Shown in pieces: positions 1-64,000 of a stretch of 64,000 nucleotides of DNA (its first letter is position 1; the number at the start of each line of letters is the position of its first letter). The notes under the pieces were generated by a model, which saw only the letters and a program-made list of their open reading frames with translations, did no database searches and had not been told where the DNA came from. Origin of the DNA: Tetradesmus obliquus (lineage: Eukaryota; Chlorophyta; Chlorophyceae; Sphaeropleales; Scenedesmaceae); contig CP126196.1 in the NCBI GenBank assembly GCA_030272155.1, positions 1,674,001 through 1,738,000 on the forward strand. The letters run 5' to 3'. Made by a program: the position numbers and the translations under genes.

Positions 1-712
1 TGAGCTTGGTTGGCCCAATATGCCACTCCAGCAGTGAGCAGAGGATCAACCCTGCTGCTGTGTGGCTGCTGTTGCTGCTGTTTGTGCTGCTGCAGCTGCT
101 CTTGCCGGGGTGTGCTGCATTCCTGCACTGGGAGCACACCAGCATGTGCATGCAGCTGGATTACACCACGAGCAGCAGCAGCAGCATTGGTGGAGCTGTT
201 GCTGTTGCTGCTGGCCATGATGTTGCTGTTGCTAACTGCATCCATGTGCTGATCTAGCTCTGGCTGCTGCTTGTGCTGCTGCTCCAGCACCGCTGTGCTG
301 TTGTCGCTGCTGTTGCTGCTGGTGCTGTTGGCGCTGGCGGTGCTGCTGCTGGCGACTGCTGTGTATGGCAGCACAAAACAGCTGCTGTGTCGAGGCATGC
401 CTGCGACAGCAAGACAAAGACACAAAAGGCTGAACAGATGAGAGGGTAACTTCAAAACACTGTATTGCAAAGCTAAAGCAGCTGCTGTGGCGAGGCATGC
501 CTGCATCAGCAACACACACAGCCGGCGACAGAGTACGACAGCACAGACACAAAAGGCAAAAAACGATTGGCGGGTGACCCTGACAGGATGGTTTTGCAAA
601 GCCACAGCATGCGGCAAGCAGCATTGCTAACAGCTGCTGCTGAGACTGAACATAGCCAGGTGCCTCGTACAACTGCACTGCAGCTGCTCATTGGTGACAA
701 TAGGTAGAACAG
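1..712. other. No supported gene; CTG-rich flank with a tandem duplication
   Basis: I see no gene I can support here. The first 350 bases are dominated by imperfect GCTGCTG runs, which make several frames look open by chance. Around 378-600 there is a diverged tandem duplication of about 100 bp: the segment starting CAGCTGCTGTG..CGAGGCATGCCTGC occurs near 378 and again near 480, each followed by a related GACACAAAAGGC stretch. It lies downstream of the minus-strand gene that ends at 713, so it may be 3' flank or untranslated sequence of that gene. Confidence 0.4.
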
Positions 713-1125
713 CTACGACAGATAGACAACGAAACACACGCATGCACCTGTGCACTTCTGTGATGCTGGACAACACAACAAGTAACAACAGCTGTGTCTG
801 TGCTCACGTGCGTTCAGCAGGTCACTGGGAGGCTCCTTCGTGCCGATCCTGCTGACTGTGTACAGCCCCCGCCCTGCAGCAGGCCCCAGGCTGCTGCTGG
901 CCACCATGCCATTGAAAAACAGCAAACCCCGAGGCTCACTGCCACCACGCAGTGCTGATGATGACAGCAGCTGCGTGAAACTCCCTGCATCGGCCGCAGG
1001 CTTTGTGTTGCTGGCAAGTGCGCTGCTGCTGGTGCTACTGCTGCGGGGGCATACAAACACGGATGCCACGTGCCCTATGAACTCTGTTCGGAGCTTTGCT
1101 GCTCGCTCGAGCTCCTGCAAGCTGA

Positions 1126-1167
<42 letters not shown>

Positions 1168-1984
1168 TATGCAGGTCGCTGGCGCTGCCCCTGCTGCTGC
1201 TGTGCATGCTGCTGCCGCCGCGGCTGCTGCTGACGCCTCGGCTACAGCTGAGGTCAAACAAGCTGTGGGAGAAGACAGCGGCGCTGCAGGTGTGGTAGCT
1301 ACCAGGGTCTGCCCGCAGGGCTTGCTTGCAGAATTTGCAGCGCTTGAGCCAGGGCCTTGCCCCTGTCTCTGCCATGCCAAGGTTGACCATTGCAGCGTTG
1401 AGGAAGGCGGGCGCTGAGGTGCAGATGTGCAAGCTCAGGCTGTCATTTGGTACTAGGTTGCCACACCTGGTGCAGGAGGGAGGGGTGGTTACAGCAGAGG
1501 CAGCAGCGCTGTTGACGAGATTGCAGGAACTGTGTTTGTGAAGTGCCTGACACATGGCTCTGCATATGTGTCATTGAGACACACTTTGCTCTGCCCTAAC
1601 AGGCCTGATGCATGCCCTGCTGCCGCGAAACAGTGCCACTCCAGTTCCGCACCGCACACTGCCAGGAAGCTTCACCATAGCTTCAACAGTTTTAACATAT
1701 ACTAGTCATGTCTACACGCTGCTGCTGCAGCTGTTCATCATCATCAGCAGCAGGGCTCACCTGCTGCAGCTCCACCTGTTGAGGTGTGGGTCAAAGCAGG
1801 GGCACTTGGTCATGGCTTGCTCCATCAGCTCTGCTGCTGTGCCGCCAGCTTGCAGCAAGCGCAGCGCATCCAGGCAGGAGTTTTCCGTGCAGGCCGACAA
1901 GTGCTTGCTGAGCTGCTTGAGGGGAATGGCACCCGTGTGCACCTGCAGCCTGATTGCCAGGTGCACTCCCGCCAGCAGCAGCAC
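713..1984 (-). CDS. Hypothetical protein with paired CX2CX11HXC finger-like motifs (partial model)
   Basis: I do not recognise this family. Two exons can be joined in phase: an upstream exon of uncertain start (about 1984 down to 1761) ending at a GTGAGC donor, then an exon from 1529 down to a stop at 713, after an ACACAG acceptor. The second exon carries two motifs with identical spacing, C-T-R-C...L-H-I-C and C-K-F-C...Y-H-T-C, both CX2CX11HXC, as expected for a pair of small zinc-binding units. After them come a Ser-rich stretch, a run of 13 Gln encoded by CAG repeats, and a short helical-looking segment (LQELERAAKLRTEFIGHV). The Cys/His pair is the only functional hint; metal binding is inference. 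The 5' end was not found; it would lie upstream, between 1985 and about 2600, divergent from GTF3C3. Confidence 0.4.
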
Positions 1985-3417
1985 ATGAGTCAGTCAAAGT
2001 GCAGAATTCAGGGGAACAGCAGTTCATGCGGCGTCGAAAAGGCGTTGAAACGCGGTTGTTTGGGATTCGATGTCAGCAGCAGCATCAATGAGCCTATGGA
2101 TTGGTGGCTGCGAGGGGCCCCATAGGCCTCTGGCTTCAGTTGAAAGTCAGCCACCATCACGCTCACCTCTGCTTGTGCTGGATTTGAAGCTGGGGCAGCA
2201 TTATTAGAATCTAGATTAGCTAAAATGGGTTTGGAGCGTGACGATCAAGCGTGCTGCAACTGGCAATGGCGAGCGGTGGTAGCAAGCCAGGTGGAGAACT
2301 GTAGGCTCGACCCTGCTGCGAACTGGCCCTATCACATTCATTCAACAAACACGTGCAAGTGCGACCTGCTGCGTGCTTGTATCTGCCAGAATTCAAGCGT
2401 GGGTGATGCCACTGGTGGTGCGGGGTTCAGCGTGGGTGACACAGAAGTGCCAGGCTTCATTACGAGGAAAGCAGGTGTACGAATTTCTTCATTTGACTTC
2501 ATAAGGTTAAGGATGCGCGTGCGCATGGTATGCACAGGAGAGTATGCACAGGACATGCTCAGCTTCAGGGCTCAGGCCTGCAGGCTGCAGCTACAGCCTG
2601 CAGGCTGCAGCTACAGCCTGCAGTGCGGTCAAACAGCAGCTGTGCAATGAGCTGCTCAGTTTCATTGAAAGTGAAAACTAGGATATCTTGCGAATATTGT
2701 CAATGCTAAGGTATTGTGCAGGATTCAGGATTGCAGAGTACCTGCCACCTGCCACCTGCCACCTGCAATGATTGGCTTGAGTCAAGCTTGAGTCTCAACT
2801 TGCATCCAAGAAAGGGATCCATTTGGCTTAGAGTTAATAAAACACAGTGTCCACTAGTGTTTGTGCAGCCGCGCCTTGCGCAAGAGTACCCTGCAAACAA
2901 CTAAATGCAAGAGGGCTGTCAGGGCCCTGGCACCATGTGTGACCACTCTTCTTCTGGGCTGTCAAGGCCCCAGCAACAGTGTGATCGGCAACAGCGCTGA
3001 ATACGAATGAAGATGAGCATATCATTTGGTGTCGCTACCGCTGTGCTTCTTTCAGCAGGTCCACCAACGCAAGCCTGCCATTCCGTCTGTTATTCCTGTC
3101 ACCTGTGCACCCGCGCTTACTGTTCAAACTTCAAGGCATTACATCGCAACTAAGTGCCCCTGAAATGTCTGCTCGTTCACGTAAATAACACTCTGACGGG
3201 CTACAACCGCTGACTGTGCTGTTCCGTGGCACCACATCTCGCTTGCTGCTGCCGTCCTGCTGACATCGCACATCAGCTGACTGCCGCAGACAGTCGCACT
3301 TAGTATCCAGTAGCTGCACCGAAACAGCAGGGACAGAGTTGCCTTCAGAAGCGCATGCAAGGGGCCAAGCAGTAGCAGCTGCAGCAGCAGCAGCAGCAGC
3401 AAGCAGCAGCAAGCAGC
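1985..3417. other. Intergenic region between divergent genes
   Basis: About 1.4 kb between the minus-strand hypothetical gene and GTF3C3 on the plus strand, so it should contain the GTF3C3 promoter and perhaps missing 5' exons of the minus-strand gene. I see no convincing TATA box. Two short repeats stand out: a 20-bp unit in tandem at 2581-2620, itself partly palindromic (CAGGCTG...CAGCCTG), and four copies of the 7-bp unit CCACCTG near 2742-2766. A CAG-rich run (3378-3417) leads directly into the GTF3C3 start codon. Confidence 0.5.
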
Positions 3418-6400
3418 ATGTCACAAGACAGCGACCCATTCGACGAAGACTATGTGGCAGAAGAGGAAGAGGTGGACCCCGAGGATGAGGGATACACCAC
3501 AGGTGCGGCCAGCCATAAGAGACCATGCAGAAGCATCAAGCCCTGCTACCAACTCTACAGCTACAGTATAGCTAGCCGAGTCGCTGCAATGGAGTCACGG
3601 TTGCATGCAGTAACAGCGGATGCACAAGAGCAAGCAGTCAGTGTGCGCTGAGCTTGCTACTGAAGCAGTTCAGGTTGCAGGTGATGGCGTCGCTGGATGC
3701 TGTGAGCAGGAGTGTGGGCTTCTGGCTCCTACTTTCCACAGCAACAGCTGCATGTTCGGGCAACCAGCAAAACAGCAACAGGGTGGCTGCAGGCTAGATT
3801 TGCTCACTGACGCCTGCGTTTCTGCTGCTGCTGCTGCTGCCAGGCTTTTCGTCTGGTGACGATGACGGTGACAATGAAAACTATTTTGGTCAGGACATGG
3901 ACCTTGACTCCCTGCTGGCAAACATGGCACAGCCGCAGGCAGGAGACGATCCACAGCAGCTGCAGCCCTACCAAATCCTGCGGCAGCAACGCAACCAACA
4001 GCAGCAGCAGGAGCAGGCAGGAGGCAGCAAGGGCGGCAGGAAGAGTGCCAAGGTGTGTGCTGGTGGTGTTGAAACAGGTTGCTGGTTGATGTGTGTGGGC
4101 AGCGCAGCGCAGCAGTGCAGGCCGGTGGCAAGCTGTAGAGGGATTGACAGCTGCGGCAAGTGAGTGACTAGCTCTGCAGCAGCCACGGCTAATCTACATG
4201 CAGCAGCAGCAGCAGCGTGAGCTTAGGCTGGTCAGCCACTGTCATGCCTGCTTGGGCAGCCAGCCATGCCACAGCTCACCTGCTGTGAACAGCACAGCAG
4301 CACTGGGGCAGCAGAGGAGCCTAGTCTAAGCTGCTTAGAGCAGCACCGCAATCACAGCAGCAGCTGAACTGCAGGGCCAGCAGTGCCCTGCATGGCATCG
4401 CTGCTTCGTTGTGTGGCAGCAGGCAGGCCTAGCTGAGCAGCAGCAGCTGCCGTACCGCATTGTATAACAGGTGCCTGACCTTGACATCACGGCTGTGTGG
4501 TGCTGTGCTGGGCTGGGCTGGGCTGGGCTGTGCTGGGCTGTGCTGTGCTGGGCTGTACCTGCTCCTTGACATCACGGCTGTGCTGTGCTGTGCTGGGCTG
4601 TGCTGCGCTGTGCTGTACCTGCTGCCTGCCTGCTTAAGGGTTCACGGCGGCGGCGTGGCGGCGCAAGCGACAGCGACGAAGACTGGTGCGTTGCGTCAGC
4701 AGCTAACAGCGTGCACAAGTAGAGCAGCGGGCGTGGACGAGTCCTGGACAGCAACAGCAGCAGCAGTAGCAGCAGCAGCAGGTTTGCAAATGCTGGTTGC
4801 AAGCAATGCTGGTGACGATTGCTCCTGCGACAGCGCGCATATTCCGTGTTACCGCAGCTGTGTAGCATAGGCGTGCTGTTTACTATGTTGTACGCTGCGG
4901 TACGCTGCGGTGTGCTGTGCGTGCTATGAGAAAGAGAGAAAGTTACACGTGGGTCCTGGCGCTGTCTTCACCCGAACGTGCCAAACGTTTGTGTCCCATA
5001 AGCTCCGCAGGTATGAGCCACAATAGGGTGAACACATGCGCGTGTGCTGTGTCTGCCTTGCTGTACTGCTGCTGTAAGCAGGGGTGGTGCGTACTGAGGT
5101 GTGCTGCATGTGCTTTTTTTGCCGCGCTGCTGATGAGCCGCTGGAAGTGACTTGCCCAAAGTTTATGTCCCGTAGGTTCTGCAGGTATGAGCCACAACAA
5201 CATGCTGTGCCTGCCCTGCTGTGTGCTGCTGCAAGCAGGGCTGCTGATGAGCCGCTGGAGCTGACATCCACCAGTGAGCCCAAGCGCAAGATGAACAAGA
5301 AAAAGTGAGGTCGCAAATATTATTATTTTGCGCGCAATACAGACTTTGTGGCTTGGCAAAACACATGTCACCCTACAGCACAACTCTGCTTCTCATACAA
5401 CCCCCAGCAGCACTGCTGGCTTCACTTGCAACAGCTGCCATAGCCGGCCCTTAACGGCCCTCGTTACCACCTGCACCTCATCAACTGCCTCTCCATTATT
5501 TTTTGTCTGTATTTTGCCTTAATGTGCTTTTGCTCCTACTTCAAAAAGTATGTCTTTTGATGGGCTGTGTGCTCATGTGCTGCTGTAGCAGGCAGCGTGG
5601 GGGTGGGGGCACCCGCAGGGGCCCGCGCCAGATGGAGCTACCTGAGCACATCAGCAGGATGGTGGGGCACGCCAACCTGCTGTACGCCAGCAACAAGTGA
5701 GTGGGATGACTGAGTGAAATGACTGCCTGAGATGAGTGAGTGAGTGAGTGAGTTGAGTGAGAGAGTGAGAGAGTGAGAGAGCTTGCTGCTGCCACTGCTG
5801 CTGGCAACGCTGCTGCTGCTGCTGGCGCAGGTACCAGGCTGCTGTTGACCTGCTGCTGGCACACGCTCAATTCCTGCTCTTTCTGCTGCTGCTGCTGCTG
5901 GCGCAGGTACCAGGCTGCTGTTGACCTGCTGTTGGCCCACGCCAACTCAATCCCTGCTCTTCCTGCCGCTGCTGCTGCTGCTGCTGCTGGCGCAGGTACC
6001 AGGCTGCTGTTGACCTGCTGCTTGAGGTCATCCGCCAGGTGCCCAACCTGGCTGACCCCTACCACACGCTGGGGGCGCTGCATGAGGTGCTGGGGCAGCC
6101 GCGCCTGGCCCTCAACTTCTACATGATTGCGGCACACATGAGCGGCAAGGTGCGGTGAAGTATTGTACACTTTTGCCTACTTGCAGCACACATGTGTGCA
6201 CATGTTTGCTGCGCAACGTTGACAGGGTCGCGCACACATACGCAGCATGGTGGGGTTGGGCACACGTGCTCTTGATGTGTGCTTTTTAGCGGAGGATTGC
6301 GGCGTGCACGGAGCAGCAGGTGGGGTGCATGTAGAAGTTCTACATGATTGCGGCACACATGAGCGGCAAGGTGAGGGCGGGGGGGGGGGGGGGGGGGGCA

Positions 6401-6745
6401 CGTGTGGATATGGCTCCACCGTGTACGTGATTGCGAGGAATGGTGTGTGTGGTTGCAGCGGGTTTGGCGCTCAAATTCTACATGATCGCGGCACACATGA
6501 GCGGCAAGGTGCGGTAATTTACCAATATGTACATGTGTTACTTCACAGCAAGTGCATAGCAGATGCACAGGTGTGCTGTACAGCAAGTGGCAGAGCACTA
6601 TATGTACACATGCGTACTTGACAGCAACAGCTAGTTATTGCTTTTTCAACAACATTTCATGAGGCTTTACATACACGTAACACGTAGACTACAATATGAG
6701 CACTGCATCACAAAGGCGCCCAAGATACAATTGTATGCTGTTGCC

Positions 6746-6781
<36 letters not shown>

Positions 6782-8573
6782 TGCTGCTCCTGCTGCTGCT
6801 GCTGCGCAGGACGTGGGGCTGTGGCACAAGCTGGCGGAGATGTCTCTGGACAACGGCTTCATACGGCAGGCCATCTACTGCTACAACAAGGTGCGCAGAC
6901 TTGTGGGCGTTCGGGGATATTGCTGTGGCAAGGTGCAGCCCGTGTGGCACGACAGTGCAACAGTATTAAACAGTATAACATATCGCTTGGTTCATCTGCG
7001 CTGCAGGTGCTGGCCAAGGGCGGGGAGCACTTTGCGGCGGGCAGCAGCAAGTCAAAACACGTCATGCATATCCTGAACCTTTGCCCCATCCTTAAACCAA
7101 TCTGCCAACATCCGCTGGCCCCAAATGCACTGCAGGTGCTGGCCAAGGACGGGGATCACTTTGAGGCGCGCTTTGCGCGTGCGCGGCTGTACCCGCTCAT
7201 CAACGAGCCCTGGAAGGCCAAGCAGCAGTACAGCGCCCTGCTGGAGCGCCACCCGGGACACCCAGAGGTGCGGCGGCGGCCTGCGGGTTAATGAAGTGAT
7301 TACATGGACAGGTGATAACATAAATCCATCGAGGTCACATTGAAGCGCATGCATGCAGGGTAGCCACATGTCTGACTGGGACAGCCAACTCAAAACATTT
7401 AAATAGGACAGTGAAGTGGACAATGGTTGCTGGAGCGACACCCGGGACACCCAGAGGTGCAGCGCAGCAGAAGCCAATGGGTGCCTGCTGCAGCGCCATG
7501 TAGCATTGTTAGCAGTGGCCCCCACAGGTGCAGCTGCATGACAGCAGCAGTGATCAGCGTGTGTCTTTGCAGCAGCGGCACGCAGCCATATTGGCAGTGG
7601 CACCCCCACAGGTGCATGTGCATGGCAGCCAGCAGTACAGCAGCCTGCAGCGCCACCCGGGGCACCCAGAGGTGCGACTGGGGCAGGGCAGCCAGCGTGT
7701 GACTGCAGCACATAGATGTGCAGCCGAGCACCCCAACTGAAGGCTTGAAATCTTGTATTGCTGCGCCGCACGTCTTCGACCTTTCCTGCAGGCGGTGCAC
7801 AATCACATAGTCACCCCGCTTTTGCACCGATCTCGAAATGCACTTTGCAGGTGGTGAAGGCGCTGGTGACGCTGTACCACGACTTTGGCCAGTCAGGCCG
7901 TGCCATTGAGATGCTGGAGGAGCAGCTGGCCAAGCACTACGCCAGCGTGGACCTGACGCACATTAACATGCTGGCTGACCTGTACATGGCCATGGTGAGG
8001 ATGGGGCCATCTGTGCAAGTCTGGTCGCTGTTTGTAATCTGTTCGGGGCTGTTTGTAGGCTTTTGGGGGCTGCTTGTTTTCAGATGTACTGTTTGCGAGT
8101 TACAGGGGTCAGCGTGGACCTGACACACATCAACATGCTGGCTGACTTGTATATGGCTATGGTGAGGACGGGGCTGTTTGTTGGCACCAGATTGCTGTGT
8201 GGTGCACTGCTTCATGTACTGTGTTGTATCGCCTTGTGAAATCATGTACTGTGTTGCATTGCCTTGTGAAATCTTGTACTGTGTTGCCTTGTAGGATTGA
8301 CAGGGGTCCCACGGACCTGACACACATCAACATGCTTTGCAGAATACAAAGTGTTATGCACACTATCTTCCTGCATGTGTGAACCCCTCGCCTCCCGCAC
8401 GCACTCGCTTGCTGCTGCTGTTGCTGCTGCTGCTGCACCACCGCCAGGGCCACTACAACAACGCGGCGCAGCTGGTCAACCGCAGCGAGGTGGTCATGTG
8501 CAGGGAGGAGCCGCTCCCCATTGACCTTAAAGTGCGGCGAGGTGAGCGGATCACTGCTGCTACTGCTGCTGCT

Positions 8574-8608
<35 letters not shown>

Positions 8609-11600
8609 ATACAGCCTGTTGCGTGGCCTGGCTTGCGGTGCAATGACTAGGCGTGGCGCGCAGGACACAATCACTGGTGCTGGCGTGGTAGTGCAGTGGG
8701 GGACGCAGCCATGTCATTTGCTTGTGGGGGCTCTCTGCTGATGTTGCATAGCGGCTGCCACACCTTATTCTATACACGTGCAGCGCTTATCACCACAATG
8801 TCGAAACAGGGCGGTCTTATGGGGCCTTTTGTGTGGCTGCTGCCATGTAACGGTGCTGTATGTGTGCTGCTGCGCTGTGCTGTGTGTGCAGGCGCCTGCT
8901 ATGCACACATGGGTGATGCCGCATCAGCCCAGGCTGACCTGTATGAGCTGCTGGCCCTGCCAGTGGTGGATGATCAGATGGAGAGCTACCAGGTGCGTCT
9001 GTGTTAATTTGTGGGGATGTAACGGCCCCAAACATTAGCTTTGGTTGCCCCATGCACAAAACATGTTGGCATACTGTCAGCAGCAGCAGCTGCCTTGTAT
9101 CCTGCATCCTGTCAGGCGAAGCAGGGCTAGCGTCTGAGCAAACCACCATGCTCGGTGCATGATGTATGTGGCCTAAGCATCTGTATTCTATTCACTGCTG
9201 CTGCTGCTGCTGCTGCTGCAGGACCTGTACGTGCTGGCGGTTACGGAGCTGAGCCGGTTGGGGCTGCACGAGATGGCCCTGCCCTTCATGGACCGGCTGA
9301 GAGGTGGGCCGGGTCCATGATCGCAAAAGAAATACCAGCAGATGTCTGCTTTCACTGATGGCTGTCTCGGCAACGCATGCGTGTGTGTGGCACAAAACAA
9401 CAGCAGGGCCAGGCCCCAAATGAACAGGCATGCTGCCCGAGCTATGAATGTCCAAAGCCTTGTGCTGCAGGGGTTGTCTGGCTTATGTGCACATGCAGGT
9501 GTCAGGTTATGCACGCTCTGCCCAGCTGCACGTTGGTTGCTTGCCAGCAACACTATGCTTGCACTAGCTCTGTTGAAACTATGCCGCCGCCGCTGCTGCT
9601 GCTGCTTTGATCAATCTTCTGCTGCACCGCAGATGCGCCGGGTGTGCTGGAGCTGCCTGAGCAGTGGAGCATGCTGGCCGACTGCTACGTGAAGGCTGGG
9701 CGGCGGCACGATGCAGTGGCCATGTATGCAGCACGCCTGCAGGGCATGGGGCTGCAAGACCCGCGGTGAGCCTGCTTGTTGTGGGTGCGATTGTGTTGGA
9801 TTTGTATTCATGCTTCACTGTGATGGCCGTCATGCCACAGCTGGCCGTTCACAAGCTTGGCCATGCAGGGCCACGGAAACACAGCCGCGCCCCTCCCTGT
9901 GTGAGCAGCAGCACCGCACTTTTGATCTGGTGATCTGGCGTGTGCGGCATATCCGCACGCTTGTCAGTACGTGCCATGTACGCCTGGGTCATGACTTATA
10001 AGCAGGAGGTGTGTTGCAGAACTTTTGTTTCTTTTTGTGTGTGCAGGTACATGGAGGCAAGCCTGGCACTGGCTGCGCTGCATGTGGGCGGCGGCGACAG
10101 CGCAGCGGCCGAGGCGGTGCTTGCTGCGCTGGATGGCGCTGTGGCTGCGCACCAGCTGACACTGCCGGAGGGGCAGCTGCAACAGGTGGGGTTGCGCGGT
10201 GTCTCCTGGATGCTGCAGCAGCTTTTTATCTGTTTTTTGTTTGTTTTCATCAATAGCTGACAGTGTCGGAGGGGCAGCTGCAGCAGGTGGGGTTGCGCGG
10301 CAACCCCTGGATGATTCAGCTGCTTCTGCAATGTTTGGATATACCAGCAGCTGATGTTTGGATGTGTTGGCAGTTGATGCACACAAAGCGCCGGAGGGGC
10401 AGCTGCAGCAGGTAGGGTTTGTAGCGAGGCTGACATCATAATGTCTCCTGCTCTTGCTGCCGCCATGCTTCATGCATATGTTTTGCAGCTGGAGCTGTTC
10501 CTGGCAAAGGCCTCGCTGCAGCAGGCTTCAAAGTCTTGATGTGCTCTGTCTTCACTCCAGCGAATTACATTTTGTTGCCGCTCTATGTGTCGCAGCTGGA
10601 GCTGTTCCTGGCAAAGGCATCGCTGCAGCTGCAGCTGGGCCACACGCAGGCCTTTGCTGACAGCCTGACACCACACATCAGCCACCTGCTACAGCAGATG
10701 GAGGACAACGCAGCCATCCTGGCAGCAGCAACCAAGGTACGCCAGGCAGCACATTTGTTTGACTATAAAAAGTGCAAACACTGCAGTTTGCAGGGACCGC
10801 CTGTTTTGTGGTGGGGGAGCTGCATAACTATTGAAAAACGCATGCGCAGATGGTGCGGTTGCATGTGTGGTGCAGCATGCGCACTGTCAGCCTCCTGCAG
10901 TTTACGTAGCATTGCATACGCTAGCGTAGGCATGTGCCAGGAGCACAACAACAACTCGTCAGCAGCATCTACCATCCCAGAAGTTTAGGACGTGTTTATT
11001 GACATGTTACTAACATGTCATTAACGTGTTATTACCGTGTTACAGGCCTCCGCCAGTGGCGCTGTGCCCAAGGAGCTTGTGAAGGCGCTCAAGCGGCGCA
11101 AGATGTACGCGCGCAAAGGCGGCCGCAAGGGAGAGGGTGAGCTGGTTGCTCTTTGGTGTTGTGGGCTGACTTGGCGACCCTGCATTCTCATGCGTGCGTG
11201 CATGTGTGGGGTTTGCCAGCACATACTGCCGTGATGTTGCAGCAGCAGGACTGCCGATGTAGGGTGCACGCGTAGCAAGGTCTGCTGGCGCAGCACATGC
11301 AGCGGGGCTCCATAGCGCTCTTGTCTGCTTGCTGAAGATTCTGACAATTTCTGGTGTGTGACTGCCACGGGCTTGTGTCATTGTTGTTTACAGGTGGCGG
11401 CGAGGTGCACAGTGTGCTCAAGCGCTACATCAGCCTCATCGATATCGTGGCTTTCGCTGCCATAGCTGTCATTGCCCTTGCGAACAGGTGGCGGCGAGAT
11501 GGACAGCGTGTTCAAGGGCTACATCAGCCGCATTGAGATCACATCAGTGATTGTGGCTTGATAACATACTAAATGATTGTGGCTTTTGCTGCCACTGCAT

Positions 11601-13928
11601 TTGCAAACAGGTGGCGGTGAGGTGGACAGCGTGTTCAAGGGCTACATTAGCAGGGACAGGCGCAAGCCGCACATTGTGGAGGCTGACAGGGCGGCAGAGC
11701 AGCTGCTGCGGCAGGCGCGTGCAGCAGGTGAGGCGCACGGCTGTGTTTGTAATGTGTGTCTTGCGCGTATGGTGGCACACTTTCCACAGGCCATGGCTTC
11801 TGACGGCTAGCATGCAGGAGACCCAGTGGCTGCTGAAGCTCCTGCCTCACCCTTATGCTGCTCCTGGTACCCCTGATCTGTCTGTTGTTTGATGTGTCAG
11901 TTTGTAGATGCAGAAGCCACACAGCATGAAGTTGGTGCAGCAGCAGCTCGAGTCAATGCTGCCGCTTGTGTTTGCCTTATCCGCTGCAACCCTTCCACAC
12001 ATGCTGTTTGTCCGCTGCAACACCTCAAACGCACATGCTGCATGCCAGCTGCAACCCTTCCCCACACATGCCGCACTGCGCTGCTGTGCAGGTGCTGCGT
12101 CAGGTGCAGAGGAGACAGAAGCTGAGCCAGACGATGACGCAGCAGCAGCAGCAGCTGGTGCTGAAGGCGACCTGCCTGCTGAGCTGTCAGCGCTGGTTGC
12201 TGCTGCCAGCTCAGACCAGGAGGAGCTGCCTGACCTGTTCAGGAATGAGCAGCTGTACGGTGAGGGGTGATGCGCGAGGGGTTGCTGACATATATAGAGA
12301 TAGATAGAGGGGTTACATGGTGTGTTCATGTGGCATACGCCACCACAGACACCTGGTGAAGTAGGAAGCTTCAAGCAGCTCAGCTCGGGCTGTCACTCTG
12401 AGGTTGATGACATAGAGGTTGCATGAGGATGCATGCAAGCGGATAGCAATACAGCAAGACAGGTTGTATTTCTGCAGGTGTTGAAGCGCCTGGTGTCCTG
12501 CAGCATTGCAGGAGCTCATTGTTTTTGGTTCAAACGCCTTGCGTGCTGCATGCTGATATCTCTGATGTCAGTTTCGAAACAGCAAGGAGGAGATGGAGTT
12601 ACAACCTGCACGTCAGCAATCCCACCTGCTGCTGCACACACCGCATATGCCAGGCAGCATACACCTGGGTGGCAGCAACCAGCAGCTGCACAGCAACCCG
12701 CAGCTGCACGGCAAGCAGCGCTGTGCGTGCTGCTCCCAGGGGTATAGCTGCCGCCTCATGCTAATCAAGCTGCCGCCGTTGCTGCCGGCCCCACTGCTGC
12801 TGCTGCTGCTGCTGCAGGGTGCTTTGTGGACCTCATCCATGCGCTGCTCGACCTGGGCAGGGAGGCTGAGGCTGCAGCGCTGCTGGCGCGGGCGCAGGCG
12901 GTGGCCGCCTACAGCCTTAGCAGCAGAGACCCGTCATGGATAGGGCCCTCGGCATTGGACCACCCTGGTGAGCAATGCCTTCCATCATTTAGCTACTGGA
13001 CTGAAGAGGTTTAGGAGCTGAAGTATAAAACGACATTTGATATCGGCCAGGGCATGCGGAGACAGCTTCATCAGCAGAGACCCCTCGACGGGTTAGGGTC
13101 GTCAGCATTGGACCGCCCAGGTCCGCAGTTGGTTCTGTGGTCACGTGCCAGGCGCGCAGCTGTCAATGCATGGTGTTTTTGAATTGCCGCAGCATTCTGC
13201 ATGCCGTTGCAAGGCTGTGTGTATTTGTGTTGCCCAGGCAGCAGAGGCAAACTCTGGCATCTGCATGCTTGCAGGGAAGCGGCGCAAGGCCAAGGGCGCT
13301 GCAGGTGGTGGCGACGGCAACCTGTCGGACTGGGGCCAGGGTGCTGCTGCTGCTGCTGGCGGGCCTGCTGCTGCTGCTGAGCGGCGTGAGGAGGCTCGGC
13401 TGCTGCGGGAGGGGCTCAAGCTGATGGCTGCTGAGGTGGCCTTCAGGTGGGTGGGCTGCAGTGGCAGTGTGAGCGGGCAAATGACTACACCATTATGAGA
13501 GGGCTTTGAGTGGCAGCCGCAGGTGTGAAAGGCATCAAGCGGATGAGGCTGATGTCGGCGCAGGTTGTGTTCAGGCACCTGGATAATGTAGGGTTTAGCG
13601 TGTGCGTGGGTGTTTGAGGCTGCCAGCAGCGGTAGGTGGCTGTGTGCGGGGCTGCTGCGGCAGGGACTGCAGCTGATGGCTGCTGATGTGGCCTTCGGGT
13701 GAGGCGCTATGTGATTGGGCATTGCAGTGCTTGGTCTGTAATCGGCGCCCTGCACTGCGCATGCTGCAGCTCAGTGATGCGTCACAGGTGCTGGGTGGTA
13801 TGTAATGCGTCACAGGTGCTGCGCCACACCCAGCCAATCACGCAGCACCTGAGACTCGCCAGCAAGCTTCGCTGCGTATTCATGCCGCTGCCAACCAGCA
13901 TCATGCCAGCCTGATCTGCCCTCGCCGC

Positions 13929-13997
<69 letters not shown>

Positions 13998-14333
13998 AGG
14001 CAAGGTGATGTTGAGGAGACTCTGAAGCTGCTCAAAACAGTGCTGCAGAGGTGAGTGATGAATAGGTACTAATTGCACCCCACCTAGCCATCTTTCCATC
14101 ATGCCTGAACACTGCTAGGTGTATGTTGCGCCACAACAGACTGTTGTCCAACTGGTACACTCTTGCAGCTAAAGCTGCTCAACATGTTGCAAGGGCTGCT
14201 GGCTGCCCACTGAGCATCTGCCAATCATCACACAACCCCCAAACCTTGCTCAGCATAACTTTACACTGCCGCCTCGAGGTGTCCGAGGATCAAAACTCAA
14301 GCACCCAAGAGAAGTTTGACCAAAACTTCCAGG

Positions 14334-14394
<61 letters not shown>

Positions 14395-17300
14395 CCCTCT
14401 GCAGGTGGCCATACAGCTGGAGGGCCTGGTCGCTGTACTGCAGCTGTGCCGGGCACCGGGGCGGTGTGAGCCACTGGATGAAGATGGTGGCCTCACTGCG
14501 CGCAAAGCACCCAGACAGCCTGCCGCTGCAGGTGAGCACAACAAACCAAACAGAGGGCTTTGTACCATACAAAGCGACATTTTTCTCTCTTGAACTGACA
14601 CTTCAGGCGTGTGGCTAGCAGCAATGCGGCTGCTGTGTGGCACTGCAGTAGTAGTGTCAGCCTGTACCTGTGGCGGCGTTGGGTGCGGCTTTTTGTCCAG
14701 GGCTGTGCGTTGTGGTCTGAGCGACAGTGTGAGTCACCACTTGAAGATGGTTGCTTGGCTGCTCGCAAAGCACCCAGATAGCCTGCCGCTGCAGGTGAGT
14801 GGCATCTGTTCAACCTACCTAGGTAGATGTCATGTCAGCTGCTGCATAGAACTTGTCTCAGTCCCTCATGCTTCAAAGCTGTGTACACACCAAGCCTTAC
14901 TGCTTGCTGCTGACAGTCCAGGCGTGTGGCTAGCAGCAATGTGACTATTGTATGGTACTGCCGCAGCCCTAGTGGCAGTTGTGAGCCGTGGTGGTGTGGT
15001 GTTGTGAGTGCAGAGACGTGCTGCGTAATAAAATGTTGTGCTGGTTGACTGTTGATGCAGTGCACTTGGAACGCACTGCAGCCAATGTTCACTGGCCGCG
15101 TTTGACTCTGCACCACAGCAGCCCCCGCCTGCTGCATCCACTCACTCTGTAGTGTTGGCAGCCATTGCTGCTTGGTGGTATCATTGCTGCGCAGCATGCT
15201 GATGCTGCTGCACTGCCTGCCGTGCGCTGCTGCTGCTGCTGTTGTGTGCAGGTACTGGCAGCGCACGCTGACAACATGCAAGGGGAGGCAGGCACTGCCA
15301 TTCAGAGCTACGCTGCAGCACTCATGTGAGCATGACAGCAGCAAGCACGCAGTTGGCTGCAAATGAGTTATGTTACATAACGCAGTACACAGCAGCATCC
15401 ATCTGCGCTTGCAACGGCAGCACGCATGAGCGCATGCACGAAAAGCAGCCTTCTCATCACGCTTCAGCTGCCTAGCTGACTGTCCTTGGAGGATGCTTTT
15501 GTCAGCACACCACGCAAGTTTGGTGTGCGCAGCGACATTTCTCGGTGTGTGACGGCGGCTGACAACAGGCCTGAACCCCAAAACAAAGGCCTGCGTATCA
15601 CTCCATGTGCTGCTGCCATACCGCAAACGCAAGAAGTATATGTGTTATGACCTCGGGGTTATGGCCTTAAGGTCAGGCATACCTAACTAGGGGCCCTTCT
15701 GGGTTTCTAGCACCCACCCCTTCGTTTGGGGTGGGTCCTGTCCCATTGTGAAGCCCATACCCCAAAGGCTTGGGTGGCAGCAGGGTTTAGGGTTTAGTGG
15801 CCGACAACCCCTAAACCCCAGGCTGGGTTGTCGGCCCTCTGTGAAATAGGAATGCTGCAATTGTTGAAAATTGGCAGTATGAAATTTGACGGCACTTTGC
15901 AGGGGTAATGTAGTGAACATACCCCACCACCTGGTAAAGCCCCAGGAAATTCGGTCGTTGCTTCCTGGAGAACTGAGGCCCATGTTGCAAAAATAACACT
16001 TGTAGCATAGCAACAGAGCTTGGAGCCAGAGCTTGCAGAATCAACGACCAAACCTGCTACTGCTGTAGTAGGACCTCGGGCTTGTTCACTAGGGCAAGCC
16101 CTGCAAGGCTCAAGGGATTCTATACTGCCAATTTTCTGCTATGATGGCTTTCTGATGGGCTGTTTTGACTGCTCTGCTGCTGTACACCTGCATTCACCCG
16201 ATGTCCCGGACCGGGGCGTTGTGCTGCGTGCCGCGCGGGGTGATACCACCCCACCATGCCTCCTGACCCTCATACGCTGCCTGCGGACACCTAAATTCCT
16301 TTGTGAGAGCCGGCATCGGCCCTGTGCTGGCCTGCACCCAATACAGCACTCGCTGATCTTAAGCTCAACACCTTGTTGCCGGGCCTTATAAAGATTATTA
16401 ACTATTTATCTAAACGTTAGGCCACGGTTGGTCGCACCTGCAGGGGCCTATGCTCTTTACCGACTCATGGATGCCTTCAAACCAATGAACGTGGCACCGC
16501 ACGTGACGTGCTTATTACAGCGGCAAATAGAATATAAGAACGTAAAGAAGCCTTTGTGAGCATCCTTACGCCTCCTCGGTGCCCGCATGCACAAAACACT
16601 TGCTGTTCAGTCAGCAGCGAGTAGCAGTGGAACTCCTCTGGCGCTCGCGGTGAGATGATGCCCCGCTGTGCCTACCAGCACCATACGTATGATTATAAAA
16701 AGTAATTGCAAGCGGCAGGCCCTGCTCACTCGCTGCTGATCGCCGCTCTCCCCATGCTGTCATGAGCTGTACTGCTATTGGAGCCTGTGGTCCCGGATTG
16801 CCTTCGTTGCCCCGCTCGCGTTGCAAAACTATACTAACTGATGTAATAAGTTGTTATATGCATGCGCCGTGCAGCGGGGAGGTGGTGCCGCAAGAAAACA
16901 GCGTTGGGGTACACCCCCTGTAATTAGGTATGCCTGACCTTAACATACATTACATTACATTACATGCTCCACTCAACGAGGAGTGGGAACCCCAGTCAGG
17001 AGCCAACGAGAGGCTCATAGGGGGAGAACCTTAACATTAGTGCAGGCTTGCAGGAGCCGCAAGGACTGTTTCATGTCTGTTCATTCCCTTTGCGTTCATG
17101 CTGGTGCCTCCACATGCAGCAGCATCTGCAACCACGGATTCCTGTGTGCTGCTGCTGCTGCTGCTGCTGCTGCTGTCATTGGTGCACTGCTGCCGCTGCC
17201 CGCCTGCAGGCAACTCCCCAACGAGCCGCTGCTGCTGCTGTGCCTGGGTGTTGCACAGATTGATGCAGCGCTGACGGCGCGGCACTGCAAGGACAGGAAC

Positions 17301-18246
17301 ACTGCATTACTGAGAGGCTTTGCAGCACTACACACCTACGCCAAGTACAGAGGCCCCGCAGCAGGTGTGCATGCCTTTGTGGAAGTGGTGATCTGGGTGT
17401 TTATAGCACAAGTCGCAGGGGTGCAGCAAAGTGCACAGCCAGTGCTGCAATTGCATGTGCAGGAGCCAGTCAGGGTACCTAGCAGCGCTGCTGTATTTCT
17501 GTTGAGGCAGTGCTGAAGGCCGTATTTCTGCAAATCCCAACCTGTGCACAGCACAGAGTGTGCAATGGCCTGAGGTCCTGACGGCTGCTGCAGCCCAAGC
17601 AGCATCGCCAGTCGCCTTGTCAACGCAATTTCTGTTGAGTTTTGATAGAAAGGGCAGCGGCAGTCTCAATGCAGCTGCAAGCAGCCCATGTAATCGTTTG
17701 CTGCGCCAGATTTAGCACTGATACGTATGCTTGTATGTGCATGAACTCACACGCTGTGCTGCTGTGCGATTGCACACGGCCGATGCCTGCCACACCGCAG
17801 AGGCTGAGGCTGAGGCTGCTTACAACCTGGGCAGAGCAGCACACGAGGTGGGCCTGCTGCACGTAGCAGTAGCGCACTATGAGCGCGTGCTGCAGCTAGA
17901 CCAGCATGCAGCAGCAGACGCAGCAGCGCAGCAACTGGGGCAGCTCGCCCTGCAGCAGCAGGGGCAGCAGCAGCAGCAGCAAGGAGGCGTGGACCAGGAA
18001 GCCATGCAGTTGGATGGTGACGAGCAGCAAGAACAGCGGCCACCTGATGCCACGCAGGATATGCAGCAGCAAAAGCAGCGCGCGATGAGGCGGCGCCAGC
18101 AGCAGCAGCCTGCAGAGCAGCAGCGGCTGCAGCAGTTGGGCAGGGGCTTGGTGCGTGAAGCAGCTCACAACCTGTGCATGATCTACAGGGGCAGCGGTGC
18201 TGATGACCTGGCGCGCCAAATCATGCGCAAGTACCTCACTCTGTGA
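3418..18246 (+). CDS. GTF3C3: TFIIIC subunit 3 (GTF3C3 / TFC4 / tau131-like), TPR protein, 25 exons
   Basis: Scaffold subunit of the RNA polymerase III factor TFIIIC, which binds A/B boxes of tRNA genes and recruits TFIIIB (family knowledge). Exons: 3418-3502, 3844-4052, 4639-4685, 5239-5304, 5592-5696, 5996-6149, 6810-6890, 7136-7267, 7851-7994, 8448-8541, 8892-8992, 9222-9303, 9633-9765, 10047-10185, 10596-10736, 11046-11136, 11611-11727, 12092-12259, 12818-12967, 13275-13446, 14000-14050, 14405-14531, 15252-15325, 17210-17364, 17801-18246. All phases agree, giving 1087 residues. The N-terminus is acidic (SQDSDPFDEDY), as in TFC4. TPR blocks start at YQAAVDLLLEVIRQ and continue through LWHKLAEMSLD and ALVTLYHDFGQSGRAIEML. 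The family C-terminus is clear: LPNEPLLLLCLGVAQI, AAYNLGRAAHEVGLLHVA, REAAHNLCMIYRGSG. The last exon adds a Gln-rich insert. Exon 18 could start 12 bases later, also in frame. Many introns carry copies of neighbouring exon edges. Confidence 0.93.
4978..5238 (+). repeat. Upstream tandem copy of the exon 4 acceptor region (GTF3C3)
   Basis: Two diverged copies of roughly 100-150 bp lie in intron 3. The first (4978-5155) has GCAGGTATGAGCCACAA, a GCTGTAAGCAGGG-like acceptor and, at 5126-5145, GCTGCTGATGAGCCGCTGG. The second (from 5153) has the same order and runs into true exon 4 at 5239. The true copy preserves the frame; the upstream copy soon diverges from the coding sequence. Confidence 0.7.
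5821..5995 (+). repeat. Two tandem copies of the exon 6 3' splice junction (GTF3C3)
   Basis: The junction GGCGCAG|GTACCAGGCTGCTG occurs three times with exon starts at 5831, 5907 and 5996. Only the third continues into the coding exon (YQAAVDLLLEVI). The first two copies stop matching after about 25 coding bases and are followed by CTG-rich polypyrimidine-like sequence leading to the next acceptor. Confidence 0.85.
6337..6515 (+). repeat. Two copies of the exon 6 5' splice junction (GTF3C3)
   Basis: True exon 6 ends at 6149 with TTCTACATGATTGCGGCACA...GGCAAG|GTGCGG. Near-identical copies end at about 6370 (donor GTGAGG) and about 6509 (donor GTGCGG). The second keeps a longer exon match (GCGCTCAAATTCTACATGAT). 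Both lie inside intron 6 and each carries a usable-looking 5' splice site. Confidence 0.85.
6379..6398 (+). repeat. 20-nt guanine homopolymer
   Basis: An uninterrupted run of 20 G lies just after the first exon 6 echo donor (GGCAAGGTGAGGGC). It is in intron 6 of GTF3C3, in the RNA-sense strand. Such a run can form a G-quadruplex; it is also an unstable, error-prone tract in sequencing. Confidence 0.9.
7003..7135 (+). repeat. Upstream copy of the exon 8 3' splice junction (GTF3C3)
   Basis: CTGCAG|GTGCTGGCCAAGGGCGGGGAGCACTTT at about 7001-7030 precedes the true junction CTGCAG|GTGCTGGCCAAGGACGGGGATCACTTT at 7136. The echo loses similarity after about 35 coding bases. Confidence 0.8.
7430..7677 (+). 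repeat. Two copies of the exon 8 5' splice junction (GTF3C3)
   Basis: True exon 8 ends ERHPGHPE at 7267. Copies encoding LERHPGHPE with a GTGCAG donor (7430-7460) and QQYSSLQRHPGHPE with a GTGCGA donor (7630-7677) lie in intron 8. Confidence 0.8.
8109..8336 (+). repeat. Two copies of the exon 9 5' splice junction (GTF3C3)
   Basis: The end of exon 9 (7994; VDLTHINMLADLYMAM|GTGAGG) is repeated with mostly synonymous differences at 8109-8171, still followed by GTGAGGACGGGG, and again truncated at about 8300-8336 (TDLTHINML). ACG to ACA, ATT to ATC and CTG to TTG changes in the first copy are all silent. Confidence 0.85.
8575..8607 (+). repeat. (CGG)11 microsatellite
   Basis: Eleven CGG units in intron 10 of GTF3C3, about 35 bases after the exon 10 donor, next to GCTGCTG units. 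This is a different triplet from the prevailing CTG tracts and not next to an acceptor. Confidence 0.85.
10255..10530 (+). repeat. Copies of exon 14 end and exon 15 start in intron 14 (GTF3C3)
   Basis: The exon 14 end (PEGQLQQ|GTGGGGTTGCGCGG, 10185) is repeated at 10255-10316 (SEGQLQQ|GTGGGG) and at 10388-10420 (PEGQLQQ|GTAGGG). The exon 15 start (CAG|CTGGAGCTGTTCCTGGCAAA, 10596) is repeated upstream at about 10486-10528. One intron thus holds echoes of both flanking exons. Confidence 0.85.
11394..11610 (+). repeat. Two tandem upstream copies of exon 17 5' half (GTF3C3)
   Basis: Exon starts AG|GTGGCGGCGAGGT occur at 11394 and 11488, and the true AG|GTGGCGGTGAGGT at 11611. Each echo keeps about 45 coding bases (GGGEVHSVLKRYIS; GGGEMDSVFKGYIS). 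Each is followed by a related GTGGCTTT..GCTGCCA..TTGC.AACAG stretch that forms the polypyrimidine/acceptor of the next copy. The duplicated unit is therefore acceptor plus exon start, spaced 94 and 123 bp. Confidence 0.88.
13650..13705 (+). repeat. Copy of the exon 20 5' splice junction (GTF3C3)
   Basis: GCTGCGGCAGGGACTGCAGC...GCCTTCGGGTGAGG matches the end of exon 20 at 13410-13452 (LLREGLKLMAAEVAF). It lies in intron 20 and keeps a GTGAGG donor-like sequence. Confidence 0.75.
13931..13997 (+). repeat. (CTG)22 tract forming the 3' splice site region of exon 21
   Basis: An almost pure CTG run ends directly in CTGCAG|GCAAGG, the acceptor of GTF3C3 exon 21 (14000). There is no other pyrimidine-rich tract next to this acceptor, so the repeat itself must serve as the polypyrimidine region if the model is right. 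Confidence 0.9.
14336..14392 (+). repeat. (CTG)19 tract upstream of exon 22
   Basis: A pure CTG run followed by CCCCCTCTGCAG|, the acceptor of GTF3C3 exon 22 at 14405. Confidence 0.9.
14728..14794 (+). repeat. Phase-compatible duplicate of exon 22 (possible alternative exon, GTF3C3)
   Basis: Inside intron 22 a second copy of the exon 22 end is preceded by an AG (GCGACAG|TGTGAG) and ends CTGCAG|GTGAGT. Joined to exon 21 it stays in frame and reads VSHHLKMVAWLLAKHPDSLPLQ-like sequence, ending in phase 0 exactly as exon 22 does. Exon 22 and this copy cannot both be used without a frameshift, so they could only be mutually exclusive. The following intron sequence (GCGTGTGGCTAGCAGCAATG, 14608 and 14921) is also duplicated, about 314 bp apart. 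Confidence 0.6.
15671..16939. mobile_element. TTAA-flanked non-autonomous DNA element with 16-bp terminal inverted repeats
   Basis: The left end GGTCAGGCATACCTAA (15671-15686) is the exact reverse complement of the right end TTAGGTATGCCTGACC (16924-16939). Both ends are flanked by TTAA (15667-15670; 16940-16943), the target duplication typical of piggyBac-type transposition. No long transposase-like ORF is present, so the element is non-autonomous or degraded. Its composition differs from the host introns (few CTG repeats). Inside are two TTTAGGG-like units at 15783-15797, a 12-bp hairpin (15799-15810 with 15825-15836), and a 15-bp inverted pair (15866-15880 with 16122-16136) that may mark a nested element. 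It sits in intron 23 of GTF3C3. The ends begin GGTC rather than the CCC typical of piggyBac, so the superfamily is tentative. Confidence 0.75.
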
Positions 18247-19199
18247 CATGTGCTTGGTGTGGGGGCTGTTGGGGTGCTTGCTGTCGGCTGTGTAACATGC
18301 CCTACTTCACTTGTGGTCTGCGCCGAGGTCTGTGTCGTTGCTGAATGGTTCAAACCTGGCCTCAAGGCATGATGGCCAGGCTTCAAGCCTGGCCCAGGCT
18401 TGAGGCGGCCTCAAGGCACATCTTGAAGCCTAGCATGTGGTGCATGCACTGGAAACATTGTTGCATGCACAGCCTTCGTTGAAGCCAAGGGCGTGCCTAC
18501 AGAATTTGGTTGGGAATCAGCGCCGCACAGTGTGGCTACATGTGGGCGCGGCATGGTGTGTTACGTCGTGAGGCCTCAGGGCCTGCACACGTGGACTGTC
18601 CGTATTAGAACGACGTGTACTGTTGTACAGAGACTCTGATCCGAGAGTGCGGGCAGCACTGGGGTTCTGTCATGCTATGCTATGTCACAATCTACTCGGT
18701 ACGTCGGCAGCCTCAAGGGAAGCCCCTGCAGGTGCGAGTCTAAGCTTCCACTACGCTGTCACTGTCTGTAGAGGCAGCGACGCATGGTGTGTGGCTACAT
18801 GTTGCCGCATGTTGCAATCATCGGCTGCCCTGTATGCACCCTGAACAACATCCAGAGCCTGCGGGCTAGTATTCTTGCACAAGGCCGGGAGATGGCATCA
18901 GAAGGACATGAGGGGGCACATTAAGGCCGCACTGACTCCGTGAGTCAGGCCAGAGCCTGCCCAGGCTGGTAGCTGTAAGCAACAGCAGGCCATGTGACGA
19001 CCCACCAGGCTTTACTCATGCCGCAACACTACAGCGTTTCATATGATCAGGATGTAATCGTGTTTTATGACAACTGCCGTGGTTTGTTGACCATGTTTTT
19101 GAAAGACACGCAGCTAGGGTCTAACATGGGCTCTGACAGACGGGCTCTTACTCAGAGGCCAACCACCACCGAACTACATCAAACATTTAGTTAACCGCA
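18247..19199. other. Intergenic, no supported gene
   Basis: GTF3C3 3' flank. It holds a palindromic cluster built on GGCCAGGCTTCAAGCCTGGCC (18374-18394) with surrounding GGCCTCAAGGC copies. A 66-codon plus-strand frame at 18994-19194 has no start ATG at its beginning and I do not recognise it. Composition here is less CTG-rich than in the genes. Confidence 0.4.
18291..18295 (+). terminator. Candidate TGTAA poly(A) signal of GTF3C3
   Basis: TGTAA lies 45 bases after the stop codon. TGTAA is the usual polyadenylation signal of chlorophyte algae; distance and strand fit. Confidence 0.5.
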
Positions 19200-19203
19200 T
19201 CAT

Positions 19204-19692
19204 TTAGGCTGGTTTACCTTCCACGTAGAGCACCTCAATGCGATCCACGACGCCTTTTCTGCTCACGCTGATTTATGTCTGATTGGGCGCGTCGAAGTAG
19301 GGCATCAAAGGTCACAAACGCATAGTTTCGTTTTGGCCCGGAATCGAGCAGCGTGCAGATGCATACTGCTCTGTTGTCCTTGGTCAGCGAAGCCTTTGAC
19401 GCCTAGCTACGCAAGAGCTCCAGACAACTGATTTTGGGAATAAATAGTGAGTACGGCAAAGTTGGGTGTGCCAGCCAAGCAAGCGGAGATATCACGAGGC
19501 CGATATGTATCTCCTCGCTATGTTGTGCTGCTGCGTGGACCAGCCTTGCCATTGCTTGAATAGGTTTCGCATGTGTCTCTCATACTTGTTTGGCCGCTTG
19601 CCCTGTTGAAGATGGTCGTCAAACGCGAGCCCAACTATCCCGCCCAAGGGGTGCTGACATGTATCCAAATGTATCTTTTGTGCTAGCACTCT
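19204..19692 (-). pseudogene. Decayed coding fragment of unknown origin
   Basis: Reading the minus strand, three frame-broken pieces look protein-like. The first is about 65 residues (19689-19492) containing PLGGIVGLAFDDHLQQ. After a stop comes a piece with KRNYAFVTFDALLRRAQSD (around 19350-19290), then, after a +/-1 shift, GVVDRIEVLYVEGKPA and a stop at 19204. NYAFVTF resembles an RRM RNP1 core ([RK]-x-[FY]-[GA]-F-V-x-[FY]), but the rest of the domain is not evident. Codon and base use differ from the GC/CTG-rich neighbours, which could mean a mobile or transferred origin. A short real gene with introns cannot be excluded. Confidence 0.3.
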
Positions 19693-19799
19693 TTGTTTGA
19701 GCGACCCTTGGCAGTGCCATTCTCACTGATTTGTCTCATCAATTGCTTGCAGGCGACTCTGTGCCCTTCACGCTTCACTATGCGGCACCAGCAGCAGGC

Positions 19800-21656
19800 A
19801 TGACCCTCGTCGCTGACCAGCTACAGGCGGAGCAGCTGCAACACCGGCTGTCTGATATCCATCAAGATCGATTTCAATCGCCTGCCAGAATCGTGAAGAT
19901 GTGCGCAACAGCCCGCAACGGCGTGATGAACGCCCGCAGCAGGACGCAGCTGCCAGACGAGAGAGCTTTGACAGGCTTGCCAGACACGACTGCAGCAGCT
20001 GAGGAGCAGCAGCTTGACATTCCTGTAAGGGATGTGGCCAGCGATGCTATTCATCACAGCTGGCGCGCGCAGCAGAAGTACCCGGTTGCCAGCTTTGTGC
20101 CCAGTGCAGAGCTGCTGCAGCTGGAGCTGCAGCCCCAGCTCCTGCAGGGGCTAGTGGAGCAGGCAGTTGTGACAACGATAGCAAGGCTGGCATGCAGCAT
20201 GGATCAGCACGGATCCCCGATGGCCGCTGCCGCTGCAGCTGCTGGCACACTTTGGCAGGCTGATCAGCAGCAGCAGCTTGATGCTGCTGCCACAGCAGTC
20301 GATCAGAGAAGTGCATTTGTGCGGCAGTTCCTGGCAGTTGACGCACAAGCAGCTTTAGTTGGCAGCAGTGCCTGCACCAGCACTGCGAGCCACTGGGCAA
20401 ATAGCAGCACGCCACTCGCAGCCACGGAGGCAGGCTTGCTGACCTGGCAGCAGCAGCTGCCCTCATCCCCTGTGCTGCCACCACACGGCGGCTTGAGTGC
20501 ACTGGGCGGCGCAGATGCTGTGTCAGCAGCAGCGTTCTTCAGAGGCAATTGCGCCAAGGGGCCTGCTACTGCGCCCGGCCCGGCCCCGCCGCCTCCCGCA
20601 GCATCGCGCGGCAGGCCTGCACCTGTACGGCGAAGGACGTTCAGCGGCATGCAGCATGCCATGCCAGCTCGTTCCTCAGCTTCGGCAGCAGCAGCAACCG
20701 CGCCTGCCACACCATACATGGCTGGCAGTGGGTTGCATGCCCCCTGGACACCGAGCACTGGCAACGCCTGCATCAGCTGCCCGCCACACCTGCTGTCCAG
20801 CAGCTTGGCACGGGCCAGCAGCACTGGCGACATCGCCGCATTCCCTGCGGGCGCAATCAAGGCAGTGCGGCGCAACAGCAGTGGCAACAGCTGCTGCAGC
20901 AGGCTCAGCGACTGCAGCAGCGGCTTCGCTAGCAGCCGCAGCAGCAGTGACGGCGGCGGCAGCAGCAGCAGCAGCAGCCCAGAGGCTCTGCCAACGCCCT
21001 CAGCAATCACGGCATGCACCAGCTGCGGACAGCTGCAGCCCCCGGCGGCAGCAGCAGCAGCAGCTAGCCCAGCGCGCCGCCTGCTGCTGCAGCCTTTGCA
21101 GTTGCAGCCGCCCAGCGTTGGTGCTCGCCAGCCGTCGCCACCGCAGGCGCTGCGTGGCGCTGGCAACACCACCCCAGGCAAGACCAGCCCCCGCACTAAG
21201 TTTGTCTCCCCAGCAACGCCACCATCGCCAGGCGCTGGCAGCTTTTCTGGGGCGCCTGCATGCGCACCAGCCGGCTGCAGCAGTGGCAGCAGGTTTGTGG
21301 TTGCGCCGCCTCGTGCGCTTTTGCAGCGCGGCGCATGTGGAGGCGCAGAGCTGCGGGCCAGCGTGGGCAGGTACCGCCGCTTCAGCACCTCCATGAGTGG
21401 CTTGGCGGGAGAGGCTTCTTCGCTGAGCGATGGCGCACTTGGCGCGGCTGGGAGTGTGCTTGATAGTGCACGGTTTGGCGGAGGCGAGTGCGCGAGGTTT
21501 AGGTGGGCTGGCTGCAGCCTGGATGGTAGGGTTCTGGGCTGTGGTGGGATGCCCAGCTCACCGTCAGGCGCGGCTTGTGGTGGCGGAGGTGCTGCGGCGT
21601 ATGCTGCAGCAATGGCAGCTGTGAGCACGGGATCAGCTGGTATGGCGGGACAGTGA
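19800..21656 (+). CDS. Hypothetical Ser/Ala/Pro-rich protein, single long ORF
   Basis: Unrecognised. The frame is open from 19731 to the TGA at 21656; the first ATG is at 19800, giving 618 residues. A good acceptor (TTGCTTGCAG|GCGACTC, 19753) lies upstream in the same frame, so a 5' exon may be missing. The first 200 residues are mixed and partly helical (QLQAEQLQHRLSDIHQD). The rest is low complexity: Ala runs, poly-Ser (SSDGGGSSSSSS), Pro-rich stretches, and three basic-Ser/Thr sites of kinase-target type (RRRTFSG, VRRNSSG, RYRRFSTS). No membrane segment or catalytic domain is visible. The antisense strand is also open for 481 codons, a by-product of GC-rich composition. The Ser-rich regulatory look is only suggestive. 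Confidence 0.5.
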   Translation: MTLVADQLQAEQLQHRLSDIHQDRFQSPARIVKMCATARNGVMNARSRTQLPDERALTGLPDTTAAAEEQQLDIPVRDVASDAIHHSWRAQQKYPVASFVPSAELLQLELQPQLLQGLVEQAVVTTIARLACSMDQHGSPMAAAAAAAGTLWQADQQQQLDAAATAVDQRSAFVRQFLAVDAQAALVGSSACTSTASHWANSSTPLAATEAGLLTWQQQLPSSPVLPPHGGLSALGGADAVSAAAFFRGNCAKGPATAPGPAPPPPAASRGRPAPVRRRTFSGMQHAMPARSSASAAAATAPATPYMAGSGLHAPWTPSTGNACISCPPHLLSSSLARASSTGDIAAFPAGAIKAVRRNSSGNSCCSRLSDCSSGFASSRSSSDGGGSSSSSSPEALPTPSAITACTSCGQLQPPAAAAAAASPARRLLLQPLQLQPPSVGARQPSPPQALRGAGNTTPGKTSPRTKFVSPATPPSPGAGSFSGAPACAPAGCSSGSRFVVAPPRALLQRGACGGAELRASVGRYRRFSTSMSGLAGEASSLSDGALGAAGSVLDSARFGGGECARFRWAGCSLDGRVLGCGGMPSSPSGAACGGGGAAAYAAAMAAVSTGSAGMAGQ

Positions 21657-23521
21657 TGGGTGACCCGTTGCGCAGCGTTGCGCTCGTGGTGCTTGTGCGG
21701 GTGCAGGCGTATGCACTGTGCAAGCATGCATACACTCTGTGGCTTCACAGGATGGATTTTGTGGGAAAGAGTAAGGCATACCTGGGCAAACAGAGCACTT
21801 CATGGGGAGTGCAGGCTTTTCTGTTTGCTGTTGCTTGGGCAATGGCCATCTTGTTAAGGGTTCTGACCTGCAGCAGGCGTCTAGTTGTTGAGTTGCTTGT
21901 TGTGCTGTGAGGTCTGTGTGCGATGAAAGAGACCACAGCGTCTTGTGCATTAAATGGCCACTGGTTAATTGTGCACGAGTATTGTGCACATGAGCCTTGA
22001 AGATTTGCTGCTGACTGGTGGCAGGCAGGAGACAGCTGGTTGGTTGGTTGCAGCATGCAGCGTTGTCTTGCGGTTGTGTTGCTTATGGCTGTCCGGTTTG
22101 TGGAGTAGCAGCAGGCACTCAGACGTGGCGGTACATGCTGCTGCAAGCAGCGGCATACGATGCAACAATAGTCGCTGCTGTCATCAGTCAGCTGGAAAAA
22201 AGATATGTGGCGAGATGGTGTCTTCAGGGTGAGTCGTTTGCAGGCTTCAGGCAGCTGGGCGAGCACAGATGCAAGTGCATGGTATTGGTTGTTTCATTGC
22301 ATCGGTTGCCACGGCACGGCTGCATTCTATGCAGTTGCGGCTGTGGTAGGCAATGGCAGCTGCGTGACCAACATTGCTTTCGACAGCACTGCAAGGAGTG
22401 TGCTGAGCAGCTGCCATTGCCGGCAGCAAAGCACAGGTAGTTGCATACACCTGTCAGCAGCACTGCAGGGAGAGGCATAGGCGCGGCACTGCCAGTCAGG
22501 CAGACACAATGCTGATGGCACAAATGGTGCGAGTCAGCAGGAGCCCTTGGTCATCTGTGGCAGGATGTTTTGTGCTGCAGGGCAGCAGTTGAACTCATCA
22601 GCAGGTTGCATACGGCAGGTTGGGGCCGCTGCATCGTGTAGCAGCTCATGCAGTAGCTTAGCATGTTTCACAGCATCAATGAAGTGCCGCGTGGCAGCCC
22701 TACATTGCTGCAGCAGCACAGCCTGCTCCTAGTAGGGCGCGTTGCCAGTTCATGGCACAGCAGTACATCTGGCTCGCAACTTCTGGGCACATCTCAGCTG
22801 GCTGCAAACACGTTTGCAGTGGTATGGTCGGTGCAATGGGTTTGTTCCAGCAGCAGTGAGGTGTGTGCACACGCTTTCAGACGTCATCCTCATCTTTCAC
22901 TCAGGATCCTTGCACTGCCGTTGCCTGTTCAGGCAATAGCAAAACATGGCGGAAATTTTCTGTTGCTCATTATCAGTATGTGGTGACAGGTGCTGCACGT
23001 TGTGTTGCATCTGGCAGTGCTCTGCTGCATGCTGTGCAATGCACAGCACTGGCATTGTGAATGGGCGAGCCGCCAGCAGGCGGTGTCTGCATTACTGCTA
23101 TTCCGTCAAACAGCAACATGCAACCTAGGTCTTTGGTGCAGCTGCTACAGCTGGCACCCATGCACACATCACGGGTTATCTGTACGGTATGTTACGAACC
23201 CAGGCACAGACTACTAGGCATTTCAAGCAGAGCTGTGCTGCTAGCAGCTCTGTCCCAGTAAGCCGCCAGCCCACCAATTTTGGCTGTGGCGAATCAGCTA
23301 CTGCATTGGGATGGCAGCATTCTCCTGGTTAAGGTTTGGTCCTTGGCAGCACTTCCAACTCATGCAGGCGAGGCTGCTGCGCCGCAGCTGGCACGCCACT
23401 GTGCCATGTTATGTGTGTCAGCACAGTGCTCGCACTTCAGGCACACCATGCTGTGTTGATCAGCTTTGTGCTCCATGCTTGTCTGCCAATCCTCAAACCA
23501 GTTCGTACGACTCTCATCTGT

Positions 23522-23690
23522 GCAGGGCAAAGCACGGAAGCGTGCTGCATGCTTGTGCCTTGTCGTTGCTGTTGTGTGTGGCAGCGCCGCTGTGCGCGTG
23601 CTACTGCAGGGCAAAGAACGGCAGCGTGCTCCTTGCTTGTGCCTTGTCATTCCTGTTGTGTGTGGCAGCGCCGCTGTGCGCGTGCTATTG
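23522..23690 (+). repeat. 84-bp tandem duplication
   Basis: Two copies beginning GCAGGGCAAAG at 23522 and 23606, each ending GCGCCGCTGTGCGCGTGCTA, about 93 percent alike by eye. 84 is a multiple of three and both copies are open in one frame, but no gene is evident. Confidence 0.85.
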
Positions 23691-26600
23691 CAACGGGGAC
23701 AATTTGCTAGTGTTAGCCTGCTGAAGGTTATCCGGCCGCGAAGCTTCTTGTTTGGGTCACTTGTGTCTCCAGTGGTGCTGGTGTGTGCGGGGCTGGCAGT
23801 GAAGAGGACCTGCAGGCACACTTGACAGAAGCATGCGTAGGGCTACTCGCTGCAGCCGTACTCTGGCTGCATCACTGCAAACCCGCTGTGTGGTGTTTGC
23901 GGCAGTTGGTGCTGATGTTGTAGCTGGCGCAGTGCTGGGCTGAGATGCACATGCACCACGGTCCTGGCCCAAGGACTGACAACTGCGTTTATGCATGGTT
24001 AGACTGGCTGTCATCGGTCCCTGGACGCTGCGTTCTGTGGCGAATAGTATGCTGTTTTGTGGCTGAACCTGTGTATATACTCAGTGTTAGGACCGCTTAC
24101 GACTGCAACAACGACAGTCTTGACTATGCATCTTGTGCAGCCCAACCTGCCAGCAGTATAAGTGCTGAGCATGTGCGTTGTTGCTGCCTCTTTGCTGGTT
24201 CGAGCCGTCAGGATATGCGCATACATGACTGGACAGCTGATGTACTGGCTCCAGCGTGGCATGATATGCATACATGCACATGATGTGTGCCCAAGCATTA
24301 GCAAGAGGTCAAATGAGGCGGATCATCTGCAGCAGGAGCTGCTGCTGCCAATTGAGCAGGGGAGCTCCTCTGTGTGTTTATGCTGCTTGAGCGTGATGTT
24401 GTGCTGCTGCCTTTGCTTAGGCAGCTCACTTACGTGCAGGTTGCTAGCAAAAAAGCAGTCGATTCTGACGCCAGTGTTGTCTCATTTTCCTTACGCACTT
24501 GCTAGCCTTATACAAGCTACATTCTGGCTGGTGTTGATGAACTGTATTTCCCCCTTGCTCTTTGCCATGCCTGCCCCATCGCATGCGTTTCTGTTTATAC
24601 TGCTCTGAAGCGTTAAGTGATGGTGATCATCACAGCGTGCATTGCTGTGTGTGTGAGGACCAGATCAGAGCGCCGCGAAGTATTTAAGCTGCGCTCAGCA
24701 TCAATCACCAGTGTTGTGATGTATCTACCTACTGCCACGCACAGCTCGCATAGCAGAGCACAGCTCGTGTAGCGCTCCCTGCTCAGAGCACTGCCAAGCA
24801 GCTGCTGAGCAGTGCTGGAGCATCGCAGCTACCTGCAGCCACGTTTCTTGTGGTTCTGTGTGTGACTCCGTGCATGGGTTGAAATGTTTTGAGTGCTGCC
24901 GCTGTGCTGACAGAACATAGTAGACACACCCATGTGGGCCGTTGCCTGTCTTGATGTGTCAGGCTGCTGAGCTGCATGGGGCCAATGATCATGTGTTGGC
25001 CAAGCGTCTTTGACACCACTGTGCTTGCCTCAATTACGTGCAACAGTGTGCTGTGCCTACCAGACGCTTGATCAGAGTGCATACAGCGCAGCACGCCTGT
25101 TTTCATCATGAAGGGTGCTGCTCAATCAAAGTACAAGTACAGAACAAGTGACAGTGTTGGTCAAGTTTGCTAGTTTCCCTGTCTGGTTTGATATTCCCAG
25201 GCCTTTCCTGCCCTGCAACGCCGCGGCTGTGTGAAACACACAACTGTTGCGCCACATGCTGAGCGTCCTGTTATCTGATGTGACACAGTAGAACGCCAGC
25301 AGCACATGCATAGGATGAGCGTGAGCCGTCAGTCTGGCTGTCATATGTGAGTTGTTTGTCTTGGCTGGCACTACTGTGAGCTGCATGTTATTCTGCACAT
25401 GGGCCGCTGTGGTGCCGCCAGACAGACGGGCTGGCTGCAAGTATTCCCACAAAGCATGCAAGCACACGTCAAAGGGAGGGCAGAGCATGGCAAAGGCCTG
25501 CCTGAGCGTCTAGAGGCTTTGAAGGACTGCGTAGGATTGATGCACCCTTCTGCGCCTTGTTTGCGCTTAGCAGCTGCAGGCTGATTGTGATGCTGCAGCT
25601 GCGGCCGGCGCGGTCTGTGTACTGTTTGAACTTATCGTGCTCGGCGAGTGATTGAGTCTGTCTTGATTTTGTACTGCCCTTCCTGGCTCAGCGCACCTGC
25701 TGCTGCTGTGGTCACGTGCTGCCTGAGAACTTGTGTGGGCTGCGTAGCGGGGAGGGGATCTTTGGTGAGGCACCCTGCTGGCATCAGGCACACTGTGCCA
25801 GATGCTTCCTGTTGGCCAAAAATGCATGCTGGGTTACACACATCGGTGCTGTCAGCCGCGGCTCTGGTCTGCTACGAAGCGGGCAATGGCAGGCAAGCAC
25901 TGCAAGGGGGGCAGGGCGCCTCCTGCGTCCTACATGGACATGCATGCTTTCGCAGCGTGCGATCAGCTGTCATTGTGCATGCAGCTGCAGGTGTGTTTGG
26001 TGGTGATGTGCTGCGAACCACACTGGGACCAAGGACAGCGGCAACCACACAAATACATACAATACTACTGTCTTGGCTACTCCAGCGTGTGCTGTTGGCA
26101 CATGCATCAAGAGTCGGCAGGGGTGCTGCGTGCATGCCAAGCTATGTGGTGTGCCAACTATTGTTGAGGAAACCGCACTGTGCCGATATGTGTGCCTTGT
26201 GTGAGACTACGCTTCAGCACTTTGCAAGAATGCCGTTGTAGTTGGAACACTCTTTGAGTGTGCCATCTACATTGTGAGGTTTTGGGTTGCTGTTCTCTGT
26301 GGTGGGTCTTGCTTGGTTGCCTGCTATACTGCATCGTGTTGGTGGAGTTCTGACACAGCTGCTCTCTACATTACACCTCGACGCACTGACTGGCGCGTCT
26401 GGCGTGTTTTCAGGCTACTCAACCGCCTTGTGACTGGCCACAAGCTTTCAGTGGCAGCTAATACAATCGGTGCAGCTCTGGCTTACGTTTGCAGTGTCCT
26501 GCTGTGGTGCTGCCCCTGCTGCACAGCTCTTGGGTTGAGCTCACAGCAGCGCAAGCAGGAGTGGCAGCCGCAGATGCACCAAGCATCCAGCTGAACAACA

Positions 26601-26756
26601 CAATCTGCATTCACGTGTGCAGGCCTCAGGGCGCAGCTAGATGCACGCCGGCACCGTACACTTGACCAGGATGCAGAGCAGCAATTGTTGTTGCCTGCAT
26701 GAGGCGCAGTTGGAGTTATTTCTATTTAGTGGATCGTGCAGCCTGCTGCCATGCTT

Positions 26757-26905
26757 GTCTGAGCATTGCTGGCCGTTGCTGGGTGAGCATTGCTGGCCGA
26801 TGCAGGGTGGTTAGTCGGTGGTCTGTCGTTGGTCTGTCTGAGCATTGCTGGCGGTTGCTGGGTGGCCAGTCAGTGGTCTGTCAGTGGTCTGTCTGAGCAT
26901 TGCTG
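26757..26905 (+). repeat. Minisatellite built on TGAGCATTGCTGG
   Basis: TGAGCATTGCTGGC recurs near 26760, 26785, 26839 and 26896, interspersed with GGTCTGTC.GT and GGTGGCCAGTCAG units, giving an irregular higher-order tandem array. Confidence 0.75.
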
Positions 26906-26976
26906 GCTGCTGCTAGATGGCCAGTCAGCCGCCGTGCAGCCAGGCAGGCAAGGGTGTTGCACACTGCCTGGCTTGT

Positions 26977-26986
26977 CATCATCATC

Positions 26987-27051
<65 letters not shown>
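26977..27051 (+). repeat. (CAT)n microsatellite, about 24 units
   Basis: CATCATCAT run with one CTT interruption near its start. It is flanked by a 16-bp direct repeat CACTGCCTGGCTTGTC at 26962 and 27076, so the flank was duplicated together with the microsatellite. It is the only large non-CTG/CGG triplet tract in the window. Confidence 0.9.
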
Positions 27052-28433
27052 TACCTCATCATGTTACGCATCAACCACTGCCTGGCTTGTCTCTGGCCAT
27101 AATGCACTCATCATCCGTCATCACTGCATCAACACACAACATCTTGTCCCTCCTTGCATTGTGGTGCAATCTGCTGTCACCAGTGAAGTCCTTGCAGCAG
27201 CGACGGCACGTGTCACTCAGCAGATGCTTCGTGGTTATTGGTCGATCAAAGCAAGCAATGCATCAGCACGCCAGTGCCGTCTGCGCTTGTGTTTTGGCTG
27301 GGTTATCGCTGGAGTATGCCACCATGTTGCAGGTGTACGCAACTGTTGTGCTAATATCTGTGTTGTGCTGCTGTTGCAGCATGCTGCTGCCTGCAGCGGC
27401 TAGGGCTGCTGGCACTGTCAACAGCAGCGGCTGCATGACACACTCCGGCGGTGGTCATGAAAACGTTGCGCACTGACGGTGTTGCGGCCCCTGCTGCTGC
27501 ACGCATCATGGCTGCTGATACTATCTGTATGTGGCACATGCACAGTACCCTCATCAGCTTGTGCGCAAGCGCTTGCTGCAAGCACGGCTCGTCCAGAGTT
27601 GCATCGTGTACACAATAAACTATCTGGTTGAACGGCGTTGCTATAGTACAAGTGCCGTAAAGATACATGTGCTGTGGAATGGGCGTATGGTTTCTCTGGT
27701 GTCTGCAGCTGCGTACGGCATGGTGCACCGTGTGCTGCGTGCTGCGTGCTGTAAGTCCTAGCGCGCCTGTGCTGGCAGGCCCACACGCATGCCAGTCGCC
27801 TGTCTGATCTGTTTGATCTGTAACTTACTTATGTTTTGATCTCTAAACGTGCGCTTCTTTGGCGGACTGCGATCCACGCGGGCCTGGCGCAGCAGGCACC
27901 TGCCGCGTAACCGTCATCTACGGTTCGGAACGTCACACGAAATCATCGGCGGGCCGCAGCTGGTTCAGGGCGTCAGCGAAATCATGCATCATCATTACAC
28001 CAATGAATAGTAAGCCAATAGAGGTGGCGCTGCTGATTTTTCGGAGTGCTTTCACCCAGGTTTAAACCCTTCACCTACTAGATTTCCCTGGACAGGTGAG
28101 CGGGCGACAGCAAGCAAGGCTCACATATACTCCGTCGGTACCCATTATGCGGCTCACGAAAGTTGTACGTCGGCAGCTGTATAGTGCCACAACAAACTTC
28201 AGCACACAATGCAGCAGCAGTGCCACCTTGTGTGGCAATGCGTGCATTGCAACTTCTACTAGCTAGTAGCTAGCAGGTGCTGCTACAGCAGTCTTGCTGC
28301 ATTTCACAGTGATCCACACAGATCTGGCACCTGCATCACCTTATCTGCCACCCAGCACAATTGTCCTGCCCCCTGCAACCACCGCCTGCAGATCCAACAC
28401 ACGTGACAGCTACTTGATCAAGCTGCCGCAGCA

Positions 28434-29149
28434 ATGCACAGGCTACTCTGCCTTCTGGTGGCGCTGCTGGCATGCAGTGCCACTCAAGCTACTGCTGCCC
28501 GCTCCCTGACCACGTTTGCCCACCTGTGGCTGCATGGCGATGGAGCTCCCCGCAGCAACAATGAGAGCCCGGTCGCGCCCCTCAGCAGTGGCAGCAAGTG
28601 GCGCGCCGATCTGAGTGGTGACAAGAACATCAAGCCAAACACAACAGGTGAGATCACGCCTGTGCAGGTGTCACATGCGACCGTAATGCGCATGCATGTA
28701 GTCTATTCACCTTGCAGTGGTCTCATGTGGCATGGCAGATGAGTGCATGTCATCAACGACCATAATGCGCGTGCACGTAATCTCAGTGACGTGCACATGG
28801 CCTCGTGCAACATGCAGAGCGTGACCATAATGCGCAGGGCAGCACTGTACTGCCTAAGCTTGGGTAATGACTGCGATGGCAGCAGCTGTAGCTGCAAGAA
28901 GCTGGACACTTCCATAACGCAGAATACGCTGCGAGCTTGCAGGGTAACAGCATTCAACATGTGCGAACCAAATGCTCTTTGTAAAATGTATGCTGGGTTC
29001 TTATGTGCATTCATGCAGGCACATTGATCCTACCGGTGCACTGAGGCTGTCACACCACATCAGCAGCTCTGCCACTGCAGATGCACTGCTGTTGGCTGTC
29101 ACCTGCCGCGCCCAGACAACAAGACTCGCCTCAATGTATTGAGCACCGC

Positions 29150-29226
<77 letters not shown>

Positions 29227-29940
29227 AGGCGTGCCTGCCCCGCTGCCTGGCCCTGCCAAGGGCACCTTTGAGATGACCCTAGATGAGGGGGGCCAGAAAG
29301 CCAGCTGGAAGCTGCAGCTGTGTGATGTGCCGCACTACATCGCCTCCCACCTGCACTCGGTGAGTGGCTGGCTGCAGCGCAGTGCAGTGTGTTGCATTGC
29401 ATTGCATTGCATTGGTGCAATGCGGTGAATCACAATGCAGGAACGTCCCCCTTTACATGGCAGCTTACTGTCATAGCCTGCAAGGAGAAGGAGTAGTATT
29501 GTGTGAGTCTCGGCACCATCTTACAGTTGCTGCTGCGGACCATACTGTTGCAGCACATGTAGGATGCTGCCAAGACTCGCATGAACGACAGTATGGTCCA
29601 CTGCACATAACTTATCTCACCGTTGGGTATGGCAAAGACCACCCGTGTGCGGTGCTGTATGGTTGGCAGTTGGCTGAGAGACTTACTGTGCCACAGTGTG
29701 CAGTGCACAGTGGCTGCAGCTGCATGTGCTGGGAAGCAACTGGTGCACATCGTCTCCGGCTGCTGCTGCCCACGTTGCGGTGTCATTTCCTATGCCACAA
29801 TGTTGGTACCAGTTGAGTTGATTACATCTTTTGTCTGCTGCTCGAGCCACATGGGCTGGGGAACCACTCGCGCGTGTGGTTTAGAGCTGCAGGTCATGCT
29901 TGCACTTTGGCAGGTTGAAAACTAATCCAACACACACAGG

Positions 29941-29972
<32 letters not shown>

Positions 29973-32578
29973 GTTCAGGGATCTGCCCAGGCCGACTACG
30001 TGCCCCCTCTTATCCCCCTTGAGCCTTACGGTGGGTTGCAAGGCATGACTAGCGTAATCAGCATCGTGCATGTGCTGTCTGGCACATGCAGCTGTCACAA
30101 AGTTTGGGGTCCACAGCAGCCCTGCGAACAAAGCCCAGATAGCTGCCTAGTTCTTCTGGATGATCAGCTCGAACACAAAGCAGCACACGTCATGTTCTCC
30201 TTGCAAGTGCAGCCAGCTGCTGTGAAATCGCTGTCAATGCATGCTGGCAGTGTTTGGAGAAGCCAGCTGGTGCAGCGGTTCAATGCATCACCGCAGCCCT
30301 CTTGCATCACTCACCACTCCCACACCATATTTATCGAATTCGCACCTGTCTCATCAGCTACAGCCTGGCTGCCACACCTACTGCTCATCATCCTGCTGCT
30401 GCCATTGCCATTCATCCTTGTGCCTACTTCCTTGTGCTGCCATTGCTGCCTGCCACACCTGCTGTACGCTGCCACCTTATTGTCCTGCCATTTGCTACAT
30501 CCCACCAGGCAAGCCCAGCAACCCCTTTGCGCCCCCTGAGCTGCTGCCGCGGCTGTGCCCCCCTGTGCACATCTGGGGCTGCTCCTACTCCAAGGAAGGC
30601 AGCTTCAGTGGCGCTGACGTCACCCCCCTGCCAGGCAGGCAGCCTGTGGGTGACAGCGAAGTTCACACTGTGAACAACTGGGGTGACTTCGTGCAGGTGG
30701 GCTGCTGCTCAGCAGTGCTGCTGCTGCTGCTGGTGGTGTTGGTGTACAGCAGAGATGCGCCCTTTGAAGCAGCACAGGGCAGTGCTGCTTCTCATTGCAC
30801 AGCTGGTTGTTTTGGCTGCTGCCTCCGCTGCAGCTCCACCAACCTGCACCAACCACATGTACACACGGGTGCTCAAGGCCAGCAAGATATTTCAACATGC
30901 ACAGCCTGCTGAGCTGGTGCCGCTGCACACTGCCGTCCACTGCTGAACCTGCTGCTGCTGCTGCTGCTGCTGCTGCATCTCCCTCATCAACCTGCACACA
31001 CCACAGGCGCTCAAGGCTGGCAAGATCTACATCAACGTGCACAGCCTCAAGTTCCCTCCAGGCCTCATCAGGGGCAACCTGGTGCCAGCTGGTGGCAGCA
31101 GCACAGCCAGCAGCGGCACCAGCTCCCCTGCACCCTCGTCTTCAACCGCAGGAACTTCACAGTCACGCTCACCTTCACCATCAAGTTCCTCAGGAAGTTC
31201 ACCCTCTCCTGCAAGCAGTGTGAGCTCAGCCGAAGATGAGGGTGAGGGTGAGTCACCCTCACCCAGCCCTGCAGCAGGAGGTGCTAGCAGCAGCAGCAGC
31301 ACCAGCAGTGGCACAGCTGCCGGCACGACCTCACCATCACCCAGCCCTGCTGCAGGAAGTGCCAGCAGCACTGCTAACAGCGGTGCAGCTGCCAGCGGTG
31401 CAACTGGCAGTGTGGCTGTAACTGTCTCACCCTCACCAAGCCCTGCTGAGGGAGGTGCTAGCAGCACCAGCAGCAGCGGTGCAACTGCCAGCGATTCAGC
31501 TGGCAGCACAACCTCACCGTCACCAAGCCCTGCTGCAGCAGGTGCCAGCAGCACTGCTAGCAGCGGTGCAGCTGCCAGCGGCTCGATTGCGGCTTCATCA
31601 CCCTCACCCAGCCCTGCCGCAGGAGGTGCCAACAGCACCAGCAGTGCTTTAACTGCCAGCACCACCTCACCCTCACCAAGCCCTGCTGCAGGAGGTGCTA
31701 GCAGCAGCAGCAGCGGCGCATTAACCGCCAGCACCACCTCACCCTCTCCCAGCCCTGCTGCAGGAGGCTCCAGCAGCGGCAGCACCGGCGGCACCACTGC
31801 CAGCGGCAGTACCAGCAGCGGTACAACTGGCAGCGGCGCAACTGCCAGCACCACCTCACCTTCACCAAGCCCTGCTGCAGGCGGTGCTAGCAGCAGCGGA
31901 GCCACGAGTGGAGGTGCAGCATTCAGCGGTGGTGCAGCCAACACAACCGGCACTAGCGGTGCTACAGGCGGCACCACTGGCTCAACTGGCACGAGCGGCG
32001 GCAGTGGCACAACTGCTGGTACAGCTGGCAGCAGCGGCACGTCTGGTGCACTCACATCATCTGGAACTGGAGCTGGTACCAGCGGCACAACTGGTGGAGC
32101 AACCACATCTGGTGGTGCAGCTGGCATCAGCGGCACATCAGGTGGTGCTACCAGTGGTGCAAACACAGCTGGTGCAGCTGGCAGCAGCGGCTCGACTGGT
32201 GGCAACACCGGAAGCACCTCTGGTGCAGCCGGCACTGGCGGCGCTGCTGGCAACAGCGGCAGCACTGGTGCTGGTGCTACGTCTGGTGCTGGGACCAATG
32301 CTGGCGGTGCAACTCTCGCCGGCACAGGCACCTCAGGCAACACCACCACCACTGCTGGCACTACAGGCCGTGCCGCTGCGTCTGGCAGTACCGGCGCTGG
32401 CACGACTGGTGGCAGCGGCACAACTGGTGGTGCAACTGGTGGTGCTGGTGGTGGTGCATCCAATGCCACGTCTACTGCAGGTGCCAGTGCAGGCCCTAGC
32501 GGCAGCGGCACCAGCACTGAGACAGACACTGAGGGTGATGCAGAGGCTGGTGCAGGCGCAACTGCGCAGACCGGCTGA
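28434..32578 (+). CDS. Secreted CHRD-domain protein with Ser-Pro repeats, 5 exons
   Basis: Exons 28434-28647, 29229-29359, 29979-30030, 30509-30696 and 31007-32578 join in phase to 718 residues. Residues 1-22 form a signal peptide (LLCLLVALLACSATQATA). The next exons match the CHRD fold: GTFEMTLDEGGQKASWKL, then DVPHYIASHLHS, then a closing KAGKIYINVHS...PGLIRGNL, equivalent to the 'YVNVHT..PGGEIRGQ' end of CHRD domains. The domain carries a Pro/Cys-containing insert (PPELLPRLCPPVHIWGC). The last exon encodes about 500 residues of low complexity: eight copies of [ST]SPSPSPA separated by Gly/Ala/Ser/Thr, then a TSG/TGG-rich tail. Alternating Ser-Pro is typical of O-glycosylated, hydroxyproline-rich algal wall proteins, so an extracellular matrix location is likely. 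Ligand and function are unknown. Confidence 0.85.
29154..29225 (+). repeat. (CTG)24 tract immediately before an acceptor
   Basis: Twenty-four pure CTG units run straight into CAG|GCGTGCC, the acceptor of exon 2 of the CHRD gene. A shorter (CTG)n at 29942-29971 stands in the same relation to exon 3. Confidence 0.92.
30850..30920 (+). repeat. Upstream copy of the last CHRD-gene exon start
   Basis: GTGCTCAAGGCCAGCAAGAT..AACATGCACAGCCT (about 30867-30905) copies the true exon 5 start GCGCTCAAGGCTGGCAAGAT..AACGTGCACAGCCT at 31007. Here no AG immediately precedes the copy, so it is unlikely to be spliced. Confidence 0.75.
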
Positions 32579-34235
32579 TTCGGTTAATGGCAGGTGTGTG
32601 CAAGGCTTGAGTACGAGGTCTGCATTGATGTTGATTAGTGCATGATGATGATGGTTTTGAGTTGGACGGGTGGCTTTGGTGCATGGGTGTCGTGAGCAGC
32701 TGCACTGTCAACAGCAGTGGCCAGCTGCCGGGTACCAGCTGCAGCATCTGCTCAGTCGAAACGCCTGTAATATTTCGCCTTTCTCATACCTGCAGCTGGC
32801 GCAACGGCAGCTTGGGACGATCTGTGGTTGCGCTTTGAGCTGCGGCCGAACCCGTGGCTGGGGTATTCTTTGGTTGCAGTGTTTGCCGTTGCCGCTATAG
32901 TTGCACAATCAATGAGCACTTTGAGTTGTGAGTGGAGCCTCCTGCAGCTGAGGCGGCAGTTGGCCGTTTGCTTGGCACCGGCCTGGCCTGGCTCTTCAAA
33001 CAGATATGGGCTTGCTGCATCTTTTCAATTGGGCGTTTGCCTGGCTTGCCCGCATGTTGCAGCGCCAGGTGCTGCTGCTGATGTGCTTGTTGGCTCTCAT
33101 ACCTGTGCTGCCCACAGGTCTTCACGGCGCAACGGTGTGCCAGAATGTTGCGCATTGATTGCTCATGGCTTGATTGTCGAGTTGCTTGTCACTGTTAAGA
33201 GTTGCCGTTGTCGAGTTGCAGTTGTCATACTACACAGCCGCAGCACAACAGTGTTCAGTGCGGGGGCATCACACTACGTTGCCTGCACAGAATAAGTGGC
33301 GGCTGTGCTAGTACCTCATGAGATGTGGGCATAGTTGCAGCCTGGACCTTCTATTTCAAGGAGTGCTGGCGAAGCTGCAGCTGTGGTCAAGGACAGCTGG
33401 ATGTGATGGGCATGTTCACCGCCGTCGCGTGGCTTGTCAGGCACGGCAGCGCCTGTTATAGCACATTAGCTGATGTGAAGCGTTTAGCAAGCTGCCTTTG
33501 CTCTGTAACAGTTGGAGGGGAGGTGATGAGGTCTCAGGTCTCGTAATATGGTGTGGGCAATCTGCTGCACCGATGAGCAACATCAAGAATTGCAGGTCAA
33601 CACAAAGACAGAGACTATTCGCACACTCATGTTTACAGAATGCCGCGCAATACTTCTGCAACTACGTTGCCGCAATATGCTGAAACATTCGTCACTGACA
33701 GGTTGACAGCTGGCCACATTCAATTTCAGTGGCCTCTGGCTGTCAACAGGCAGCCACCTTCTGATCAACGCAGATCACATACATGCACACAGGGTGAGGC
33801 ACCTAGGTGCACCTGGGTGTATGTAGTGCACACATGCGCATTCTCGAACATGACACGCAACTCCGACTTGCATACAACAGCGTGTGCTTGCCGGCACAGA
33901 GATGCCCGCCTATCAAAAATGCAGTGCAGCTGCGCCTTGAGTGCACCGCAGAACAAGCAGTGAACTATATAGCTCCGCTGTTGCAGATGCTGCAGCAAAG
34001 ACAGCTCATGCAGCATCCGATGCAAGACACAAACACCGCTGATTACGACTGCGCGCGCAAATGCACTGCATCGCCCGAGGAGTGCTGGATCACGTTGCAC
34101 ATACAGTTGCACACAAACGTTGCACACAAACACATACATTTCTTCTGTTCTTGGTAATTGTCGCTGCAACCACTTGACCCCACGCTCAAAACCCTCACAC
34201 CTCGCACCAGCCGCCCCCACCACCCCCACACCCGC
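32579..34235. other. Convergent intergenic region
   Basis: 1.66 kb between the 3' ends of the CHRD gene (+) and LeuRS (-). It should contain both 3' untranslated regions. I see no further gene and no strong repeat. I found no TGTAA on the minus strand close to the LeuRS stop. Confidence 0.5.
32766..32770 (+). terminator. Candidate TGTAA poly(A) signal of the CHRD gene
   Basis: First TGTAA after the stop codon, 188 bases downstream, on the coding strand. Confidence 0.4.
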
Positions 34236-37200
34236 CTAGCTCGCCACACCCACTGCTGCTGCTGCTGGCGCTCCTGCGGTGAAGTGGATGTGCGGCGTGC
34301 CCGGCCCTGCTGCTGCTGCTGCTGCCGGCGCGTCTGCTGCTGCTGCGCTGCTGATCTGCAGGCCTTCTAGGTTGAGGCTGCGCAGCAGGTAGGGCAGGTT
34401 GTCGCGCAGCAGCTGCGCCTCGTCAAATGGCAGCTTCACATCAAGCACCTGCGGCAGGCGGATACACATCAGCAGCACAGACACATGATGCATGTGCTTC
34501 ATAAGACCCCCGATACGATTTGTTTGTGCTGACCTCCGACATTAGTACTTGGTCAGCACCCTGAGGCATACGGCGCATCAATGCGGTCGCAGGTGCCTGC
34601 ATGTTGCGCTCAAGGAGCAGTCACAGCAGCACACATATGAGAGCTGAGCATGCGCGGATGGACGTCGCTCCACTACATCAATTTCAGCTGCGCGCGCTGC
34701 GCACCTGCTTGCCGCCCTTGAGCGCCTCGTCCATCTTGTACCACACAGCCCCCACCCTTTGCAGATTATTGTCATAGTGACTATTTGTGACACATAACAC
34801 ATAACAAGCAACATGTAACAAAACAAATGGCGACTGCGCACCTGTTTGCCGCCCTTGAGCGCCTCGTCCATCTTGTAGCGTGCAAAGGGCATGGCCAGCT
34901 GCTTCAGCTGCTTCTCATTCAGGTCGGCATCGCCGGCAGCCTTGACAGCGTCCAGCACCGCCGGCACCGTGTCAGCAGCAAAGCTGTTGGCGGCAGCATC
35001 GTACTTGGCCTGCAACAAAAAGGTGCGAGTGCAGGCACGCGAGCGATGAGTTGCGACTTCGCGCGTGAGCATGTACAACCACAAGAGGTTGAAAGCACTC
35101 TCACGTGCACAGCGTTCAGCACCGCCAACACCATGTCAGCAGCAAAGCTATTGGCGGCAGCGTCATGCTTGGCCTGCAGTGCAATGCAGTTTGCAGGCGA
35201 GGGAGCGGAGTTGGCGTGCAAACAAGCCCGAAGAACACAAGACGAGCTGAGAGAGCAGCCACAGGTGCTGAAGAAAGCAGGAGGCGCGCTTGCTAAACAG
35301 ATGTACACACCCGCTCTCCGTTCCAAAGACAGCGGCGTGTGTGGCTGTTGAGAAACGTGTTCAAATGCTGCAGCACCAGCACAGCACAGCCCAGCCAGCC
35401 TGGTCAATGCTCAGCTGATGGCCGCCACACTTGGAAGAGCCCAGCAACATATGCACGGCGCATGCACGCACCTGATTTCTGCTGCAGCACTTGCGGACAC
35501 AAATAACACAGCGACATAGATGGGGCGTACAGCATGCGAGAGGAAACCGTATTGCAAGTGGAGACCATACCCACCTTCACATGGCCGTCTCTCACCTGCA
35601 GTGCGTCAGCACAACGGACAGGACGTAACACACATAACACACAACCACAAGGAAGTAACACATATGACGCATGTAACATGTTATAACATGCCTCACCTGC
35701 AGCGCGTGCAGCACGGCTTCCTGCCAACCCACGAAGCGCTCGCTGACCCACACCTGCCCGTGTGTGATCTTGGGTGGCGGCGGCTCGTCTGCCTTCTTCT
35801 TCTTGGGCGGCGCCTCAGCCTTGGCAATGAGCTTGCGCATGGAGGGGATCATGTCTGCGGCAGGTGCAGATGATGAAGTGAGACTGAAAGAAAAGAACTT
35901 TTGAAAGCACCGGAAGAAGTTGTTTTACAATGTTGACGCTGCAACTGTGTACGGTAAGTGGGTGGACGTGGACAGGTGCAGGCGGGCACTTACGGATGCG
36001 CTGTCTGACCGACCACGACAGTCACCGCATGGCGAGTGCCTACATTCCCTGACTCCAACTCCTCCTCAAAACACAAATCTCCAAGGACCAACACACATAC
36101 CTATGAACAGGACACCAGCATTGAAAGCGCACAGGCTTAGAAGTACACTCACCCTCAATGTACTGCGCTGCCCGCTGCATGATGAAGTCCGGCTCTGCTG
36201 CTGTGGGCCACCCCGCGCGCAGCACGCTGCCCTGCCGCGTCAGCAGCACGCTCCACACGTGCTCGCTGGTGTGCGGCGTGATGGGGGCCAGCAGCAGGCA
36301 GGACAGCTCCATGTAGCGCAGAGCTAGGCCGCGGTTCATGCCCTCTGGGCCGCACGCAAACCTGTTGAACAGCAGGCAGACGAGCAGCAGAGGCGTGTGA
36401 AGCAGTGCAGGCAGGACAGCTGCATGCAGCGCAGCGTTAGGCCGCGGTTCATGCCCTCTTGGCCGCACGCAAACCTGTTGAACAGCAGGCAGACAAACAG
36501 CCGAGGCGTGTGAAGCAGTGCAGGCAGGACAGCTGCATGTGGTGCAGCACCAGGCCGCGGTTCATGCCCTCTGGGCCGCACGCAAACCTGTTTGAGAGCA
36601 AGCAGACAAGCAAGCAGCGAAGGCGTGTGAAGCAGTGCAGGCAGGATAGTTGTATGTAGCGCAGCGTCAGGCCGCGGTTCATGCCCTCAGGACCGCACGC
36701 AAACCTGTGGCCAGGCAGACAAAACAGAAAGGAAGAGGGGTCAAATAGGTGTCTTCAGGATGTACAGGCAGACAGCAGAATCGGCGGCAGGGGGTGCACA
36801 CAGTGGGTTGCACCTCTGCACACGCGGCGGCGGCGCTTTAAGAAATGACACACAAGCCCACTCATTGTCGAACCTAAACCTGCAAAGCTGCTTGTTTGAG
36901 CTGATCTTCGTTGGCCAAAGGCAGTGTTGAAACTCGGCACACACGCGCCCTCACACACATGCTCTGGCCCGTGCTGCAAATAACAACAAAATGCCGCACC
37001 TGTACACGTCGCGTGCGTTGCCCAGGTCATAGCCCGCACACTTGAGGGCCTCCCTGAACAGCAGCTTGTCGTATGCCTCCTTTGACCTGAAGACCGCGAT
37101 GTTGAGCTCGTTCTCAAACACGCGGTCGTGCATGGTGGCGGGGGGACCATCGCGCAGGCCTGGATGATTACATGCACGCAACGCAGCACAGCAGAGGAAG

Positions 37201-38375
37201 GCAGCAAGACATGGTGAGTTTTGAGAACAAAAGAGCGCCCTTTTTGCAGAGCTCGATGCAAGCAGCGACAAACACAACAACCAAATGACATAGCGCAGCC
37301 AAAGACCACGACAGCGAGAGCTGTGACACGCATAAGCAACATGGCATGCACATACAGCCAACAAGCACACATGATACACACCAATTCGTCATCAGAAACA
37401 CCTGAGCCACGCACCTGCCTCAGGCCCAAGCATCTTCTCCATCAAGGCCAGCATCCTGGTCCGCCACAGTTGCCATGCCAACAGCCAAACCCAGACATAC
37501 CGCATGTGTGCCAAACCCAGCAAGTATGGCACCCACAGCTGCAAGTGATGTGTGTGTGCCGGCCCAATGCTGGCACACACTGTCTGATGTCCATCAGCCT
37601 GGGCAGGCCAGCGATGCTGTGCAGCTGCTGTGTGGGCATGCCCCTGGCAATAATCATCAAGAACAACTAAACCACGCACCCGCCTCAGGCCCCAGCATCT
37701 CCTCCATCCAGGCCAGCTCCTTGGTCAGCCTCAGAATGGCTGCGTTGGCGGTGGACGTCTCAAAGTTGGCATCGTCCATGCCGTCACCAGCGTCAGCCAG
37801 CGCCCAGCGCATCGCATCTGCGCTGTACTCGGCAATGGCCTGAGCCGATACATTTGGCAGGCGAGCAGGCACAACATTGTGTGAGTGTGCGAGTGTTGAG
37901 TGCGCATTTGTGTAGACGATGCAAGACGCATGCCGACACCAGCGTCAGCCAGCGTCGATCCGCATCGCATCTGCGCTATACACCGCGACGGCAAAGCACG
38001 AAGCAGGCAGGCAGGCAACCATGCACAATGGGCTTGATTAAGATGGTATACAGCTGTATAGAGGTCAACATGCTGAAACCGCACTGCAACAATTACACAC
38101 GCCAGACCGTAGCTGCCGTCAGAGCTGCAAAACAGTAGCCGCAGCACGAAAGCAGCAGCATCTACCACCACACGCCCGCAAACATATCAACACATCCGCA
38201 CCTCTGACAGCGTCTTGAAGTTGCCGGTGCTCTTGCTCATCTTCTCGCTGTTGAGCAGCAGGTGGCCGTTGCAGCGGAAGCCTTTTGGGTTGTTCTCGCC
38301 GCCTGGCCAGATGGCGGTGTGGTTGTACAGAGAGAAGGTGAGGTGGTTCTGGATCAGGTCCTTGCCTGCAGGGGT

Positions 38376-38438
<63 letters not shown>

Positions 38439-39247
38439 GGTTTGTCATACGTTGCATGCAGCAGTTGTTTATGAAAAGGTGAGGTGGTTCCAAATCGTCC
38501 TCCAACAAATAATGTATGTGACTGCCTTTTTTGCTTGTGCCTTGTCCCCTCTGCGCACCTGACACGCGCAGGTTGGAGGGGTACCAGAACTCCAACATGC
38601 AGGCAGTGTACTGAACATTGCCACCATTGAGAGGATGGATGTGAGTGCCTGTTGTGCCTGTGCCTTATCCCCTCTGCGCACCTGACACGCGCAGGTCGAA
38701 GGGGTACCAGAACTCAAACTCAGCGCGCATCTTGCGCAGAGTGTCCTCGGGGATGGCACAGCCAGGCGGGTATGGCCTGCACACAGGTTGGGATGCAGAC
38801 GAACGGGTCAAAGGCGAAGCCAAGAAGACGGATGTACGCAAGCCAATGCTTGGCAGCGAGGTGGCAGCCCGCAGTGCCGCCCGCCCGTCAGGCAGCCACA
38901 GCTGTGCACACACCCAGGAACGTATTACTGTAACAATCCCATAACTTCCCTAAACAGCAGGGTTTAAAAAGTGTTACATTGTTACATATCGCTCACCCCT
39001 GCAGGAAGAGGTAGTCCCACACCTCGTTGGTGAGGTGCTCCGGCTTAATTTCTCCGATGCTCTGGCCGTACATGTCGCCATTCTGTTACGTGGCGGAGTG
39101 AAATGTACAGAGCAGGGGCAGGGAGCAGGGCTGTCAGCATGCGTGCTGTGTTGCTGCACGATCACAGCACCCGTGATGCACCAGACTTGTTACAATGCTC
39201 TGGCCGTACATGTCGCCATTCTGTGTGGTGGTCAGCACCATGAAAGC

Positions 39248-39295
<48 letters not shown>

Positions 39296-42200
39296 GCGGC
39301 GGCGGCAGCAGCGGATACAAGGGTGTCAGCATGCATGCTGTTGACATTACGAAGGACTTGCTGCAATGAAACATTGCTGGCGAGAGCCAAAGCTGGTGCC
39401 AAACAAGCACCACACAGAACGAGTCAAGCACTGCTGGGGTTGCAGGGCGTGCAGGCGGGTGTGGATTTGTATGTTTGCTGTGAGCATGTGGCCCCCTCAA
39501 AGTGGCGCGGACCGCGACAGGCAGTGCATGCGCGCCTTGGTATGAGGCTGTGCTGTGTGCAGGCGCTAGTCACGCGCCGACCAGGGGGCAGGCTGGCGCG
39601 CCGGCTTAATGCGCTGCAGGATTGTGCATCATATGCAGGGCAGTGGCTGTCAAGCAAGCAAGCGCAGTGCTTGCCGGTCTCATCAAAAGTGTCCCTCTTG
39701 CTCCTCGCGGGTTAGTACAGCACATCACCACAGAAGGCGTGCTCTCTGGCATAGTGAAAGACTTGGCATGCAAGAACACCGGTTGTGTACACTGCCATCA
39801 CCCCACATATCTGCAGGTAGTGTGCCACGGTGTAGTAGGCCATGTAGATGGTGGAGTGACCCAAACACACAATGGCACGATACAAGTTGACATCAAAGTA
39901 ATCAATACATAGCCCGCCCCTCCCACCTGCAGGTAGTGTGCCACGGTGTAGTAAGCCATGTAGATGGTGGAGTCGCTGAGCGACTCGATGAGGTACTGCT
40001 CGTCCCAGGGCAGCCGCGTGCCCAGCCCAAAGCTGCGGCTGCACGCCCACTGCTGCAGCCAGCCTGCGGCGCAATAGGCAGACGGGTCGACAGATGACGG
40101 ATTGAAATCAGCGAGGTGGCATAAAAGCAAATTGCAGAAGGGGTGGGGGCCCACTGCTGCGGCCAGCCTGCGGGTGCATGCGAGTAAGGCAGCGGGTGAG
40201 TTAAGCTGGGAGCAGCAAGCATGGCGATATACGTGCGCAAACCTTATGCGATACGAGCACAAGTGATGGCAGCATACGTGCAGAGGGAAGGCAGCACCAA
40301 CTGGTCAAGAGCAGCTACCAATGCCCTTGGTATCGGCTCACGACCAGCTGACACTGCTTTTTCTCAGCTGCAGCCGTATCCGACCATAACCATGCCTGCT
40401 GACCAGAACCATGCCTGCTGTAATAACAAACTAAACATGGCACGCTGTGACGATGTGGGGCCGACAGGTTGCTGCAGGCATCATGCAGCACAGCAGTGCG
40501 AAGGATCGGTGCACTGCTGCCGTAGCCAGCAGCCGTTAAGATCAGCCACGCGCTCTCGCACAAACCCTTAGACAGCCGCGCACTGCACACGCAGCGGCCA
40601 CCTTACACGAAGTGCTTGTTTGCTCACACCCAACACGCTGCACAGCCTGATGCAGCCAGCAGTCTGCAGCACCATGTATGTCCATGTACTTCCCCTGAGT
40701 ATACCACAAGGTGTACTGTATACGTTTACCCTGATCCCAACATAATTCTGCTTGATTCTTCAAGACCCAAAAATAACAACAAAAATAACGTATTATTGCA
40801 TATTGCGCTCACCCAGGCAGTGCCTGAAGCCGTTCTTGGCCTCCTCACTGTAGCACTCCATGGCCTCCAGGGCTGCCAGCGTGGCAGCCTGCCACGCAGC
40901 CTCACCGTACACCAGGTACCACTGGTCGGTCAGCGCCACCACACACTCGTCACCGCTGCGGGACATGACCTGTGACAACAACACAGATATTGACAGGGAT
41001 AACAGCACGCGGCACGCATGTGAGCAGGTTGTCCAACATCGTGCATCATCAGGGGTACCACTGGTCGGTCAGCGCCACCACGCACTCGTCACCGCTGCGT
41101 GACATGACCTGCAAAACATGATGATCAAAGGCATGCGGCATGCACGTCAGCCAACCGACACATTGTACAAGGAATAAGGGAGTCGGAGCAATGATTGGTC
41201 AGCGCCACCACGCATTCGTCACCGCTATGGCTCGTTACATGTACACAACACAAAGATTGAAGGTATGTAGCATGCGCGTGAGCAGGTTGTGTGGTCTGCA
41301 GGAAGACAGGGATGTGCTGGCCTACAGCAGCGCATGGCCATGCGCCAGCATGGCCTCCTTGATCATGGAGGCTGCTGCTGCTGCTGCCAAACCAGTGACA
41401 CAGCCACATGCAGCCGGCTCACCATCTTCTCAGGCTCGCTGTAGGGCAGTGCGTGGCCGTCCGCCATCATGGCCTCCTTGATGATGGGCTTCACCTCGCT
41501 GACCTTGCGCCCCGCATAGGGGCCCACCTTCATCACGCCATCAGTGAAGCCCTGCAGCAAACAAACAGAAAGGAAAGAGATGAGAGAATTGCGTGGTGTC
41601 GGTGAGGGCGTTGAGGGCAAGCAGGGCGTGGTTGTGTGCGGAGGTCTTGTGCCGCAGCAAGGCACAGATGTGTGTTTGGTGGGAGGCGGCAGGAGTGTGC
41701 AGGGTGGTACAGCTCGTCAAGCAATGGGCGTTGCCGTGTGACTGATGTTGCACTTGCTTAGAAGTCTACTGTGTTGTGTTGCTGTGTGATGTGTGACACA
41801 TACAGGGCAAGGCTGGCAGTGCAGGGGCCAGCCCAGCCAGACAAGTGCCGCTGGGGGGTGATGTGCGCAGAACCATAGTCACGCGCCGACCACGGGGTAG
41901 GCTGGCGCGCCGGCTTAATTGGCTGCGCTGGAGTCGTGCTGTGCATGCTTTGCATGGCGTGCAAAACAGTGTATGCGGAGTATATTATGCAGTACAGTAT
42001 ATATATGCAGGTACACAAGAGAGCAGCTGGATGCACCTGCTGGAGGTTGCCATGCGCTGTGCATGCTTCATGTGCATGCTTCATGTGCTGCAGCGCCGAG
42101 TCATGACAGCAGCTGCATGTGGGTGCAAGCAGCGATCGCAACAGTGGCATGTAGTGGCACATGAACGTGACAAATGGATGGTGGTTTGTTTCGTGTAAGA

Positions 42201-45200
42201 GCTCCCTGCAAGACAGCGCGAGCAGGTGCCAAGCGCACTGCCAGGCAGGCTGGGGTAGCTGCAGATCTTTTTTGACTGATCACCACACAGACACTGTGCT
42301 AGTGCTGCGTACCCAGCCGACCAGCATCCGCGCTGTGAGTAGAGAGCTTACTCGCCTTAAACAGCAAGCCATCTGACACACACAGCAGCATGCATGCAGC
42401 ACAGGCCGCTGCAAGCAACAGCGCAGGCGCCTGCGGCTTTGGAAGCTGCAACAGCCAAGCACCCAGGGCGCTGCTACTGCTGAAGCCTATGTGTGTGAGC
42501 GTGTGGCCCCCTCAAAGTAGTGCGGGCCGCAACAGGCAGTGCATGCGCGCCTTGGTATGAGGCTGTGCTGTGTGCAGGCGCGAGTCACGCGCCGACCAGG
42601 GGGCAGGCTGGCGCGCCGGCTTAATGCGCTGCAGGACTGTGCAATATCTATCATCGACTGCCAGCAGTGCAGGCGATCTAGGGCGTGCAAAATGCCTTGG
42701 TCATTTCTCAAGGTGGGAAATGACCAAGGCATTTTGCACGCGCTAAATACACTTGAGGCATAGGGGATGAGGAGCTTGCCTGTGCCTGCATGGGCTTGGC
42801 TTCGCCCATGGTCATGTTGGTCCTATTAGAATCAGGGTCAGTGTGTAATCACACACAACGGTGATGATCATCAACACTGTTGTGCCTCACCTTGAGGTAC
42901 ACCATGCCCTTGGCCTCCGCCAGCTTTGCTGTGTCGTTCTGGCTCTGCACCTTGAGCTGCTCGCACACCACCTGCAGCAGCAGCAGCAGCAGCACGAGGG
43001 TCAGGGGTGGTGGCAGCTGGGACAGTGGATGCTGCTTGCTAAACATAAGTGCAAGTGCGCCGCCACAAGCATGTTGAGCAGCATGGCTCAACATAATGTC
43101 ATCGTCCACGCACCATGGCGGCTGTGTTTCATGGCGCATGTTACGCACCTTTCAATGAACTTAAGTGCCGTGCTATGTTCGAGCCAAACCCTAAAACACA
43201 AGGTTTAGCCGCACCTGTGCCGCGCAGTCCCCGAAGCTGGCAATATAGAAGGGCCACATGCAGTGCTGTTATCTACCAAACCTCAACATCACAAACCACA
43301 AACACAGGGTTTAGCCGCACCTGTGCCGCGCAGTCGCCGAAGCCCGGGATGTCGATGATCGGCAGCACCTCGAAGGGCATCACCCACTCGTCAGCGATGC
43401 CGTACTTCTCACGCAGCTTGGGCTTCTTCTTCAGGTCCTGCAAGCAGACGAGGAAGGGGCGGCAGCAGCGGTTAGTAATTTGGTATTTGTAGCATCGGTG
43501 TAAATAATTACGCAGCTTCGTCTTCTTCTTCAGGCCCTGCAAACACATGAGGAGGGCGCGGCAGCAGCGGTTGGTATTTTGGTATTAGTAAATCCGACAA
43601 CCTGTAAGCCGGGTCTGATAATTGCGCAGCTTGGTTTTCTTCCTCAGGTCCTGCAGGGAGTGGAAAGGTGGGTGCAGAAGCAAGCAGTTGTCGACCCGGC
43701 TATTGTTAGCAGCACGGCTTGGGCTTTGATCAGGTGCTGCAGGGTTGGCACGAAAAGGCCGGCGACTTCAACCCGGGATCGTGACATAAACAGCACGTGT
43801 TGCGACTGGGTGGTTGTGGTGCAGAGCAGAGCTGCTGCCACAGTCGAGTACCCTCCACGTAGCGCTGCGCCGGTGTGTGAGGTGGTGGGCTACCTGGCCG
43901 GCTTGCTAGGTGTGGCAATGGCAGGGAACAGCCTTCCGCACACGTCCTAAACATAAGTTCAACGATACATGTGGATATGAGCACGGCTCTTTTAAAAAGG
44001 GAAAACAAGGTCAAACAAGGTCAAAGTGTGAGCCGAACAACTCACCAGCAGCGCGGTGTAGTCGTCGGGGCTGTCGCTGGGCACGCTTGTCACGATGCCC
44101 GTGCCCTTGTTGGTCAGGATGGTCAGCAGCGGCAGCACGTAGATGCGCTCATGCGGGCAGTTGGGCGCTGTCAGCGGCAGGCCCATCAGGTCCTGCCCGG
44201 TCAGCTCCAGCAGGCACTCCGGCTCGCCACGCTTGGGCGTGCGCTCCTGCAGGAATATATAGAAAAATGAAGTTGCTTGAGATGTTTCAAGGATGTTTTG
44301 GTGCATCTGCAAGGTGAGTTTGCGGCAAACACACCTCACGGACTACACCAGAGCGCGGTCAAACTGTTCCATAGGGAACAAAGTGTTTAGTGGGCGACTG
44401 GCAGTGGCAGGAACGGACAACAATTAGAGTACACAGAGTGGGGATGTGGTCCGGCGATATAGTGGCTGGTTGCAGTGGATGCTGCGACCTGCCGTAGGTT
44501 TGGACTCCGGTTGTCAGCCGCACACACGCAACAGCTGCCAAGCCCCGAAAGACCTGGCAGCAGCTGCATGCGTGATTTGGTCTAGGCAGCGGAAGTAAGG
44601 GGCTGCACCATGGGAAAGGCGCGCACCAGGCTTTGTAGCGGCCAGAGAATTGTTGAAACAGCTGAATCCATGAACAGCAAGCATGATAGCATGACCGCGC
44701 CATCACGCTTGCATGGTTTGGGGGGAAGTCCCAGCTCACATCCTGTTTGTGTCGCAATGCTGTTCCAACCGTGACAAACATGCCACAGGCACCATGTCGG
44801 ACATCCCGCATGCTCCTACTCGCAGGAAAACTCACATCACAGGTACAAGTACAACCAAACACCAGCCAATAACACACTCAAAAGGTCATGTGTGCCCACA
44901 CACCACACACCACGCACCTGGTACGACAGGTTGAGGGCGCTGCGGTACGTCATCACGTACACCTCGCCATTCAGGCCCTTGTAGGCCCCGTACTTGCCCT
45001 CAGGCAGCGCCCAGCAGTTGGTCTGGCCGTACATCGTCTCAGGCCGCAGCGTGGCAGCCATGAGGAACACACCGCCCTCTGCTGCCTCACCCAGCTCAGC
45101 CAGCTTGCCTGCAAGGTGGTATTAGACAGCCAGCAGCCGCAGCATCAATCAGTAGCTGTAGATTCTCCAAGCGCAGCGTGGCAGCCATGAGGAACACACC

Positions 45201-47412
45201 GCCCTCTGCTGCCTCACCCAGCTCAGCCAGCTTGCCTGCAGAAGACCATCAGGACAGCCAGCAGCAGCAGATGCGGTGTAAGATAATGTCTGCGTTGCCA
45301 TGAGCTAAGTGGCAAGAACGTGTTACCCGCACCATCTTGCTCAGGGGCAGTCACCTAACGTAACATCTCAGAAGCGTGTTACAAAACACAGAGATAACAC
45401 AAAACCTAACGCTCACCTTTGAGCTCCAGCACGCGCATCTTGACCAGCGTGTACTCCTGCGGCCCCACGCCCTCGCCGCTGGCTCTGTCGTGGTCTGCGC
45501 AGGGCTGGCCGTCCAGGGGCGAGAACACCGCGTAGCGCTTGTCCTTGACCACCTTGCCCTGCAGCGATTTGAGGTTGATGGTATTGTTGAGCAAGATGTT
45601 ATGGTTTATAACAGGGTGTCGCAAAGCGGGGCGTGGAGTACAGAGCAAGGTGAACTGCGGCACATGAGACACACGGTCAGCTGCCACGGCATGATTAGAA
45701 ACGCACAAGCTGCAGGGTCCAAAACTGCTGGCGCACACAGGAGTGGCAGTACGCATTCATGTCTTTGTGGTGATTGGATGCGTAAAATCAAAACTTATCC
45801 CCCGCCCACCTGGCGCTTCAGGGTCCAGAACTGCCAGCGCACGAATGAGTCGTAGTAGGGGTTCATGTCTGTGGTGATGAAGGAGCGGCGCCAGTCCACA
45901 CCGCAGCCCATGGCCCGCAGGTCACGCTCAGCCAGCGGCGGGAAGTACTGCAGCCAGTGCGCGGAGTCCCTGCCAAATGAAGACAACAGCGGCAGAGGAC
46001 ATAGGTAAATTGTCAGCAAGCATGGAGGTGTCATGCTCTGTGGCGTGCGGGCCGCGCTGCGCAAGGGGAGGGAAGTACTGCAGCAGAGTGACAACAAAGT
46101 GACAACAAAAGCAGCAGATATGGCAATGTCAGCAGCATAGAGATGTCGAGCGCTGTGGTGTACGGGCTTCACTGCGCAGGCGGCAGGAGATACATATGCC
46201 AGCAATGCTGGACACGTCGTCCTGCCAGCGCATTTGATTGCGGAAGGCTGTACTCTGGTCAAACTTTGAATAAGGACGAATGTATACGGTTGAGTGCGCA
46301 CCTGGTCTGCGAGATGTCCTCTGGTGGGATGAGGTCAAACGCTGGCCAAAATGCTGGTCAACCATACCACATGGACTGCGGGATGTCCACAGGCCAGTGG
46401 AGGCCAAACACTGATCAAACTGCTGTTCAAGCACGTCACCTCAACTAATGGCTGTCTAGAGGCGGAATGAGGTCAAACACTAGTCAACCGCTGGTCAACT
46501 ATGTCACCTGAACTGCGGGATGTCCTCTGGCGGGATGCCGCTCTTCATGAGGATCTCCCACTGCGTGGCGCCCACACCCTTCTTGCTCTGCGCCTTGCTC
46601 TTCTTGCCGCTGAACTTGGTGGGGTCGGCGGGGCCCGATGCCTCCTGCAAATATAGTAGCCAGGAGTATAAAAGGCAACAGCAGCAACAGCAACATCAGT
46701 CAGGGTAGAAAGCTTGCAGGTCATAACATTGCAAAATGTGGCCTTGCCGCTGAACGTGGTGGCATCTGAAGCTGCAGCATGTTGCACCAAACACAAGGAG
46801 TCTGCAATGCATGACGCGGCTTTCTGATAGCATTCTCGCACGCTGCGTCATATATGCTGCAAGCGCACCGGCAGCTGTGTTCTGAGACTGCCGCTGATTA
46901 CAGAATCCTACAGAGACAGGCCCATATGCAGCAGCAGCAGGCTGGCTGGAACCGCTAGTCCTGCAAGCAGTGTGCACACTCACCCCTGCTGCGGGTGCTG
47001 CTGCTGCTGCCTGCTCCTCCTCATCGTCTGTGGGGAACTTGGGTGGGCAGCCATACGTGGCCAGCTCACGGTCAAGCTTGTCAGCACATGCCTGCAGGTG
47101 GTTGTGTGTGTTGGACAGCAGCGGAATTTGTGTGGACAGCAGCGGCAGCAGCGCAGATGCGGCAGCCGTACACCAAATTGCAGAATAGTTGTGTATGCAA
47201 CAATGCGAGCATCACCCGAATGAAGCACGGCCGGCACGCGTAATTGAGGAAGTGCTGAATGCAAAGGACATGCAGCAAAGCTCTTGAATTCAAAAAGCAG
47301 CGGCGGCAGCAGCAGCGGGTCCCCTCAGGAGTCGATAAGTCATCAGCGCTGCCTTTGGCAAGCGTTATGTTCTCCAAGGTGAAAAAAAGGTTTGTCATCA
47401 GTGGGGGCCGCG

Positions 47413-47444
<32 letters not shown>

Positions 47445-48968
47445 ACTACATGCCGCATACATTGCTTGCGCGCCGGCAACAATACAAGGGACATGTGCAA
47501 CAAACCAGCAACAAGCCAGGCGCCCTGCCCATTAAGTCTGATGTATCGGCAATCAGCAGTTGCAGCGGCTAGTTTACCTGCCTTGATAGGCATGCCAGTG
47601 CAGTTACCTGCCTTGATAGGCATGCCAGTGCAGTTTACCTGCCTTGATAGGCATGCCAGTGCAGTTTACCTGCCTTGATAGGCATGCCAGTGCAGTTTAC
47701 CTGCCTTGATAGGCATGCCAGTGCAGTTTACCTGCCTTGATAGGCATGCCAGTGCAGTTTACCTGCCTTGATAGGCATGCCAGTGCAGTTTACCTGCCTT
47801 GATAGGCATGCCAGTGCAGTTTACCTGCCTTGATAGGCATGCCAGTGCAGTTTACCTGCCTTGATAGGCATGCCAGTGCAGTTTACCTGCCTTGATAGGC
47901 ATGCCAGTGCAGTTTACCTGCCTTGATAGGCATGCCAGTGCAGTGGAAGCCCTGGCCAAACAGCACGCGCTTGCCACACAGCCGGTGGTAGGCAGACGCA
48001 AACTCCAGCTGCGAGGCGCAAACAGACACGCCATGTGCAGCAGCAGGCAAGTCAGGGAACGGTGCACACGTAACCAGCGCAGGAGATTATCGCATCTGCT
48101 TAGTCCCAAAGACACAGCATCAAGCTGCCGGCTGGGTAAGGTAGCGCATCCCGTTGCGGTGTCAGCTGCTACGACCCACTGCGAGTGAGAGGCCGTAAGT
48201 TCAATCCCTGCAACGTCAGGCACTTGGTGGCGTTTGCTGCTAATGCTTGACTGGAAACACAATGAGGATCATGCGCCCAAGCCTTGCCAGCTCGCTGACC
48301 CCTGCTCTGCTGCCACTGCTGCTGCTGGTGTGCTGCTGCTGCTGCTGCCGCCTGGCCGCACCTTGGACAGAGAGAAGGCGTGTCCCAGGTGCAGCAAGCC
48401 GTTCATGTAGGGGTAGGGGAAGTTGCCAAAGAACTTGCCCTCTGGGCACGCCTGGCCTGCAGCAGAGCAGCAGCAGCGCCAGCTCAGCAACAGCTGGGAC
48501 GCTTAACCCAGACAAATTGCTCCACAAACATGCAATGGAACAATGTATCATGCAAGCCGGGATCATGGTGTTGCCATGTGCTCCTTAACACAGCATATGT
48601 TTCGCAGAATGGACAAGGCGTGGAGATGTACTGCCACTTGCGCAGCAGCACAGCACTGCTGTTGCTGCTCTACTGATCACAATCGCAGCAGATCAGGCAG
48701 CAGCAGCGCCTCAGCAGCGCAGCTCGTCAATGTGGTGTACCTTCGGCTGCCGGCTCGGCATAAAACGCTTTGTCTTCCTCCCATTTCTGCTGTGCAGCCG
48801 CCTGGATACGCAGCAGCAGGTCCCTGCGGGCAAAGCTGCCCTCCTTCGCCTACAACGGCAACCGACATTACATTCAAGCAGTGCAAATTCTACGATGATG
48901 AATCATTAGGTAAGACTGGTCATGCTACACACCTCAGTCGCCTCGCTGGGCGCAGGTGTGCTGCTCAT
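34236..48968 (-). CDS. LARS1: Leucine--tRNA ligase, cytosolic type, 24 exons
   Basis: Charges tRNA-Leu in the cytosol. Exons, 5' to 3' on the minus strand: 48968-48933, 48849-48741, 48456-48362, 48008-47922, 47091-46984, 46644-46508, 45969-45810, 45558-45417, 45108-44918, 44246-44046, 43437-43321, 42971-42891, 41551-41423, 40969-40813, 40063-39927, 39082-38997, 38776-38682, 38365-38202, 37839-37680, 37159-37000, 36361-36153, 35854-35697, 35009-34842, 34448-34236. All phases agree, giving 1099 residues. Class I signatures: HLGH at 71-74 (after NFPYPYMNG) and KMSKS at 731-735. The CP1 editing domain shows TLRPETM at 311-317 and [15 protein letters not shown] at 403-417. [13 protein letters not shown] matches eukaryotic and archaeal-type LeuRS, so this is not the organelle enzyme. 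Exon 4 must end with a GC donor to keep frame. The C-terminal tail is Ala-rich and ends VGVAS. Confidence 0.95.
34698..35180 (-). repeat. Echoes of both edges of LeuRS exon 23
   Basis: Downstream of exon 23, 34738-34698 repeats its end ([18 protein letters not shown]). Upstream, about 35180-35100 repeats its start after a CTGCAG acceptor ([22 protein letters not shown] against the true [22 protein letters not shown]). Both keep the splice site. Confidence 0.88.
36362..36712 (-). repeat. Three extra tandem copies of the LeuRS exon 21 3' splice junction
   Basis: The junction AG|GTTTGCGTGCGG, followed by coding for [12 protein letters not shown], occurs with exon starts at 36704, 36587, 36474 and 36361, spaced 117, 113 and 113 bp. 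Only the last, most 3' copy continues into the full exon. Most of the copies read through as an open but non-homologous frame (...[11 protein letters not shown]...). Acceptor strength differs: the copy at 36704 lacks CAACAG before the junction. Confidence 0.92.
37408..37995 (-). repeat. Echoes of both edges of LeuRS exon 19
   Basis: 37462-37408 copies the end of exon 19 (LGPEA with GTGCGTGG donor) inside intron 19. About 37995-37930 copies part of its start (YSADAMR...LADAGVG) inside intron 18. Each differs from the exon by several substitutions. Confidence 0.8.
38378..38437 (-). repeat. (CTG)20 in sense, before LeuRS exon 18
   Basis: Reads (CAG)20 on the plus strand but CTG in the LeuRS RNA. 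It is followed by TTACCCCTGCAG|, the acceptor of exon 18 (38365). Same orientation rule as in the plus-strand genes. Confidence 0.9.
39480..39628. repeat. Dispersed intronic repeat, copy A (149 bp)
   Basis: Starts TGAGC.TGTGGCCCCCTCAAA and ends GCGCTGCAGGA.TGTGCA. A second full copy lies at 42496-42643 and a partial copy (AGTCACGCGCCGACCA to GCGCCGGCTTAAT) at 41876-41920. All three are in introns of LeuRS. Copies A and B are about 93 percent alike, with no visible terminal repeats. Lies in LeuRS intron 15. Confidence 0.8.
41052..41236 (-). repeat. Two echoes of the LeuRS exon 14 start
   Basis: 41110-41052 (CAG|GTCATGTCACGCAGCGGTGA through GACCAGTGG) and 41236-41196 repeat the start of exon 14 ([17 protein letters not shown]), both upstream of the true exon at 40969. 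A weaker echo of exon 13 is at 41372-41333. Confidence 0.82.
42496..42643. repeat. Dispersed intronic repeat, copy B (148 bp)
   Basis: Second full copy of the 39480-39628 repeat, in LeuRS intron 12 and in the same orientation. It ends about 40 bases before the perfect hairpin at 42683-42741. Confidence 0.8.
42683..42741. ncRNA. Perfect 25-bp inverted repeat (hairpin) in LeuRS intron 12
   Basis: 42683-42707 is the exact reverse complement of 42717-42741, with a 9-nt loop. The arm begins GCGTGCAAAATGCCTTGGTC. A perfect 25-bp stem of this size could be a small-RNA precursor, a very small fold-back element, or a replication scar. I see no sign of independent expression; typing as ncRNA is provisional. 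Confidence 0.35.
43205..43660 (-). repeat. Echoes of both edges of LeuRS exon 11
   Basis: Two upstream copies of the exon start (CAG|G.CCTGA.GAAGAA..C.AAGCTGCG) end at about 43624 and 43509. One downstream copy of the exon end (CTTCGGGGACTGCGCGGCACAG|GTGCGGC) lies at 43240-43205. In the upstream copies the third residue is changed but the acceptor remains. Confidence 0.85.
45177..45240 (-). repeat. Upstream echo of the LeuRS exon 9 start
   Basis: CTGCAG|GCAAGCTGGCTGAGCTGGGT through CTGCCACGCTGCG is an almost perfect copy of the first 64 bases of exon 9 (45108 downward), including its acceptor. Near identity suggests a recent duplication. Confidence 0.9.
47571..47942 (-). repeat. 12 x 31-bp minisatellite made of the LeuRS exon 4 / intron 4 junction
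   Basis: The plus-strand unit CCTTGATAGGCATGCCAGTG plus 11 more bases starts at 47581, 47611, 47642 and then every 31 bp to 47921. In the sense direction each unit contains ACTGGCATGCCTATCAAG|GCAGGTAAAC, the coding end of exon 4 (TGMPIK) plus its 5' splice site. The first unit is the real exon end at 47922; eleven more follow inside intron 4. Units are identical except the last-but-one (47611), which lacks one T. 31 is not a multiple of three, and read-through meets TAA in the second unit. Confidence 0.97.
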
Positions 48969-49484
48969 CGTATCTCGATGCCACAGACCGTTCAGCCTTG
49001 ACAAAACATGGCTCTCAGGCAATTGTACTGGAAAGGCAAGCGATGAGCAGCTGGATCCAGCGTTCAAGGGGTGGTTGGGCGTACCTGGCATAACATGCTG
49101 TTGTTCCCGCTTGATCAACCTCAGCGAACGTCGTAAAGCGCCCTACCAGAATAATTGATGTAGTAGACGGCTGTAACATCGGCACACACACAGGCGGTGC
49201 GTGCACACCAGGTCAGAAGATTGTACTGCTGTTGCTGGTGCCAGGCTGGCAGCACTTGTAAGTGGTATGGCTCCATTCGCACGCCTTGTGTGAGACAAAG
49301 GCATGCTGCTTTCTCTGTTACAATTTCCTGGTTTTGGAAAGATCATAATTCCACACACGCTGGTACCCAGCAAGGTGCAAGGATATGCATGCAGTACGGG
49401 TGCGCTGCGCCGCAGCAGCACCCCACCAACAGCCTGCTGACTACAGGCTGCGATAATACAATCCACCAGCGCAACATATTATCG
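48969..49484. other. Intergenic between PUS7 3' end and LeuRS 5' end
   Basis: 516 bp between two genes in tandem on the minus strand. It should contain the LeuRS promoter and the PUS7 3' untranslated region. TTACA at 49318-49322 (TGTAA on the minus strand) is a candidate PUS7 poly(A) signal, 163 bases past the stop. No other element seen. Confidence 0.5.
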
Positions 49485-49668
49485 TCAGACACGCGCCGAC
49501 AGCTGTGCGTGTGATGCTTTTGAGGTGCTGCTCTTGGTCAGCTCTCGCACAAGCATCGTAGCATAGCAGGAAGGGGGCAGCGTGAACTCCAGCACCACTG
49601 CAACCATCTCCCGCTGACTGCTGACTGCAACAGCAGCAGACGCTTCCCCAGCTCCTGTTGCTGCTTCA

Positions 49669-49710
<42 letters not shown>

Positions 49711-51536
49711 GCTGCTAGTGCTGGTGCTGTGGCCTGCTGCGCTGGCTGCTGGCTGTCTCCGTTCCCTACTGCTGCATCTGCCTGCTGCTCTGTGCGCTGC
49801 TGCTGCTGCTGCTGCTCGTCTAGGCGCGGCCGCTTGTGCTGCCTGTCGCCGCCTAGCTGCTGCTGCTGCTGCTGCAGCAGCAGCTGGCTCCAGTCTGACT
49901 GCAGCAGCTCTGCATCAGGATTGCTGTACCTGCAGCGCCAAGGAGTGACAACACACTTGAGTAACTAGATATAAAGTGGAGATTATGGCAACCTAACAGC
50001 TGTGAATTGTCTGGGTGGTGCGGCACGCTCACGTATTGTCATCATGCTGGTACAGGCCGCTGCAGCCAGAGCCACAGCAGCATGTGGAGCTTCTGCCTCT
50101 CATCGAACATGCTGCCGAGTCCACTCAAGCAGCGCAGATGGTCTATTAGGGCTGCATGCTGTCAGTGTATAATAGTGTCAAGCAGACACAGCTTTGCTTC
50201 CACGAACTTCCACACCGCCTCTCCCTGTACATGCAGCTTCTTCTTCTTCTTCGCATGTCGCCACACACTTCACCGCACAGGCAGCAGACACGCGCGTGAG
50301 ATGCCTGCCTGCAGACATCACTGAATTGTCTGAATTTAAGCTGCACCCCACACAAAATCATGCTGGCACAAGGCATACCTACCTGATCACTTGGTGCTGC
50401 ATGTCCTCCGGAATGTGCAGCAGCCTCCTGTAGTCGCCAGACAGGCCAGCCAGCTGGAAATCCTTCACGCCGTGACTTGCAGGAGCCCCCGCAGCAGCAG
50501 CAGGTGCTGCTGCTGCTGCTGCTGCTGCTTCTGTACTGCCAGCACCATCCTGTGGTGCTGCTGCTGCCTCAGCCTCAGCAGCAGCAGCAGCGTCTGCAAA
50601 ATCAGCTGCCGTCATGCCTGGCAGCATCACGCCATCAGCAGCAGCCATCCTGCAGTACAGCTGCCAGCCTGCTTCATGCTGCGGGTACTGCACGCGGCCG
50701 CCTGGCAGTGGCAGCACCACATCCCGAATGCTGAACCTGCCTGCTGCTGCCTCTGCTGCTGTCACAACATGCACGCTTGCCAGCCGCGCAGCAGCAGAAG
50801 CAGCAGCAGTCACATCATCGCCTTCGTCAGCTGCATCAGCCGCACCTAGGTCCTCTGCATCATACAGAGCATCTACTGCTGCAGCTGCTGAGCCGCCTGC
50901 TGCTGCTGCGTCCTCGTCCTGCTGCTGCTGCTGCTCTGTCGTCAGCAGCACGAGGTCTCCTGCTACTGCCTGCGCTGCGCCGTAGCGCCTGAAGCGCTCA
51001 CTGGCTGCTCTGTTCCACAGCCAGGACTGCCAGGCATGCATGTACATGCTGCGCAGTGTGCGAGGAATGCCCTGCACGAAACAACAGCGCAGCCAGTGCA
51101 GCGCATGTGAAGAGCATGTTGAGCATTCATCAAGCACAAACAAAACACAGATTATTGCGGTCGACAATGCGCAGTCTGGCAATGCCAGTGGCATTAGTGC
51201 CGCTGCCAGCACTGGCACCCTGGGCAACTCACAGGATGCTGTCTCCTGCAAGCCACTGTACATTCACCCAACCACACACAGCTGTGCATGCCTGCAATCC
51301 CTTGCTATATATTCACAGAATAACAGGCAGCAGCTGCCGGCTTTCAGTGTCGTGCTGTCATGAGGTTCATGAGGTCAACTTGCTTGCAGTGCCTGGAGGT
51401 TCAACTGCGGTATGTTATACCCTGCCGTACCTGCAGCGCGGTGAGGTACGCGGTACTGCCGTGGCGTGCCAGGCCCTGCAGCACGGCCCGCTCCGCAACC
51501 AGCGAGGTGGGCAGCACCTTCAGCGCACCCTTAACA

Positions 51537-51595
<59 letters not shown>

Positions 51596-52342
51596 CGGGG
51601 GACAAAAGTGGTGTTGCGTGGTTAGCCAGGCGGTGCTTGCTGATTGTTTGCCGTGCCGCGCTTGCGGGAACAGCAAGAAAGGGGGCGGGTGAAGGATCTT
51701 TTATACCTGGCAAGCCAAAGCAAAGCAGCAGCACGAGTTGACGGCTGGCTATCTGATACGGAATTTGCTATGCCTACGTGTGCACCAAGTCAACAAGCTG
51801 CATGAAGTGACAGCGCATGTGACGCATGTCTGCAAGCGGCCAGGTATGTGGCACCAGCTGTAGAGCGTAGGGCAGTGGCAGTGTGCCGCCCGGTGCTGGA
51901 TTTGTGGTGCCTGGGGTGTGCTGTGGCACGCGAATGAAAAAGGCTGGCAAGGGGAGGGGCAACCCACAAGCAGCAGTTGCAGCGTGCAGGAAAAAAGATG
52001 TTGCAAGGCTCTGACTCTGACATACAATTTTGAACCCCACGTTGTGACGATGCTTGTTTGCAGCAATTGCCTGGCGACATCAGGAAGAGGCACAGCTCGA
52101 CAGGCAGCACCAGACTGCGTAGCATACAGACACACTCTAACACCATGGCAGCATAACTGCTAGCAAGGGCAGCAGCAGCAGCAGCACCAGCAGCAGCAGC
52201 AGCAGCAGCGCACCTGGATGTCCCCCTGCTCCATGTACAGCGCCCGTGCCTGCCTGTACTCGCGCCGCTCCCCAGGGCCGCCCTGCATGACCAGCCGCAC
52301 AGCGCCCTGCCACTCGCCACGCAGCAGCGCAGCACCGACCCT

Positions 52343-52383
<41 letters not shown>

Positions 52384-55300
52384 GGCAGCAGCGGCGGCAG
52401 CGGCGACCAAGGCCACAGCAGCTGTTGTTGAGCACTGCTGCAGCATAGGGTGCCCAGCACATTTTTCAATGCAAAGCTCAAGCTGCTGACAGCTGAGCAA
52501 CCCATGATCTTTTCTGGCGCCACCAATGATAAATGACACTGCAACAACCCAGCACCCTGCGGACCTTTAGCATGTGGGCCTGTGCCGCAAATGCGCCGCA
52601 CCTGTGTGTGGGCACAGCGCCAATGCCGAAGCGTTGCAGGCCGAAGTAGTTCAGGAAGCCCTTTGAGTGCAGCTCCGACACAGTAGCAGCAATCTGGGGT
52701 GCCGATGAGAGCAGCACAGCAAGTACGGCCGGCCGGCAGGCAGGCAAGTGAGCAAGAAGAGAGTGAGCACAAAGAACAGCAGGCAAGCAGTGCAAGCAAG
52801 CACATCCAGCATATAGCTGGTTGAGCCACCAGGCTTTGCTCAGCAGCTGCAGACTGTGTCAAGACAGCAGGCACAAGTCACAAGTGACACAAGCAAGCAA
52901 CAGAATAGCAAGCACGCCTGTGTGCTGGCTGGCAGGCCGTACAAGGCAGCGCAGCTGTACGACGAAGGCGCCCAGCAGCTTACACAAGCACCACGTGCAC
53001 ACGCTCGCCTGCCAAACTCGCAGCACTTTGCACGTGCATTAGAATGATGCCTGCATGCTGGTTGTTCATGCACCAGACCATGCAACCGCGCTGCAGTAGG
53101 TGTGTTTGCGCTCACGTGCTGCTCGTCGCTGCTGCTGACGTCCCTCATCAGCAGCTTGAAGCGGTTGCCTCCCAGCTGGCCCAGCGACAGGTGGCTGGCA
53201 GCAAACTCAAAGTTGCCCAGCTTGATGCCACGCAGCCTGAGCAGCAGCAGCAGCAGCAGCACAACATGGAATTCAGCACAAAAAAACAGCAGTGCTGCAG
53301 CAAGGGCTGAACTGTTGGTATTCTCAGTTGGCCGTCTGACACAGAGTCTGCGACGTCAGCTTTATTGGCCAGCCAAATGTTGGTGCGGCAGATGTGTGCA
53401 AGTGAATGGGAGTGTGGCACCAGCTGTAGAGCGTAGGGCAGTGGCAGCGTGCCGCCCGGTGCTGGATTTGTGGTGCCTTGGGTGTGCTGTGGCACGCTTA
53501 AGGAAAGGCTGGCAAGGGGAGGGGCAACCCCACAAGCAGCAGTTGCAGCGTGCCGTTCAAAACAACGTTGCAAGGCCCTCTGCTCCGACGCATTCAATCC
53601 CAGCCACTGAGCAGCATCATGCTAATTGTGGAACTAACAATTATCCTGGCTTAGGGTCATATCGCCTGTTGCCATTTCTGCAAACCAAGAGCAGCACACA
53701 GCCAAACATACAGCGCAACACACAACTGCACTGCATCGTCCTGCAGGCCGCACACTTGAGCATGCCTGTCACAACGTCACGCAATCAGCAGGGCACGGGG
53801 GACACCTGGACATATGCGTAAGCATTATGTTGCATTGTGCTTTCGCAAGGTGTGCTGCCTGCGGCTCTTTACACAGCAGGCAAGCAGCATCTTCAGCAGT
53901 ACGGCCAGCAAACCCACCTGGGGTTGAGTGCTGCCAGCTTTGCGGGTGACACCTTGAAGGCGGTGACCCACTGCGTGGTAACACCGCGCTTGTCCTTGGT
54001 GCCTGCAAAGCCAAAGCTGCGCGGCTGGCAGTGCAGCATGCGCGCCACCACACCCAGCGCGGCCTGCACGCAGAAACAGTGAGAAACAAAACATTGGATA
54101 CTTCCTGAGACGAAGCGTTTAGTGCAATTTTCAGTGTCTGTCTTCAGTAGCTGGCTGTGGAGCAGCATACGCGCCACCACACCCAGGGTGGCCGGCGCTC
54201 AGGAACAGCAACAGACACATGTATGCAGAGGTGTGGCGCAGCACGTTGGGAGTCGCCGACCATGACTCGACACACAGAGCAAGCACAGCTGTTGCACTTG
54301 CTGAAAGCGCAGCGCGGAGCTGCTCGCTGATGTCATGTCATAGGGTGCACAAGAACAGGAGCACAGTTGAACAGGATGCTTGCTTTCTCAACCTACCTGT
54401 GTGTCTGTGTTTTCCTTGAGCATAACAAACTTGACATGCTTCAGGTCGCCCCCTTCCCACGACATCTCATTGCGCCACTCTGCAGGCAGACATGTGAGAC
54501 ATCAAGCCAGGTGGTTACAGGTGCGCAAGTGTGATATCAAATACAGTTACACAGGCGTCACTGGCGACTAGTTGTTCATGGCGCAGGATGCGTGCCAACA
54601 ATGACCAGGCAGTGCACGCAATGCATGACAGACTCCGTTGGAGCAATGAATCATAGACATGCATGCACTGCAATGTGCAGATAACACCAGAGACCGGTCA
54701 AAAGTACAACAAACTCATGTGCAACTGTGTGAATCACTCGCGCAATCAGTTGGCGAATGGGAGCACCCAGCTGCACATGCAACCGCTCACCTCGCTTGCC
54801 CCTCTTTTGGCCACGCTTGTCCTGCAGTGCAGGCAGACATACAAGCCATGGCGTCAGACATACGTTTGTCGACCTGATTGTGCCACTGTGATAGCATGCA
54901 GGCCAGCAGCAAGCGTGCTTGCCATATTGCCTCAGACAGCTGCACTGGACAGCCACAGCAGCAGCACCCACCTGACCTCCCCGCTGGCCCCTGCCGCTCC
55001 AACAACTCAGCGGCCTCATCCATACAGCTGCTTGTTATTGCCTCAGCAGCAGCAACACACTCAAGAAGCACCCACCTGGCCTCCCCGCTGGCCGCTGCCA
55101 CTCCAACCACCCAGCTGCACTTGACAGGGGCAGCAGCAACACACCAAAAACAACACCCACCTTGCTGCCCCGCTGGCCCCTGCCGCCGCTGCTGCCTGGC
55201 CGGATGCGTATCACATGGTGCGGCACCTGCCCATCGGGCCCTGCTGACGCTCCCTCAGCAGCCACCGACTCTGTTGCCAAGGGCGGCAGGCGGGGCTCTG

Positions 55301-56306
55301 ACTTGAGGAACTGATGGATGGCCTGCAGGGAAAAAACACAGCGGAGGTGAGGCAAGCAGTAAGTTGTGGTCAGGCAGGATTGCACGCACAAGGTGCAGCT
55401 GGGCAAGCTCGCAGGCGGGCGGGCAGGCAGAAGAAGGTGCGGCCGCACGTGTTGCGAGACCGCAAAAACCCCCGCCGAGTTGCTGCACCACGCTGCAATT
55501 CATCTGATAAGAGTGCAAGCAAAGTAGGTCAGCTAGGCTTGCAGCACCTGCAGGAGACATACATTACATGGCTGGTGACGCACCTTTCTGACATCCTTGT
55601 TTCCTTCTGGCAGCAGGTCAACTTCCAGATCAGGTGCTGCTGCACCCTGCTGCTGCTGCTGCTGCTGCTGGGCAGAAGCCTCTGCTGCTGCAGCCTGCTG
55701 CTGCTGCTGTATGTTTGTCAGCAGCTTCTGCAACTGTTCTGCATTAGCTTGCCCTGCTATGGCGGCAAATGCTGCCACCACCTCTGCTATTGCTGTGTCT
55801 GTGATATCAGCAGAGCTGCTGCTGGCCGTCGCCTGCTGCTGTGCCTGTCATATGCGCAGTAGCAGCAAACAGAAGCCAAGAGTTGAACTCAGAAGCAGTC
55901 ATGTTGCACAGGGCATTCAATAGATAGCAGTGTTCTCATGCACATAAGGAATGCTGGTAACAACGGCAGCATGCACTAGGAGCTGATGGTGCCATGCTGG
56001 GAAACCAACGCCCGGTGCTGTGGAGCTGAGTTGCAGCAATTTCACCTGAGGTGCAGCATCTGTGGCAGTTAGGTGTGCAGTGCGCCCTGTCAGATCCACC
56101 TCAAACACCTGAAAGTCATTGTATCTGCAGCATTGAAAAGCATGAACACAGGAAGATGTCAGTTGCAGCCATCAAGCCTGACACATGGGCACTGCAGCCT
56201 GTGCCGTCAGCAGTAAACTGCATTGTTCTCACCTGTGCTTCAGTATGCCTGTGAAACCCGTAGTACTTGTGGTATACTCCTCAATGCCGACTTGCTGCTC
56301 CTGCAT
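49485..56306 (-). CDS. PUS7: Pseudouridylate synthase PUS7 (TruD family), 13 exons
   Basis: Converts uridine to pseudouridine in tRNA, snRNA and mRNA (family role). Exons 5' to 3': 56306-56233, 56124-56046, 55844-55584, 55322-55161, 54821-54791, 54479-54397, 54063-53918, 53236-53116, 52693-52602, 52340-52214, 51529-51431, 51071-50383, 49929-49485; phases agree, 802 residues. Family motifs in order: VGIEEYTTSTTGFTGILKHR with YNDFQVFEVDL (start); GTKDKRGVTTQ with the catalytic Asp at 254; NYFGLQRFG at 334-342; QSWLWNRAASER; LSGDYRRLL; and the closing LEFTLPPSCYATMLVREL. Two low-complexity inserts are unusual: about 90 residues rich in Ala/Gln (residues 52-138), and Ala/Asp- and Gln-rich stretches in the last two exons. 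The start is the first ATG in frame before the conserved VGIEEY. Confidence 0.94.
51846..52010. repeat. Dispersed intronic repeat of PUS7, copy 1 (165 bp)
   Basis: Starts TGTGGCACCAGCTGTAGAGC and ends GTTGCAAGGC. A second copy lies at 53413-53576 in the same orientation. Copy 1 is in intron 10, copy 2 in intron 7; identity is about 90 percent. No terminal repeats or target duplications are obvious. Confidence 0.8.
53413..53576. repeat. Dispersed intronic repeat of PUS7, copy 2 (164 bp)
   Basis: Partner of the 51846-52010 copy, in intron 7. Shares the stretch GTAGGGCAGTGGCAG.GTGCCG and GGCTGGCAAGGGGAGGGGC. Confidence 0.8.
54155..55110 (-). repeat. Echoes of PUS7 exon 4 end and exon 7 start
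   Basis: Copies of the exon 4 end (GGCAG.GGCCAGCGGGGAGG..AG|GTGGGTG) end at about 55064 and 54966, inside intron 4; the true one ends at 55161. A short echo of the exon 7 start (CCTGGGTGTGGTGGCGCG.ATGCTG) lies at 54190-54160, upstream of the exon at 54063. Confidence 0.75.
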
Positions 56307-56912
56307 GCTGCTGCCGCTGCTGCTGGTGTCACGATGTAGGTCAACGATATATCACTGCCTGACGTGATAGTAAGACTCCCTTTATGTATTTATGACAGTC
56401 TATGCTCACTTCCACGGGTTCGCTGAACAAACACGCTTCTGGCAGCCACAGCAGCAAAAAGGGCAGAGCGGACAGCTGATATAGGCGACGACAAACGATC
56501 TATAGTGGCACCAGTACAAAGCTGATATTTCAATCGATTGTTCGGTCTCAAACAGCAGGATGATAAAGTTGCAGTCGATTAGGGCTTGTCACCGTGCTTG
56601 TCACACCATAATAGCATATTTGGACTACTTTGTTCAGCAATTATGAATTCAACAGCTATAAGTAACACGCTATAGTACCCTCGTTTGGTTCCTGTGTGTC
56701 ATCGAACTGGTTGACTGCCATCTGTGAACTTCCCCGTCATCACTACTTCTCTTTGAGCGCCCAAGGACGCTCCAAGCTTTGTTTTTGGGGTAATATCGGC
56801 GGTTTGTTGACTGCCATAAGCACAAGCACGCAGACGCAGCCTGATGTTCCAGTAGGACTGCTAAGCAGCAGCACAACTGCCGTTGGGGCTGTAAGAGCGA
56901 GCACTACGCACC
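56307..56912. promoter_or_regulatory. Shared divergent promoter region of PUS7 and CFAP52
   Basis: 606 bp separate the two start codons, which point away from each other. The stretch 56340-56700 is clearly more AT-rich than the genes, as expected for a promoter. I see no unambiguous TATA box. A bidirectional promoter is inference from layout. Confidence 0.45.
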
Positions 56913-59900
56913 ATGGGGATGAAAATAAGACATATCAAAGGTTTCAAGTGAGTGCCACCAAACCACAAGTCTGCTGTGCCCGTCATCGCACCATTGGTGC
57001 TGCATACACATCATGCAGTGCAGACACATGCTACCAAACGCCATGCTTGTGGGCTTAACTTTGCTTATCTCTGCAGTGGCACGGTAGCAGGGGGGCTACA
57101 GGCAGACCCCAATATTCCAGGGCAGTTCTACTACGTTGTGGGCAGCAGTGCGCTGGCAGTTTTTGAGGCAAGTTCGCCTGGCATGAACACCACACTGCAT
57201 CTTTACGCCTAGCAACAGTCTTCTTGAGCACCTGTGCATGGAGCAACAGATGAACGACAACACCATGTCATGCTGCAGTAACCTTGGTGTTGCACCTGCA
57301 TGAGTCCAACAGCGTTTGTTGCCCCCTCCACTGCAGGGTGACCCCAGCAAGCAGGTACAGCTCAGGGGCCATGATGACGAGATCACAGCTTTTGCCATGT
57401 CACCTGGGGGCAGCATGCTGGCAACAGGCCAGAGAGGGCAGAACTCTGACGTTGTTGTGTGGGACACCAAGCAGCTGGCACAGAAATTCAGGTGTGTGCT
57501 CGTCAGGAGTGCTGATGACAGCAGCAACGACCTTCAACATGTTGGTAGCTTGCAGTAAGGACCAATAGCCCAGCAATACAAACACAAAAGGGGTCCACCA
57601 CAGCAGTTGCAGGCTGTCACAGTGAGATTAATGTGAGCATTACAGCTGCCACTACGGTGCCACTGCCACATACTGGATCATACACGTACATGATTCGAGT
57701 TGCTGCTGTGCCGCCCAGGTTTCAAGAGCACGACTTTGAGATCTGTGCATTGGCGTTCTCCAAGGATGAGCGACTGCTGGCAACAGTGGGCAATGAGAGG
57801 TCAGTGCAGCACAGTACCCCAAATCAAGCTGATGTGGCAAGCAGCTGCTGAACTTGGAAGCTAACAAAAGTTACAGAGACCAGACCCTGAATACAGGTTG
57901 CTGTGCCAGTGCTGTAGTGCCGGGTGTGGGCACGCTGTTGCCGCTGCCATGAACTGAAGCCGCTGCCGTGCCATGTGCTACAGGGAGCGGCGGCTCTTTG
58001 TGCTGGACACAGCAACTGGCAAGATTGTCAGCAACACGACATTACTAGAGCCCAAGGTAGGGGTGTCTTGGGCCTCTATCATGCATGATGCGCTAGCTAG
58101 TGCCATCCACAAAAGCAGGTCTACTCTTGAGCGGGCGACATCACCAAGGCTGCGCTTTCATCAGCTACCATACCGCCCAGGGTGTGCAGTAAATAAACGG
58201 TGATGATGTTGCTGCCTGCTGCTGTTGCTGCTGCATCCCTGCAGCGCACCAAGGCGCTGGCCTGGTCGCCTGCGTCTGGCCCCTGCTACACATTCGCCAC
58301 AGCAGCGGACTACGACATTTACATCTACAGCCTGGACCCTTTCAAAGGCTGGGTGAGTGGCTGGTAGCTCTGCTGAACATGAGCTTGCATTCTGGAATAC
58401 ATAATCAGCGGACAATTTGCAGTGCAGGCTCAGGGTGGTACCAATGGGCGTCGGAACGTCAGAGTACATTAACATGTTTGTCTTTGCCAGAGCGCATAAC
58501 GCTTGTTGCAGCTTGTACCGTTCAATTATCAGGGACCAGTTGCTGGGTACAGCATGCTGGGTACAGCACTTGCAGCTCCCTGCTCGTGCACTGCTGCTGC
58601 GTGCTGCTGGCTCACCCTGCTATGCTGCTGCCACACAGGTGGGCTGTGAAAAGGTCACCAATGGCACCGTGCGGCGTGCTATCACGTGCCTCTGCTTCTC
58701 CCAGGATGGTAACTGGCTGTTCGCCGGCACTGCCAGCGGAGACGTGCTGACTGTCAACGTAGCGCGCAGAGCAGTGCAGGTATGTGCGCAGCTATACGCA
58801 ACCGCTTGACAGCATATTTTGTGCTTGTTGGCCACAGAACCCACTGCATGATGATGGGTTGAACTTCGTAGACGCCGAATTTAAGGTGTGGTGCACCTGA
58901 AGGCGCCGATATGTGCACCGTATGTCAACATGGGCTACCTGCACAACAGCTGAGCAACAAGGCACTCGTTCTCTTCGTGCAACCGCAGCTCATGCACACC
59001 TTGGCGTCTGGCGGCATCGGCGCAGTCATGCTGTCTGCAGACGGCAAGGTGCTGGCGGGTGCAGCAGACGGCACGCTGTGCCTGCTGGACCTGCCCAATG
59101 GCAGCGCTGTCAGCGCGCCACCCATCGCCACTGTGCCTGGGCCCATCAGCTCAGTCACCGTGGCAGACAGGGGGGCGACGCTGCTGGTGGGCACGCAGCA
59201 TGGGGACATCTTCAGGTGAGGCGCCAGCTGCGGCAACAGGCAGCGTGGCACACGCCAGCCCAAGCACCAGGCAAAGGGCTGCACAGGATGATCATCTAGT
59301 CGAGATTTCAGAAACTTTTAGCTCAACATGTGCTGATTGGGTGTCGTGTGTTGCTGCTGCTGCAGAGTGGCAGCTGGCAGCGCGCGGGTGTCTGCAGTGA
59401 TGGAGAGCCAGCTGGGCGCAATCCGCGACCTGGTGTGGACTGCTGATGGCTCCAGCAGCATGGCGACAGCAAGCGATAACGGCTCAGTATGCGTGTGGAA
59501 CACAGCGGTGAGCAGGCCTAACGGAAACACATGACGGCTGTCGGCAAAGCCCGTGCAGTTATTCTCACGACATGGCCAGTGGTCTATACTGCGGTTGGGT
59601 TATGCATCCAACTTACAAAGCGAAGCATTTTCCGCACTCATCAGAAATGTGGCTGTCGTGTGGATGTCCAATGCTGCCCTTTGAATTGTTGTTTTTCAGA
59701 ACCTGGGGCTAGAGTGCCGTGTGCAGCACCATGGTGTGGCAGCGCAGAGTGTGGCCTTGTCACCGCAGCTGCTGCTGTCTGGATGGTCAGACGGCTTCAT
59801 CCACTGCCACAGCAGGGCAGGGCCCAAGCCAGGCACGCCGCTGTGGTGCATCCCCAACGCGCACGCCACCGCACACTCGTGTGGCGTGCCTGCTCTGCAG

Positions 59901-61690
59901 CTGAGCCACAGGTAGGTGGGCTTGCCGGTGCAGCAGCTGCTTTCAAGCAGTTGCTGGGTGTTACTGGCAGCTACTGGGTGAGGTCAGCGTTGTTTTATGT
60001 AAGTTTCAGTGCACTGTAATGCCTGCCAAGCATGCTACAGTAGCAGAAGAGGCGAGGCATCTGCTTGCTTGCTGGTTATGTTGCCAGGCACGCCATGTCC
60101 AGCCAATATGGCTGCTGGTATCTCCTCCGTGGCACGTCATGCCCCGCTGGTTGCCGTTGACATGCAACATACTGCCTGTTGATGCTGTTTGCAGGGGCCA
60201 CTTCATAGCATCTGGCGGTGCTGGGGGAGAGATCCGTGTGTGGGACCTAGCAAGCAGGTGAGCAGTAGCTTTAGGCTTCCACTCTTGCAGGAGCTGCAAG
60301 CGCTGCTCTCCCCTCATAACTCTGCAGCAGATGCCTGCAGCCCCATGGATGAGCCATCACCATTGTTGTCAGCTTTGCACCATTGCTGCACTACATTGTT
60401 ATGCCACATGCATGTAGCACATTGATTGCATGCTGCAGCGATGATAGAGCACTGCCTTGAGTCTCCTTGCGTGTCTGCCTGCTGCGAACGTTAGGGAGAT
60501 GGTGTCACACATGAAGCACCACGTGATGGCCATCACAGACCTGAAGGTGCGCTAATCTGCATCATCAACAGCGGACAGCGGTTGCAACTGCACAGGTCCC
60601 CGCACAGCAGAGCGCTTGGTTGGTATACCGGAAGTGATCTTCCAGCAGCCTTGTGTGTACCGTGTAACAGTGCCATGCAGCTGTATTCCAGAGGACAGCA
60701 ACGCTGTGCCTTGTTCTGTGTGGCATGTGCAGGTGATGATTGATGACAGCCACCTGCTGGCGGCCAGCGAGGACCGCACCTGGACCATCTGGGACATGAA
60801 CACAGAGAAGCTCAGCAAGATCTACCGGGCAGCCATGGGCGCAGTGCGCGGCGTGGCCATGGGGCCAGATCAGGTGGGCGGCGCCCGCGACCTGCTGCAC
60901 ACACCTCCCTTGTGCAGAAGTGCAGGCAGGAGTGGAGCTAGGGCATACTGGGATACAGCTTGCTGTCACAGCATGCACATGGCGAATTTTGCTGATTTGG
61001 AGGGGGGCATGTGATGATCATTTTGCAGGGCACGCACGCTGGCAAACAGTAATAGTCACGGTGCACTGCAATTGCCGTGGCAGTGCCAGATGCACATGAC
61101 ATGCTGCGATAGTGTTAATAGCGTAAAGCTGCAACTTGATGCCCCTGGCAACCTGCAGGTGTCTGTGGTGAGTGTGGGCCTGGACAAGGGCATCTTCCTG
61201 TGGGACATCCGCAAGGACGCACCAGTGCGCGTGGTGCTGGATGCTCACCTGCACGAGATCACCTGCGTGGCAGTCAACCACGCGGGCACGCTCATCGCCA
61301 CAGGCGGCGCTGACTGCGCGGTGAAGCTGTGGGACTTTGGCAGCGGCAGGCCAGTGGGCATGTATGCAGGTGCGTATGCCGGCATCAGTGCTTGAGTGCA
61401 GGCTGGTGCTCGCATGGATGGTGTTTGACCAAGGCCAGTCAGGCAAAAGCACTTGCTGGCAGCCAGCTACCTGCAGCACTGTGACAGTGACTTAACTATG
61501 TTTTACAGTAAAATGTGCTATCTTGGCTATCCGCTGTTCTGTGACTGTGCGCTGCTCCCGTGCTCTTTTATGCACAGGTCACACCAGCACGGTGAACAAG
61601 GTGCAGTTCAGCCCAGATGACAACCAGCTGGCTTCAGTGGCTAATGACGGGACACAAGTTCTGTGGCGCTTTGGCCCTGGAGGCAACTAG
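56913..61690 (+). CDS. CFAP52: CFAP52 (WDR16/FAP52), WD40 ciliary protein, 16 exons
   Basis: A doublet-microtubule inner protein of cilia in family members. Exons: 56913-56947, 57077-57167, 57337-57491, 57719-57799, 57984-58056, 58245-58352, 58639-58779, 58838-58885, 58989-59215, 59366-59507, 59700-59911, 60195-60257, 60495-60546, 60733-60873, 61159-61369, 61578-61690; phases agree, 630 residues against about 620 in animals. The N-terminus IKGFNGTVAGGLQADP matches the family GFNG.V..GL..HP. WD40 blades follow: HDDEITAFAMSPGGSMLATG...VVVWD, HDFEICALAFSKDERLLATV, a TxxGDVLTVN blade, IASGGAGGEIRVWDL, AASEDRTWTIWDM, and a final HTSTVNKVQFSPDDNQLASV. Intron 2 uses a GC donor (GAG|GCAAGT). Exon 8 (16 residues) is short and least certain, but removing it keeps frame. 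Confidence 0.9.
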
Positions 61691-62307
61691 GTGCCTGTTT
61701 TGTGGGATGCAGCATGGTGCTGCGGCAGTGCCCACAGCAGAGGTCCTAGTTCCAATGTTCCTTCAGCGTGCTGCTGTCTGTAACAGTTGGTGTCAGTGAT
61801 GCTGTCACGACACTGCAAGCTGTTGTTGGTGCGCTTGTGATCGTTGGAGTATGTGCACCTGCTTCCCGCGTACAACAGCATGGAACCTTGAGAGACGAGC
61901 GTGTTGGGGTTTGACTTGTGGTTTTTTGCAACATCACGACCGCCATACCTTCTCCAAAGCTGGTTGAACTTTACTAAATCAAGCGGTACAAACACCATAA
62001 TATGTTACACTTCAGGCACCAACCAGAAAACCTCGAGAAGTGCGAGTTAGTTGTCATACTGCTGCTCGATGACTTGCTCGTACCAATTCTGTGTTGGAAG
62101 GGCAATTGCTGCAAATCTCGAATGAGTGTATAACTCTGGTGTTGATGGAAGGAGCGTGCGCTGTAGTTTCTGGCCTGCCTGCATGCAACGGATACATGGG
62201 AGCTGTTTCAGTCATTTGAAGTGAATTACTCGGTTTGACGTTGCGTGGCGGATGATGCATCTACCGTAGCTAAGACACTAGCAGCAAGTGCTGTCAACGA
62301 CGCAGCT
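61691..62307. other. Intergenic between CFAP52 and the Gln-rich ORF
   Basis: 617 bp in tandem orientation: CFAP52 3' untranslated region, then an AT-richer stretch (61900-62240) that is likely the promoter of the next gene. No other element seen. Confidence 0.45.
61779..61783 (+). terminator. Candidate TGTAA poly(A) signal of CFAP52
   Basis: TGTAA 89 bases after the stop codon on the coding strand; usual chlorophyte signal. Confidence 0.5.
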
Positions 62308-62910
62308 ATGCCGTCTCCACCTCAGCATGGACCAGGCATGCACAACACTGGGCACTGCCACAACAGCAGCAGTGCTCAAGATGCGGCTCTTCGTCAGTCC
62401 AAAGACTCGCCAATGAAGGCAGAGAAGCTCAAAGATAGTCTTAATACCCAGCAGCAAGTGATGTCCGTGGAGGCGTGTGTGGCAGCTCACACTGCCAAGC
62501 TGGCAGCTGCTGGCAGGGTCAAGGCGTTGGTGCTGGTGCATGTGCTATTTCAGAATGGCCTTGGACAGTATGCCCTCAGCCTCATGGAGCAGCATGAAAA
62601 GCTTACTTTCCTATCAAAGCTGCCACCTGCTAGGTTGGCAGCCTTATTGGCGCAGCAGCCGCAAGAGCACGCGCTTGACGCAGCTTCTGAGCAAGGGCTT
62701 CTGCAGGCGGAGCTGCAGTCACCAATGGACAAGCTGCAGGACTTTGTTGACCAACAGAGCGGGCAGCACCTAGACCAGCAGCAAGGTCGCAGCCGGCCCA
62801 GCAAAACGCAAGACACACAGCAGCAGAAGCTGCAGCCTGCTGAAGGCTGGCAGCATCAAGGGCAGCAGGAACTGCAGCCCCAAGGGCAGCAGGAGCAGCT
62901 AGAGCAGAGT

Positions 62911-62946
<36 letters not shown>

Positions 62947-63951
62947 CAACAGCAGCACCAGCAACAGCAGCAACAGCAGCGGCAGGAGAGCCCGCAAGGG
63001 CTGTGCCAGAAGCGTTCAGCTACTGCTGCGGTAGGCTGCACCCCCAGCAAGGTCAGGCAGGAGAAGGCAAAGGCTGCAGGATCTCAGCTGAGCCCACCTG
63101 CCTTGCCCACAATGATGAGCTGCAAGGATGATGGCAGTCCTGTGCACACCATCAGATCACCTGTAACAGTATGGCAAAGCAGTGATAAGAAGCCAGCCTG
63201 CTTGGCAGCTCCAGCTATGTACAGCACACCAGCATATCCAGAAGAAGTCAACAGCCTAGTTGCAGCAGCAGATGCAGTTGCCGCTGATGGTGCAGAGCTG
63301 GCAGCAGCTGCGGCAGCTGCAGGTCAGGAGATGTGGCACGCACTGGTGAATGTTGCGCAGACAGCTGCATCTGCTGTCACAGGCATGCTTTCAGCTGAAG
63401 CTTCTCAGTTTGCAGCATCAGCAACAGAGCTAGGTTCCAAAGCAGCAGCTGTTGCACAGGCAGCCGCTGCTGCTGCAGCGGCCGGGCTAGGTCCTGCTGA
63501 GCACACAACAGAGCAGAGGCAGGAAGGCAGGATGGCGCACCTAGCAGGCCAACTGGCATCGGCCTCTGAGTGGGCAAGGTGGCAAGTGCAGCAGAGTAAA
63601 ATTGAGCACAGCAAGCAGGGCCTGATGGCTGCAGCACATGCTGCAGCAGCTGCTGCAGTGGCTGGCTTGAGCGCTGCACCGCCTGCAGCGCACCGCAGCT
63701 GCAGTGGAGACCGTGAGAGCTTGAGCAGCGGCAGTGGCAGTGGTCTCAATACAGACATGGACGTTGACAGTAGCAGCAGCAGGGTGGCGACAGGGGCTAA
63801 GCGCCCTGGCAGTGGCCAGCGCCCTGGCAGTGCTGGCGCCAGCAGACTCTGGCAGGCTGCCAAGAGGGAAGTGTGCAAGAACAGCAGCAGCACACCAGGC
63901 TTGAGGTGCAGGAAGGCAGCAGCTGGCTGTTCTGGCAAGTCCATGTGGTAG
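62308..63951 (+). CDS. Hypothetical Gln/Ala-rich protein, single exon
   Basis: Unrecognised. Open from 62239; the first ATG is at 62308, giving 547 residues to the TAG at 63951. After a disordered start come about 100 residues that look folded and helical (VEACVAAHTAKLAAAGRVKA, LFQNGLGQYALSLMEQHEKL, LPPARLAALLAQQ). Next is a Gln-rich tract with CAG-coded poly-Gln (62930-62985). A basic linker and a long Ala-rich amphipathic-looking region follow (AAAAGQEMWHALVNVAQTAA, 63280-63680). The end is basic and Ser/Gly-rich (AKRPGSGQRPGSAG). No catalytic motif or signal peptide is visible. The poly-Q plus Ala-helix plus basic tail would suit a nuclear regulatory protein, but nothing specific supports it. 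Confidence 0.55.
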
Positions 63952-64000
63952 TAAGCAAGCCTGCTGCAGCATGACCCATGCTCCAGAGCTGCTGTGCTAG

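Follow-up and report, generated by a model that had tools for sequence, protein, structure and literature searches.

The window, a 64,000-nucleotide stretch of the Tetradesmus obliquus genome, lies on contig C6 of an assembly of 104.7 Mb in 17 contigs, and has a GC content of 57%. Its minus strand carries a gene for cytosolic leucyl-tRNA synthetase (LeuRS), whose recognised exons, when joined, aligned collinearly with human cytosolic LeuRS at 1017 bits (Table 1). The 19 modelled introns have a mean length of 525 bp (shortest 220 nt), and 18 of them are GT-AG. No second cytosolic LeuRS was found in a genome search, in which all nine matches to a 381-aa stretch of the protein fall in this gene. 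tRNA and Rfam scans of the window gave no matches. No relative or second assembly was found: a scan of genome contigs returned a single 15-residue match, to a Pararhizobium contig that was rejected as a relative because the match was judged spurious, and a scan of viral contigs returned zero.

Table 1. Features of the LeuRS gene, in window positions.
Feature	Position	Strand	Basis
Modelled portion of LeuRS gene, 20 exons; gene extends past both ends	36151..48849	-	Alignment and junction search
LeuRS coding exon (third recognised), end ...FHCTGMPIK, holds copy 1	47922..48008	-	Alignment to human cytosolic LeuRS; junction search
31-bp array, 12 copies; unit TGCACTGGCATGCCTATCAAG (21 nt, exon end) + GCAGGTAAAC (10 nt, intron start); copy 11 is 30 nt	47572..47942	-	TRF and copy-by-copy listing
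GC of putative donor AAG/GCAGGT	47920..47921	-	Inferred from reading frame
GT of decoy donor CAG/GTAAAC, 4 nt downstream of GC donor; use leads to stop 5 codons past TGMPIK	47916..47917	-	Frame check
Intron, 830 nt, probably GC-AG, contains copies 2-12	47092..47921	-	Single in-frame GT/GC-AG pair in junction search
LeuRS exon after the array intron, acceptor CTGCAG/GCATGT	46984..47091	-	Alignment and junction search
127-bp repeat, acceptor side; copied exon start identical over 64 nt	45045..45270	-	Self-comparison
99-bp array, acceptor side; two intronic copies of exon start	43411..43655	-	Self-comparison
123-bp repeat, donor side; copied exon end, GT kept	38512..38719	-	Self-comparison
113-bp array, acceptor side; real exon start and three intronic copies, AG kept	36294..36723	-	Self-comparison

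The 31-bp array was reported by TRF at 47571-47944 (period 31, 12.1 copies, 99% matches), and the minus strand has exactly 12 occurrences of the 21-mer TGCACTGGCATGCCTATCAAG, which encodes C T G M P I K, from 47942 to 47572. Successive copies are spaced by 31 nt ten times and by 30 nt once, the lack of one A in copy 11 being the only difference among them. Copy 1 is exonic and forms the last seven codons of its exon, and the other 11 copies are intronic. The first-pass annotation had described the unit as a LeuRS exon end with its 5' splice site and first intron bases, repeated in 12 copies of which eleven are intronic, and both statements were confirmed, the former by the copy listing and the junction search, the latter by TRF and the exact 21-mer positions. 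The 21-mer is absent elsewhere in the window and in the other loci fetched (leaving out L001, which is the same place), and a DNA search of the genome with the array gave no match outside this place. Such an array is not expected by chance. The exon and intron break points at the duplication junction have ACT in common, a microhomology found by chance at about 5% of random junctions, and this is weak evidence for a duplication junction. That the array is an artefact of assembly is very improbable, given its clean borders and one internal variant, an assembly of this size in so few contigs, and like arrays elsewhere in the genome.

For the junction search, each GT or GC donor between -6 and +9 nt of the exon end was paired with each AG acceptor in the interval that runs from 45 nt upstream to 3 nt downstream of the next-exon anchor. 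Within this range the frame is kept solely by AAG/GCAGGT ... CTGCAG/GCATGT, which reproduces TGMPIK-ACADKL, gap-free in the alignment to human LeuRS. Judged by its reading frame, the array intron is probably GC-AG, and would be the sole such intron among the 19. The first-pass annotation held that each copy presents the same donor; a donor is indeed repeated in each unit, but the sole in-frame donor is a GC, and each unit offers two candidates, GC and GT, 4 nt apart. Among the resulting 24 candidate donors in 12 copies, only the first leads to an open mRNA, and the other 23 (the 22 in copies 2-12, plus the GT of copy 1) lead to stops. Read-through of the intron meets a stop 13 codons past TGMPIK. 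The earlier argument that a 31-nt unit shifts the frame, that read-through is stopped, and that use of a wrong copy should yield a nonproductive mRNA is thus upheld at the level of frame. Because these 23 donors give stops and no second LeuRS copy was found, the first donor must presumably serve. Donors were scored with a small matrix built on 30 donors, drawn from two genes (one of the 30 rows, the first donor of a chaperonin gene on contig C12, is one base off), which gave the GT decoy 5.6 against a median of 10.0; with positions +1/+2 omitted, the median was 6.2, the GC site reaching 3.7 and the GT decoy 1.7. The putative GC donor appears only moderate in context.

In every unit the GT and the GC each follow immediately on an AG, so that CAG/GT and AAG/GC might serve as joined acceptor-donor sites and the intron be removed stepwise. 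By pyrimidine fraction, a crude measure, the sequence before AAG/GC (0.59) is inside the range of modelled acceptors, but that before CAG/GT (0.47) is below the lowest real acceptor (0.53, median 0.65), and the 31-nt units are shorter than the shortest modelled introns (220 nt in LeuRS, 154 nt in the C12 gene); such recursive splicing is not favoured and seems very improbable. Intron gain by AGGT tandem duplication (Rogers model) was rejected: AGGT is present in the unit, yet the sole in-frame acceptor found is outside the array.

The first-pass annotation knew of no described splice-junction minisatellite of this kind, a view contradicted by the human CBS, ABCA7 and IFI6 cases, which are given here as they stand in excerpts of the cited papers. 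The kind of array is already known, and its build is that of the human CBS-type donor minisatellite, with a unit spanning exon end and 5' splice site and 12 near-identical tandem copies (99%). The CBS VNTR, c.1444_1467+7(16_21), at exon 13-intron 13, has a 31-bp unit of 24 exon and 7 intron bases in 16-21 copies (PMC2630376, PMC1395315). Its unit, like that of LeuRS, joins exon end, donor and first intron bases over 31 bp and in many copies, divided 24 + 7 in CBS and 21 + 10 here; it differs in gene and organism, which are unrelated, in its copy number and its standing as a known polymorphism, and the algal LeuRS array carries a putative GC donor. The 25-bp VNTR in ABCA7 intron 18 takes in the donor of exon 18; splicing from the next unit keeps 25 bp and is out of frame, and exon 19 skipping and lower expression go with VNTR length (PMC5954066). 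It resembles the LeuRS array in starting at an exon donor and in having its next-unit donor out of frame, and differs in that its first two bases are the donor GT, with no exon bases in the stated unit, and in that a link of length to splicing and expression is shown there. The IFI6 (6-16) minisatellite supplies several splice donor sites (according to a title cited in PMC2572611), with two downstream repeat units used as donors (PMC4526556); both sets of repeats offer multiple donors, but alternative donors make isoforms in IFI6, whereas the LeuRS copies would give stops. Local duplication carrying splice signals is also seen, again from excerpts (PMC2630376, PMC4974935), in CBS 844_845ins68, a human polymorphism that duplicates an intron-exon junction, the distal site being the one in use (PMC2630376), in potato RdRp, where duplication across an intron-exon boundary made a new intron (PMC4974935), and in fission yeast 24-bp AGGT arrays. 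In potato and fission yeast the duplication makes a new intron, whereas the LeuRS intron has its own acceptor outside the array.

Further arrays were sought with TRF in 51 sequences, 346 kb in all: the window plus 50 loci, some of which overlap and most of which were picked for aminoacyl-tRNA synthetase (aaRS) or chaperonin exons. Twelve rows had a period of 20-200 and at least 4.5 copies (two rows being one array reported twice), and the window array has the highest copy number in these 51 sequences. A 33-bp array of 6.5 copies and 100% identity (L037 548-762; C16:4178667-4178881) starts 32 nt into the intron that follows a TCP1-alpha exon, and every unit of it carries ATG/GTGGGTGAA; the identity of the exon is given by phmmer (E 9.9e-12), with a Pfam score under the curated cut-off. 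A search of the genome for tandem arrays at exon ends, suggested in the first-pass annotation, was run as a scan for three AGGTRMGT donors 10-40 nt apart, with the pattern read backwards as control, and gave 87 + 20 = 107 matches against 24 + 18 = 42 for the control, among the matches listed. Many of these are overlapping readings of one array, and six places were read among the matches listed. A 37-bp array of 9.0 copies with 90% matches (L058 209-557, C14) lies on an exon end that Pfam assigns to DUF92 (E 5.7e-11, residues 2-44 of 47). Two others look similar: a 37-bp array of 20.1 copies at 99% (L054 250-991, C9), which follows an open frame with a flanking acceptor, and a 32-bp array of 20.1 copies at 99% (L053 226-867, C6), which lies on an apparent second copy of an exon end. 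The L054 frame had no Pfam or PDB match, and the L053 exon-like end no Pfam match. A 32-bp array of 3.1 copies (L057) is a plausible candidate donor array. Among the six places read, the scan added the DUF92 exon end and two look-alikes, and the uniqueness implied for the LeuRS array is not supported in view of the TCP1-alpha and DUF92 donor-side arrays and the excess of tripled donors over the control. On the acceptor side, a 26-bp array of 5.3 identical copies (100%; L044 3019-3155, C14:1020974-1021110) was observed, by eye, about 157 to 21 nt before an apparent chaperonin acceptor, where it falls in the branch-point and pyrimidine-tract region.

Whether the copies might aid the weak GC donor was considered, since the only GC-AG intron of the 19 modelled is the one with the array and each unit carries CAG/GTAAA, which could form a downstream cluster of U1-binding sites that attracts U1 and improves recognition of the intron. 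A single intron amounts to one coincidence, however, both comparison arrays with protein-level support (TCP1-alpha and DUF92) follow GT donors, and decoy donors as often compete; we regard such help as quite improbable.

We consider it reasonably probable that the LeuRS array is a recent donor-bearing (splice-junction) minisatellite, spliced from copy 1 and tolerated. A tandem duplication would have had its break points 21 nt into the exon and 10 nt into the intron; the 31-bp unit would then have grown to 12 copies through slippage or unequal exchange, and this expansion would be recent, or the copies homogenised enough, for a single-base difference to remain among them. Splicing would run from the GC donor of copy 1 to the acceptor 830 nt away, the eleven intronic copies being removed with the intron and tolerated as weak decoys, and mis-splicing to them would lead to premature stops and modest mRNA loss at most. 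Tolerance is favoured because other donor-side minisatellites are present in the same genome, because exon-edge duplication is frequent in the LeuRS gene (see below), and because human arrays of like build are tolerated, as far as excerpts of the sources tell (CBS, PMC2630376; ABCA7, PMC5954066). It is weakened because the putative donor is a GC of moderate context with a GT 4 nt away, and near-neutrality may be wrong because ABCA7 array length tracks lower expression and altered splicing (excerpts of PMC5954066) and a cited title ties the CBS array to reduced activity. The same ABCA7 relation of length to expression and splicing would suit an array that tunes LeuRS output, in which use of a downstream copy produces premature-stop transcripts, these enter decay, and copy number sets their share; the stops given by every donor except the first agree with this, but like arrays are found in unrelated genes, as expected from a mutational habit, and tuning seems unlikely.

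Copying of exon edges was analysed by self-comparison, with arrays defined by an offset of at most 600, a length of at least 30 bp and E at most 1e-4. The modelled LeuRS gene holds 15 tandem arrays, including the 31-bp array, all 15 of which straddle an exon edge, with none intron-only; a rotation null, with exons making up 21% of the span, gave on average 5.4 straddling and 6.8 intron-only (P 0.0026 each). In the chaperonin gene on C12 (C12:1442412-1452418, merged from L030, L039, L036 and L041), which is CCT5-like by reading, all 11 arrays touch exon edges, with 10 straddling an edge and one merged array spanning an exon, and none is intron-only (4.7 expected, P 0.008); in this model the first donor is CGG/GTGAGT and was set one base early in the array test, leaving one exon edge off by a base. 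Four of the 23 repeat pairs of this gene are intron-intron, all within those arrays, and one more pair lies outside the gene. With 26 of 26 tandem arrays touching exon edges in the two modelled genes and none intron-only, scattered tandem duplication was rejected as the whole explanation for both. By our estimate, selection on the exon copy could roughly double the detectable life of a pair, and alone would not yield 26 to 0.

Copies in the adjoining intron were found at 18 of the 38 LeuRS exon edges above the 99th percentile, and at 12 above the maximum, of a null of 342 comparisons of exons with non-adjacent introns. Among the 60 sides of 30 chaperonin exon cores, 23 scored above the 99th percentile and 14 above the 99.9th of a null of 1608 scores, and the copy almost always matched the half of the core closest to it. 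Array coverage had a mean of 28% in 30 chaperonin loci and ran from 0 to 66% in nine aaRS loci; 11 other loci, including two beside the window, had a mean of 8.4%, against 1.4% in block-shuffled sequence. Twenty-four further LeuRS copies were listed, 15 covering the splice site and 9 stopping short of it, with the site intact in all five donors and in 9 of the 10 acceptors. Over 33 copies in the two genes (31-bp array excluded), exon parts are 79-100% identical, and the intron side, scored for 26 of the 33, exceeded the 95th percentile of unrelated intron in 12 and fell short of it in 14; therefore some copies are whole tandem units, and others look exon-bounded. Most repeat offsets lie around 100-150 bp, which places the 31-bp array at the short extreme. 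A full-text search of open-licence literature found no description of this exon-edge pattern. Internal gene duplication as such is reportedly known, from work of Gao and Lynch in 2009.

Differences between copy and exon were counted by codon position 1/2/3, giving 63/53/232 in 53 chaperonin pairs and 22/14/63 in 16 aaRS pairs; one aaRS core that holds a stop (L009:1338036, 1 of 23) was counted in this per-pair tally and left out of the 72-core set used below. LeuRS copies gave 19/13/33, a third-position share of 0.51, which fits silent change in the real exon together with neutral decay. By our own reckoning, copies that left the real exon at different times would reach a share of at most about 0.5. 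When each exon side contributed one copy (45 sides, from 72 cores), the counts were 57/38/152, a third-position share of 0.62 against at most about 0.5 (P 2e-4), and copy against copy, with one pair per side (21 sides), they were 30/29/77, which is far from one third and not significantly above 0.5 (P 0.07); the repeat pairs are mutually related, so these P values are optimistic. At one chaperonin exon on C15 (L022, C15:2658297-2661947, minus-strand gene), the exon end is followed downstream by five intronic copies, in which 40 of 41 differences from the exon are at third positions, as are all changes in the ten copy-copy comparisons. Decayed exon copies are also present. Plain neutral decay fits LeuRS and was rejected for the CCT genes (third-position share 0.67). 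The bias would fit copies in use in transcripts, and also exchange between diverged alleles; repeated budding from the real exon fits LeuRS but does not fit C15, and a haplotype-mixing assembly error fits poorly with regular multi-copy arrays.

It is possible, and we advance it only tentatively, at less than even chances, that the LeuRS array is the short-unit extreme of a genome-wide copying of exon edges and splice sites into adjoining introns, in which duplications are tied to exons and many copies are coding-like, being used in transcripts or derived out of register from diverged functional alleles. Our confidence in this was lowered slightly because of the copy-copy result against 0.5. 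If it is true, the introns of this alga are in good part echoes of its own exons. Why copies are exon-tied and why many change like coding sequence is a question of more worth than the array itself. The array extends a build known from human genes to an apparently unicellular alga, in one genome with several such arrays (6, 9, 12 and about 20 copies), which are natural material for how the spliceosome selects one donor among identical ones; exon-edge tandem copies bear on intron growth and on the origin of new splice sites, and gene predictors applied to such genomes will face many false exon ends.

Elsewhere in the window, a 543-codon open frame at 30947-32578 on the plus strand, with a 518-codon frame opposite, contains tandem repeats whose lengths (183, 87, 72 and 48 bp) are each divisible by three, and is perhaps repetitive coding sequence. 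Many long unbroken CAG/CTG runs occur throughout the window (for example 13930-13997, 14336-14393, 29152-29226 and 38378-38437).
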